Shown in pieces: positions 1 to 39,721 of a stretch of 39,721 nucleotides of DNA (position 1 is its first letter; each line of letters starts with the position of its first letter). Location of the stretch: NCBI GenBank assembly GCA_016180865.1, contig JACPAJ010000013.1:1-39721 (forward strand). Reading direction: 5' to 3'. This stretch comes from Deltaproteobacteria bacterium (GTDB lineage Bacteria; UBA10199; GCA-002796325; 1-14-0-20-49-13). A program made the position numbers and the translations under genes. Below the pieces are notes generated by a model, which had not been told where the DNA came from, ran no database searches, and saw nothing but the letters and a program-made list of their open reading frames with translations.

Positions 1-1
1 G

Positions 2-1069
2 TTTGAGATAGAAGAGCTTATAGCCGTGATAGAAAAGCTGACGCGCACGCAGGAAGTAAGAAAAAGGCATAACGCGCTTTTGGAAGATGTATGCGGAACA
101 AACGCAGCGACGCGGTTTTTAGGAAATAGTCCTGCATTTTGCGAGCTTTTAAATACGGCCAGCCGGTTAAGAGGGCATAACGCAAACATATTAATAGAAG
201 GCGAAAGCGGAACCGGCAAAGAGCTTTTGGCAAAATATATACATAGCTTGGAGCGGGACATCCATCGGCCGTTCGTTGCTGTAAATTGCGCCGGAATACC
301 CGATACGCTAATGGAATCGGAGCTGTTTGGGTATGAAAAAGGCGCGTTTACCGGCGCGGTATGCAGAAAGATCGGCAAGTTTGAGTTTGCTAATAACGGA
401 GATATATTTTTAGACGAGATAAGCACGCTTAAGCCTGAACTGCAGGCAAAGCTTCTGCGCGTATTGCAGGAGAGAGAGGTAACTAGGCTAGGCGGAAACA
501 GCGTTATAAGGATAAATTTTAGAGTTATAGCGGCAACCAACCAGAATTTAGAGAAGATGGTGGAAGCCGGCCTGTTCAGGGCCGATTTGTATCATCGTTT
601 GGCGGTTGTTCATTTAAACGTGCCGCCGCTAAGGGAAAGGATCGACGACATACCCTTTTTAGCTAAACATTTTTTGGATAAATATAAGAGAGGGGATAAA
701 GCCAAAGAGATAACGTCTAAGGCGCTGAGCGCATTAAAAGACTATATTTGGCCCGGGAACGTCCGTGAGCTGGAGAATTTAATGCACAGTTTGACTGTTA
801 TGGTGCCGGAGCAGATAATAGACGAAGACGATTTGGCTGAACTGCGTAGCAAGAATCCTTATAGATATAAGACTAAGATGGAAGAAGACGGCAGAATATC
901 GAATTTAGCGCTGGATGAATATGTGGATACGCTGGCGCGTGATTATATAAAGCGGGTTTTAAGGATAAGCAAAGGGAATAAAACTGCCGCGGCAGAAAAG
1001 CTGAAGGTCAGCCGGTCGACGTTTTATAATCGCTGCAAGGAGCTTGGCATACCGCTGGAGAGGGAATAA
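2..1069 (+). CDS. NtrC-family sigma-54-dependent response regulator, 5' end cut by window edge
   Basis: AAA+ activator of sigma-54 RNA polymerase followed by a DNA-binding domain. The frame is open from base 2. Residues before the GTG at 26 read like the last helix of a receiver domain, so the real start and receiver probably lie upstream of the window. Visible motifs are Walker A GESGTGKE, the sigma-54 contact loop GAFTGA within ESELFGYEKGAFTGA, Walker B DIFLDEI, the arginine-finger region FRADLYHRL, and a C-terminal Fis-type helix-turn-helix ending in SRSTFYNRCKELGI. The next gene starts 5 bases after the stop. The likely partner is the hybrid kinase at 4855 or the small kinase at 7771, which has a sigma-54-type promoter. 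The family call is secure; the target genes are inferred. Confidence 0.93.
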   Translation, partial: FEIEELIAVIEKLTRTQEVRKRHNALLEDVCGTNAATRFLGNSPAFCELLNTASRLRGHNANILIEGESGTGKELLAKYIHSLERDIHRPFVAVNCAGIPDTLMESELFGYEKGAFTGAVCRKIGKFEFANNGDIFLDEISTLKPELQAKLLRVLQEREVTRLGGNSVIRINFRVIAATNQNLEKMVEAGLFRADLYHRLAVVHLNVPPLRERIDDIPFLAKHFLDKYKRGDKAKEITSKALSALKDYIWPGNVRELENLMHSLTVMVPEQIIDEDDLAELRSKNPYRYKTKMEEDGRISNLALDEYVDTLARDYIKRVLRISKGNKTAAAEKLKVSRSTFYNRCKELGIPLERE

Positions 1070-1073
1070 GGCC

Positions 1074-1271
1074 ATGAACGAATACGAAATAGGCATAAAA
1101 AAGCTTTTGCATGACATAAATAGTTCGCTGACGCCGTTAATCGGATTTTTGCGCGAAGTGGAGGCCAAAATAAGCAATAATCCCGATCTCTCCAAATATC
1201 ATGCCCTCGCAAAAAAAAGCGCGGAGAAGATTAAAAAGGCTATTTCGGAAGAAGGGAAGATGAAGAGATGA
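1074..1271 (+). CDS. Small stand-alone histidine-box (DHp-like) protein
   Basis: A 65-residue protein starting at the ATG at 1074, with AGGGA just upstream, between the sigma-54 regulator and the GNAT-like gene. It stays in frame to a TGA that overlaps the next start codon. It is predicted to be two helices. LLHDINSSLTPLIGF resembles the H-box of histidine kinases of the HD type, and the second helix is rich in Lys and Glu. There is no ATPase domain. Both neighbouring kinases, at 4855 and 7771, also carry His-Asp instead of the usual His-Glu in their H-box. It could be a phosphotransfer or dimerisation partner of these kinases, or the remnant of a longer kinase. The gene itself is well supported by operon packing; the function is inference. 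Confidence 0.6.
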   Translation: MNEYEIGIKKLLHDINSSLTPLIGFLREVEAKISNNPDLSKYHALAKKSAEKIKKAISEEGKMKR

Positions 1272-2014
1272 CACCCGCAGGCGTCAAAATTCTTGGCGTG
1301 TATAATAGCATTGAGATAATGCATATATCCAAGCCGGAGGATTCTCTGCTATCGGATCCTCAATTAAAAAGTAAAATACTTACTGAATGTAGGGAAGTGC
1401 AACTGGAGGTTTGGAATCCCAAAATGTCAATAGAAGAAAATACCATTAAAAATAGTGGATTAACTCTTTTGTCGCACGCCGGTAATTTTATTGGATTTAT
1501 CTCATATCAGGTCTTGCAATGTTCCAATTCACATATTCTATATTTTCATGACTTGATGATAAAAAAATCTTTTCAAAGTTTAGGGCTTTTTCGGACAGCG
1601 TTAATGATGTCTATCGTCTGCGCCTCTCAAGATTATAAGATGGATGAATTTACCGGTATGACGATTACGTACAATGCGAGGGTGATTAAGAGCTTATATT
1701 TCAAGCCGCATATTTTTAAAAATATCTCATTTCCGACGCCATCAAATAAGCACAAGATGCTGTTAAGAGAGCATGGAAGCCATTTTTTTGACCCAAGAGA
1801 ATTAGATATAGAAAACGGAATAGTAAGAAAAATGTGGCTGCAATCCAAGAAAGACGGCCAACATATAAATGATAATAGCGAACTTTCGATATTGACTGGC
1901 ACATATCTGAATCCCGTTGATGGAGACAGCATAGTACTATTATTTGATATTGATGAAAAGTCCATTGAACATATAAATAATTTTTTAAAGGAAAGGGTTG
2001 GTCAAACGCCATGA
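1268..2014 (+). CDS. GNAT-like acyltransferase-fold protein
   Basis: 248 residues; the start overlaps the preceding stop as ATGA and the 3' end overlaps the following gene by 4 bases, so it is translationally coupled on both sides. The central part looks like a GNAT fold. GFISYQVLQ then a strand and DLMIKKSFQSLGLFRTAL resembles the acyl-CoA pyrophosphate loop (Q-x-x-G-x-x), and TYNARVIKSLYFKP resembles the late GNAT helix. About 80 C-terminal residues are not recognised. The gene is AT-rich compared with the regulator upstream. It may make or modify a small acylated molecule, perhaps the ligand of the binding protein encoded next, but no substrate can be read from the sequence. Confidence 0.6.
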   Translation: MTPAGVKILGVYNSIEIMHISKPEDSLLSDPQLKSKILTECREVQLEVWNPKMSIEENTIKNSGLTLLSHAGNFIGFISYQVLQCSNSHILYFHDLMIKKSFQSLGLFRTALMMSIVCASQDYKMDEFTGMTITYNARVIKSLYFKPHIFKNISFPTPSNKHKMLLREHGSHFFDPRELDIENGIVRKMWLQSKKDGQHINDNSELSILTGTYLNPVDGDSIVLLFDIDEKSIEHINNFLKERVGQTP

Positions 2015-3594
2015 AAAGAAATGTAGCCATGTTTGCAGTTGTTATCATGGCGGTAGGTGCTGTGGGCTTTTTATTATGCGGAAGTTATTTTAAGGGAGAT
2101 TCTCTGCCAAAAAATCCAACTATCGGCAATAGTATTTATTATATGCCATTGGAGGATCGCGTTCAAACACTTAACCCGCGTGAAGTGCGGTTCAGATCCG
2201 ATTATCAAATAATGAAAGCTATATATGATCAGTTTATAGGGATTAGTCGTGACGGTTATGTTGCGCCGCGTGTTTGCTATCGCTGGGAAATTTCTGATGA
2301 TTTTAAGCGATACACCTTCTACTTAAAGGATGGTGTGTTTTTTCACGACGGTAAAAAGTTGACATCACGCGATATTCTTTTTTCATTTCATTATGCAGGC
2401 AAAAACCCAACGATATTATATAAACTATTTACCGATATTGATGGCTACGAAGAATATTACAGAGGGAAAGCAGATCATATAAGTGGCATAAAAATCATCG
2501 ACGATTATACAATTCAGATAACACTAAAAGACTCCAAACCAATCTTTTTATATAAGCTTTCCGATCCAAGATTTGTTATTCTACCGGAAAACTTTCATGG
2601 CATCGATGAGGCGGATTTTTTTAAGATGCCGATTGGCGCAGGTCCATATATGCTCAAATTTTGGGATGAAAATAAAATAGTGATTTCAAGATTTGATAAT
2701 TACTATGGGCAAAAAGGGTACATAAAAGAATTTCACATTATCCCTATGGAACGGCAGGATGTAATTAAAACATTTGAAAATGGCAAAATTTTTAATTTAC
2801 CATATTCATTAAATATTAAGACTAGTGAAATAAATAGGACTGATATTGCTTTTCAACGTGCCGATATGATTGGCGTACACATGTTATTTTTTAATAATCA
2901 AAAATATCCATTGACAAATAAATTTGTGCGTTTGGCAATAAGAGCCGCTATAGACAGAGATAGATTAGTCGAAAAATGTTATCCGGAGAATGAAGTTGCT
3001 TCCGGAATAATACCAACTGGACTTGTTGGTTCTGCAAATTCACGTGGCGAATTCTATGATTTGAATAATTCCGTTGAATATTATCTAAACAAAGCAGGAC
3101 TTAAGACTAAGGACTTGCCGCTAATGCATGTGATTCGTTTTAAGGAAACACAAGATAACTGTTTTAAACCCACCATTGAGAAGATGTTTAAGAACGCAAA
3201 GCTCCCGATTACTGTTGAAATTTTGTCATATGAGGATGGCATGAAGCTTTTTTCCGATAATGATTATCATATTTTGTCGGAATGGATAACTGTAAGAAAC
3301 CTTGAACCGCTAAATATAATTCATTTCTTTGATGGCAGATCCACACAAAATCTGGCAAAGATTGATGATATAGATATTAACAAATTGATCGATCTTGCAG
3401 AAGGTGCAAGATCCAGAGCATCGAGAGCGGCAATTTACAAGGAAATTAGCGATCATATCGTCAGAAAAGCATATGTCGTAGACATGGATTATCTTCGCAG
3501 AGATTTCATTTACGATCAGCGTGTTAGGGGGCCTTCAATTCCTGATCCAATAAGTCAATTAGTAGGGTTCAATGAGATATGGTTGGAGGACTGA
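2011..3594 (+). CDS. Family 5 extracellular solute-binding protein (OppA/DppA-like), membrane anchored
   Basis: 527 residues. The N-terminal hydrophobic segment (about residues 6-24, ending near GFLLCGS) is a signal anchor; a lipobox is possible but poor. Typical features of the peptide/nickel-binding family follow: LNPREV near the N-terminus, a WEISDDFKRYTFYLKDGVFF segment, the SRDILFSFHYAG motif, and KFVRLAIRAAIDRD in the hinge half. The length fits the family. No ABC permease or ATPase lies nearby. Instead the gene is packed between two GNAT-fold genes and a membrane hybrid kinase, so it may present a ligand to the kinase sensor rather than feed a transporter. AT-rich like its neighbours. 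Family call secure; sensory role inferred. Confidence 0.85.
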   Translation: MKRNVAMFAVVIMAVGAVGFLLCGSYFKGDSLPKNPTIGNSIYYMPLEDRVQTLNPREVRFRSDYQIMKAIYDQFIGISRDGYVAPRVCYRWEISDDFKRYTFYLKDGVFFHDGKKLTSRDILFSFHYAGKNPTILYKLFTDIDGYEEYYRGKADHISGIKIIDDYTIQITLKDSKPIFLYKLSDPRFVILPENFHGIDEADFFKMPIGAGPYMLKFWDENKIVISRFDNYYGQKGYIKEFHIIPMERQDVIKTFENGKIFNLPYSLNIKTSEINRTDIAFQRADMIGVHMLFFNNQKYPLTNKFVRLAIRAAIDRDRLVEKCYPENEVASGIIPTGLVGSANSRGEFYDLNNSVEYYLNKAGLKTKDLPLMHVIRFKETQDNCFKPTIEKMFKNAKLPITVEILSYEDGMKLFSDNDYHILSEWITVRNLEPLNIIHFFDGRSTQNLAKIDDIDINKLIDLAEGARSRASRAAIYKEISDHIVRKAYVVDMDYLRRDFIYDQRVRGPSIPDPISQLVGFNEIWLED

Positions 3595-4847
3595 TGGTGG
3601 ATATCAAAACCCGCATTTATCATAAGTTGGATAATATACCTCAATTAGAGTGGGATTGCCTAGCCAAAGGCTCTTCGATTTTCTACAATTATGGTTGGTT
3701 CAAAACGTTTGAACACGAGTTGTCAAATGAACCTGTTTATATAACAGCATATGCCGGTAAACGCCTGCTAGGTATATTGCCTGCTTTTATAGTGCGCGAT
3801 CCTAATACGTATGTATACCACAATCCACGTGACGTTATATTTTCCGACGATTTTTTGTTGCAAGCGGCCAATTTCGGAAGGGCTCATGTTTTAGTGCGAG
3901 CTTTTAAAAAGCTGAACAAGCGGATACATCCCATTCTTAATAAGATATTTTTCCCGGCATTGGTGTGTGTATCTCCCCTTGGATATGAAAGTGATCTATT
4001 GGTTGATAGAACGGATGTTTATCACAATGATATTGTTGTTCATTTGCTCAATGAAGCAGAACAAGTGGCTCAATCGCATAGAATACGAAGTGTAATGTTT
4101 TTGTGGGCACACAATACAAATACTATGCTTACAAAAAAACTGTATGAACACAAATATCTGGGTTCATATGGAAAACCAACATTTATAATGCCGGTAAAAT
4201 GGAGTTCGTTTGATGGCTATTTGTCAGATTTTAATTCCAACAGAAAATACTCCATTAATAAAGAAATAAAACACTTTGCCAAAACTGGCATTAGCCTTGA
4301 ATGTTGCCATAATCAAGAAATGAGTGCCAGCTTAGATAAGGTTGCGGCCCTCGTTAAAGAGCTTATGCAGAGACATGGGTATGAAATTTCCTTTGATAAA
4401 CAATTTAATAGAATAAAGGATTTATATCACAATTTGCCAAATGAGACGGTTACTTACCTCGCTAAAATAGATAATAAAATAATAGGTTACCTTCTTTCTT
4501 TTGTCAAAAATGGAATCTGTTATCCTAAATTACTTGGCTTTGATAATAACTTCACATCAGGAACATTTACGTATTTTAATATATTTTTTTATAACCTAAT
4601 CAAATCTGTAATAGAAACCGGTAAAATAAAACAAATTTACTATGGTTTTGCTTCTGAAGAGGCAAAATTTAAAAGAGGTTGTCAATCTTATAATGCCTAC
4701 AATTACTATAAGTTAATGAATTCCACTTGGCATTGCCTACTTGATAAATTTCTTAAACATTACAATAAAGCTAGAAAAAACTATTATAAGTCAAAATATG
4801 GGCATCTGGTTTTAGAAAAAGAAAATAGCTTTTTGAACAGCGAATAA
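3594..4847 (+). CDS. FemAB/DUF482-like GNAT-fold protein
   Basis: 417 residues starting at the ATG at 3594, which overlaps the upstream stop (TGATG) and has GGAGGA 3 bases before it. An upstream in-frame ATG at 3579 is less likely. The protein looks like the double-GNAT family annotated as peptidoglycan biosynthesis/recognition (DUF482, FemAB-like): an early WDCLAKGSSIFYNYGWFKTFE segment, FLWAHNTN, then a second GNAT half with YLAKIDNKIIGYLLSF and a conserved-looking tail YYGFASEEAKFKRGC. Relatives move amino-acyl or acyl groups onto peptidoglycan or small molecules. The gene is AT-rich and lies 7 bases before the hybrid kinase start. Substrate unknown. Confidence 0.72.
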   Translation: MVDIKTRIYHKLDNIPQLEWDCLAKGSSIFYNYGWFKTFEHELSNEPVYITAYAGKRLLGILPAFIVRDPNTYVYHNPRDVIFSDDFLLQAANFGRAHVLVRAFKKLNKRIHPILNKIFFPALVCVSPLGYESDLLVDRTDVYHNDIVVHLLNEAEQVAQSHRIRSVMFLWAHNTNTMLTKKLYEHKYLGSYGKPTFIMPVKWSSFDGYLSDFNSNRKYSINKEIKHFAKTGISLECCHNQEMSASLDKVAALVKELMQRHGYEISFDKQFNRIKDLYHNLPNETVTYLAKIDNKIIGYLLSFVKNGICYPKLLGFDNNFTSGTFTYFNIFFYNLIKSVIETGKIKQIYYGFASEEAKFKRGCQSYNAYNYYKLMNSTWHCLLDKFLKHYNKARKNYYKSKYGHLVLEKENSFLNSE

Positions 4848-4854
4848 AAAATAT

Positions 4855-7611
4855 ATGGCAAAGAAAAAAATGCTTTTGCATGTGATTTTATCGAATGAGC
4901 TGAAATACTTTGTAATAGTTTTTATGGCGTCCACAGCACTTATTTTGCTGGCAATTTCCGATTCCATTAATAAATATGGTAAAGCTTCAAATGAAGCCAC
5001 TATCAAGCAGACAACCGCCGCAATTTTGACATATTTACAGGAAGGCAATTATTACTCTTTAAAACATAACCTTGATCAGTTAACCTCCTCAGAGGTTCTA
5101 AAAAATGCAGTAGTGTTCGATCACCACGGCAAAAAATTTAGTGAAAGCGGAACTAATACAACCACTTTAGGAAAAATCAAAATTGATCAATCGTTGCCTC
5201 AAAAGCCAAACGAACTCAGTTATCAAAAAATCGGCACGCGTGAAATTATAGTTGCACATATTTATGATTCTGAGGGTGTTTTATGGGGTATCTTGGCTGT
5301 GGAAGCCAATAACGCTTTATCGTACTATCTTTTGAAAAATGTCTCTATAATTTTACTGATAAGCGCTGTCTTGCTGCTATTTTTGCATACTATGGTGAGT
5401 TATAAAGTAGTTTCTAAAGCGATTATGCCTTTGCGATTATTGACAAATGAGGTTGATAGCATCTCTACAAGTATACAGAATACCAGTAAAAATGGTTTTC
5501 ATCTTGATAGCAATATGATGACATACATTGAATCTCTATCTTTGAAGCTTAATCAGTTTACTGATGAAAAAGAGGAAATTCAAATTTTGATGTTTTCTTT
5601 CCGCAAATTATTGGAGGTCTTGATTACTTATTGGAGGCTTACCATTCAAAATAAATCCCTTGCCTCCATCGGCTCCTCTACGGCGATGGTGGCGCACGAT
5701 GTAAGAAAGCCTTTGACGAGCATGAAGGCGCTGCTGACGAGCTTGCCTGCGATAAAGGATAATCCGGCGGAACTGAAGAAGATGATATCGGTTGTGGACG
5801 GGAGCATAGTTCATACAAACGCCATGCTGAACGAGATACTGGATTTTTCGCGGGATTCTACGGCTTTGGAATTAAATGAGCACGATCCCGTAGGAGTGAT
5901 AACATCTGCTTTAAGCGATGTGCTTAGGAATCATCCTGGGAGCGATGTTAGAATAGAATATGATTTAAAGCACGCGCACGTGCTGCATGTGGACGGCAAT
6001 CGCATAATCAGAGTGCTTACGAATATAATAGACAACGCTCTAAGCGCGATGACGAACGGAGATGGCAAAGCGGTTGGGAGATTGCGGGTGAGGACGGAAG
6101 AGAAATCAGCAATCAATGCCCCCTCACCCTATCCCTCTCCCTCGAGGGGAGAGGGGAAGGGAGAGGGTGATAATATCATACGGATTATCATCTCCGATTC
6201 CGGACCCGGAATACCTGAAGACGCTTTGCCAAGGCTATTCGATCCATTTTTCACATTTGGGAAGAAGGGCGGCACGGGCTTAGGGCTAGCAATCTGCAAG
6301 AAAGTAATAGATATGCACGGGGGGAAGATAGAGGCGAGGAATGCATGTCATCCTTCAACGACCTGTCATCCCCGTGAAAACGGGGATCCAGAGTGTATGC
6401 ATGAGATTCCTGCTTTCGCAGGAATGACAGAGCACGGCGCTGAATTCATCATCGAGCTTCCGGCCGGCGAAAAAACCGCCGCAATAAACGAGTCAGAGCT
6501 GATAAATGATTCCAGCGAGCTAAAGGCATTTCGCGAAGAGGAGGCTCTGCGGGAGGATAGCGGGGGCGACATAGCCAACACGGCGGAGTTTATGCGAATA
6601 AATAAGGAGCGCGGGCGGTTATCCCGCATGCTGATAGTAGATGACGAGCCTTTGTTCAGAGAAACGATACGATATATGCTCAACGGTTTAGATCAGGTAA
6701 AAGACCATATAAGAGTAGTTGAAGTCGATAGCGCTGAGAAAGGGCTGGAGATGCTGGCTGGAGCAGGAGATCCTTCGGCCGCGCCTCAGGATGACAGGCC
6801 AATTTTTGACTACGTTATAGCCGACATAGATTTAGGCAAGCGGAAGATGAACGGATATGATTTTACGCAGGAGATATTAAAGAAATATCCAAATACATAC
6901 GTGCTGATACATTCAAATAAGCGGAAAGAGGAGCTGGATATAGAGATTCGCGTCATTGCGAGCGCAGCGAAGCAATCTCCCGAACCGAGTTGTATGCGGG
7001 AGATTGCTTCGTCGTCCCTCGATGGCCTCGGGACTCCTCGCAATGACATACAGCCCCGCTTCCTTGGCTTTCTCCCCAAGCCGATGAAGGCATCTGAGTT
7101 ATTGCAGTTTTTGGCTTGCAGGAGCTTTGAGATGGCGCAGCCACATGGCGGTGTCATTGCGAGCCGAGCACTCAATCCTTTGAGTGCTTCGGCGTGGCAA
7201 TCTCCCGAACACAATTGTATGCACGGGATTGCTTCGTCGCCTCCGGCTCCTCGCAATGACAAGAAGAATGTTCTTCTATTGAATGACGATGAAGGATTGA
7301 ATTTCAGCATAGGGATGACGTTGAAATCGCAGAATATGCATGTGACGGATGTAACGAGCGTTAAAGACGCGCTTCAAAAGTTAGCAAAGAACAAGTTTGA
7401 CATGATTATATCCGATATAAACTTGGGCGAAGGTCAGCCGAACGGATATGATTTTTTGAAAGAGGTGCGTAAAACCGAAAGCAGCGTTCCCTTTATCTTC
7501 GCATCCGGCTACAGCAAGGCCGAAGAATGGCCCAAAGCCTCCGCTGCAGGCGCAACCGCTTATCTTCAGCTCCCGATTGACCTAAAAGAAATGGTGGAAG
7601 TTTTTAGTTAA
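4855..7611 (+). CDS. Membrane hybrid histidine kinase with two receiver domains and in-frame repeat insertions
   Basis: 918 residues. Two membrane segments (about residues 17-35 and 163-181) flank an extracytoplasmic sensor. A linker follows, then an H-box VAHDVRKPLT with the phospho-acceptor His281, an N-box NRIIRVLTNIIDNA, G1 SDSGPGIPE, F-box FFTFGKK and G2 GTGLGLAICK. Receiver 1 begins at MLIVDDEP (phospho-site Asp657, Lys in FLPKPM). Receiver 2 begins at VLLLNDDE (Asp854), but its usual Lys is replaced (YLQLPID). Bases up to about 5640 are AT-rich and the rest is GC-richer. Five palindromic repeat pieces sit inside the ATPase domain, receiver 1 and the inter-receiver linker, all keeping the frame and avoiding catalytic motifs. 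The likely output partner is the NtrC-type regulator of the same operon. Domain calls are secure; ligand unknown. Confidence 0.9.
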   Translation: MAKKKMLLHVILSNELKYFVIVFMASTALILLAISDSINKYGKASNEATIKQTTAAILTYLQEGNYYSLKHNLDQLTSSEVLKNAVVFDHHGKKFSESGTNTTTLGKIKIDQSLPQKPNELSYQKIGTREIIVAHIYDSEGVLWGILAVEANNALSYYLLKNVSIILLISAVLLLFLHTMVSYKVVSKAIMPLRLLTNEVDSISTSIQNTSKNGFHLDSNMMTYIESLSLKLNQFTDEKEEIQILMFSFRKLLEVLITYWRLTIQNKSLASIGSSTAMVAHDVRKPLTSMKALLTSLPAIKDNPAELKKMISVVDGSIVHTNAMLNEILDFSRDSTALELNEHDPVGVITSALSDVLRNHPGSDVRIEYDLKHAHVLHVDGNRIIRVLTNIIDNALSAMTNGDGKAVGRLRVRTEEKSAINAPSPYPSPSRGEGKGEGDNIIRIIISDSGPGIPEDALPRLFDPFFTFGKKGGTGLGLAICKKVIDMHGGKIEARNACHPSTTCHPRENGDPECMHEIPAFAGMTEHGAEFIIELPAGEKTAAINESELINDSSELKAFREEEALREDSGGDIANTAEFMRINKERGRLSRMLIVDDEPLFRETIRYMLNGLDQVKDHIRVVEVDSAEKGLEMLAGAGDPSAAPQDDRPIFDYVIADIDLGKRKMNGYDFTQEILKKYPNTYVLIHSNKRKEELDIEIRVIASAAKQSPEPSCMREIASSSLDGLGTPRNDIQPRFLGFLPKPMKASELLQFLACRSFEMAQPHGGVIASRALNPLSASAWQSPEHNCMHGIASSPPAPRNDKKNVLLLNDDEGLNFSIGMTLKSQNMHVTDVTSVKDALQKLAKNKFDMIISDINLGEGQPNGYDFLKEVRKTESSVPFIFASGYSKAEEWPKASAAGATAYLQLPIDLKEMVEVFS
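6121..6170. repeat. In-frame palindromic repeat 1 inside the kinase gene
   Basis: C-rich then G-rich palindrome with outer arms TCACCCT (6124-6130) and AGGGTGA (6164-6170) and inner arms CCCTCTCCC and GGGAGAGGG. It resembles a common dispersed bacterial repeat and is translated as SPYPSPSRGEGKGEG. It falls in a loop between two strands of the ATPase domain, just before the strand leading to SDSGPGI. Confidence 0.8.
6364..6429. repeat. In-frame palindromic repeat 2 inside the kinase gene (66 bp)
   Basis: Ends in TGTCAT and ATGACA as inverted repeats and holds two internal hairpins, ATCCCCGTGAAAACGGGGAT and ATTCCTGCTTTCGCAGGAAT. Its length of 66 bp is exactly 22 codons. It is translated as CHPRENGDP followed by PAFAGMT, the usual reading of this widespread dispersed repeat. 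It sits between the G2 box and the last strand (EFIIELPAG) of the ATPase domain. An extra TGTCATCC lies 18 bp upstream (6346), perhaps a second partial copy. Confidence 0.85.
6767..6796. repeat. Short in-frame repeat piece inside receiver domain 1 (about 30 bp)
   Basis: On the minus strand this reads TGTCATCCTGAGG then CCGAAGGATCTC, the form of a very common dispersed bacterial repeat, here in a short version. It is translated as GDPSAAPQDD and lies between a helix (EKGLEMLAG) and the strand carrying the phospho-acceptor Asp (FDYVIADIDL). About 30 bp, a multiple of three. Confidence 0.6.
6952..7047. repeat. In-frame palindromic repeat 3 inside receiver domain 1 (96 bp)
   Basis: Perfect 11-bp terminal inverted repeats GTCATTGCGAG (6952-6962) and CTCGCAATGAC (7037-7047), with an internal hairpin (GCAATCTCCCG with CGGGAGATTGC). 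The length is 96 bp, exactly 32 codons. Translated as VIASAAKQS onward. It sits directly before the last strand of receiver 1, whose Lys-Pro (FLPKPM) follows the repeat. Confidence 0.88.
7153..7260. repeat. In-frame palindromic repeat 4 between receiver domains (108 bp)
   Basis: Same family as the repeat at 6952: perfect terminal inverted repeats GTCATTGCGAG (7153-7163) and CTCGCAATGAC (7250-7260), extendable by one base each side. The length is 108 bp, exactly 36 codons. It shares CAATCTCCCGAAC and GGATTGCTTCGTCG-type inner sequence with the first copy. It lies in the linker just before receiver 2 (VLLLNDDE). Confidence 0.88.
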
Positions 7612-7628
7612 GACGTGTGGTGAGGATA

Positions 7629-7648
7629 CCCCATTTTTATGGGTTTTC
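7629..7648 (+). terminator. Weak candidate terminator after the hybrid kinase
   Basis: Stem CCCAT (7630-7634) and ATGGG (7639-7643) around a TTTT loop, followed by TTTT. Only 5 base pairs, so weak. Its place 20 bases after the kinase stop is right for the end of the signalling operon. Confidence 0.35.
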
Positions 7649-7739
7649 TGCGACGCTCACGATAGTCGGATAAACACACAGACAACTAACCGAAATTCCA
7701 CAATAATTATAAAAAAAGAACTTATCATTTTTAAGTTGA

Positions 7740-7757
7740 TTGGCACGTTTTATGCTT
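7740..7757 (+). promoter_or_regulatory. Candidate sigma-54 (-24/-12) promoter
   Basis: TTGGCACGTTTTATGCTT matches the sigma-54 consensus TTGGCACG-N4-TTGC(A/T) with one mismatch in the -12 box. The GG (7742-7743) and GC (7754-7755) are separated by exactly 10 bases. It lies 14 bases before the ATG of the kinase at 7771. Transcription would start near 7767, leaving a 4-base leader. The sigma-54 activator encoded at the start of the window is an obvious candidate regulator. Confidence 0.6.
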
Positions 7758-7770
7758 TGTTATTGGTTTC

Positions 7771-8607
7771 ATGAAAGAGGCATTTAAAACAATTGATAGA
7801 ATAGCGCACGATATGGCCTCATCCATCATGGCGATCCGTTTCTTTCTTAATAAGTTATTGAATTTCGATCCAACAGCTAAACTTGAAGAGTTGAGAGACA
7901 GCTTAAGAGAGTCTTTGAGAAATATAAAAGATGATGCAAAACTCAATTCAATTATCAGAGAAATCTCGGAAAGCATGCGCTCAGAAATTCAATTTATAGA
8001 AAAAGCGGCCGCATCGATACAAAAGGCGGACGATGAAACTATAGAAAGGCTCTGTGCCGCAAAACGATCGATAGATAAGATTAAGGCAATGGCCGACAAT
8101 CTTAAGAAAGCCGGCGAATGCAAAGAGGCGTTAAGCTGCCAAACATCCGTCGCCAGAATCATTAAAGGAACAATTGAGGAGCTTCGGCCGGTATTGGGCG
8201 AAAAAAATATTTCGCTCGATTTTATTTATAATGCCGAGGTGATTGTAAATATTGATGAATCAACTATTAACCGCGTTATCAGCAATATGATAGTAAATGC
8301 GTCCGAAGCCATGAGTGAAGGAGATATAGCCGTTCATCTTCATACGCACGAAGATGTGATAAGAATAGAAGTTGTAGATAACGGAAAAGGAATTCTGGAC
8401 AGGATTGCCCCGAAGATATTCAAACAGGGTTTTACATTCGGCAAAAAAGACGGAACCGGAACCGGCCTTGCATTTTGCGAAGAGGCTGTAAATTCACATG
8501 GAGGCCGATTAGCGGTTCATAGCAGATCAAAACAGGGATCTATTTTTGCCGTAAGCCTGCCCGCCAAAAGAGAAACGCCCACGCTGGATGAAGATTCGGT
8601 TGAATAA
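7771..8607 (+). CDS. Soluble sensorless histidine kinase
   Basis: 278 residues with no membrane segment or recognisable sensor domain. The H-box IAHDMASS places the phospho-acceptor at His13. A long helical region follows (two helical pairs, residues 20-120), then the ATPase domain with N-box NRVISNMIVNASEAM, G1 VVDNGKGI, F-box FTFGKKDGTG and G2 GTGLAFCEEAVNSHGG. The F-box TFGKK and the His-Asp H-box match the hybrid kinase upstream, so the two belong to one subfamily. No Shine-Dalgarno is seen before the ATG; a sigma-54-type promoter ends 14 bases upstream. The gene stands alone, so the receiver partner is unknown. Probably cytoplasmic. Confidence 0.85.
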   Translation: MKEAFKTIDRIAHDMASSIMAIRFFLNKLLNFDPTAKLEELRDSLRESLRNIKDDAKLNSIIREISESMRSEIQFIEKAAASIQKADDETIERLCAAKRSIDKIKAMADNLKKAGECKEALSCQTSVARIIKGTIEELRPVLGEKNISLDFIYNAEVIVNIDESTINRVISNMIVNASEAMSEGDIAVHLHTHEDVIRIEVVDNGKGILDRIAPKIFKQGFTFGKKDGTGTGLAFCEEAVNSHGGRLAVHSRSKQGSIFAVSLPAKRETPTLDEDSVE

Positions 8608-8676
8608 CCGCCCATTATTTTTTTGACAAAGCCGCCGTTATTAAGCTAAGCTTCTTCTCAGAAAGGATAAAAATAT

Positions 8677-9159
8677 ATGAAAATAAAAATTATTTTGCTG
8701 TCTGTTTTTCTTGCGTTGCCGGGTCTTGCCAAAGCGGAATTAATAAAAGGCGATATTTTAGCAGGCGTCGGGGCGGGATTCACAATTCACGGCGGAGCGT
8801 TTGACGGCCAGGCGGCGGGGGAATATTATTACAAAAATAACATTTCTTTTTTGATGAATTTTGACACTTTTGCGAATTCCTCCGGCGCTGTATTTAATTT
8901 TCAGCCTGCCGCCAGATATCATTTTAATATAAAAGAAGCGCCCAAATTAACGCCGTTTTTGGGGATTGGACTCGGGGCTTTTGTTAATAACCACGGAAAC
9001 GGGGGTTTAAGCATTGCCGCTCCTGATTTTGGCCTCGATTATAACGTCGCGAGAAATGTCTACCTTTATTCAAATATTGATTTTTTGCATCTCACTGATT
9101 TCGACGGCTATGAATGGACGTTTAAATGGACTGTTGCCGGCGTGAAATTTAAATTTTAA
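8677..9159 (+). CDS. Small outer-membrane beta-barrel-like protein
   Basis: 160 residues with a clear signal peptide (MKIKIILLSVFLALPGLAKA, cleavage before ELIKG). The mature part alternates glycine-rich and aromatic stretches (AGVGAGFTIHGG, PFLGIGLGAFVNN, GLDYNVARNVYLYSNIDF) and ends in VKFKF with a terminal Phe, typical of eight-stranded OmpA/OmpW-like barrels. GAAAGGA 9-15 bases upstream is a fair ribosome site. A consensus -35 TTGACA lies at 8623-8628, but I see no convincing -10 at the right distance. The thioredoxin lipoprotein follows 6 bases after the stop. Specific function unknown. Confidence 0.75.
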   Translation: MKIKIILLSVFLALPGLAKAELIKGDILAGVGAGFTIHGGAFDGQAAGEYYYKNNISFLMNFDTFANSSGAVFNFQPAARYHFNIKEAPKLTPFLGIGLGAFVNNHGNGGLSIAAPDFGLDYNVARNVYLYSNIDFLHLTDFDGYEWTFKWTVAGVKFKF

Positions 9160-9165
9160 CTCGGC

Positions 9166-10326
9166 ATGAAAAAATGTCTGCCATTTCTTTTAGTTCTGCT
9201 CTTGGCATCGTGTGCCGGCTCAAAAAAGACGGAAGATTCCAAGCTTAACTGGCTTATGTCGTGGGATGAGGCGGCTTCCGTTGCGACAAAGGAAAGCAGG
9301 CAGATGATTGCGGAGTTCTCCACCGAATGGTGCCCTTACTGCAAATTTATCGATGAAAAAATCTTTACCGATGGAGAAGTGGGCGATAAATTATCCAAAT
9401 TTGTTCTGCTTAGACTTGACGGCGATAAGGCTTCAAGCCAAACCTACATGGACAAATTCGATGTAAAGGGATTTCCCACCTTCATTATATTTGATGAAAA
9501 AGGGGCTGAACTAAAAAGGTTCAACGATTTGAATGACAAAGGAGATCTGCTGGCGATTTTGGAAAATACAGCTTCCGACGAAACAAAACTATCCGAAAAC
9601 ATAGATTCTATAGAAATTGCTAAATTGCTTATTTCCAAATTTCCGCACTCTCCATTTTTGCCGGTTTATTATAAAAAACTCGCCGATTTCTATGCCTCGG
9701 CGACCGTAAAAAACAGTTATCTGAAGGCTGCAAAAGGCATAATTGAAACAGCGCTAAATCATTTTTCAACTCTGGATTTAAGGACTCAAAGAATCGCTGC
9801 CGATCAATATGTAGATCTTCTGGCTGAAATTTTAAAAGAGCTGGAAGAATATCAGGGCATAAAGGGCGTTTATTCAAAAGGAGCCGCATTATCAAAAGAG
9901 ATCGTCCAGAAAAACGGCGGCATTGAAAATAACCGTTACCTGATAGGAAATATAGTTTATTATTATTTAAAAGTAGGCGAGCTGAAACACGCAAAAGATT
10001 TTTTAATCGCTGCGGAAAAAGCCAATCCTTCATATTGGCCGGTTTATTCCAATTTTGCGAAAGTCTATAAAGCGCTCGGTGAAACGGACGAAGCTGTCAA
10101 ATACTGCAAAAAAGGATACGAGCTTGCCGAAGAAGTTGCCAGACCCAGAATAGCGTTGATTTGGGCGGAAGTTCTTGCAGACGCAAAAAAATATAAAGAA
10201 GCGGTCGATGTATTGAAATCGGCGGAAGACGATCTTATCAAGACCGGCTCGTCCGATAAAGGCCGCGCAAAAAAATTATCAGAGCAGCTTAAGAAAAGCA
10301 GAATTGAAATGGAATCCTTCCTCTAA
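9166..10326 (+). CDS. Lipoprotein with thioredoxin domain and TPR-like C-terminus
   Basis: 386 residues. Signal peptide with lipobox LLASC (Cys16). A thioredoxin fold follows with redox motif WCPYC (Cys56 and Cys59) and the cis-proline segment VKGFPTFIIFD. The C-terminal half (about 150-386) is helical with TPR-like units such as NPSYWPVYSNFAKVYKALGE. Membrane-anchored, probably periplasmic, so it may reduce or form disulfides in envelope proteins; the pilin-like protein at 20018 has ten cysteines, though any link is speculation. It follows the barrel gene by 6 bases. Its last 4 bases overlap the end of the convergent gene on the other strand. Confidence 0.85.
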   Translation: MKKCLPFLLVLLLASCAGSKKTEDSKLNWLMSWDEAASVATKESRQMIAEFSTEWCPYCKFIDEKIFTDGEVGDKLSKFVLLRLDGDKASSQTYMDKFDVKGFPTFIIFDEKGAELKRFNDLNDKGDLLAILENTASDETKLSENIDSIEIAKLLISKFPHSPFLPVYYKKLADFYASATVKNSYLKAAKGIIETALNHFSTLDLRTQRIAADQYVDLLAEILKELEEYQGIKGVYSKGAALSKEIVQKNGGIENNRYLIGNIVYYYLKVGELKHAKDFLIAAEKANPSYWPVYSNFAKVYKALGETDEAVKYCKKGYELAEEVARPRIALIWAEVLADAKKYKEAVDVLKSAEDDLIKTGSSDKGRAKKLSEQLKKSRIEMESFL

Positions 10327-10775
10327 TTCGCCCCTTCGCAAATCCAGCGGGCAATAGTTAAGATGTCATCAGAACTCCACGCAGTGCCGCCATTAGGCAT
10401 TCTTACTCCCGAAACAGGGTCGGTTAGCTTATTATAAAGATAGCTTTCGGTTGTATCCAGAGAACCGCCCGTAATATAAGTTCTTGTGCCGCCGATGGAG
10501 GCTACTTCGACGATATTTGCCTTTGCCTCTTCTTCCGTGCTTAAATCGGGCGTTCTTGTTCCGCCGTGGCAGCTTGAATTGACGCAGCCTTTTCCCGATG
10601 TGGCGTTCATTATGGCATATACTTCGCTAAATGTTGCCGTTCCGCTGACTTCAGCGCACGTTATGGGAAATGTCGTTTCATCGGTTGTTGTGCTGCTTGA
10701 ACTTGTTGTGCTATTATAACTGCCACAGGATGCCGCCAAAAGCGCAGCGATTAAAATTATTTTTTTGATGTCCAT
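10323..10775 (-). CDS. Lipoprotein with cytochrome c-like CX4CH motif
   Basis: 150 residues from the ATG at 10775; a TTG at 10796 is an alternative. Signal peptide with lipobox LLAASC, then a Ser/Thr-rich linker, then a domain with GCVNSSCHGG. That is a CX4CH haem-like motif rather than the usual CX2CH. The C-terminus RMPNGG followed by DDILTIARWICEGA fits the methionine-ligand and last helix of small c-type cytochrome domains common in Myxococcota and Planctomycetes. It may bind haem, or be a disulfide-stabilised relative. It converges on the thioredoxin lipoprotein with a 4-base overlap. No strong ribosome site. Confidence 0.7.
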   Translation of the reverse strand: MDIKKIILIAALLAASCGSYNSTTSSSSTTTDETTFPITCAEVSGTATFSEVYAIMNATSGKGCVNSSCHGGTRTPDLSTEEEAKANIVEVASIGGTRTYITGGSLDTTESYLYNKLTDPVSGVRMPNGGTAWSSDDILTIARWICEGAN

Positions 10776-10946
10776 AAAATAAATTAAAATCACCAAAAAC
10801 AGGCGAATTCAATTATCTATTCATAAAAGGCGAAAAAAATCAAAAATTTTGTTCAATATGCCAGTACAGATAATGCCAAATTCATCTATACATTGCAAAT
10901 ATATTACTTTAGTTCTCAGAAAAAATATATTAATCTCTGCAACTGA

Positions 10947-12752
10947 ATGGATAACTTGGAATTTCTTCAAAAAATTGCTGTCAGGCTCCGGATAGATTCT
11001 CTCATGATGACTACGGAAGCGGGTTCCGGGCATCCGACCACATGTCTTTCTGCCGCAGAATTAATAAGCAGTCTCTTTTTTAGCGAGATGAACCTTAATG
11101 AAGATGAATTCATCCTGTCCAAAGGGCATGCTGCGCCGATACTGTGGGCGGCGTATGCCGAAGCAGGTTTAATAGACAGGAATGAATTAAAGGGGCTGAG
11201 AAAGATTACAAGCAGTCTTGAGGGGCATCCAACGCCGCGGATGCCTTTTGTAAAAGTTGCGACAGGTTCATTAGGCCAGGGATTGAGCATTGGAGTTGGA
11301 TTTGCAGCCGGCGCCAAAATGAAAAAAACTAAAAATAAGGTTTATGTTCTTCTCGGCGATGGTGAATGTGCGGAGGGGAGCATTTGGGAGGCGGCAAATT
11401 CGGCGGTTTTTCATAAATTGGATAATCTTTATGCGATAGTTGATGTTAATAGGCTTGGCCAAAGCGGTCCGACGTCGCACGGACACGACATTGAAAGGCA
11501 TGTCGAAAAATTTTCGGCTTTTGGCTGGCATGCGGTTGCCATAGACGGGCATTCAATAGAGGAAATTTTAAAAACGTTTAAAGATTTATCGGGCATTAAA
11601 AAACCCAAAGCGATTCTTGCAAAGACGTTTAAAGGAAACGGAGTTTCGTTTTTAAAGGATAAGGACGGCTGGCATGGAAAGCCCTTGAATCGCGAAGAAC
11701 TGAAACTTGCTCTTGCGGAGCTTGGTGGATATCCAGAAATTAAAAATCTTTCCGATAAAATGGCGGTTTTAAATCAAGCCCATGCTTTAAGATTTAAATT
11801 CTCGCTTCCACCTAAAGAATATCCCTCGGATTCTGAAATTGCGACAAGGGAAGCTTTCGGACACGCGCTATTGGATATCGGAAATTTAAGCGATAAGGCG
11901 GTTGTTATCGATGGAGATGTTAATAATTCAACTGGAACAAATCTTTTTTTTAAAAAATATCCAGAACGGTTTTTTCAATCGTTTATAGCCGAACAAAATA
12001 TGGCTGGCGTTGCTTTAGGCTTTTCAAAGGCGGGATTTTTGCCGTTTGTCGCCACATTTTCCTGTTTTCTTTCACGTGCGCACGATCAGATAAGGATGGC
12101 CGCATGCTCTTCCGCTAACATTAAATTCATTGGCTCACATGCCGGCGTGAGCATTGGCGAAGACGGCCCTTCGCAAATGGGATTGGAGGATCTGGCTATT
12201 TTCAGGCCGATACCGCAATGCGCAATACTTTACCCTGCGGATGCTTATTCAACAAGAGCTTGCACGGAACTTATCGCCAATAGCGCTAACATTTCATACT
12301 TGAGAACAACGAGGCAAAAAACTCCGGTAATTTATGCAATAAATGATAAATTTGAAATTGGAGGTTCCAAAACAGTAAAAAAATCATCCAAAGATTTAGT
12401 GACGATAATTGCGGCGGGCATAACCGTGCATAATGCGATTGCTGCATATGAGGAGCTTAAAAGAGATGGCGTGCTCGTGAGAATTCTAGACGCGTATTCG
12501 GTAAAGCCGATAGATGAAAAAGGCATTAATGCAGCTATTAGCGAAACATCTGACCGCGCAATAATAGTCGAAGACCATTTTGAGGCCGGAGGCTTGGGCG
12601 ATGCGGTTCGTGCGGCGATCAAAGGAGATGCAAAAATAATTCATCTTGCGGTCAGGGAAATTCCGCGTTCGGGAAAACCGGAAGAACTTATGGAAAAATA
12701 TGGGATAGGGAAAGAATCCATCATTAAAGCAGTAAAAGACCTTATATGCTGA
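10947..12752 (+). CDS. tkt: Transketolase, single-chain
   Basis: 601 residues; moves two-carbon ketol units between sugar phosphates in the pentose phosphate pathway, using thiamine diphosphate. The N-terminal half has SGHPTTCLSAAEL, KGHAAPILWAAYAEAG, the cofactor motif GDGECAEGSIWEAA and VDVNRLGQSGPT. The middle domain has ATREAFGHALLDIG and FIAEQNMAGVALGFSKAG. The C-terminal domain is present. The length is shorter than E. coli TktA and close to the animal-type enzyme, with N- and C-halves fused. The ATG at 10947 has no clear Shine-Dalgarno. The stop overlaps the start of the transporter gene downstream (7 bases), suggesting coupled translation. Confidence 0.93.
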   Translation: MDNLEFLQKIAVRLRIDSLMMTTEAGSGHPTTCLSAAELISSLFFSEMNLNEDEFILSKGHAAPILWAAYAEAGLIDRNELKGLRKITSSLEGHPTPRMPFVKVATGSLGQGLSIGVGFAAGAKMKKTKNKVYVLLGDGECAEGSIWEAANSAVFHKLDNLYAIVDVNRLGQSGPTSHGHDIERHVEKFSAFGWHAVAIDGHSIEEILKTFKDLSGIKKPKAILAKTFKGNGVSFLKDKDGWHGKPLNREELKLALAELGGYPEIKNLSDKMAVLNQAHALRFKFSLPPKEYPSDSEIATREAFGHALLDIGNLSDKAVVIDGDVNNSTGTNLFFKKYPERFFQSFIAEQNMAGVALGFSKAGFLPFVATFSCFLSRAHDQIRMAACSSANIKFIGSHAGVSIGEDGPSQMGLEDLAIFRPIPQCAILYPADAYSTRACTELIANSANISYLRTTRQKTPVIYAINDKFEIGGSKTVKKSSKDLVTIIAAGITVHNAIAAYEELKRDGVLVRILDAYSVKPIDEKGINAAISETSDRAIIVEDHFEAGGLGDAVRAAIKGDAKIIHLAVREIPRSGKPEELMEKYGIGKESIIKAVKDLIC

Positions 12753-14365
12753 ATATTTTATTAAAAAATCAGCTTCTGGTTCTATTAGCCATAATTTTTT
12801 TGGGATATATGCTCGGCAATATCCGCTTCAAGGGGATAGCCGTCGGCAATCCGATGTGCCTCTTTGTCGCGATTGCCGCCGGCGCGCTCGGGGCGGAAAT
12901 TCCCGCTATCATTACAAATTTAGGAATTGTATTTTTTGTTTATTCGGTTGGCCTTCAAGCCGGTCCCCAATTCTTCGCTCTTTTTGGAAAACGCGGGCTT
13001 AAGTTTTCAGCTCTTTCCATATTTACGGTTTGTTTTGGCGCTGCGATAACGCTTTTGCTGGCTTATCTATTGAATGTCAGGCTGGAATCGGCGGTTGGAA
13101 TTTTCGCCGGCGCGGTGACAAGCACGCCGGCTCTTGCTTCGGCAATAAATGCGCTGGAAGCGTATTTCCCTGCGTCAAGCGGCGTTACCTCGCTTGGCTA
13201 TGCTTTTGCCTATCCTTTCGGCCTTGTCAGCCAGCTGATATTCATACAGCTTGCGCCTAAAATATTTGCGGCAAAAATAAATGAAGAAAAGCAATTGGCC
13301 CGGGAAGCGAAACAGAGGCTCGAATTTCATTCGCGCCAGTATCTTCTTACCAACGCAAATTTCGCCGGCAAAAAGATAGAAGAATATGATCTGCATAATT
13401 TTTGCAGAGTCAATCTCAGCCGGTATAAGCACGGAAACGAAATTAAAATATGCGTTCCGGAGTCGGTGTTGAGGTTGGGCGATATTGTCATTGCCGTAGG
13501 CTCCGAGGAAGAGCTCGAAAAATTTAAAGTGCTGTTCGGGGAAGAAGTGAAAACAGAAATGCCGAAGGACTCCAATTTCGAATCAAAAGATATTTATATA
13601 AGCGGGCCAAATGTGATCAATAAAACGCTTCGGGATCTGGCGCTGCCGGAAACGCGGGGGATAACAATAACGAGGCTTTACAGGGGCGATACGATAATAT
13701 CGCCGACCGGACATGTAGTGCTTGAAACAGGAGATCTCATTAGAGTTGTCGGCCAGAAAGAGGATGTTGCGTATTTTGCCGGACAGGCCGGTTCGGAAAA
13801 AAGAAGGCTGGACGACACAAATCTTTTGATTTTGGCGGTTGGCATGTTTGTCGGCGCTCTTATCGGGGAAATTCCGATAGAAATAGGGAGGCTTTCGTTT
13901 AAACTCGGTCTTGCGGGAGGGCCTCTTCTGGCGGCGCTGATTTTAGGGCATTTCGGGCGCGTTGGCAGACAATCGGTTAGAATTCCAAATGCCACGAAAT
14001 TTTTTCTGCGCGAGATAGGCCTTGTTTTCTTTTTAATTGGAGTGGGCGTAAAAACCGGCCATGAACTTGTAATGGCGGCTCATACATACAATGCCTTTGT
14101 GTTCCTTTTTATGGGGGCGGTAATCTCGCTTGTAACGATTTTTGGCTCGATGTTTTTAATTTATAAGGTTTTTAAGACGCCTGTTACGGAATCCCTTGGC
14201 GCGCTTTGCGGCGCCAGAACAAGCAGTTCATCGCTGGGCGTATTGATAAAAACGCTGGATGACGAGTCCCCGAGCATAACTTATGCGGCCGCTTATCCCG
14301 TTGCCATAATTGCTCTTACGCTTATGGGGCAGATTATGGTCTGGGTTGGAATGATTTTTCTTTGA
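12746..14365 (+). CDS. AspT/YidE/YbjL-type (AAE family) membrane exchanger with TrkA-C domains
   Basis: 539 residues. Two membrane halves of about five to six helices flank two soluble TrkA-C-like domains (about residues 200-365). The first half carries GAVTSTPALASA, the duplicated signature of aspartate:alanine exchangers; the second half has the matching but divergent GARTSSSSLGVLI. The family exchanges anions such as aspartate/alanine or other carboxylates across the inner membrane. It overlaps the transketolase stop by 7 bases (ATGCTGA). The substrate cannot be predicted. Confidence 0.88.
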   Translation: MLNILLKNQLLVLLAIIFLGYMLGNIRFKGIAVGNPMCLFVAIAAGALGAEIPAIITNLGIVFFVYSVGLQAGPQFFALFGKRGLKFSALSIFTVCFGAAITLLLAYLLNVRLESAVGIFAGAVTSTPALASAINALEAYFPASSGVTSLGYAFAYPFGLVSQLIFIQLAPKIFAAKINEEKQLAREAKQRLEFHSRQYLLTNANFAGKKIEEYDLHNFCRVNLSRYKHGNEIKICVPESVLRLGDIVIAVGSEEELEKFKVLFGEEVKTEMPKDSNFESKDIYISGPNVINKTLRDLALPETRGITITRLYRGDTIISPTGHVVLETGDLIRVVGQKEDVAYFAGQAGSEKRRLDDTNLLILAVGMFVGALIGEIPIEIGRLSFKLGLAGGPLLAALILGHFGRVGRQSVRIPNATKFFLREIGLVFFLIGVGVKTGHELVMAAHTYNAFVFLFMGAVISLVTIFGSMFLIYKVFKTPVTESLGALCGARTSSSSLGVLIKTLDDESPSITYAAAYPVAIIALTLMGQIMVWVGMIFL

Positions 14366-14399
14366 ATTTGCGGGAGTATATTGTAAATTATAGGGTGAT

Positions 14400-16073
14400 A
14401 TGACAAAAGCACTGGAAGAAATTCTTTTAAGCGAAGGCTTGATCACAAAAGACAGGCTTGCTGTGGCAAAAGAATCTTTGAAAAATCTAGGCGGAACACT
14501 GGATCAGGTTTTAATCGAAAAAGGATTCTTAACCGAAGAGCAGATTTTAAAGGCCCTTGCCAAAAGAATGAACACTATTTTTGTAACGCTTTCCAAATAT
14601 AAAATCGATCCGGCGGCAGTAAGGCTTTTGAACGTTTCGCTGGCCAGAAAACACCGCGCGATACCGATTTTCAAGATAGAGGATAAAGTGACAGTCGCCA
14701 TATCGAACCCTCTTAATGTTTCGGCTCTTGATGACATTCGCGATGCAATCGGACATGAAATCAATCCTGTGCTAGCTCTGGATGCCGACATTGAAAAAGC
14801 GATAAAAGAATTCTACCGGGGCACAGGTTTAACGGAAGAGGGGGCGGTGGCAAAAGTGGAGGTGATAGGGTTTGAAGATAGAAGCGAAGAGTCAGTCTCA
14901 ATTGAAAAAATAGCGAAAGCGGCCAGCGGGGAGCAGATTGTTACGGCGGTAAATAATATAATAGCTCAGGCCGCGGCCGACCGCTCGAGCGATATTCATT
15001 TTGAGCCTGTGCGCGACGCCTTAAAAATCAGATTCAGAATCGACGGCGTTTTAGAGGATTTTTCCAGCCTCCCCAAAAAAATGCACATGCCGACCGTCTC
15101 CCGAATTAAAATTATGGGCGGGATGGATGTTGCGGAACACCGAATTCCGCAGGACGGCCGCGTGAGAGTCAGAACGCAGGGGCGCGAAATAGACATGCGC
15201 ATTGCGACATATCCGACGGTATTCGGAGAGGCGGCAACGGTCAGGCTTTTAGGCAAAGAAGAACTTTTAACTCTTGAAGATATAGGATTTTGCAAAAACG
15301 ATCTTAATGTTTTTATACAGCTTATAACCAAACCGCATGGAATTCTGCTTGTTACGGGGCCCACAGGCAGCGGCAAAACAACGACGCTATATGCGTCCCT
15401 TATGCATGTGAATTCAAGGGACAAGCATATTCTTTCAATTGAAGATCCGGTTGAAAACGAAATTCCGGGCATTGATCAGCAGCAGATAAATCCGAAAGCG
15501 GGCCTTACATTCGCCTCGGCCTTAAGATCGATGCTAAGACAGGATCCGGATATAATAATGGTCGGAGAAATCAGGGATAAAGAGACCGCGGATATGGCGA
15601 TCCGCGCTTCCATGACCGGCCATTTTGTTTTTTCAACGCTCCACACAAATACAGCCATAGGCGTCATACCGCGCCTTTTAGACCTTGGCGTGGAATCGTA
15701 TCTTCTTTCATCAACGCTGCTTGGCGCCATATCGCAGCGGCTTGTGAGAAAAATCTGCCCAAAGTGCAAAGAGGAAGCCGAGATCCCGCGCGAGCTTGCT
15801 GTGGGGCTCGGAGTTAAAAGCATAAAATCATTCAAGGGCAAAGGCTGCAAAGAATGCCGCAATACCGGATATTTCGGACGCACGGCGATTTTTGAAATTA
15901 TCCAGACAGATGATGATTTAAAAAAGATGATCAGCGAAAAAATGCCGGAAGTAAGGATTATGGAAGCCGTTAAAGATAAAGGGTATCATTCTATTCTCGA
16001 TGACGGACTGGAAAAAATTAAGAACGGCATAACAACCGTGGAAGAAGTCCTTAAAGTCACCGAAAGTTTGTAA
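14400..16073 (+). CDS. pilB: Type IV pilus / type II secretion assembly ATPase (PilB/MshE/GspE)
   Basis: 557 residues. An N-terminal MshEN domain (residues 1-150; relatives bind cyclic di-GMP) precedes the motor domain. Motifs include a Walker A GPTGSGKTTT near residue 320, an Asp box SIEDPVENEI, a Walker B DIIMVGEIRD, a His box STLHTNTA, and a zinc site with CPKC and CKEC pairs (about residues 453 and 484). All catalytic motifs look intact. It powers pilin polymerisation at the inner membrane face. It starts the assembly operon; GGGTG lies 5 bases before the ATG. The platform protein begins 5 bases after its stop. MSHA-type naming (mshE) would fit equally well. Confidence 0.95.
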   Translation: MTKALEEILLSEGLITKDRLAVAKESLKNLGGTLDQVLIEKGFLTEEQILKALAKRMNTIFVTLSKYKIDPAAVRLLNVSLARKHRAIPIFKIEDKVTVAISNPLNVSALDDIRDAIGHEINPVLALDADIEKAIKEFYRGTGLTEEGAVAKVEVIGFEDRSEESVSIEKIAKAASGEQIVTAVNNIIAQAAADRSSDIHFEPVRDALKIRFRIDGVLEDFSSLPKKMHMPTVSRIKIMGGMDVAEHRIPQDGRVRVRTQGREIDMRIATYPTVFGEAATVRLLGKEELLTLEDIGFCKNDLNVFIQLITKPHGILLVTGPTGSGKTTTLYASLMHVNSRDKHILSIEDPVENEIPGIDQQQINPKAGLTFASALRSMLRQDPDIIMVGEIRDKETADMAIRASMTGHFVFSTLHTNTAIGVIPRLLDLGVESYLLSSTLLGAISQRLVRKICPKCKEEAEIPRELAVGLGVKSIKSFKGKGCKECRNTGYFGRTAIFEIIQTDDDLKKMISEKMPEVRIMEAVKDKGYHSILDDGLEKIKNGITTVEEVLKVTESL

Positions 16074-16078
16074 AGTTT

Positions 16079-17185
16079 ATGCCCGTATTTTTATACAAGT
16101 CGCGCGATTCAAAAGGGACGCTCGTTTCAGGTGAAATGGAGGCCGCAAACGCCGACGATGTGAGAAGAAACCTTTCGGAAAAGGGGCTTCTTCCGACCCG
16201 TATCGAGCCAAAGGGCTTGTCGATATCCATCCCGCAATTTTTCAGGCAAAGATCAAAGGGAAAAGTCCGCGATCTAATAGCGCTAACGCGCCAGTTTTAT
16301 GCTCTGTTTAAGGCCGGCGTTAACATGGATAGAATTCTTTTCACCCTTGCGCGCCAAAGCGAAAATTCAAGATTGAGAATCGCTCTTGAAGAGATAAGAC
16401 GCGATGTTTCCAAAGGATCGGGCCTGGCAGCTGCTTTTGGAAAGCATCCGGATATTTTTAATGAATTATACGTAAATATGCTGAGCGTCGGCGAGACCGG
16501 AGGCGTATTGGAGCAGTCGCTTTTAAAACTGGTGGAAATTTTAAAAAAAGAACATAAACTTATCACAAGCGTTAAATCGGCCACTCTCTACCCAAAGATC
16601 GTCATTGTAGTGTTCTTTATGGTTGTGGCTTTAATGATTGTTTTTGTAATTCCGCGGTTTGCCGACTTTTACGCGGGATTTAAAGCGGAGCTTCCTTTGC
16701 CGACGCGGATTTTAATTGCCGTTAGCGATTTTGTGTCGGCGTACTGGTATTTTTTTCTGGCCGGAATTGCTTTCGGAACTGTTTTTGTAAGAAGGCTGAA
16801 AAATACATCGAAAGGAAATATTTTTTTCGATCGCCTTAGATTTAAAATTCCGGTCTTTGGAAAACTTCACCAGCTTGTTATCAATGCAAGGTTCGGCCAC
16901 CTTGTGGCGGCGATGTATAAAAGCGGTTTGCCGCTTGCAACGGCTTTGGATATAGTCGGCAGAACGATCGGCAATAAAGTTTTCCAGAAAGAGATCGAAG
17001 GCTTGAATGACGATGTTTCAAAGGGCTCTTCCTTGTCGGCTTCCATGGAGGCAAAGCCGTACTTCACGTTTCTAATGACTGAAACAACCGCTGTTGGCGA
17101 ACAGACGGGGTCTCTCGATGAAATGATGGAGACGACCGCGCAATTTTATGATGAAGAAATAGATGCCATGCTCGTCAATTGGTAA
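16079..17185 (+). CDS. pilC: Pilus platform protein PilC/MshG/GspF, reading frame broken near the C-terminus
   Basis: 368 residues as read, against about 405 for the family. The N-terminal T2SSF domain (IALTRQFYALFKAGV), membrane helices near residues 175-195 and 220-240, and a second T2SSF domain (HLVAAMYKSGLPLATAL) are all present. The frame ends at AMLVNW with TAA at 17183. The next frame continues without a stop into the conserved tail LVTLIEPMLL and the last transmembrane helix, ending at 17298. Adding one T in AATTGG (17177-17182) would restore a 406-residue protein. It is either a real one-base deletion, a sequencing error or programmed slippage. Without the tail the protein lacks its last membrane helix and probably would not assemble. 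Confidence 0.92.
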   Translation: MPVFLYKSRDSKGTLVSGEMEAANADDVRRNLSEKGLLPTRIEPKGLSISIPQFFRQRSKGKVRDLIALTRQFYALFKAGVNMDRILFTLARQSENSRLRIALEEIRRDVSKGSGLAAAFGKHPDIFNELYVNMLSVGETGGVLEQSLLKLVEILKKEHKLITSVKSATLYPKIVIVVFFMVVALMIVFVIPRFADFYAGFKAELPLPTRILIAVSDFVSAYWYFFLAGIAFGTVFVRRLKNTSKGNIFFDRLRFKIPVFGKLHQLVINARFGHLVAAMYKSGLPLATALDIVGRTIGNKVFQKEIEGLNDDVSKGSSLSASMEAKPYFTFLMTETTAVGEQTGSLDEMMETTAQFYDEEIDAMLVNW

Positions 17186-17298
17186 CGCTTATTGAACCGA
17201 TGCTGCTTGTAGCGATATTTGGCCTTGTGGCACTGCTTGCGCTTGCCATATTTTTGCCGTGGTGGAACGTCACAAGGCTTATTTTACAGGGAGGATAA
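17182..17298 (+). pseudogene. Out-of-frame C-terminal tail of the PilC gene
   Basis: Reads VTLIEPMLL then a hydrophobic helix (VAIFGLVALLALAIFLPWW) and NVTRLILQGG, ending in TAA at 17296-17298. This is the conserved end of GspF/PilC proteins, shifted by one base relative to the main frame. There is no start codon or ribosome site of its own, so it is not a separate gene. Confidence 0.85.
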
Positions 17299-17310
17299 AA
17301 TAATCTTTTG

Positions 17311-17335
17311 ATGTCAAGGCACTTTTTTTTGACAT
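17311..17335. promoter_or_regulatory. Inverted repeat ATGTCAA-N11-TTGACAT between pilC and the first pilin-like gene
   Basis: A perfect 7-bp inverted repeat, 17311-17317 with 17329-17335. The T-run lies in the loop rather than after the stem, so it is not a standard terminator. The right arm contains a consensus -35 (TTGACA). A TATTGT 17 bases further on (17352-17357) could be a -10, but it would initiate inside the following gene. An operator or processing site is possible; function unproven. Confidence 0.3.
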
Positions 17336-17358
17336 AATTGGGCTTATATATTATTGTT

Positions 17359-17724
17359 GTGAATAAAATAAGGCGTTATAAAAATGATTGGATTGTAATT
17401 GCCGGAATTTTATTGGTATTATCCTCAATTTATGGCACAATGATTTACGAACAAAGGATGAGGCTTCATGAAGAAGCGCTGATAAGCGAATTACGATCTT
17501 TGAGAATTGCGGTGGCAGCTTTTCATATTATTAACGGGAGAAATCCGAGGGATTTTAACGAGCTTTCGGCGGCGGTTATGAAAACAGCCGACAATAAAGA
17601 ACGCAGATTTCTTCCTTCAAATATTATAAAAAGAGATTTCATGGATGTGTTTGGCAACCCGTACGTTTATGATCCTTCGATTGGATGGGTTAGATGCACA
17701 ACGTCGGATTATAGTGATTGGTGA
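17359..17724 (+). CDS. Pseudopilin-like protein without a canonical prepilin peptidase site (paralogue 1)
   Basis: 121 residues from the GTG at 17359. A TTG at 17338 is an alternative, but GTG aligns with its paralogue at 18278. A short basic N-terminus (VNKIRRYKND) leads into one membrane helix (WIVIAGILLVLSSIYG), then a helix with ISELRSLRIAVAAF and a C-terminal domain MDVFGNPYVYDPSIGWV ending in YSDW. The C-terminal pattern D-x-FG-x-x-Y-x-Y is like major pseudopilins of the GspG type. The Gly-Phe-Thr-Leu-Ile-Glu cleavage site is absent, so it probably keeps its N-terminal anchor. It lies between the platform gene and the major pilin. Role unknown, perhaps a fibre-base or assembly factor. 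Confidence 0.7.
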   Translation: MNKIRRYKNDWIVIAGILLVLSSIYGTMIYEQRMRLHEEALISELRSLRIAVAAFHIINGRNPRDFNELSAAVMKTADNKERRFLPSNIIKRDFMDVFGNPYVYDPSIGWVRCTTSDYSDW

Positions 17725-17763
17725 TTTAAGTGCGAAGGCTGATAGTATTAAAGTAAACAAATA

Positions 17764-17788
17764 GCCCGCCACTAAACCATTGGCGGGC
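17764..17788 (+). other. Hairpin 1 in the leader of the main pilin gene
   Basis: Stem GCCCGCCA (17764-17771) and TGGCGGGC (17781-17788) around a 9-base loop. GC-rich and perfect, with no T-run after it. It could be a transcript-stabilising or attenuating structure between the first pseudopilin-like gene and the main pilin. Confidence 0.6.
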
Positions 17789-17791
17789 GTA

Positions 17792-17829
17792 AGAACGCCT
17801 AAACTCATCGGAATTCGCTAAGGCGTTCT
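17792..17829 (+). other. Hairpin 2 in the leader of the main pilin gene, abutting the ribosome site
   Basis: Stem AGAACGCCT (17792-17800) and AGGCGTTCT (17821-17829), 9 perfect base pairs around a 20-base loop. It ends 3 bases before the strong ribosome site GGAGG (17833-17837) of the pilin gene. The arrangement suggests control of pilin translation or mRNA stability, giving the fibre subunit a different level from the assembly proteins. Confidence 0.6.
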
Positions 17830-17843
17830 AACGGAGGATAATT

Positions 17844-18266
17844 ATGCGAAGAGAAAAAGGTTTTACATTAATTGAACTTGTGCTTGTCATTGCCGTACTG
17901 GGGGTTTTGGCCGTGTCGGCGCTGCCCAACCTTTTCGATATTTCATTGACGAACGCCAGAAATAATGCGCGAGACGGCGTAGTCGGCGCAGTTCAGGCCG
18001 GTCTTTCACTTTACGGAGCCAACCAAATTTCTCAAGGGAACACCGAATCGTATCCGACATTGCTTGAAACAAGCGATTTGGCCGATGGAACGGCTTCCAG
18101 CCGCACGAATCCGCTTTTCAATAATATCCTGCAGGGCGGCGTAACGCGCGATTGGACAAAAAAGAACGATACCTGTTACACCTATACCGGAGGAGGAGCG
18201 ACGGATGATTATCAGTATACCGCCGGAACGACGGGCACGTTTGTATTTGCCAGCGGCGGATGCTAA
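17844..18266 (+). CDS. Type IV pilin, probable major subunit
   Basis: 140 residues. A short basic leader MRREKG is followed by the canonical prepilin peptidase site G/FTLIELVLVIAVLGVLAV with Glu at +5. The mature protein has one long hydrophobic N-terminal helix and a small soluble domain. Its two cysteines, in KNDTCYTY and at the very C-terminus (SGGC), probably form the pilin disulfide loop. GGAGG lies 6 bases before the ATG and two strong hairpins precede it, which fits a highly expressed fibre subunit. MSHA-type or GspG-like. The processing peptidase is not in this window. Confidence 0.9.
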   Translation: MRREKGFTLIELVLVIAVLGVLAVSALPNLFDISLTNARNNARDGVVGAVQAGLSLYGANQISQGNTESYPTLLETSDLADGTASSRTNPLFNNILQGGVTRDWTKKNDTCYTYTGGGATDDYQYTAGTTGTFVFASGGC

Positions 18267-18277
18267 ACGAGGTGTTT

Positions 18278-18637
18278 ATGAAGAGATCCAAAATTGAAAT
18301 TTTTGCCGTTGTTGCGGTTGTAATCTTGGCAGTCGGAATTTTCGGCGTTAAATCATTTTTAATAAATAAGGCCGAAAAAGAGAATGCGCTCATGGCTGAA
18401 CTCAAGTCTTTGCGGACATCGGTTCAAATTTATCTTGTGCTGAATAAGAGCTATCCATCGGACCTGAAAAGCCTTGCCGGCCAAAAATTCGTTCTCGGCA
18501 ATAAAGAAGAATCCTACGTTAAGGGCATTAAACTTGATAGAGATGGATATCCGATAGATGTTTTCGGCCAAAAGTTTGATTATAACCCAAGAACGGGCTG
18601 GGTAAATTCTTCAGTAAAAAGATATTCAGAATGGTAA
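18278..18637 (+). CDS. Pseudopilin-like protein without a canonical prepilin peptidase site (paralogue 2)
   Basis: 119 residues from the ATG at 18278, preceded by ACGAGG; an earlier in-frame ATG at 18260 overlaps the pilin stop and is less likely. The N-terminus MKRSKIEIFAVVAVVILAVG is a signal anchor without the Gly/Phe-Glu site. The soluble part has MAELKSLRTSVQIYLVLNKS, then PIDVFGQKFDYNPRTGWV, ending in YSEW. It clearly aligns with the protein at 17359 (shared ELxSLR, DVFGxxxxYxP, GWV, terminal YSxW), so the two arose by duplication and now flank the main pilin. It overlaps the next gene by 7 bases. Confidence 0.75.
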   Translation: MKRSKIEIFAVVAVVILAVGIFGVKSFLINKAEKENALMAELKSLRTSVQIYLVLNKSYPSDLKSLAGQKFVLGNKEESYVKGIKLDRDGYPIDVFGQKFDYNPRTGWVNSSVKRYSEW

Positions 18638-19095
18638 AAGCTTTAAAGGGTTTTACCCTTATTGAAACGCTTTTAGTGATCGCTATTCTGGGAATTTTGT
18701 CTATAGCGCTCGTTACGCGCATATTTAATTATAAAAGATCCTATATTGAAGTAACGTCAAAGAAAGCCGCGAGCGATATTGAATATGCCAGAAGCCTTGC
18801 GATGATGAAACAGGGGACGACTTACGGGGTTTTTTTCGATGACGCCAATGATCGATATACGGTTTATGCAACAAGCACTGCAACTCCCGTTGCGGACCCC
18901 CAAACGAAGCAAAATCTTATTGAAACATTTTCAAGATGGCCCGGAGTTACGATTACCGGAGGCAATTTTACTGTTGAATTCAATCAATGGGGGTCTCCTA
19001 CGACAGGCGGCGGCGGAAGCGTGACGCTTACCGACGGCACAAACTCAAAGACGGTCACCATTACGGCAGGCACGGGGAAGGTGAGTGTGCAATAA
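18631..19095 (+). CDS. Minor pilin, GspH/FimT-like
   Basis: 154 residues. Leader MVKALKG then the prepilin peptidase site G/FTLIETLLVIAILGILSI with Glu at +5. Next come a helix (KKAASDIEYARSLAMMKQ) and a beta-rich domain typical of GspH/FimT minor pilins (TTYGVFF, RYTVYATS, NFTVEFNQWGSP). The first residues overlap the preceding gene by 7 bases, and the stop shares one base with the next start. It probably belongs to the complex that primes fibre assembly. Confidence 0.88.
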   Translation: MVKALKGFTLIETLLVIAILGILSIALVTRIFNYKRSYIEVTSKKAASDIEYARSLAMMKQGTTYGVFFDDANDRYTVYATSTATPVADPQTKQNLIETFSRWPGVTITGGNFTVEFNQWGSPTTGGGGSVTLTDGTNSKTVTITAGTGKVSVQ

Positions 19096-19529
19096 TGTTC
19101 AAGCAACAAGCAACTAGCAAGGGTGTGACGTTGATCGAGGCAGTTCTAATGATCGGCATTGTCGGGGCCGGTCTCATTGGAATAGCTTATACAATGTTCG
19201 GCGGCCCCAAATCCGCTCTGATAGCCGACCAGACAGTTGTTGCAGCCCATTTGGCCCGTGAAAAGATGGAACAGATCCTTGCGGACAGGGCAAATAACGG
19301 TTACGCAACGACAATTGCCACAAGTTATTCCGATGGCGCATTAACCGGCAATTACAGCATTTATACGAGAAACGTTACGATTACGGAAGTTGATTCAGAT
19401 GCTGACGGCGGCAGCGACGATTTTCTGGATGCTTTAGCCGGTTCAGGATACGCCAGAGTAACTACGACTGTAACATGGAACAGCGGAAACAACACCGTAA
19501 AAGAGGAGATGCTGATTGCAAATTATTAG
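19095..19529 (+). CDS. Minor pilin, GspI/PilV-like
   Basis: 144 residues from the ATG at 19095, whose A is the last base of the preceding stop. The cleavage site KG/VTLIEAVLMIGIVGAG carries Glu at +5, with Val instead of Phe at +1. The helix continues through AAHLAREKMEQILADR, a pattern seen in GspI/PilV proteins, followed by a beta domain (YSIYTRNVTITEV, ARVTTTVTWNSG). It overlaps the next gene by 14 bases. Probably part of the minor-pilin priming complex. Confidence 0.85.
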   Translation: MFKQQATSKGVTLIEAVLMIGIVGAGLIGIAYTMFGGPKSALIADQTVVAAHLAREKMEQILADRANNGYATTIATSYSDGALTGNYSIYTRNVTITEVDSDADGGSDDFLDALAGSGYARVTTTVTWNSGNNTVKEEMLIANY

Positions 19530-20034
19530 AGCCCATTTGCGGCGCGGCGGATTTACGCTTGTAGAACTTGTTTTGTCTATTGCTATCATTGCGATTCTTG
19601 CTGCAAGCGTCGGGCCGATTTTAACGACAAGTTTCAGAGGCTATGATCTTGTTGCAAAAAGACGGATAGCGCTGGCCCAAATCAGAATAGCGCTGGACAG
19701 AATGTGCGGTGAAATTGCTCTTATTCCGGACACAGCCAATATTGTCACATTTACCTCTACAAATTTCACATTTAATATTCCGAGCGAAAGCAATGTTGCA
19801 TATACAACAAGCGGAAGCACTCTTACACGTAGCGGCGTGAATCTGGCCGATAATGTAACTTCGCTCGCATTTACTTATCTTGATTCGGCCGGCAATTCAA
19901 CGGCGACAAAGGCAAATATAAAAAGGATAAAAGTTGAAGCGTCGGTTACAGCAGGTGCCGGCATGGGAACGTTAAATATAAGGGATCAAGTTTTTCCGCG
20001 GAGGTTTGCAAGCGCTTATGCAGGGTATCAGTAA
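19516..20034 (+). CDS. Minor pilin, GspJ/PilW-like
   Basis: 172 residues with a TTG start at 19516; GAGGAG lies 7 bases upstream and no better start precedes the cleavage site. Leader MQIIRAHLRRGG then G/FTLVELVLSIAIIAILAAS with Glu at +5. The helix extends through RIALAQIRIALDRMCGEIA, as in GspJ/PilW. The C-terminal domain is beta-rich (VTSLAFTYLDSAG, IKRIKVEASVTAG). It overlaps the large repeat-domain pilin by 17 bases from that gene's ATG. Probably a tip-complex subunit. Confidence 0.82.
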   Translation: MQIIRAHLRRGGFTLVELVLSIAIIAILAASVGPILTTSFRGYDLVAKRRIALAQIRIALDRMCGEIALIPDTANIVTFTSTNFTFNIPSESNVAYTTSGSTLTRSGVNLADNVTSLAFTYLDSAGNSTATKANIKRIKVEASVTAGAGMGTLNIRDQVFPRRFASAYAGYQ

Positions 20035-22270
20035 ATATAAGGGCCAAAACGGAGTAACCGTCATCGCAGCGCTTGTTGCGGTATTTTTCATCGGCGCTGT
20101 CGGCGCGGGAATGGCATATTTTGTCGCGTCCAATCAGCAGACCCGGATACAGCAGGTGACGCGCGATCAGGCTCTTTATTCAAACATGGCCGGGATGGAA
20201 TTTGCGCTGCGCCAGATTATGGTCAGCGGCTCGCAGGCAACTTCTATCACGCGGAAATTTGTCGGCGAAACCATAACAATAACTCGCTCAAGCGGAGCGA
20301 TAAACGTTTCAACGGCAAAAAAGGACGCGTTTTCTTCTCATTCGATCACAGACCCGAATCCCCCGAATCTTGCAAATTGCCTTGTTATAAATACCGCTGC
20401 CGCCGCCGTAACCGACCAGAATCCTGGAGATAAGCACAGGCTTACCGGCATAACTCTAAGCCGCGATGCGAGCTGCACGGATGCGCTTACAATCAACTCC
20501 ATGAGCACAACTACATGGGCGCCCGATAACGGAGAGCTTTTAAATGCGATTGAAATTGCCGGTTCGCCGACCGAATTCAGCGGCCCGGCGGCGGGAAGCG
20601 GCGGAACGTTTGATTTCGGTTCGAATGATTATGCTATTAATGATGCCGCAACGCATAATCTCACATATGTCCAGTGGAATTCCGACATGAGCGGCCACAA
20701 TTTCCATCTTGTTTTTAACTTTACGATAAATGCCCAGACTTTCAGCAAATCGGCCGATGTCAATTTTTTGGCCGCGAATCAGGCCGGATGTTTCAGCTGG
20801 ACTACGACAAGCGCAAGGCTTTCATTTACTTCCAACGCGTGGCGCGATCTTATAAACACAAGCATTGCAAACTCCTGCGCGCAGCCGATAAGGCTTGATA
20901 AGATGACAGTTTCATGGACTCCGACAACGCCTTCGCGAAATCTTACGAATGTCCAGCTCAACGGCGGCTCGGAAGAGTTCACCGGTACGGCCGCAAGCGG
21001 AGTTCAAATTGAAGTCGATGATCTTATATCGGCATCTTCGTCTCAAACTGTCAATTATTTCAGATTTGACGGCGATATGCTGGGGCGGAATTATAGCGTT
21101 GTTTGGACATTTGCCGACGGAACGTCAACGACGCTATCTTTAAATCTTTTTAATGCAAATGAAAATAATTGTTTAACAATTAATACCGCCAATGTCGCGG
21201 TTTCCGGAAATGATGTTACCGGGCTTACCGTCCAAAATATCTGCAGCGCCGATATAGGAATGACTTCGGCAACGATGACGTGGAGCGGAGGGCCGGCAAA
21301 TTTCACGGCTATTTCAATCGACGATGTTGACGGCACAAATACCTATTCCGGAACTTTTGCAAGCGGCGCGGCGCTTGATTTTGCAACTGTAGATGCCGTT
21401 GACGGCAATCTGTATTATCCGGACGGAAGCGGAGTGAAAAATATAAATTCGCTTAGTTTCAGCTCCACTCCCGCCGGAACAACGTTTACTATTACGTTTA
21501 CAATGGCCGACGGTACGACTAAAGCCGCTACATTTACGCCTCAAACGCAGGCAAATTGTTTGAGCGTGAATATGCTCGGCAGTTCGCTTACAAACGGCAG
21601 CAAAGACCTTAGCGGGATAACAACTACCAATAATTGCAGCTTTCCAATCACATGGGCGCAGACAACGGTCACTACATCTTCGACGCGCAATTTGACGCAG
21701 ATAGTTGCCGATGGCGTAACTATTTTCAGCGGTAGCGCTGGCAGCGGCGTAACGGTCGACAACACGGATGTTGTTTATTCAGCATCGCAAACTGTTTCAA
21801 TCGACAGATTCAGGTTCAGCGGGAGCGTGGCCAATCGCGTCATAACGATAGATTTCATAATGGGAGATGGCTCGACTCAAACGGCTGAATTTTCAGAAAA
21901 ATTCTGCCTTGTGCCGAATACATCTGCAGCCACAATCGGCGGCACGGGAGGCGTCGATCTTTTGGGAATTACGATTAATAACCAATGCACCGCGCGTTCG
22001 ATCATTTGGATCACCACGGTTGCCAGTTGGACGCCGACGTCGCCTACAAGAAATTTAACGTCGATAGTCGTTGACGGTTCGTCTGTTTTCAGCGGTTCGA
22101 TGGCATCCGGCGGCACAACGAATAATTCCAACGTTACGCTGACAGCCGGTCAAACAAGGGCAATTACAAGATTTCGCTTCAGCGGAGATATGACCGGCAG
22201 AACGTTTACAATCACATTTAATATGCAGGACACATCGAGCGACACAACGCCGTCTTTCACGCCGCCGTAA
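20018..22270 (+). CDS. Giant GspK/PilX-like minor pilin with five tandem Cys-paired beta-domains
   Basis: 750 residues from the ATG at 20018, with GGAGG at 20000-20004; a TTG at 20006 is an alternative but sits too close to that site. The N-terminus is pilin-like (GQNG/VTVIAALVAVFF, then a long helix to about residue 70) but has Ala at +5 in place of Glu, as in GspK. From residue 121 come five repeats of 116-137 residues. Each starts with Cys and has a second Cys 24-32 residues later: 121/153, 258/287, 385/409, 514/540, 630/657. These are the only ten cysteines. Shared motifs include SWTPT-x-PSRNLT, FSG-x-x-ASG and FRF-x-GDM-x-GR. The repeats look like Ig-type beta-sandwiches. Probably a pilus-tip adhesin. 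Confidence 0.82.
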   Translation: MQGISKYKGQNGVTVIAALVAVFFIGAVGAGMAYFVASNQQTRIQQVTRDQALYSNMAGMEFALRQIMVSGSQATSITRKFVGETITITRSSGAINVSTAKKDAFSSHSITDPNPPNLANCLVINTAAAAVTDQNPGDKHRLTGITLSRDASCTDALTINSMSTTTWAPDNGELLNAIEIAGSPTEFSGPAAGSGGTFDFGSNDYAINDAATHNLTYVQWNSDMSGHNFHLVFNFTINAQTFSKSADVNFLAANQAGCFSWTTTSARLSFTSNAWRDLINTSIANSCAQPIRLDKMTVSWTPTTPSRNLTNVQLNGGSEEFTGTAASGVQIEVDDLISASSSQTVNYFRFDGDMLGRNYSVVWTFADGTSTTLSLNLFNANENNCLTINTANVAVSGNDVTGLTVQNICSADIGMTSATMTWSGGPANFTAISIDDVDGTNTYSGTFASGAALDFATVDAVDGNLYYPDGSGVKNINSLSFSSTPAGTTFTITFTMADGTTKAATFTPQTQANCLSVNMLGSSLTNGSKDLSGITTTNNCSFPITWAQTTVTTSSTRNLTQIVADGVTIFSGSAGSGVTVDNTDVVYSASQTVSIDRFRFSGSVANRVITIDFIMGDGSTQTAEFSEKFCLVPNTSAATIGGTGGVDLLGITINNQCTARSIIWITTVASWTPTSPTRNLTSIVVDGSSVFSGSMASGGTTNNSNVTLTAGQTRAITRFRFSGDMTGRTFTITFNMQDTSSDTTPSFTPP

Positions 22271-22285
22271 GAGGCCGAAAGATAG

Positions 22286-22314
22286 TTGAATTTATTGAGC
22301 ATGAATGCTATCAT
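22286..22314 (+). promoter_or_regulatory. Candidate sigma-70 promoter before the PAS hybrid kinase
   Basis: TTGAAT (22286-22291), a 17-base spacer and TATCAT (22309-22314). Transcription would start near 22321, only about 3 bases before the ATG at 22324, which has no Shine-Dalgarno. Confidence 0.5.
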
Positions 22315-22323
22315 TAACGACAT

Positions 22324-23868
22324 ATGAAACAACGAGTGAAACGCAAGCCGGCATCAGAAAAACTTAAAAAACCGATCGCCAAGGATAAAGATATAACCGT
22401 CCTTAATCAGACTTTATTGAATACCATCCCCTTTCCAATGGATATTGTGGACGATACAGGAACGATTCTTTACATGAGCGAATTAATGCAAAAAATGGCT
22501 GGTAAAAATGGCGCCGGCAAAAAATGCTGGCTGCTTTACAGGGATGATAAAGTCAGGTGTCCCGCATGCCCTCTTGAAACGGGAATAACCGTCGGAGAAA
22601 CGAAAACCATAGATGTGGGAAGCTGCTTTGGAGGAAAGCAGATGGAGGTTACTCACACCGGGATGATCTATAAAAGCAAAAAAGTGATTCTTGAAATTTT
22701 TTACGATATAACCGAAAGAAAAAAAGCCGATGAAGTTTTGAAAAATATCAGGGAAAAACTTGAAGAGAAAAATTTTGAATTAAAGCGGCTAAATGAAGTC
22801 AAATCCGAATTTGTGGCGACAGTTTCGCATGAGCTCAGAACTCCTTTGGCTTCGATCAAAGAAGCCATTTCGCTTATTTTGGACGGAGTGTCAGGGGAAA
22901 CTAACGAAAAACAGCGCAACTTTTTAAGCATCGCCAACAGAAATATCGACCGGCTTACCGGTTTAATCAACAATCTTCTCGATATTTCTAAAATCGAAAC
23001 CGGCAAGCTCAAGCTTTATAAAACGAATTTTTTGATGATGGATGTTATAAAAGAGGTTATCGATTCATTCAAACATCTTGCAGAGAATAAGAGAATTAAC
23101 CTGCGGCTGATCGAGAAAACCGACCTTCCGTCTGTATATGCGGACAAAGACAAGATAACGCAGATAATTATCAATCTCCTTTCAAATGCTTTAAAATTCA
23201 CGCCTGAAGGCGGTTTTGTGGAAGTTTCGACAGATTATACAAAATCGGATAAGGAATTCGTTGAAGTTGAAGTTAAAGATTCCGGAATGGGCATCGCCGA
23301 AGATGACATGCCAAAGCTTTTCCATAAATTCCAGCAGATCGACGGATCGATAACCCGCAAAATCGGCGGAACGGGCCTGGGGCTGGCCATCTCAAGGGAA
23401 ATTATCGAAATGCACGAAGGCAGAATCTGGGCGGCGTCTGAACTGGGCAAGGGGAGCCGCTTTGGGTTCATTCTGCCGGTTATTCCAATGGGGAAGATTA
23501 AAGTCGATAAAAAGAGGATTTTGATAATTGACGATGACCCCGATCTTTGCGAAACTCTAAAAACAAGGCTTGAAGCCAATGAATTTATCGTATTTACGGC
23601 TTTAAACGGGATGGACGGAATTGAACTGGCAAAGAAAAACAGGCCGAATCTTATTATTTTGGATTTAATGATGCCGGAAATGGATGGTTTTCAAGTTTGC
23701 CAGTCATTAATGAAAGACAGCCAGACATCTTCCATCCCCGTGGTGGTGTTGACTGTCCTTGATCAGGAGGAGGCAATACGAAAAGCCTTGTGTAAAGGCG
23801 CGGTAGGATATATGATTAAGCCATACGATTCCGAATCGCTGCTGGAAACAGTCAGGGAGTTTTTATGA
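22324..23868 (+). CDS. Cytoplasmic PAS hybrid histidine kinase with C-terminal receiver
   Basis: 514 residues, no membrane helix. The PAS domain (about residues 25-130) contains CWLLYRDDKVRCPACP, a Cys-rich loop (C-x11-C-x2-C) that could bind a metal or sense redox. A short coiled coil follows, then H-box VSHELRTPLASI (His169), N-box QIIINLLSNALKF, G1 VKDSGMGI, F-box LFHKFQQIDGS, G2 GGTGLGLAISR, and a receiver starting ILIIDDDPD with phospho-Asp in LIILDLMMPEMDG and Lys in YMIKPYD. The gene is followed by two single-domain receivers with ATGA overlaps, forming a phosphorelay set placed between the two pilus blocks. It may control pilus expression or motility; that is inferred from position. 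Confidence 0.93.
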   Translation: MKQRVKRKPASEKLKKPIAKDKDITVLNQTLLNTIPFPMDIVDDTGTILYMSELMQKMAGKNGAGKKCWLLYRDDKVRCPACPLETGITVGETKTIDVGSCFGGKQMEVTHTGMIYKSKKVILEIFYDITERKKADEVLKNIREKLEEKNFELKRLNEVKSEFVATVSHELRTPLASIKEAISLILDGVSGETNEKQRNFLSIANRNIDRLTGLINNLLDISKIETGKLKLYKTNFLMMDVIKEVIDSFKHLAENKRINLRLIEKTDLPSVYADKDKITQIIINLLSNALKFTPEGGFVEVSTDYTKSDKEFVEVEVKDSGMGIAEDDMPKLFHKFQQIDGSITRKIGGTGLGLAISREIIEMHEGRIWAASELGKGSRFGFILPVIPMGKIKVDKKRILIIDDDPDLCETLKTRLEANEFIVFTALNGMDGIELAKKNRPNLIILDLMMPEMDGFQVCQSLMKDSQTSSIPVVVLTVLDQEEAIRKALCKGAVGYMIKPYDSESLLETVREFL

Positions 23869-24230
23869 CAAAAAAAATATTGATTGTGGATGACGAGAAG
23901 GATCTGGTTGAAACCCTTTCCTTCAGGCTGGAAGCCGCCGGTTATGCTATTATCACCGCTTTTGACGGGAAAGAAGGTCTGGAAAAAGCGCGTTCCGAAA
24001 AGCCGGATATCGTGCTTTTGGACATCATGATGCCCAAGATGGATGGCTATCAGGTTTGCAGGATGTTGAAATTCGATGACGAATATAAGCATATGCCGAT
24101 AATCATGCTTACCGCGCGGGGGCAGGAGCAGGATAAAAAGACGGGAGAAAACGTCGGAGCGGACGATTACGTCACAAAACCTTTTGACAGCGGGGACCTT
24201 CTCACGCGCATTAAAAAGCTTTTAAAATGA
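23865..24230 (+). CDS. Single-domain response regulator
   Basis: 121 residues, receiver domain only. Acidic pocket LIVDDEKD, phospho-Asp in IVLLDIMMPKMDG, Thr in MLTARG and Lys in YVTKPFD are all present. The start overlaps the kinase stop (ATGA), and its own stop overlaps the next start in the same way. With no output domain it must act by protein contact, as a CheY-like regulator or as a relay intermediate for the kinase at 22324. Confidence 0.93.
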   Translation: MTKKILIVDDEKDLVETLSFRLEAAGYAIITAFDGKEGLEKARSEKPDIVLLDIMMPKMDGYQVCRMLKFDDEYKHMPIIMLTARGQEQDKKTGENVGADDYVTKPFDSGDLLTRIKKLLK

Positions 24231-24613
24231 AGTACGAAATTTTAATAGCGGACGATGATCGCGACTTTGTCACGGTTCTGAAGGAGCGTCTTGAATCAAG
24301 CGGCTTTATAACAGATTGCGCCTACGAAGGCGTCAGGACTATCGAGCTGGCCCATAAGAAAAAACCCGATTTGATTTTGCTGGACTGGAAAATGCCCGCA
24401 GGCGGCGCATCTACGGTTTTACAGTATTTGAAGGAGAAGCCGGAAACGAAAAACATCCCCGTTATTGTTATTACCGGAGTCGCCGATAATTTTTTGGAGT
24501 CTAAAGCGGCGTCATTGGGGGCCAAATATTTTATACGAAAACCGTACGATCCTCATCTGCTCATCGACACAATAAACGAAATCCTGGCTTTAAGAACCGA
24601 AAAATCAAAATAG
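24227..24613 (+). CDS. Single-domain response regulator
   Basis: 128 residues, receiver only. It has ILIADDDRD, phospho-Asp in LILLDWKMPAGG, Thr in VITGVAD and Lys in FIRKPYD, so it should be phosphorylatable. The Trp after the phospho-Asp and the Gly-rich loop differ from the neighbouring receiver, so the two probably contact different partners. ATGA overlap with the upstream receiver. A 46-base gap separates it from the MshM-like ATPase. Confidence 0.92.
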   Translation: MKYEILIADDDRDFVTVLKERLESSGFITDCAYEGVRTIELAHKKKPDLILLDWKMPAGGASTVLQYLKEKPETKNIPVIVITGVADNFLESKAASLGAKYFIRKPYDPHLLIDTINEILALRTEKSK

Positions 24614-24659
24614 ATATTTTTCTTTAACATTTCATAAAGTTATGCTACTTTCATGACTT

Positions 24660-25535
24660 ATGTATCTTGAGTATTTTAATTTTACTGATGAGCCGTTTAA
24701 AATAACGCCGGATTCAAAATATCTTTATCTGTCCCGCCAGCACGAGGAGGTTTTGCAAGCGCTCCTTTACGGCATTACACAGCGCAAAGGCTTTATGGCT
24801 GTAATCGGAGACATCGGAACCGGAAAGACAACCATAAGCCGCGCGCTTTTAAACAGGCTTGATAAATCGATCGATACATCCATTATTTTAAATCCGATGC
24901 TTTCCGTTCAGGAGCTGCTGGAGGCCATTAACGACGATTTTGGAAATGCGGCAGCTACGAGAGATACGGTTAAGGGGCAGATAGATGCGCTGAATGAATT
25001 CATGCTGCGCCGCCTACGCTTCAATAAAAATGCGATTGTGATGATAGATGAAGCGCAGCATTTGAGCGTTGAATCCATGGAGATGCTGAGGCTGCTGTCA
25101 AATCTGGAGACCGAAGATAAAAAGCTGATGCAGATAATTTTTCTGGGGCAGAAAGAGCTTGAAACAAAATTGAAATCGCCGGAACTCCGCCAGCTCGACC
25201 AGAGAATAGGCATTCGCTATTTTCTGGGGCCGCTGAATTACACCGAGACGTGCAATTATATTGTTCACAGGATAACAATGGCCGGAGGCGGGGGCGGCAG
25301 CATTCAGCTTGAAGAGCGGGGGTTGAGGAAAATTTTTGAATATTCAAAGGGAGTGCCGCGCAGGGTCAATATGATTTGCGACAGAAGCCTGCTGGAAGCT
25401 TTTGCACAGAGAAGCAAGCTTGTTACCAGCGGGATTGTAAAAGCCGCTATTCGCGACATTGAAGGCCTCTCAAACCCGAGCGGAGTCGCATTTTCCGGCA
25501 GAAAAAAAGTTTGGGAATTCTGGAAGTGGTTTTAA
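24660..25535 (+). CDS. mshM: MshM/ExeA (GspA)-type AAA ATPase
   Basis: 291 residues. It starts with MYLEYFNFTDEPFKITPDSKYLYLS, highly typical of the ExeA/MshM family (residues 1-25, named here in part). Walker A is GDIGTGKTT, Walker B AIVMIDEAQHLS, and a sensor region GVPRRVNMICDRSLLEAF follows. Relatives help to insert or assemble the secretin through peptidoglycan and work with a GspB/MshN partner, which is encoded next, 15 bases downstream. No Shine-Dalgarno precedes the ATG; a weak TTAACA / TACTTT pair (24624, 24646) would give a nearly leaderless transcript. It starts the second pilus block. Confidence 0.88.
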   Translation: MYLEYFNFTDEPFKITPDSKYLYLSRQHEEVLQALLYGITQRKGFMAVIGDIGTGKTTISRALLNRLDKSIDTSIILNPMLSVQELLEAINDDFGNAAATRDTVKGQIDALNEFMLRRLRFNKNAIVMIDEAQHLSVESMEMLRLLSNLETEDKKLMQIIFLGQKELETKLKSPELRQLDQRIGIRYFLGPLNYTETCNYIVHRITMAGGGGGSIQLEERGLRKIFEYSKGVPRRVNMICDRSLLEAFAQRSKLVTSGIVKAAIRDIEGLSNPSGVAFSGRKKVWEFWKWF

Positions 25536-25550
25536 AAATCAGGGGGATAA

Positions 25551-26336
25551 ATGTCCGTAATTTTAAAAGCTCTCAAAAGCCAGGAGAGAGAATCAAATAA
25601 TATCAGCAAGTCGCCGTTAATTATTCCAGAAGGCGAAGGTTTTTTTAAAGGCAGGCAGTCGATGGTTAAAAAAGATCCTTACGTCTCCAAAAAAAGGATT
25701 TATGTTTTAAGCGTTCTTTTTGCCGCTGCGGTTATTTTTGCAGTTGCTCTTCAGTGGGTGAAAAACAGGCCGGCCGAGCCTGAGTCTGCAAAACAACCGG
25801 CTGTTGCTCATGCGGTTGAAAATTCAAATCAAACCGCACTGGCTGTTCAAGCGGAAACAAGCGAGGCTGTTCCGGCAGACATAGTTGAACGGGCAAATGC
25901 AGCTTTTGCCGGCGGAGATTATGAAACCGCAGTGAAATTGTTTAAGGAAGCAATCGCGAAAGATCAAAACAATGCAATGCTTCATAATAATTTAGGGCTT
26001 ATATTTGTAAAAAAAGAGCTCTATTCCAGCGCGGAAGATGAGTATAAAAAAGCGCTTGAATCTGACGATAAGTGCGCGGAATGTTTTAATAATTTTGGAT
26101 ATCTGAAATCGATATTGGGAGAATCGTTTGAGGCGAGGAAATATTTTGAAAAGGCATCGGTGTTATTAGCATCGTACGCAGATCCGTATTTTAACCTGGC
26201 GGTCTTATCCGAAAAAGAAGGGGACATAGGCAATGCCGTTAAATATTACAGGCAGTTCATCGAGCTCTATCCGAATAAAAGCGATACGCTCTATTCTAAA
26301 GTCAACAAACGGGTAATTGAACTTGCCGGGAAATAG
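25551..26336 (+). CDS. MshN/GspB-like TPR pilus assembly protein
   Basis: 261 residues. The N-terminus MSVILKALKSQE is the signature of GspB/MshN proteins. One membrane helix (about residues 49-66, YVLSVLFAAAVIFAVAL) is followed by an Ala-rich linker and at least three TPR units (AFAGGDYETAVKLFKEA; LHNNLGLIFVKKELYSSA; DPYFNLAVLSEKEGDIGNA). It is probably inner-membrane anchored with the TPR part in the periplasm, pairing with the MshM-like ATPase and aiding secretin assembly. GGGGG lies 6 bases before the ATG. Two bases separate it from pilM. Confidence 0.83.
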   Translation: MSVILKALKSQERESNNISKSPLIIPEGEGFFKGRQSMVKKDPYVSKKRIYVLSVLFAAAVIFAVALQWVKNRPAEPESAKQPAVAHAVENSNQTALAVQAETSEAVPADIVERANAAFAGGDYETAVKLFKEAIAKDQNNAMLHNNLGLIFVKKELYSSAEDEYKKALESDDKCAECFNNFGYLKSILGESFEARKYFEKASVLLASYADPYFNLAVLSEKEGDIGNAVKYYRQFIELYPNKSDTLYSKVNKRVIELAGK

Positions 26337-26338
26337 TT

Positions 26339-27346
26339 ATGGCTAAGATTTCATTAGGGGTCGACATAGGCTCTGAAGATATAAAAGTAGTATGCCTGGA
26401 AAAAAATGAAGAAAGTTATAAGCTGAATTCTTACGGCCATTTCAGGTTCGGCGGCGACGAAGAGGCTTTAAAAAGATTTGTGCAGGAAGCAAAGCTTCCG
26501 AAGGGCGATGTAAGAATAAATATTGAAGACAGCTCTTTAAAAATAAGAAGGCTTGATCTGCCGACCATGACCGAAGAGGAATTTAATGAGGCCGTTCGCT
26601 GGGGGATGAAGGATATTGTTGAAGGGGATATTAACGATTTTATCTTTCGCTGTTCAAAAATAGATCCGACGGATCTGAGCCTTGAAAATAAAATTCCGAT
26701 GCTGGTTTTTGCAATCAAGGCCGATACGGTGTCTGGCAGGCGCAGTTTTGCTAAGCGCATAGGCTTTAAAATCCCAAGCATTATAGAACCCAATGCAGGT
26801 GCTCTGGCATGTCTTTTTGATGCGCTGAAGGGAAAAGAAAGAGACTCTTCAAAAGCGGTTGTTGATTTAGGGAGGGTCTTTTCGCCTTTTATCGTTATCG
26901 GGAAAAAAGGGCTGGTTTTTTCCAGGCCGATGAACGGCTGCAGCGAAATTAATTTTATCGGCCAGCTTGCGCGGGACTTAGGCATAGGCTCAAAAGAGGC
27001 GGAAGATTTAAAGCAAAAATTTTTTGGAGGAGGAAAAATAAGCGGAGAAATTGAGACAAGGCTTAAAAATTCCGTGACGCAGTTTTATTCAAAAATGGCC
27101 GTTGAAATTCAGCGGTCTATTGACGGGTATAATCTTGTTTTCGGCAGGCAGAAAGTCGATGAAATTTTTCTTTGCGGAAACGGCGCGTACAGCAAAGGGC
27201 TGATTGGTTATCTTAATCAGACTCTTGGCGTTAAAACGGGCATATTGGATCCGTTCGAATTTGCCGATACGCGAGAATTCAGCCCTGGGCCGTTTGACGG
27301 CAAACGGGCTCTTTTTGCGGTTGCTTGCGGGCTTGCGGTTGATTGA
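26339..27346 (+). CDS. pilM: PilM, actin-like pilus assembly protein
   Basis: 335 residues. Actin-fold ATPase of the inner-membrane alignment complex, cytoplasmic. It starts LGVDIGSEDIKVVCLE (phosphate-1 loop), then VRINIEDSSLKIRRLDLP, EAVRWGMKDIV, the second phosphate motif KAVVDLGRVFSPFIV, and a late EIFLCGNGAYSKGLIGYL segment. In MSHA systems this role is often fused with PilN as MshI; here the two are separate genes, as in classic type IVa pili. The next gene, pilN, starts 15 bases later. Confidence 0.9.
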   Translation: MAKISLGVDIGSEDIKVVCLEKNEESYKLNSYGHFRFGGDEEALKRFVQEAKLPKGDVRINIEDSSLKIRRLDLPTMTEEEFNEAVRWGMKDIVEGDINDFIFRCSKIDPTDLSLENKIPMLVFAIKADTVSGRRSFAKRIGFKIPSIIEPNAGALACLFDALKGKERDSSKAVVDLGRVFSPFIVIGKKGLVFSRPMNGCSEINFIGQLARDLGIGSKEAEDLKQKFFGGGKISGEIETRLKNSVTQFYSKMAVEIQRSIDGYNLVFGRQKVDEIFLCGNGAYSKGLIGYLNQTLGVKTGILDPFEFADTREFSPGPFDGKRALFAVACGLAVD

Positions 27347-27361
27347 TTCGGCGCAAATTTT

Positions 27362-27898
27362 ATGCATATTAACTTTGAAACAAAGAGAAATGTGTTTGAA
27401 ATGATTCTGTTGAAGGGGCTTGAAGTTAATAGGCTGCTGATGGTTTTTTTCGTTATCGGTGTAATTATGCTGATGGTTTTATTCGGCCTGGTTCAAAAAT
27501 TCCGCCTCGATTATCTTGGGGCAAAAAGAATAAAAATGGAACATCAGGTGATAGAATTGCGCAAAGGAACGCCCCTTGAAAATCTTTCGATAGCAAGCAG
27601 CGCAGGCAAGGATCAGATATTTATAAATTATGAAGAAAAAATCATCTGGTCGGATATTCTTAAAGAACTTTCGGTTTACTGCCCTGAAAATGTGCAAGTT
27701 ACGCAGTTTAAAAGTACTAGTTCCGGCCGGACAGTTAACATAGGCGGCGACGCGCCGGATCAGGCGAGCGTTGCCGATTTTGTAAAAGCCCTTCAGGGAA
27801 GCGGAACTTTTAAGGACGTTAAACTTTTGTCCTCAACATCCGTTCAGGCTGAGGGCGGGAGCACGAGGATCGTTTACAGCATTGCAAGCACAATATGA
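27362..27898 (+). CDS. pilN: PilN-like pilus assembly protein
   Basis: 178 residues. The short cytoplasmic N-terminus MHINFETKRNVF replaces the classic INLLP motif that docks on PilM. One membrane helix (about residues 28-46, LLMVFFVIGVIMLMVLFGL) is followed by a coiled coil and a ferredoxin-like periplasmic domain (WSDILKELSVYCPENVQVTQ and ASVADFVKALQGSGTFKDV). It overlaps the next gene by 4 bases (ATGA). Position and topology make the call firm even though sequence signatures are weak. Confidence 0.82.
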   Translation: MHINFETKRNVFEMILLKGLEVNRLLMVFFVIGVIMLMVLFGLVQKFRLDYLGAKRIKMEHQVIELRKGTPLENLSIASSAGKDQIFINYEEKIIWSDILKELSVYCPENVQVTQFKSTSSGRTVNIGGDAPDQASVADFVKALQGSGTFKDVKLLSSTSVQAEGGSTRIVYSIASTI

Positions 27899-28473
27899 AC
27901 ATTCATCTATCAAGCGTTGACTGGCAGCAGCGCCCCAACAGGCGCGAAAAAATCATATTTGCCTGTTCCGTTCTCATATTTTTTGCGGTTTTTTTAAAAT
28001 CATGCTGGTATCCGAGCAACAAAGCCATTGGGGTTGCAAAATCGGAATTGAAAGGCATTATCGAAGAAAAAATAGCCTTGGAAAGAAACGCCGGGTTGTT
28101 GCAGGACACAGATGCGAAAGGCAAGCTCTGGACGGGAACCCCCGATGAAAGGGTCGCCTATATTAAAATGGCCCAGAGAGTAAGCGAATCGCCGAATGTT
28201 GTTCTGATGAAAGAATTTTCCAACCCTGCGCTTTTGCGGGATGTGAAACTGTCAAACATAGATTTTCCGGACCAAAAAAATGAAAGCGGAATGATAAAGC
28301 AGCAGTGGAAAATCAATGTCAACGGAGCGTTTGTATCGGTAGGTAAATATATTGAGAGATTAGAAGGCTTGCCAATGCTTTTATTTATTGATAATATAAC
28401 GTTCAATTCGGCAAACGATCCGTTTGGGCGCGTTAATGCCGAGGTTGAAGGAACCGTTTATGGCTGGAAATAA
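27895..28473 (+). CDS. pilO: PilO-like pilus assembly protein
   Basis: 192 residues. One N-terminal membrane helix (about residues 21-38), a coiled coil (KSELKGIIEEKIALERNAG), then a periplasmic domain with KINVNGAFVSVGKYIERLEGLP, which matches the conserved ferredoxin-like fold of PilO/MshJ, and LLFIDNITF near the end. It pairs with PilN to link PilM to PilP and the secretin. It overlaps pilN by 4 bases and pilP by 14 bases. Confidence 0.82.
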   Translation: MNIHLSSVDWQQRPNRREKIIFACSVLIFFAVFLKSCWYPSNKAIGVAKSELKGIIEEKIALERNAGLLQDTDAKGKLWTGTPDERVAYIKMAQRVSESPNVVLMKEFSNPALLRDVKLSNIDFPDQKNESGMIKQQWKINVNGAFVSVGKYIERLEGLPMLLFIDNITFNSANDPFGRVNAEVEGTVYGWK

Positions 28474-28831
28474 TTTATTCAGATTATCGTTTGCGGTGCT
28501 TGTCCTTGCTTTTGCGCTTTCAGCTTCTGCAGAGCAGGGGAAAAAGGCGCTTTCAGGCCTGAATATAGAGGAATTTGAGCAGAAAAAGGAGAGGCCGACC
28601 GACTGGAGCAAGAATCCTTTTGTCATTCCAGCGGCGGATGTGGCGGTAAGCGAATTAAAACTTTCGGGAATCGTTTACAGTGAAAAGGAATCCGCAGCGA
28701 TTGTAAGCGATAATATCGTTAAAATCGGCGATAAAATAGGATCGAACGAAGTTGTTGCAATAGAAAAGATGAGAGTTGTTATAAGAAACGAAAACGGCCT
28801 TTTTGGAATTGCCCTTAGCGGAGGGAAATGA
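28460..28831 (+). CDS. pilP: PilP/MshK-like secretin-coupling protein
   Basis: 123 residues from the ATG at 28460. N-terminal signal peptide (LFRLSFAVLVLAFALSASA) with no lipobox cysteine, a linker with TDWSKNPFVIP, then the HR-like beta domain LKLSGIVYSEKESAAIVSD and KIGDKIGSNEVVAIEKMRV. That domain is typical of GspC/PilP/MshK proteins that contact the N0 domain of the secretin. It overlaps both neighbours (14 and 4 bases). Confidence 0.8.
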   Translation: MAGNNLFRLSFAVLVLAFALSASAEQGKKALSGLNIEEFEQKKERPTDWSKNPFVIPAADVAVSELKLSGIVYSEKESAAIVSDNIVKIGDKIGSNEVVAIEKMRVVIRNENGLFGIALSGGK

Positions 28832-30198
28832 AGAAATTTATAATATTTTGCCTGCTGATGCTGTCGTGCGACCTCTGGTCTTATGAAAGGCTTTTCAGCG
28901 TCGAGTTTCGCGATGCCGATATCAAGAGCGTTCTAAGGCTCTTGGCAAAGATGGACGACCGGAATATCGTTGTTCCCGACAAAATTGAAGGAAAAGTAAC
29001 CGCCAGTTTTGAAAACATAGGATTATATGATGCGCTTGACGCTGTTTTAAAAACGCACGGCTATGGCGTGATTGAAGAAAATAATATCCTGCAGGTCCTT
29101 TCAAAGGACGAAATGCAGTCTTTAGGCGAAGATCTTCAGCAGGCGACATTCATTCTGCAGTATGCAAAAGCTTCGGACATCCTTCCGCAAATACAGGCGT
29201 TAATCACATCGCGCGGTTCCGCAGTTGCGGATGAAAGGACAAATACGATTTTCGTGAGAGATTCAAATGCCGCCGTTAACAACATAAGAGGGCTTGTCGC
29301 AAATATCGATAAAAAAGACAGCCAGGTGCTGATCGAAGCTAAAATAATCGAAGCGAGCCTGGATTTTATAAGAAGCCTTGGCGTGCAGTGGGGCGTCACG
29401 AAATCAGGCGGAAAAATCCAGACAGCGGGAGTTGAGGCCGTGGGAACCGCCGATAGCGGAAGAACTCTGATGCTGAATTCTCCGGCCGTTGGATTGAATT
29501 CCGGCGCGCCTTTGGGCGGTGTTGGAATGATTTTGGGGAGTTTCCGCGGGACGCTTACGGATGTGCAGCTGACAACCGCCGAACAGAAAGGGGATGTCAG
29601 CATTCTTTCAAGGCCGTCCGTTACGACAATCAATAATCATTCCGCATCTATCAGAAGCGGAGCCAAATTCTACGTCAAAACAAGCGGCAACGTAACGATC
29701 GGCGGAACAACAGGCGCTGCGGTTTCGACAGGCACAAATCTGCAGCAAATCGTTACGGGGATAGAATTGAAGGTGACGCCGCAGATTTCAATGGACGAAT
29801 TTATCAAGCTTGATATCGCAGCAACCGAATCCGAGGCGGATTTTACAAAAGCAATTGAGGGAATACCGGCAGTCCTTGATAATACAGCCACGACAACCGT
29901 TATGCTTAAAAACGGCGAAACAACAATTATCGGCGGACTTTTCCGCGTGCGCGATGCGAAAACCATTAAAGGGATTCCGGGACTCATGAAAATTCCGATT
30001 TTAGGAAATCTATTCAAGAGCAAGTCAAAAACTAAAGCCAGGAGCGAGCTGCTGATATTTATCACTCCTAAGATTATAGAATCTACTCTTTCAAGCCTTC
30101 CTCATTATGAGGAGCCGGACAGCATGTATTATACAGAGCCCATTTTAAATCCCGAACGAAAAGAGAAGAAGAAACGCAAATTCCGATTCAAGTATTAA
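28828..30198 (+). CDS. Secretin (PilQ/MshL), outer-membrane pilus pore
   Basis: 456 residues, short for a PilQ and close to MshL. Signal peptide MKKFIIFCLLMLSC with a possible lipobox (LMLSC). An N0/STN-like domain follows (FSVEFRDADIKSVLRLLAK), then one N1-type domain (ATFILQYAKASDILPQI; DERTNTIFVRDS). The secretin domain has VLIEAKIIEASLDF, SILSRPSVTTINN, GIELKVTPQIS, MLKNGETTIIGGLFR and PGLMKIPILGNLF, and ends in SELLIFITPKI. All core motifs are present. No AMIN domain. It starts by overlapping pilP (ATGA) and closes the pilus block. Confidence 0.93.
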   Translation: MKKFIIFCLLMLSCDLWSYERLFSVEFRDADIKSVLRLLAKMDDRNIVVPDKIEGKVTASFENIGLYDALDAVLKTHGYGVIEENNILQVLSKDEMQSLGEDLQQATFILQYAKASDILPQIQALITSRGSAVADERTNTIFVRDSNAAVNNIRGLVANIDKKDSQVLIEAKIIEASLDFIRSLGVQWGVTKSGGKIQTAGVEAVGTADSGRTLMLNSPAVGLNSGAPLGGVGMILGSFRGTLTDVQLTTAEQKGDVSILSRPSVTTINNHSASIRSGAKFYVKTSGNVTIGGTTGAAVSTGTNLQQIVTGIELKVTPQISMDEFIKLDIAATESEADFTKAIEGIPAVLDNTATTTVMLKNGETTIIGGLFRVRDAKTIKGIPGLMKIPILGNLFKSKSKTKARSELLIFITPKIIESTLSSLPHYEEPDSMYYTEPILNPERKEKKKRKFRFKY

Positions 30199-30216
30199 TT
30201 GGTTTTCTGCTTTTCA

Positions 30217-30244
30217 TTGACAATTTTCCCACTATCTATAAAAT
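30217..30244 (+). promoter_or_regulatory. Candidate sigma-70 promoter before the AraC-type response regulator
   Basis: TTGACA (30217-30222), a 16-base spacer and TAAAAT (30239-30244). Transcription would start near 30251, leaving about 29 bases before the ATG at 30280 with AAGGGAG as ribosome site. Confidence 0.6.
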
Positions 30245-30279
30245 AAAGATCGTAGTTAACTGAAGATAAGGGAGCTTTT

Positions 30280-30996
30280 ATGCCATACGCAATATTATTG
30301 GTGGATGACGATAACATTTTCAGAGGTGAGTTAAAGGCAGCATTGTCGGACGAATATAATGTGTTTGAGGCTGCTAATGGCCATGAGGCGCTGGACATGC
30401 TGAAAAAGCCAAATGAAATCGACCTTGTGATTTTAGATGTGATGATGCCGGGGCTGAAAGGGACGGAAGTTTTAAAAGAGATGAAGAGAGTTTCTCCGGA
30501 ACTTGGGATTATTATTTTAACGGGATTCAGCACGAAGGATGTGGCGATCGATGCTTTAAAAGGGCGCGCGGACGATTACATTGAGAAGCCTTTTAAGCTT
30601 GAGAAACTGAATTCTGTTATGGAAAACCTGCTTAAATCAAAAAACGGAGAGCTTAATATTAATGAATGCGATGTAAAGGGAAAAGTCGAGCACGTTAAGC
30701 GTTTTGTCGAGAGAAATTATCACAAGAAAATAAGCCTTAAAGATGCTGCAACCGTTGTAGGGCTGTCGCCTAAGTATTTAAGCAGGGTATTCAGGCAGGA
30801 GACCGGGAACGGATTGAGCGATTATAAGTCCAGAATAAAAATTGACATGGCAAAATCATGGCTTAAATCGACGGGATATAATGTGAATCAGATTGCGGAC
30901 AGGCTCGGCTATCAAAATGTCGAATCGTTCATAAGAACATTTAAAAAATATGCCAGATGCACGCCGACGGATTATAAAAAAGTCAACGGATCTTAA
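30280..30996 (+). CDS. Response regulator with receiver and AraC-type DNA-binding domain
   Basis: 238 residues. Receiver (1-120): LLVDDDN, phospho-Asp in LVILDVMMPGLKG, Thr in IILTGFS and Lys in YIEKPFK. C-terminal AraC/XylS domain (about 140-238): HKKISLKDAATVVGLSPKYL as the first helix-turn-helix, and NVNQIADRLGYQNVESFIR plus FKKYARCTPTDYKK as the second with the family signature. It has its own promoter and ribosome site. It converges on the MEDS kinase gene 9 bases away, making that kinase a plausible partner. Targets could include the pilus or RiPP genes; not shown by sequence. Confidence 0.93.
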   Translation: MPYAILLVDDDNIFRGELKAALSDEYNVFEAANGHEALDMLKKPNEIDLVILDVMMPGLKGTEVLKEMKRVSPELGIIILTGFSTKDVAIDALKGRADDYIEKPFKLEKLNSVMENLLKSKNGELNINECDVKGKVEHVKRFVERNYHKKISLKDAATVVGLSPKYLSRVFRQETGNGLSDYKSRIKIDMAKSWLKSTGYNVNQIADRLGYQNVESFIRTFKKYARCTPTDYKKVNGS

Positions 30997-31004
30997 ACGC
31001 CGAC

Positions 31005-32357
31005 TCAACTTTTTTGGGGCAGGCGCAAAACCAAGGATGTTCCCGATCCCTCTTTGCTTCTAATATCAATCGAGCCGTTATGAAGATCTATGATTTGCCG
31101 GCAGACCGAAAGGCCCAGACCGGTGCCTTTTGACTTGGTTGTAAAAAAAGGTTCAAATGCCCTTTGTAAAATCTCTTTATCCATGCCGCTGCCGTTGTCG
31201 CTGATAAATATTTTTATGAATCCGTTTTCACAATCATACGTAATGCTGATTTTTCCGTCAGAATCTGAAACGGCGTCGAAAGCGTTATTTAATATATTGC
31301 AGAAAACCTCCCTCATTTGCAAGGGGTCTGCTTTAACATAGATATTTTCGGAATTTTTTAGTTCGTTATTGATAGTTACCTTTTTAGCGGATTGTTTCTG
31401 CGTGACAGAGACACATTCCTCAATAATTGAAGCGAGATTGACATCTTCGCGGGCAGGAGGTTTAATATGAGAATAATACAGCAGATTGCTGATTATTTGG
31501 GCGCTTTCGGCGACTTTTTTCTCTATATTTGAAACAAATCCTTCGAGGCCGGGGTTTTTTGCTTTAATTTTGATATTTTCGGCGGCAAGGCTTATGGCTG
31601 CGAGCGGATTGCGCAGTTCATGGGCAACGATTGCCGAAAGAGCTCCTATATCGGAAAGATGTTTTGTTTTTTCAAGCTCTATGTGGGCATTTAATAATGC
31701 ATCGGTTTTTTCTTTAATGAGTTTTTCAAGAGTTTCTTTGTCCCGTTTCAAAACTTCTTTGGCCTTTTTATATTCCGAACTCTCTATTATCTCCCATTCC
31801 CTGTCGCGCTTAATTATGGCAAACTGATGATTATTGACTACGTCTATGATTTCGGAAGCGCCGCATCTTTCAAGCGAATATGTGCATAGCGCGATCATGC
31901 GGTATTTTCCGATGACGGAATTAACCGCTTCTTCATAATCGGTAAAATCCCTCCAGTCTTTCTTTTCCAGCCAGAGGGTGTTTCCGGTAAGTCTCAGCCC
32001 TTCAAAACCTTTGGCCGATGCTTTATTTAATTTATCGACCCATCCGTTGAGGACTCTTCGCGATTCAAAACGGCCGTTTTGAATGTACCATTCGGAATAA
32101 GGGATGATTTCCAGCTGGCCTTTGTCCGTAAAACCTTGCAGGTTCTTAACGCTTTTTTTCAGTTCGGAGCGGGCTTCGTCTGTGTTTAACGGATCAGATG
32201 TCACCCACATGCAGAATTCATTATTATCAAGCCCGCTTTTGAAATACGGATCCTCTTTAGTTTTGTAAAACTGGCAGAAATGAGAGCCCCATTCAATATC
32301 GCCGATAACGCTTATTCCCGAGTTTCTTAATTTATCTGGATTTGATGAAGCATTCAT
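31005..32357 (-). CDS. MEDS-domain histidine kinase
   Basis: 450 residues, no membrane helix. The N-terminal MEDS (DcmR-type) sensor runs from about 15 to 190: IEWGSHFCQFYKTKED, NNEFCMWVTSDPLNTDEA, RVLNGWVDKL, LRLTGNTLWLEKKDW, CTYSLERCGASEIIDVV. Compared with the usual form, about six residues are missing between KTKED and PYFKSGL. A coiled coil leads to H-box VAHELRNPLAAI (His246), N-box EVFCNILNNAFDA, G1 ISDNGSGMD, F-box FEPFFTTKSKGTGLGL and a G2 box. GAGGGGG precedes the ATG on the minus strand. MEDS domains bind hydrocarbon- or redox-type signals in known regulators; ligand here unknown. Confidence 0.9.
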   Translation of the reverse strand: MNASSNPDKLRNSGISVIGDIEWGSHFCQFYKTKEDPYFKSGLDNNEFCMWVTSDPLNTDEARSELKKSVKNLQGFTDKGQLEIIPYSEWYIQNGRFESRRVLNGWVDKLNKASAKGFEGLRLTGNTLWLEKKDWRDFTDYEEAVNSVIGKYRMIALCTYSLERCGASEIIDVVNNHQFAIIKRDREWEIIESSEYKKAKEVLKRDKETLEKLIKEKTDALLNAHIELEKTKHLSDIGALSAIVAHELRNPLAAISLAAENIKIKAKNPGLEGFVSNIEKKVAESAQIISNLLYYSHIKPPAREDVNLASIIEECVSVTQKQSAKKVTINNELKNSENIYVKADPLQMREVFCNILNNAFDAVSDSDGKISITYDCENGFIKIFISDNGSGMDKEILQRAFEPFFTTKSKGTGLGLSVCRQIIDLHNGSIDIRSKEGSGTSLVLRLPQKS

Positions 32358-32384
32358 ATTTTTTAAAACCCCCTCAATGCTGAT

Positions 32385-32412
32385 TTTATAGCTCTTGTTG
32401 ATAAATTAGCAA
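32385..32412 (-). promoter_or_regulatory. Candidate sigma-70 promoter for the MEDS kinase
   Basis: On the minus strand TTGCTA (32412-32407), a 16-base spacer and TATAAA (32390-32385). Transcription would start about 20 bases before the start codon at 32357, consistent with the visible ribosome site. Confidence 0.5.
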
Positions 32413-32472
32413 TGAATATAATTTACTATTATCCTCTTTTGTTTGACTTTACGCCGCAATGATAACGTCTGC

Positions 32473-32501
32473 TTGACACGGTAAAGTTAGACCTATAAAA
32501 T
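32473..32501 (+). promoter_or_regulatory. Strong sigma-70 promoter for the PAS kinase
   Basis: TTGACA (32473-32478), a 17-base spacer and TAAAAT (32496-32501), matching 11 of 12 consensus positions. Transcription would start near 32508, about 5 bases before the ATG at 32513, which has no Shine-Dalgarno. Divergent from the MEDS kinase promoter. Confidence 0.7.
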
Positions 32502-32512
32502 TAAAATTAGAT

Positions 32513-33577
32513 ATGAAAATTGAAAATGAAGTGTTGAACAGCATAATAGAGTTAAACCCGTATGCGATCGGTTTTGGGGATAAAGAAGGCCATGTTTTTA
32601 AGGTAAACAAAGCTTTTATTGATTTATTCGGAAGCGCTCCTCCGCCGGATTACAACATTTATAAAGATCCGAATCTGACTAAGCCCGAATTTTCGGAATT
32701 ATTCGAAAAAATGCGGAAAGGCGAGACAGTTGCTTTTCCCGAAATATGGTTTAATGCGCATAAAGCCAACCCGAATCTTCCCGACAAGGAAATATGCGTA
32801 AGGACGGTTGTCTTTGCCATCAAGGGTGCCGGCGGGGATATATTATATTTCATTGCAATGCATGAGGATATCACGAAGCGCAAACGCCTGGAAAAAATTA
32901 AAGATGAGTTTATAGGGATTGTTTCGCATGAACTGCGAACGCCTCTCACAATTCTCAAAGAAGGATTATCACAGGTTCTTGACGGCCTGCACGGCGCTAT
33001 TAACAATAAACTGAGGGATGCGCTGACAAACTCTCTTTCCAACGTGGAACGCCTTACAAAAAACATACAGAATTTATTGGTAGTTTCACAGGTTAGAACA
33101 GGGGATCTGCAGCTGAAAAAGGCGGCAGCGGACATCGTAAGCCTTATTAAAAAATCATGTTCTAAGTATAAAGTTATAGCCAAAAAGAACGGATTAAAAT
33201 TTAATCTTAAGGCTCCTTCAATGGCTGTAAAAACGTTCATAGATGCCGAAAAAATAATAAAAGCTTTTGAGCATCTGCTTGAAAACGCCGTTAAGTTTAC
33301 TAATAAAGGGGAAATAAATGTGGAGTTGAGAGTTAAAGATAAGCATGTCGAATGCTTGGTAAGCGACACGGGAACCGGCATTGCATCGGAAGATATGCCG
33401 AGACTATTTGAACTATTCGAACAGATTGAAAGAAAGCCCGGCCCCGGCGAAAGGGGCGTCGGGATAGGCCTTGCCATAGTTAAAGGAATTATTTTGCTGC
33501 ACGGCGGAAAAATTTGGGCTGAAAGTAAATTAGGCAGAGGCACAAAAATCACATTTTCCATCCCAAGAAAAATTTAA
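32513..33577 (+). CDS. Cytoplasmic PAS histidine kinase
   Basis: 354 residues, no membrane segment. PAS domain at about 5-122 (NPYAIGFGDKEGHVFKVNKA at the front, IAMHEDITKRK at the end), then H-box VSHELRTPLTIL (His139), N-box KAFEHLLENAVKF, G1 VSDTGTGIA, F-box LFELFEQIER and G2 GVGIGLAIVKG. The architecture is close to the kinase at 22324 but without the receiver. It is divergent from the MEDS kinase and sits 72 bases upstream of the RiPP precursor gene, so it may sense a signal that controls the RiPP cluster. The promoter suggests an almost leaderless mRNA. Confidence 0.92.
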   Translation: MKIENEVLNSIIELNPYAIGFGDKEGHVFKVNKAFIDLFGSAPPPDYNIYKDPNLTKPEFSELFEKMRKGETVAFPEIWFNAHKANPNLPDKEICVRTVVFAIKGAGGDILYFIAMHEDITKRKRLEKIKDEFIGIVSHELRTPLTILKEGLSQVLDGLHGAINNKLRDALTNSLSNVERLTKNIQNLLVVSQVRTGDLQLKKAAADIVSLIKKSCSKYKVIAKKNGLKFNLKAPSMAVKTFIDAEKIIKAFEHLLENAVKFTNKGEINVELRVKDKHVECLVSDTGTGIASEDMPRLFELFEQIERKPGPGERGVGIGLAIVKGIILLHGGKIWAESKLGRGTKITFSIPRKI

Positions 33578-33585
33578 AATCTGCA

Positions 33586-33616
33586 TTGACATTGATTTAA
33601 AAAATCTGTATTTAAT
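33586..33616 (+). promoter_or_regulatory. Candidate sigma-70 promoter for the RiPP precursor
   Basis: TTGACA (33586-33591) followed by TTTAAT (33611-33616) at 19 bases, or TATTTA (33609-33614) at 17 bases. The start near 33621 leaves a leader of nearly 30 bases with a very strong ribosome site AAGGAGGAGGGG (33634-33645). Confidence 0.55.
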
Positions 33617-33648
33617 GGCCATTCTGAATTAACAAGGAGGAGGGGATA

Positions 33649-33801
33649 ATGGATAAGAAGAAAAAAGATGAACTGGCCAAAACGTGCTGCGGGCCTAAAG
33701 TAACGACGGAAAAGTCGTCTAAAAAGCAAAAGTGGGAAAAACCGTCGCTTGAAAATGTGTCGACCCGTGTTATGGCACAGCCGTATATCAGATTTACATG
33801 A
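33649..33801 (+). CDS. Putative RiPP precursor peptide
   Basis: 50 residues, ATG at 33649, TGA at 33799. The strongest ribosome site in the window lies just upstream, and an intrinsic terminator follows. The peptide is Lys-rich with no signal sequence. The N-terminal part has TCCGPK. The middle motif KWEKPSLENVS (Trp29, Pro32, Leu34) matches the aromatic-x-x-P-x-L pattern by which many RiPP leaders dock to PqqD-like recognition domains. The C-terminal part STRVMAQPYIRFT is the probable core, with Tyr46 and Phe49 as aromatic candidates for chemistry. A PqqD-like protein, a radical SAM enzyme and a UbiA-type enzyme follow. I do not recognise the peptide as a named RiPP class. Confidence 0.75.
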   Translation: MDKKKKDELAKTCCGPKVTTEKSSKKQKWEKPSLENVSTRVMAQPYIRFT

Positions 33802-33827
33802 GTCGCAATTAGTTGATTTTATTAAAT

Positions 33828-33860
33828 AAAAGGAGCAGCCAATTTAAGCTGCTCCTTTTT
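33828..33860 (+). terminator. Intrinsic terminator after the RiPP precursor
   Basis: Perfect 12-bp stem AAAAGGAGCAGC (33828-33839) and GCTGCTCCTTTT (33848-33859), 8-base loop, with the T-run finishing at 33860. Placed between precursor and PqqD gene, it should let the precursor be made in excess, with partial read-through to the enzymes. Confidence 0.85.
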
Positions 33861-33882
33861 AATTATCTACCGGAGGTTATAT

Positions 33883-34131
33883 ATGAAATTTGCAAATTCA
33901 GTAAAGGTGCGCAGTGAAAAATTTGGATCGGTTGTTTTTGAAACCCTTCGGGAAAGAGTTTTTGTCTCAAATACGACCGGAGCGGATGTTTTAAAACTTA
34001 TAGAAGACGGCAAAACAAAAGAAGAGATAATTGCCGATTTGTCCGCTAAATACGATGGCAACGAAAGCACAATAAAGAACGACATTGCCGAATATTTTGC
34101 ATGTCTTGAACAAAACAATCTATTAGCTTAG
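33883..34131 (+). CDS. PqqD-like RiPP recognition protein
   Basis: 82 residues. The PqqD fold is recognisable: a small beta hairpin (VRSEKFGSVVFETLRERVFVS), then NTTGADVLKLIEDGKTKEEIIADLSAKY, then a C-terminal helix (IKNDIAEYFACLEQNNLL). The Asn-x-x-Gly-x-x-(V/I)-L core and the three-helix bundle are typical. Such proteins bind the leader peptide and deliver it to the radical SAM enzyme. GGAGG (33872-33876) is a good ribosome site. The radical SAM gene follows 17 bases after the stop. Confidence 0.9.
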   Translation: MKFANSVKVRSEKFGSVVFETLRERVFVSNTTGADVLKLIEDGKTKEEIIADLSAKYDGNESTIKNDIAEYFACLEQNNLLA

Positions 34132-34148
34132 AAAAGGAGACTAATAAA

Positions 34149-35141
34149 ATGGTTATCGAAAACGATCTTCGCATAATGGCGAAGCAGTACGTTCCGGAAG
34201 GCGGGAGCTTTGCCGATTTTGAGGCGCCTTTATTTATGGCGTGGCAGCTGAATCAGGAATGCAACATCGCATGCCTGCACTGCTGCGAAGAGGCGGGGCA
34301 TTTTATGCCGGACACTCTTAATTCAAACGAGGTTGCAAATTTTTGCGAGCAGATTACCACTATGAAAATTCCTTATGTCGCAATCTCCGGCGGAGAGCCG
34401 ATGCTGCACAAGGATTTTTATAAAATATGCGAATATTTCAGAAAGCATAATATAAGCCTGAAAGTTGAGACCAATGGGCTTCTTATCACAAAAGAAAAAG
34501 CCAAATGGTTTGGAAGCCTTGGATTCAGATCTGTTCAGGTGAGCGTTGACGGCGCAACCGCCGAGGCGCACGAAAAATTGAGAATTAAGGGCAAATGGCA
34601 GCCGACGATCGATGCGTGCAAATATCTTGTGGAAGCCGGAGTAACGACGGAAATAGTTTTTGTCCCCACAAAATTCAATATTCATGAAACCGGCCAGTTG
34701 ATCGATATGGCCCATAAAATGGGCATTTACGGCGTTTATACAGGCAAAACCATGAGAATTGGCCGTGCTGCCGAAAACTGGGACGCGCTTTGCCCGACGG
34801 ACGCTCAGTACGAAGAATTTTTTAAAGTGCTGAAGGAGAAACAGGCGTCTTATGAAGGCAGAATGAAGGTCTATTATTATCCTTATGATGTTATTGAGGA
34901 ACTGAAATACAGGCTGGAATATCCTTCGGCGAGTCTCCTTGTCATTCCCAACGGAAAAGTAAAGCTTATCGGGCCTATGCCGTTCTTGTGCGGAGATCTT
35001 CGGAAGCACACTTTGGCCGAAATCTGGGAGAGATATAAAAAATCGTGGAAGGACCCTAAAGTTACGGCGTTTGCCAAGAAAGTTATCGCGGATCCAACAA
35101 TGGTAGCGAAGGCCAATGACTGGGTTGAGCTATATAACTAA
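34149..35141 (+). CDS. Radical SAM peptide-modifying enzyme with degenerate C-terminal SPASM-like region
   Basis: 330 residues. The [4Fe-4S] cluster motif CNIACLHC (Cys38, Cys42, Cys45) is followed by a further Cys46. Other SAM-barrel motifs are AISGGEP, VETNGLL and VQVSVDGATAEAHEKLR. The C-terminal part has LLVIPNGKVKLIGPMPFLCGD and TLAEIWERYKKSW, the shape of a SPASM/twitch domain, but with a single Cys where several cluster ligands are normal. Auxiliary clusters are therefore probably missing or reduced. AAGGAG precedes the ATG. It overlaps the UbiA-type gene by 26 bases. It probably modifies the 50-residue precursor; the bond made cannot be read from sequence. Confidence 0.9.
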   Translation: MVIENDLRIMAKQYVPEGGSFADFEAPLFMAWQLNQECNIACLHCCEEAGHFMPDTLNSNEVANFCEQITTMKIPYVAISGGEPMLHKDFYKICEYFRKHNISLKVETNGLLITKEKAKWFGSLGFRSVQVSVDGATAEAHEKLRIKGKWQPTIDACKYLVEAGVTTEIVFVPTKFNIHETGQLIDMAHKMGIYGVYTGKTMRIGRAAENWDALCPTDAQYEEFFKVLKEKQASYEGRMKVYYYPYDVIEELKYRLEYPSASLLVIPNGKVKLIGPMPFLCGDLRKHTLAEIWERYKKSWKDPKVTAFAKKVIADPTMVAKANDWVELYN

Positions 35142-36000
35142 ATTACTCACGTTTATCCGGTACCGCTTTCTCCTTTTTGCAGGGGTTTTGCCGTATTTTC
35201 TCGGCGCGTCTATTGCCTATCAAAAGCTCGAGCTCTTTAATTTGAAGTTTTTTTTGCTTGGCTTAAGCGGCCTTGTTTTTGTGCTGATAGGAGTGGAAGC
35301 GTTCAATGAATATTTTGACTGGATCCTCGGCACCGACAGAATTTTTCAGATCGATCAAAAGCCTATCGGAAAGAAAAAATTTTATATCGGCATCGCGGCT
35401 TTTTTTGCAGCTCTCTTGTTTGCTGTTTATCTGACTTTAATAATCGGAAAGGGGATTGCGATATTTGCGCTTATTGGTTTTGCGGCGGCGGCATCTTATC
35501 TTGGACCGCCGGTCAAATTTGCGTATCGCGGTCTTGGGGAGGCGGTTATTGCTCTTGCTTATGGGCCGGCAATGGTTTTGGGAAGCTATTATTTGCAGAC
35601 TAAAACGGTGGATACGGAGCCGCTTTTAATTTCCATCCTTCCGGCGATATTATTATATTCAATAGCAATCATTAATGAAGTGCCCGATTTTTTGCAGGAC
35701 AGCCTTGTCGGCAAGCAAAATATCTGCGTAAGGCTGGGCAGGATCGGAGCGGTAAGGCTTTATGCCGGATTGCTGGGCCTATTTTTTGCAGCTGCTCTAG
35801 CTTTAATTGCTTTGCGTAAAATTCCGTTAACTGTGGGGGTGACTTTTTTTCTTATTCCTCTCGGTTTTTATAACTATCGCAAAGCGTGTAAATATTTTGA
35901 GGCCCCAGCCGATTTTTATCCGGTAATCCGCGGAACGCTTTTATTTTATATCATCGCAATGGTTATCTGCATTTTAAGCATTATTTTCCGGCCATTCTGA
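35116..36000 (+). CDS. UbiA/MenA-type prenyltransferase
   Basis: 294 residues with about nine membrane helices. The two Asp-rich prenyl-diphosphate motifs are intact: NEYFDWILGTD and NEVPDFLQD, followed by GKQNICVRLG, a MenA-like feature. The family attaches a polyprenyl chain to an aromatic or similar acceptor at the membrane. It overlaps the radical SAM gene by 26 bases (starts inside it, in another frame), so the two are translationally coupled. No other menaquinone or ubiquinone genes are nearby. The simplest reading is that the acceptor is the product of the RiPP pathway, though a housekeeping quinone role cannot be excluded. Confidence 0.88.
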   Translation: MTGLSYITKLLTFIRYRFLLFAGVLPYFLGASIAYQKLELFNLKFFLLGLSGLVFVLIGVEAFNEYFDWILGTDRIFQIDQKPIGKKKFYIGIAAFFAALLFAVYLTLIIGKGIAIFALIGFAAAASYLGPPVKFAYRGLGEAVIALAYGPAMVLGSYYLQTKTVDTEPLLISILPAILLYSIAIINEVPDFLQDSLVGKQNICVRLGRIGAVRLYAGLLGLFFAAALALIALRKIPLTVGVTFFLIPLGFYNYRKACKYFEAPADFYPVIRGTLLFYIIAMVICILSIIFRPF

Positions 36001-36100
36001 TTTGTGCCGGCTTTCATCGAACTAACGCCTCTTTTTTCGCCCGCGGCCATGATTTTATCTCGGCCTCGCGCTTTAGCGCCTTGCTCTTGGAAAAAATACT

Positions 36101-36118
36101 TTACAAATCCAAATTACG
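36101..36118. repeat. 18-bp direct repeat, left copy
   Basis: TTACAAATCCAAATTACG, identical to 38382-38399, with partial similarity extending upstream (run of A, then AC). It lies in a 237-base stretch (36001-36237) after the UbiA-type gene that otherwise shows no gene; AAATAATACTT at 36137-36147 resembles the sequence before the AAA ATPase promoter. Confidence 0.8.
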
Positions 36119-36237
36119 TATTCCCATCTTTTCAAAAATAATACTTGTCACAGCCACTAGTTTATGAGGTTATGGCAGGTACATAAAAAGGGGGATGGCC
36201 AAAATGCAAAAAAGATTTATCAAAGGGAGAAAACATC

Positions 36238-36825
36238 ATGATTGATTTGAATAATGTTGTAACAAACTTGAGAAAAAATGGTTTCATTGCCGAGGTTTTT
36301 TCTGACCGGGCTTCTTTAGTGACCGCGATTCTCGAGAAGTTGGCCCATTCAAAAAGTATCAGCAGGGGAGGATCTGTCACATTAGATCAACTGGGTATTC
36401 CCGATGCCATTCGTGCCAAGGGATTGCCGTTCAGGGGAAATGCAACCTATGAGGATCGTCTCGCCGCTTTATCAGCGGATCATTTTTTGACAGGAACCAA
36501 TGCCATTACCGAAGAGGGATATTTGGTCAATGTGGATGGAACCGGAAGCAGGATTGCGGCGATTAGCTTTGGCCCCAAGCAGGTTTTCGTGGTCTGCGGC
36601 ACCAATAAAATCGTGAAAAACGTCAAGGCCGGGTTTGAACGGATAAGGGCCATTGCGGCACCCAAAACGAGCGCTTTGATAAAGAGAAACACCCCATGTC
36701 TATCTTTCGGACGGTGTATGAACTCAAACAGCCCGGACTGCATTTGCCGAAAACGGCATGTGACGCTTAGGGGTGAAGAAGGGAGAGTGAGCGTCTTTTT
36801 AATCAATGAACCGCTAGGGTTCTAA
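36238..36825 (+). CDS. LUD-domain (LutC/DUF162-like) protein
   Basis: 195 residues. LUD fold: ISRGGSVTLDQLGI (substrate-side loop), YEDRLAALSADHFLTGTNAITEEGYLVN, DGTGSRIAAISFGPKQVFVVCGTNKI, then a Cys-rich tail PCLSFGRCMNSNSPDCICRK. The pattern fits small stand-alone lactate-utilisation-type proteins, whose exact reaction is uncertain. Complete length for the family. GGGAG lies 9 bases before the ATG. It is followed 14 bases later by a broken dehydroquinate-synthase-like gene. Confidence 0.85.
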   Translation: MIDLNNVVTNLRKNGFIAEVFSDRASLVTAILEKLAHSKSISRGGSVTLDQLGIPDAIRAKGLPFRGNATYEDRLAALSADHFLTGTNAITEEGYLVNVDGTGSRIAAISFGPKQVFVVCGTNKIVKNVKAGFERIRAIAAPKTSALIKRNTPCLSFGRCMNSNSPDCICRKRHVTLRGEEGRVSVFLINEPLGF

Positions 36826-36839
36826 AGGAGTGTCTCGAG

Positions 36840-37076
36840 GTGGAAAAGATAGAGGTCCTATTTAAGAATGAATCTTCCCGCCAATGCTCGGTGTATGTGG
36901 GGTCAGAAATAAGCGATCAGATTCCCAAAATTGCGGCGAACCTGAAAGCCAGCAAGGCTTTTGTGCTGTGTGATTCTAAGGTGCAAATGGTTGGACGAAT
37001 CATCGCCAAGAAGATACGTACGGTCTGCAATGTTGATCTCTATGTCATGGAAGCCACATCATATGTTAATACTTGA
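36840..37076 (+). pseudogene. Truncated 3-dehydroquinate synthase-like gene
   Basis: 78 residues from a GTG start preceded by AAAGGAG. IEVLFKNESSRQCSVYVGSE and then KAFVLCDSKVQMVGRIIAKK match the first Rossmann-like strand-helix units of the dehydroquinate synthase / sugar-phosphate cyclase family, which is normally about 350 residues. The frame stops soon after YVMEATSYVNT. The metal-binding and C-terminal helical parts are absent; the DNA that follows is unrelated and leads into the AAA ATPase promoter. A remnant, or a domain fragment cut by insertion of the ATPase cassette. Confidence 0.6.
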
Positions 37077-37110
37077 ATGCTATAATCTGACCCCCAATTT
37101 ACACAAATAA

Positions 37111-37131
37111 TACTTTGACAATTACAAAGTA
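37111..37131. promoter_or_regulatory. Operator-like palindrome over the -35 box of the AAA ATPase promoter
   Basis: TACTTTG (37111-37117), 7 bases, CAAAGTA (37125-37131), perfect arms. It covers the -35 hexamer TTGACA, so a bound protein would block transcription. The regulator is unknown; autoregulation is possible. Confidence 0.5.
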
Positions 37132-37143
37132 ATAATTTATAAT
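37115..37143 (+). promoter_or_regulatory. Perfect consensus sigma-70 promoter, leaderless gene
   Basis: TTGACA (37115-37120), a 17-base spacer and TATAAT (37138-37143): 12 of 12 consensus matches. Transcription should start close to 37150, the A of the ATG, so the ATPase mRNA is probably leaderless. There is no Shine-Dalgarno. Confidence 0.85.
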
Positions 37144-37149
37144 AGCCAT

Positions 37150-38373
37150 ATGTATAAAAAAAGGCTTATAGAACAAGCTGTTATAAAGGCATCAAAGACC
37201 TTTCCAGTGATTATGTTGACGGGTAGCCGCCAGGCGGGAAAGACCACACTTTTTCGAACTCTTGAACCTAATAGACGATTCATTACCTTAGATGATCTTC
37301 AATTAAGGCGTTATGCAAAAGAGGATCCAAAGGGTTTTATAAACGAGTTTAAACCTCCGGTATTCATTGACGAGTTTCAATATGCTCCGGACATTTTACC
37401 GTATATAAAAATTGCCGTTGATGAAAAGAGGACAAAAACGCAAAGCGCCGATGGTTATTTTTGGCTTTCGGGTTCGCAAAATTTCAAGATGATGGAGCAT
37501 GTTCAGGAGTCGCTTGCCGGACGCGTTGCAATTCTGCAACTATTAGGATTTTGCAGGCCGGAAATCGACGACAGTCGCATGGAATTCGAAAAGCCTCCCT
37601 ATTTCCTTGCTCCAATCGAATCGCGCTTCGAAACGAGCCGGAATGTGAACGACATCTTTGAATTTATAGTTCGCGGAGATAAACCGGAAATATGGACCAA
37701 ACCGGAAATAGACAGAAATGTTTTCTATTCATCCTACATACAAACTTATCTTGAAAGGGACGTTCGCAGTCAAATCGGTATCAGAGATATCGGCCTATTT
37801 GAAAAATTCATGCGCATGCTAGCTGCGCGCAGCGCCGACCTTTTGAATCTATCTGCGCTTGCAAGTGATGTCGGGGTCACTCAACCGACGGTTGCGCAGT
37901 GGCTTAATGTGTTGGAAAGAAGTTATCAGATATTTATTCTAAAGCCTTATTACCGCGGCCACGCCAAAAGATGCGTTAAGACGCCAAAGGCATATTTCTT
38001 GGATACGGGGCTATTGTCTTATTTTCTTAATATCAACGATGTCAAAACAGCCGTTTCACATCATTTTAACGGAAAACTTTTTGAAACATGGGTTGTCTCC
38101 GAAACCATAAAAAGTCTTTGGCATAGGGGCCTCGATGCGAATCTCTTTTTTTGGAGAACAAGGGATGGCGATGAAATTGACCTCTTATATGAAGGCACAG
38201 AGCTTTTGCCCTCTGAGATCAAGCTTGCAAATTCACCTTCAATAGGCGTCATATCTGCCGCAAAAAAAATAAAGGGGATTAATGTGGGAGCAAAAAGGAT
38301 AATCTGTACCACAGAAAAAAATGCATCGCTTGCAAGTGATACTACGTTGATTTCAGCATGGAACTTGTTTTAA
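37150..38373 (+). CDS. AAA ATPase with DUF4143 domain
   Basis: 407 residues. AAA_14 ATPase domain with Walker A TGSRQAGKTTLF, Walker B PPVFIDEFQY and sensor WLSGSQNF. A winged-helix-like middle follows (LASDVGVTQPTVAQWLNVLERS). The C-terminal DUF4143 domain has FFWRTRDGDEIDLLYEG and SEIKLA, a PD-(D/E)XK-like Glu-x-Asp...Glu-x-Lys arrangement. The family is common, often in many copies per genome, and its role is poorly known (proposed links to mobile elements or toxin-antitoxin-like systems). It sits between gene fragments, under a perfect promoter with an operator-like palindrome, as a self-contained cassette. Confidence 0.92.
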   Translation: MYKKRLIEQAVIKASKTFPVIMLTGSRQAGKTTLFRTLEPNRRFITLDDLQLRRYAKEDPKGFINEFKPPVFIDEFQYAPDILPYIKIAVDEKRTKTQSADGYFWLSGSQNFKMMEHVQESLAGRVAILQLLGFCRPEIDDSRMEFEKPPYFLAPIESRFETSRNVNDIFEFIVRGDKPEIWTKPEIDRNVFYSSYIQTYLERDVRSQIGIRDIGLFEKFMRMLAARSADLLNLSALASDVGVTQPTVAQWLNVLERSYQIFILKPYYRGHAKRCVKTPKAYFLDTGLLSYFLNINDVKTAVSHHFNGKLFETWVVSETIKSLWHRGLDANLFFWRTRDGDEIDLLYEGTELLPSEIKLANSPSIGVISAAKKIKGINVGAKRIICTTEKNASLASDTTLISAWNLF

Positions 38374-38381
38374 AAAGGACC

Positions 38382-38399
38382 TTACAAATCCAAATTACG
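38382..38399. repeat. 18-bp direct repeat, right copy
   Basis: TTACAAATCCAAATTACG, identical to 36101-36118. It lies 8 bases after the AAA ATPase stop, exactly where recognisable DUF1016 coding sequence begins, so it marks a recombination or insertion boundary. Confidence 0.8.
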
Positions 38400-38662
38400 C
38401 AGTAAAATGGAGTTATGTATTCCAGTTATCGAAGGACCTAAGAAATGAGCTTCCCGAAGTAAAAGGGTTTTCTGAACGAAATATGGGGCGCATGATTGCC
38501 TTTTATCGGGCATATCCTGCCCCGAATTCAATTTTGCCACAGGCTGTGGCAAAAATAGAGTTTGAAAACATTAATATTATCAAGATGATACCATGGGGGC
38601 ACCATTTTTTATTGTTAGAGAAGATCAAGAACATCGAAACAACAAAGGCCATAACCCGTTGA
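38396..38662 (+). pseudogene. DUF1016 (YhcG-type nuclease family) N-terminal fragment
   Basis: An 88-codon open stretch without a start codon, ending in TGA at 38660-38662. It reads FQLSKDLRNELPEVKGFSER, then MIAFYRAYP and MIPWGHHFLLLEKIKN, the conserved N-terminal domain of DUF1016 / YhcG proteins (PDDEXK nuclease family). The true N-terminus and the whole C-terminal nuclease half are missing. Recognisable homology begins right at the 18-bp direct repeat. Its last codons overlap a terminator-like hairpin. A dead remnant. Confidence 0.72.
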
Positions 38663-38680
38663 AGATTATGGCCTTTTCGT
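38644..38680 (+). terminator. Terminator-like hairpin
   Basis: Perfect 11-bp stem AAAGGCCATAA (38644-38654) and TTATGGCCTTT (38666-38676) with an 11-base loop, followed by T-rich sequence. It overlaps the end of the DUF1016 fragment. The rest of the stretch to 38901 holds no gene that I can support. Confidence 0.6.
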
Positions 38681-38756
38681 TTTGCTCCGCTGGATAGACC
38701 AAGTTAGAACCTGTTTGTTTGATGGCTAGTTTTATCAATAGGGCCTTGTCTCAACC

Positions 38757-38776
38757 TTCCGAGTCCTACCTCGGAA
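38757..38776. repeat. Short inverted repeat in the gene-free stretch
   Basis: TTCCGAG (38757-38763) and CTCGGAA (38770-38776) around a 6-base loop, without a T-run. Possible remnant of a mobile-element end or an operator; nothing else supports a function. Confidence 0.3.
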
Positions 38777-38901
38777 AACCGGTTTAATAGCGTAACAAAT
38801 TGCATTGTATTTAGCCAACACAGCCCCCGTATAAAAGCCCAGTTATAAATAAGTTATTATTAGTTAGCCTTTTTTTATAACCCATGCTAACAATCCTAAA
38901 C

Positions 38902-39721
38902 ATGGATCCAAGAATAAACCCATACGCCCCCGGTGCAGGTACCATTCCACCCGAACTAGCAGGTCGTGACGATATCATTGAAAAAGCTTCAATAGCGCTG
39001 GATCGGTGCCGTAACGGTCTTGCATCGCGCGGCCTATGCTTGGTTGGACTGCGCGGGGTTGGAAAGACAGTTTTGCTGACACGCATTTCACAAGAAGCAG
39101 AAGCTAAAGGTTTTGCCGTGGTTTCCATCGAAACCCCTGAAAAACGATCCTTGCCTGCTCTGCTCATCCCCGCCCTGCGAACAGCCCTCATAAAACTGGA
39201 TGTAATGGTAGCGACCAAAGAGCTCGGTAAGCGCACCATGCGAGTATTGGGTGGTTTTGTTGGCGCAATGAAGGTCAAGTATAACGACATCGAATTCGGT
39301 TTAGATCTGGGTAGTGAAGATGGGGTCGCGGACTCAGGCGATCTAGAACACGATTTGATAGCATTGTTTACCGAGATCGGAAAAGTGGCCAAGACAAAAA
39401 ATACGGCGCTGGTCCTTTGCATCGACGAAATCCAATACATTGAAGAAGAGCAATTTGCGGCGCTCATCATGGCGCTACATAAATGCGCGCAAAATCAATT
39501 ACCAGTCATTTTAGTTGGCGCCGGTTTACCCCAACTTGTCGGACAGGCGGGGCGTGCCAAATCCTACGCTGAAAGACTTTTTGAATATCCTAACGTTGGA
39601 CCATTAAAAGAGACGGCTGCAATGGCCGCACTCGAAGTGCCAGCTGTCAAACATAACGTCCGGTTTGAGAGAAATGCACTGAACGAGATCATTTCCCAGA
39701 CAAAAGGCTGTCCGTATTTTT
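38902..39721 (+). CDS. AAA ATPase (Orc/Cdc6-like AAA_16), 3' end cut by window edge
   Basis: 273 residues visible from the ATG at 38902; an in-frame ATG at 38884 is an alternative. It begins MDPRINPYAPGAGTIPPELAGRD (residues 1-23 in outline), typical of a family of stand-alone AAA ATPases. Walker A LVGLRGVGKTVLL, Walker B ALVLCIDEIQYI and a sensor region PVILVGAGLP are present. The frame is still open at base 39721. Relatives are found scattered on mobile DNA and may act in DNA transactions; the role is unknown. An open frame on the other strand over the same bases (38811-39470) has no such motifs and is a shadow. Confidence 0.85.
   Translation, partial: MDPRINPYAPGAGTIPPELAGRDDIIEKASIALDRCRNGLASRGLCLVGLRGVGKTVLLTRISQEAEAKGFAVVSIETPEKRSLPALLIPALRTALIKLDVMVATKELGKRTMRVLGGFVGAMKVKYNDIEFGLDLGSEDGVADSGDLEHDLIALFTEIGKVAKTKNTALVLCIDEIQYIEEEQFAALIMALHKCAQNQLPVILVGAGLPQLVGQAGRAKSYAERLFEYPNVGPLKETAAMAALEVPAVKHNVRFERNALNEIISQTKGCPYF

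Follow-up and report, generated by a model that had tools for sequence, protein, structure and literature searches.

A minor pilin of the K slot with five tandem predicted beta-sandwich domains: a candidate tip arm of a type IV filament

The stretch of DNA analysed here (39 721 nucleotides, hereafter the window) carries a complete type IV filament operon on its + strand, in which the last gene of the H-I-J-K set of minor pilins encodes a protein of 750 residues with five tandem domains. We established the gene, its repeats, their predicted fold, the operon slot and the variation in copy number; peptidase processing, assembly, tip location, disulfides and adhesion of the protein we infer. It appears to be an oversized form of the subunit expected to cap a type IV pilus, and a tip-displayed arm is its best reading because of the K slot, the K sequence and what reviews state on the tip complex. 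Indeed, this complex is described as capped by a subunit without Glu5 (PMC10191384), namely K in the case of the HIJK complex (PMC9934059), and modular pilins are known to display adhesive modules (PMC10191384, PMC9934059, PMC10628169), as with PilB and PilC of Streptococcus sanguinis, adhesins modelled at the tip (PMC9934059, PMC10628169, PMC8179133).

The filament operon and the K gene

The genes of the operon are as follows, with the basis of each assignment in brackets:
14400–16073, +: extension ATPase with T2SSE and MshEN domains (Pfam/NCBIfam profiles)
16079–17185, +: platform protein, GspF/PilC family (profile matches)
17338–17724, +: T2SSG-like small protein without prepilin motif (below the Pfam cut-off)
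17844–18266, +: probable major pilin, GFTLIEL, N_methyl (profile matches)
18260–18637, +: second T2SSG-like small protein (below cut-off)
18631–19095, +: H-type minor pilin, GspH, N_methyl (profile match)
19095–19529, +: I-type minor pilin, KGVTLIEAV (position and sequence)
19516–20034, +: J-type minor pilin, GGFTLVELV (ORF, profile, synteny)
20018–22270, +: K-slot minor pilin, 750 aa (ORF analysis, repeat comparison, family alignment)
22324–24613, between the K and AAA genes: histidine kinase with receiver domain, and two receiver proteins
24660–25535, +: ExeA/MshM-like AAA ATPase (profile matches)
25551–26336, +: TPR protein in an MshN-like position (operon annotation)
26339–28831, +: PilM, PilN, PilO (26339–28473) and a small conserved protein (28424–28831) (annotation, synteny)
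28828–30198, +: secretin (profile matches)

The major pilin gene lies between those of the two T2SSG-like proteins, neither of which has a prepilin cleavage motif; several relatives show the same arrangement. Most relatives with a window-type operon have the AAA gene directly after K, without the kinase/receiver insert; similar receivers were observed at other operon edges in some of them (L022, L028, L041).

The K reading frame opens with an ATG at 20018, preceded 13 nt upstream by GGAGG, and closes with a stop at 22270; it overlaps the upstream J-type gene by 17 nt. The frame and its five tandem repeats stand as first described. Within the protein, the following parts were delineated:
20018–20053, +: class III (prepilin) leader MQGISKYKGQNG (sequence)
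20054–20350, +: pilin moiety, predicted helix (about residues 14–69) and four-stranded beta-meander (75–111) (AlphaFold2 full-length model)
20348–20758, +: repeat D1, 137 aa, Cys 121 and 153 (repeat comparison, domain tree)
20759–21139, +: repeat D2, 127 aa, Cys 258 and 287 (repeat comparison, domain tree)
21140–21526, +: repeat D3, 129 aa, Cys 385 and 409 (repeat comparison, domain tree)
21527–21874, +: repeat D4, 116 aa, Cys 514 and 540, sister to D5 (repeat comparison, domain tree)
21875–22267, +: repeat D5, 131 aa, Cys 630 and 657 (repeat comparison, model, domain tree)

The N-terminus has the form of a class III signal peptide with a hydrophobic helix: a short leader up to Gly12 is followed by VTVIAALVAVFFIGAVGAGMAYFVA. 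Cleavage is expected after Gly12 and would leave a mature pilin of about 77 kDa (pI 4.5) that begins with VTVIAALV, without Glu5: the +5 residue is Ala in the window protein and A, G or F in 19 members of the K family, none of them with Glu. Neither Pfam, N_methyl included, nor NCBIfam gave a significant match to the window protein, which the PilX_N and GspK family models also leave unmatched; PilX_N matches six of 19 K relatives, with a best E of 0.0075. The preliminary description had recognised a GspK/PilX-like pilin N-terminus, and the slot after H, I and J, the missing Glu5 and the weak PilX_N matches of some relatives support a K-type pilin. We regard its identity as the K subunit as very likely.

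The five repeats

All five repeats are related, as the ten pairwise comparisons score between 6.3 and 23.8 standard deviations above shuffled sequences. Protein identity among them is only 23–43%, and residues common to two repeats are often encoded by different codons, which together make an assembly duplication artefact implausible. The protein has exactly ten cysteines, two in each repeat of 116–137 residues, as had been noted, spaced by 32, 29, 24, 26 and 27 residues from D1 to D5. The shared motifs proposed alongside proved to belong to some repeats only: a PSRNLT-like motif occurs in D2, D4 and D5, and FRF-x-GDM-x-GR is complete in D2 and D5, being degenerate or absent in D1, D3 and D4.

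That the cysteines are paired, as initially suggested, agrees with their behaviour in 51 repeat domains, where both are present in 47, both absent in two and one absent in two, i.e. the two are kept or lost jointly in 49 (Fisher p 0.005, uncorrected for relatedness). This supports one disulfide per domain, probably, in a genome that encodes DsbA-family proteins. The one-cysteine exceptions are two paralogues of genome G003, each with a cysteine in the pilin part (NPCDPL) that could serve as the disulfide partner. These paralogues are adjacent single-domain K genes (L028:10557–12063), both without the first cysteine of the pair.

Predicted fold

When modelled from D5 and 13 repeats of the window and its two nearest relatives, D5 alone is predicted to be nearly all strand, with a mean pLDDT of 96.7. 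In an AlphaFold2 model of the full-length protein, based on three sequences, the part following the N-terminal helix is nearly all beta, and D2–D5 form separate units, mostly with pLDDT of 80–93 except for part of D3; confidence is low for residues 1–74, mostly below 50. The structure prediction thus agrees with the expectation that the repeats are separate beta domains. From the strand content of D5 and its beta-sandwich neighbours, the repeat is predicted with high confidence to be a compact beta-sandwich. 'Ig-like', the term first applied to it, holds as a description of such a sandwich, but no homology to immunoglobulin families was found. Matches to immunoglobulin light chains obtained with one repeat profile (A3, E about 0.01) vanished with a larger one (A6).

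Searches of Pfam, NCBIfam and PDB sequences with the repeats returned chance-level matches only. By structure, the best PDB neighbours of D5 in Foldseek are beta-sandwich proteins, with TM scores up to about 0.5; a viral fold search gave nothing significant, and Foldseek with the full-length model retrieved just generic multi-domain beta proteins, with TM below 0.2. The first 50 PDB neighbours of D5 include six chains of archaeal pilins, archaellins, FlaF or FlaG (8fk7, 5tfy, 4p94, 5tuh twice, 6pbk), at TM of about 0.4–0.5 and Foldseek E no better than 0.004. Among the 51 domains scanned, just two, both free of cysteines, match PF01917 (Arch_flagellin), over nearly the whole domain and with E of 0.0011 and 0.0098, the best score (19.8 bits) lying below the cut-off of 29.5. 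It seems rather unlikely that the K head domain is a true relative of the archaellin/archaeal-pilin/FlaF-FlaG beta-sandwich that became fused to a PilX-type helix of bacterial origin before its multiplication, and we treat the archaellin relationship as a lead only; if true, a building block of archaeal filament shafts would act in bacteria as an arm at the pilus tip.

Distribution and evolution of the array

The sample consisted of 46 genomes of the class, that is, the whole phylum as sampled. With the N-terminus and first domain as query, the K family was found in 32 of the 46, and a domain-only search detected the repeat domain in 28, every match lying in a K-type pilin. In three further phyla (30, 291 and 40 genomes), where a positive control was absent, no repeat domain was found. 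The K slot with H, I and J is kept in the operons seen, usually ahead of the AAA-TPR-PilM-PilN-PilO-secretin block.

The common K form has one domain and 230–290 residues, often about 240. Multi-domain forms occur in six genomes, with five domains in the window protein, four in G012 (MGRJ01000020.1, Deltaproteobacteria bacterium RIFCSPHIGHO2_02_FULL_40_28) and G041 (JAHJDR010000263.1, a marine MAG), and three in G011, G027 and G037. Genomes such as G012 and G041 may belong to the candidate phylum UBA10199. The two closest relatives were retrieved by a second contig scan (profile A2), the first having given no match. One K gene, in G001 (L086:2499–3283), is broken by a stop or frameshift into 169 + 96 residues, possibly because it is a pseudogene or was misassembled.

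The 51 repeat domains were placed in a maximum-likelihood tree, in which every domain from the second onwards belongs to one supported group (100/99) and the window D1 joins the first or only head domains of other K pilins. D1 clusters with D1, D2 with D2 and D3 with D3 even when the genomes belong to different families. As the domains cluster by position in distant genomes, the array is of early origin and was maintained position by position; the differing codons of shared residues likewise point to old duplications. The window D4 and D5 are sisters (96/84), the product of a lineage-specific duplication by which the window lineage gained a copy. The single domains of G003 fall within the D1 group of the proteins with four or five domains (96/94); this suggests that G003 lost the array, a likely event whose alternative would be separate gains.

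The expansion and contraction that the preliminary description had predicted for an adhesin are therefore seen in number (one, three, four or five repeats) but not in pace, as the repeats are orthologous by position. Hypervariable, recently duplicated repeats were rejected on the same ground, together with the identity of 23–43% and the often different codons. Apart from the D4/D5 duplication and the likely loss in G003, the array is thus old and fairly stable, which a structural arm would explain as readily as an adhesin.

Function of the array

In the mechanism that we propose, K would belong to the complex of the minor pilins H-I-J-K, which initiates a T4aP/MSHA-type filament and forms its cap. 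The prepilin peptidase would remove its 12-residue leader, and its helix would pack on the H, I and J subunits; because K lacks Glu5, no subunit would sit above it and its C-terminal head would point outward. Tandem duplication of the ancestral head domain would have produced five beta-sandwich domains, probably with one disulfide each, forming an arm at the fibre tip that would reach out and bind a surface or a partner, as PilY1 does in other diderms. Outward display of the array seems likely to us. We hold the complete reading, in which a modular K pilin caps the tip and its array is an outward arm that binds, to be moderately probable. No known binding motif or lectin fold was found in the window protein. 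As for PilY1 (PF05567), no match exceeded the cut-off in the 46 genomes, an absence that rests on an unvalidated search, since 14 control genomes were likewise without a match.

The array could also be a passive stalk or stop that binds nothing itself, either keeping the last domain, or a partner that binds at the tip, at a distance from the shaft, or corking the secretin when the filament is short. Old, conserved domains that are orthologous by position are what would be expected of a structural arm, and a cork role has been proposed for the Myxococcus tip complex (PMC7541494). However, syntenic systems have a single domain, which implies that length is not needed for assembly, and the unrelated modules carried by other K pilins of the phylum (see below) fit ligand display better than a fixed stop. 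We thus hold a purely passive array to be unlikely.

These K pilins show a subunit usually treated as a conserved part of the assembly in use as a platform for exchangeable modules, and this across a phylum whose genomes have no detectable PilY1. The occurrence of the same subunit with one, three, four and five domains constitutes a natural series bearing on the mass that the tip complex and the secretin tolerate, and useful for asking whether tip reach changes attachment.

The filament system

The preferred reading assumes a pilus, and the profile scores were weighed against a second possibility, namely that the filament is a type II secretion pseudopilus whose K array interacts in the periplasm with proteins to be secreted. 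The H-I-J-K layout would suit a pseudopilus, as would the GspE/GspF-like scores: the window ATPase scores between the GspE and PilB models, under the cut-offs of both. It carries the MshEN Pfam domain and reaches 37.5 bits for the MshE-type c-di-GMP motif NF053729 (cut-off 38). Also in favour of a pseudopilus, PilT, found over cut-off in 33 of the 46 genomes, is missing at that threshold from the window genome (84% complete) and from G003 (99% complete), which has the same operon type. Against a pseudopilus, the operon encodes PilM, PilN and PilO rather than GspL, GspM and GspC, and its secretin scores closest to the cut-off for PilQ (278 versus 284 bits), being far below that for GspD (232 versus 351 bits). 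Moreover, the window genome has on contig C136 a second ATPase that exceeds the GspE cut-off (727 versus 630 bits), so that type II secretion would already be accounted for by a probable separate T2SS. A pseudopilus appears improbable, and the system is best described as T4aP/MSHA-like, with the secretin and ATPase matches all under their cut-offs.

The window-type filament may lack a retraction motor of its own. The window genome and G003 both carry the K-type operon without PilT over cut-off, and most other K-family genomes have PilT.

Lastly, the protein might be a modular pilin distributed along the filament or retained in the membrane. Some non-core minor pilins do lie along filaments (PMC10191384), and the PilX_N and GspK models fail to match the window protein, but we consider this reading quite improbable given the slot with H, I and J in syntenic operons and the consistent absence of Glu5 in the K family.

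Comparison with known systems

The grafting of modules on pilins is a known principle (PMC8179133): a survey in 2021 counted more than 1200 modular pilins with 264 architectures (PMC8179133). Tandem copies of a module as such are not new either, because a modular pilin of 860 residues with 12 copies of IPR013211 had already been reported (PMC8179133). Judging from the databases searched, the new features are a domain family to which neither Pfam and NCBIfam nor PDB sequences gave a match, its confinement within one phylum to the K slot, and a copy number graded 1-3-4-5.

Like the window protein, PilB and PilC of S. sanguinis combine a short pilin moiety with extra C-terminal modules, and in PilC an Ig-like fold precedes the lectin, with a tip position proposed (PMC9934059, PMC10628169, PMC8179133). 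The K module differs from these in being an uncatalogued domain, present in one to five copies and located in K of a diderm HIJK set. GspK and PilX share with the window protein the last place in H-I-J-K, the absence of Glu5 and a size larger than that of other minor pilins. However, GspK has an alpha-domain inserted in its pilin sheet (PMC8179133), an arrangement not found in the full-length model, which predicts instead a C-terminal chain of beta domains. The PilY1/PilC tip adhesin, proposed as the outermost modular element of the tip (PMC10191384, PMC7541494), is comparable to K in this proposed role but, unlike K, is not a pilin.

The MSHA pilus resembles the window operon in having an ATPase with MshEN domain, an MshM-like AAA protein and a TPR protein. 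Its putative adhesin is MshQ (PMC7096442), whereas in the window operon the candidate is part of a pilin, and the MshL model stays far below cut-off (127 versus 250 bits). In the T4b pilus of ETEC, CofB is a large tip minor pilin with beta-repeat and beta-sandwich domains (PMC8179133); T4b systems, however, are without the HIJK set (PMC10191384), and the window repeats have no PDB sequence match.

Other K modules and additional H-I-J-K sets

Other modules also occupy the C-terminal position of K pilins. A different one, of about 180 residues, is common to 11 K proteins from eight genomes (G004, G008, G009, G012, G023, G039, G041, G044); its loci are L038, L077, L078, L079, L080, L081, L082, L083 and L090, and it is repeated in L079. 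One of these 11, at L077:7867–10932, a K pilin of 1022 residues with 80 cysteines, also bears 11 DUF4215 repeats between the head domain and another, C-terminal module. Apart from DUF4215, a Pfam search of the other K modules gave no match.

In G011 and G037, two H-I-J-K sets share one operon, with a one-domain and a three-domain K. These paired sets resemble the situation in Myxococcus, whose three minor-pilin/PilY1 clusters are believed to confer different properties on the tips (PMC7541494). The window genome itself has a stand-alone set with a single-domain K on contig C71 (L027:9186–11295), adjoining lipB-, CDP-alcohol phosphotransferase-, HflX-type GTPase- and dnaE-like housekeeping genes; this set is possibly an alternative tip for the same filament. 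Its J and I proteins cluster with their counterparts from the same family (G001, G002), whereas the window J falls with G041, G003 and G012; the AAA gene of the window operon clusters with G041 and G003, not G002.
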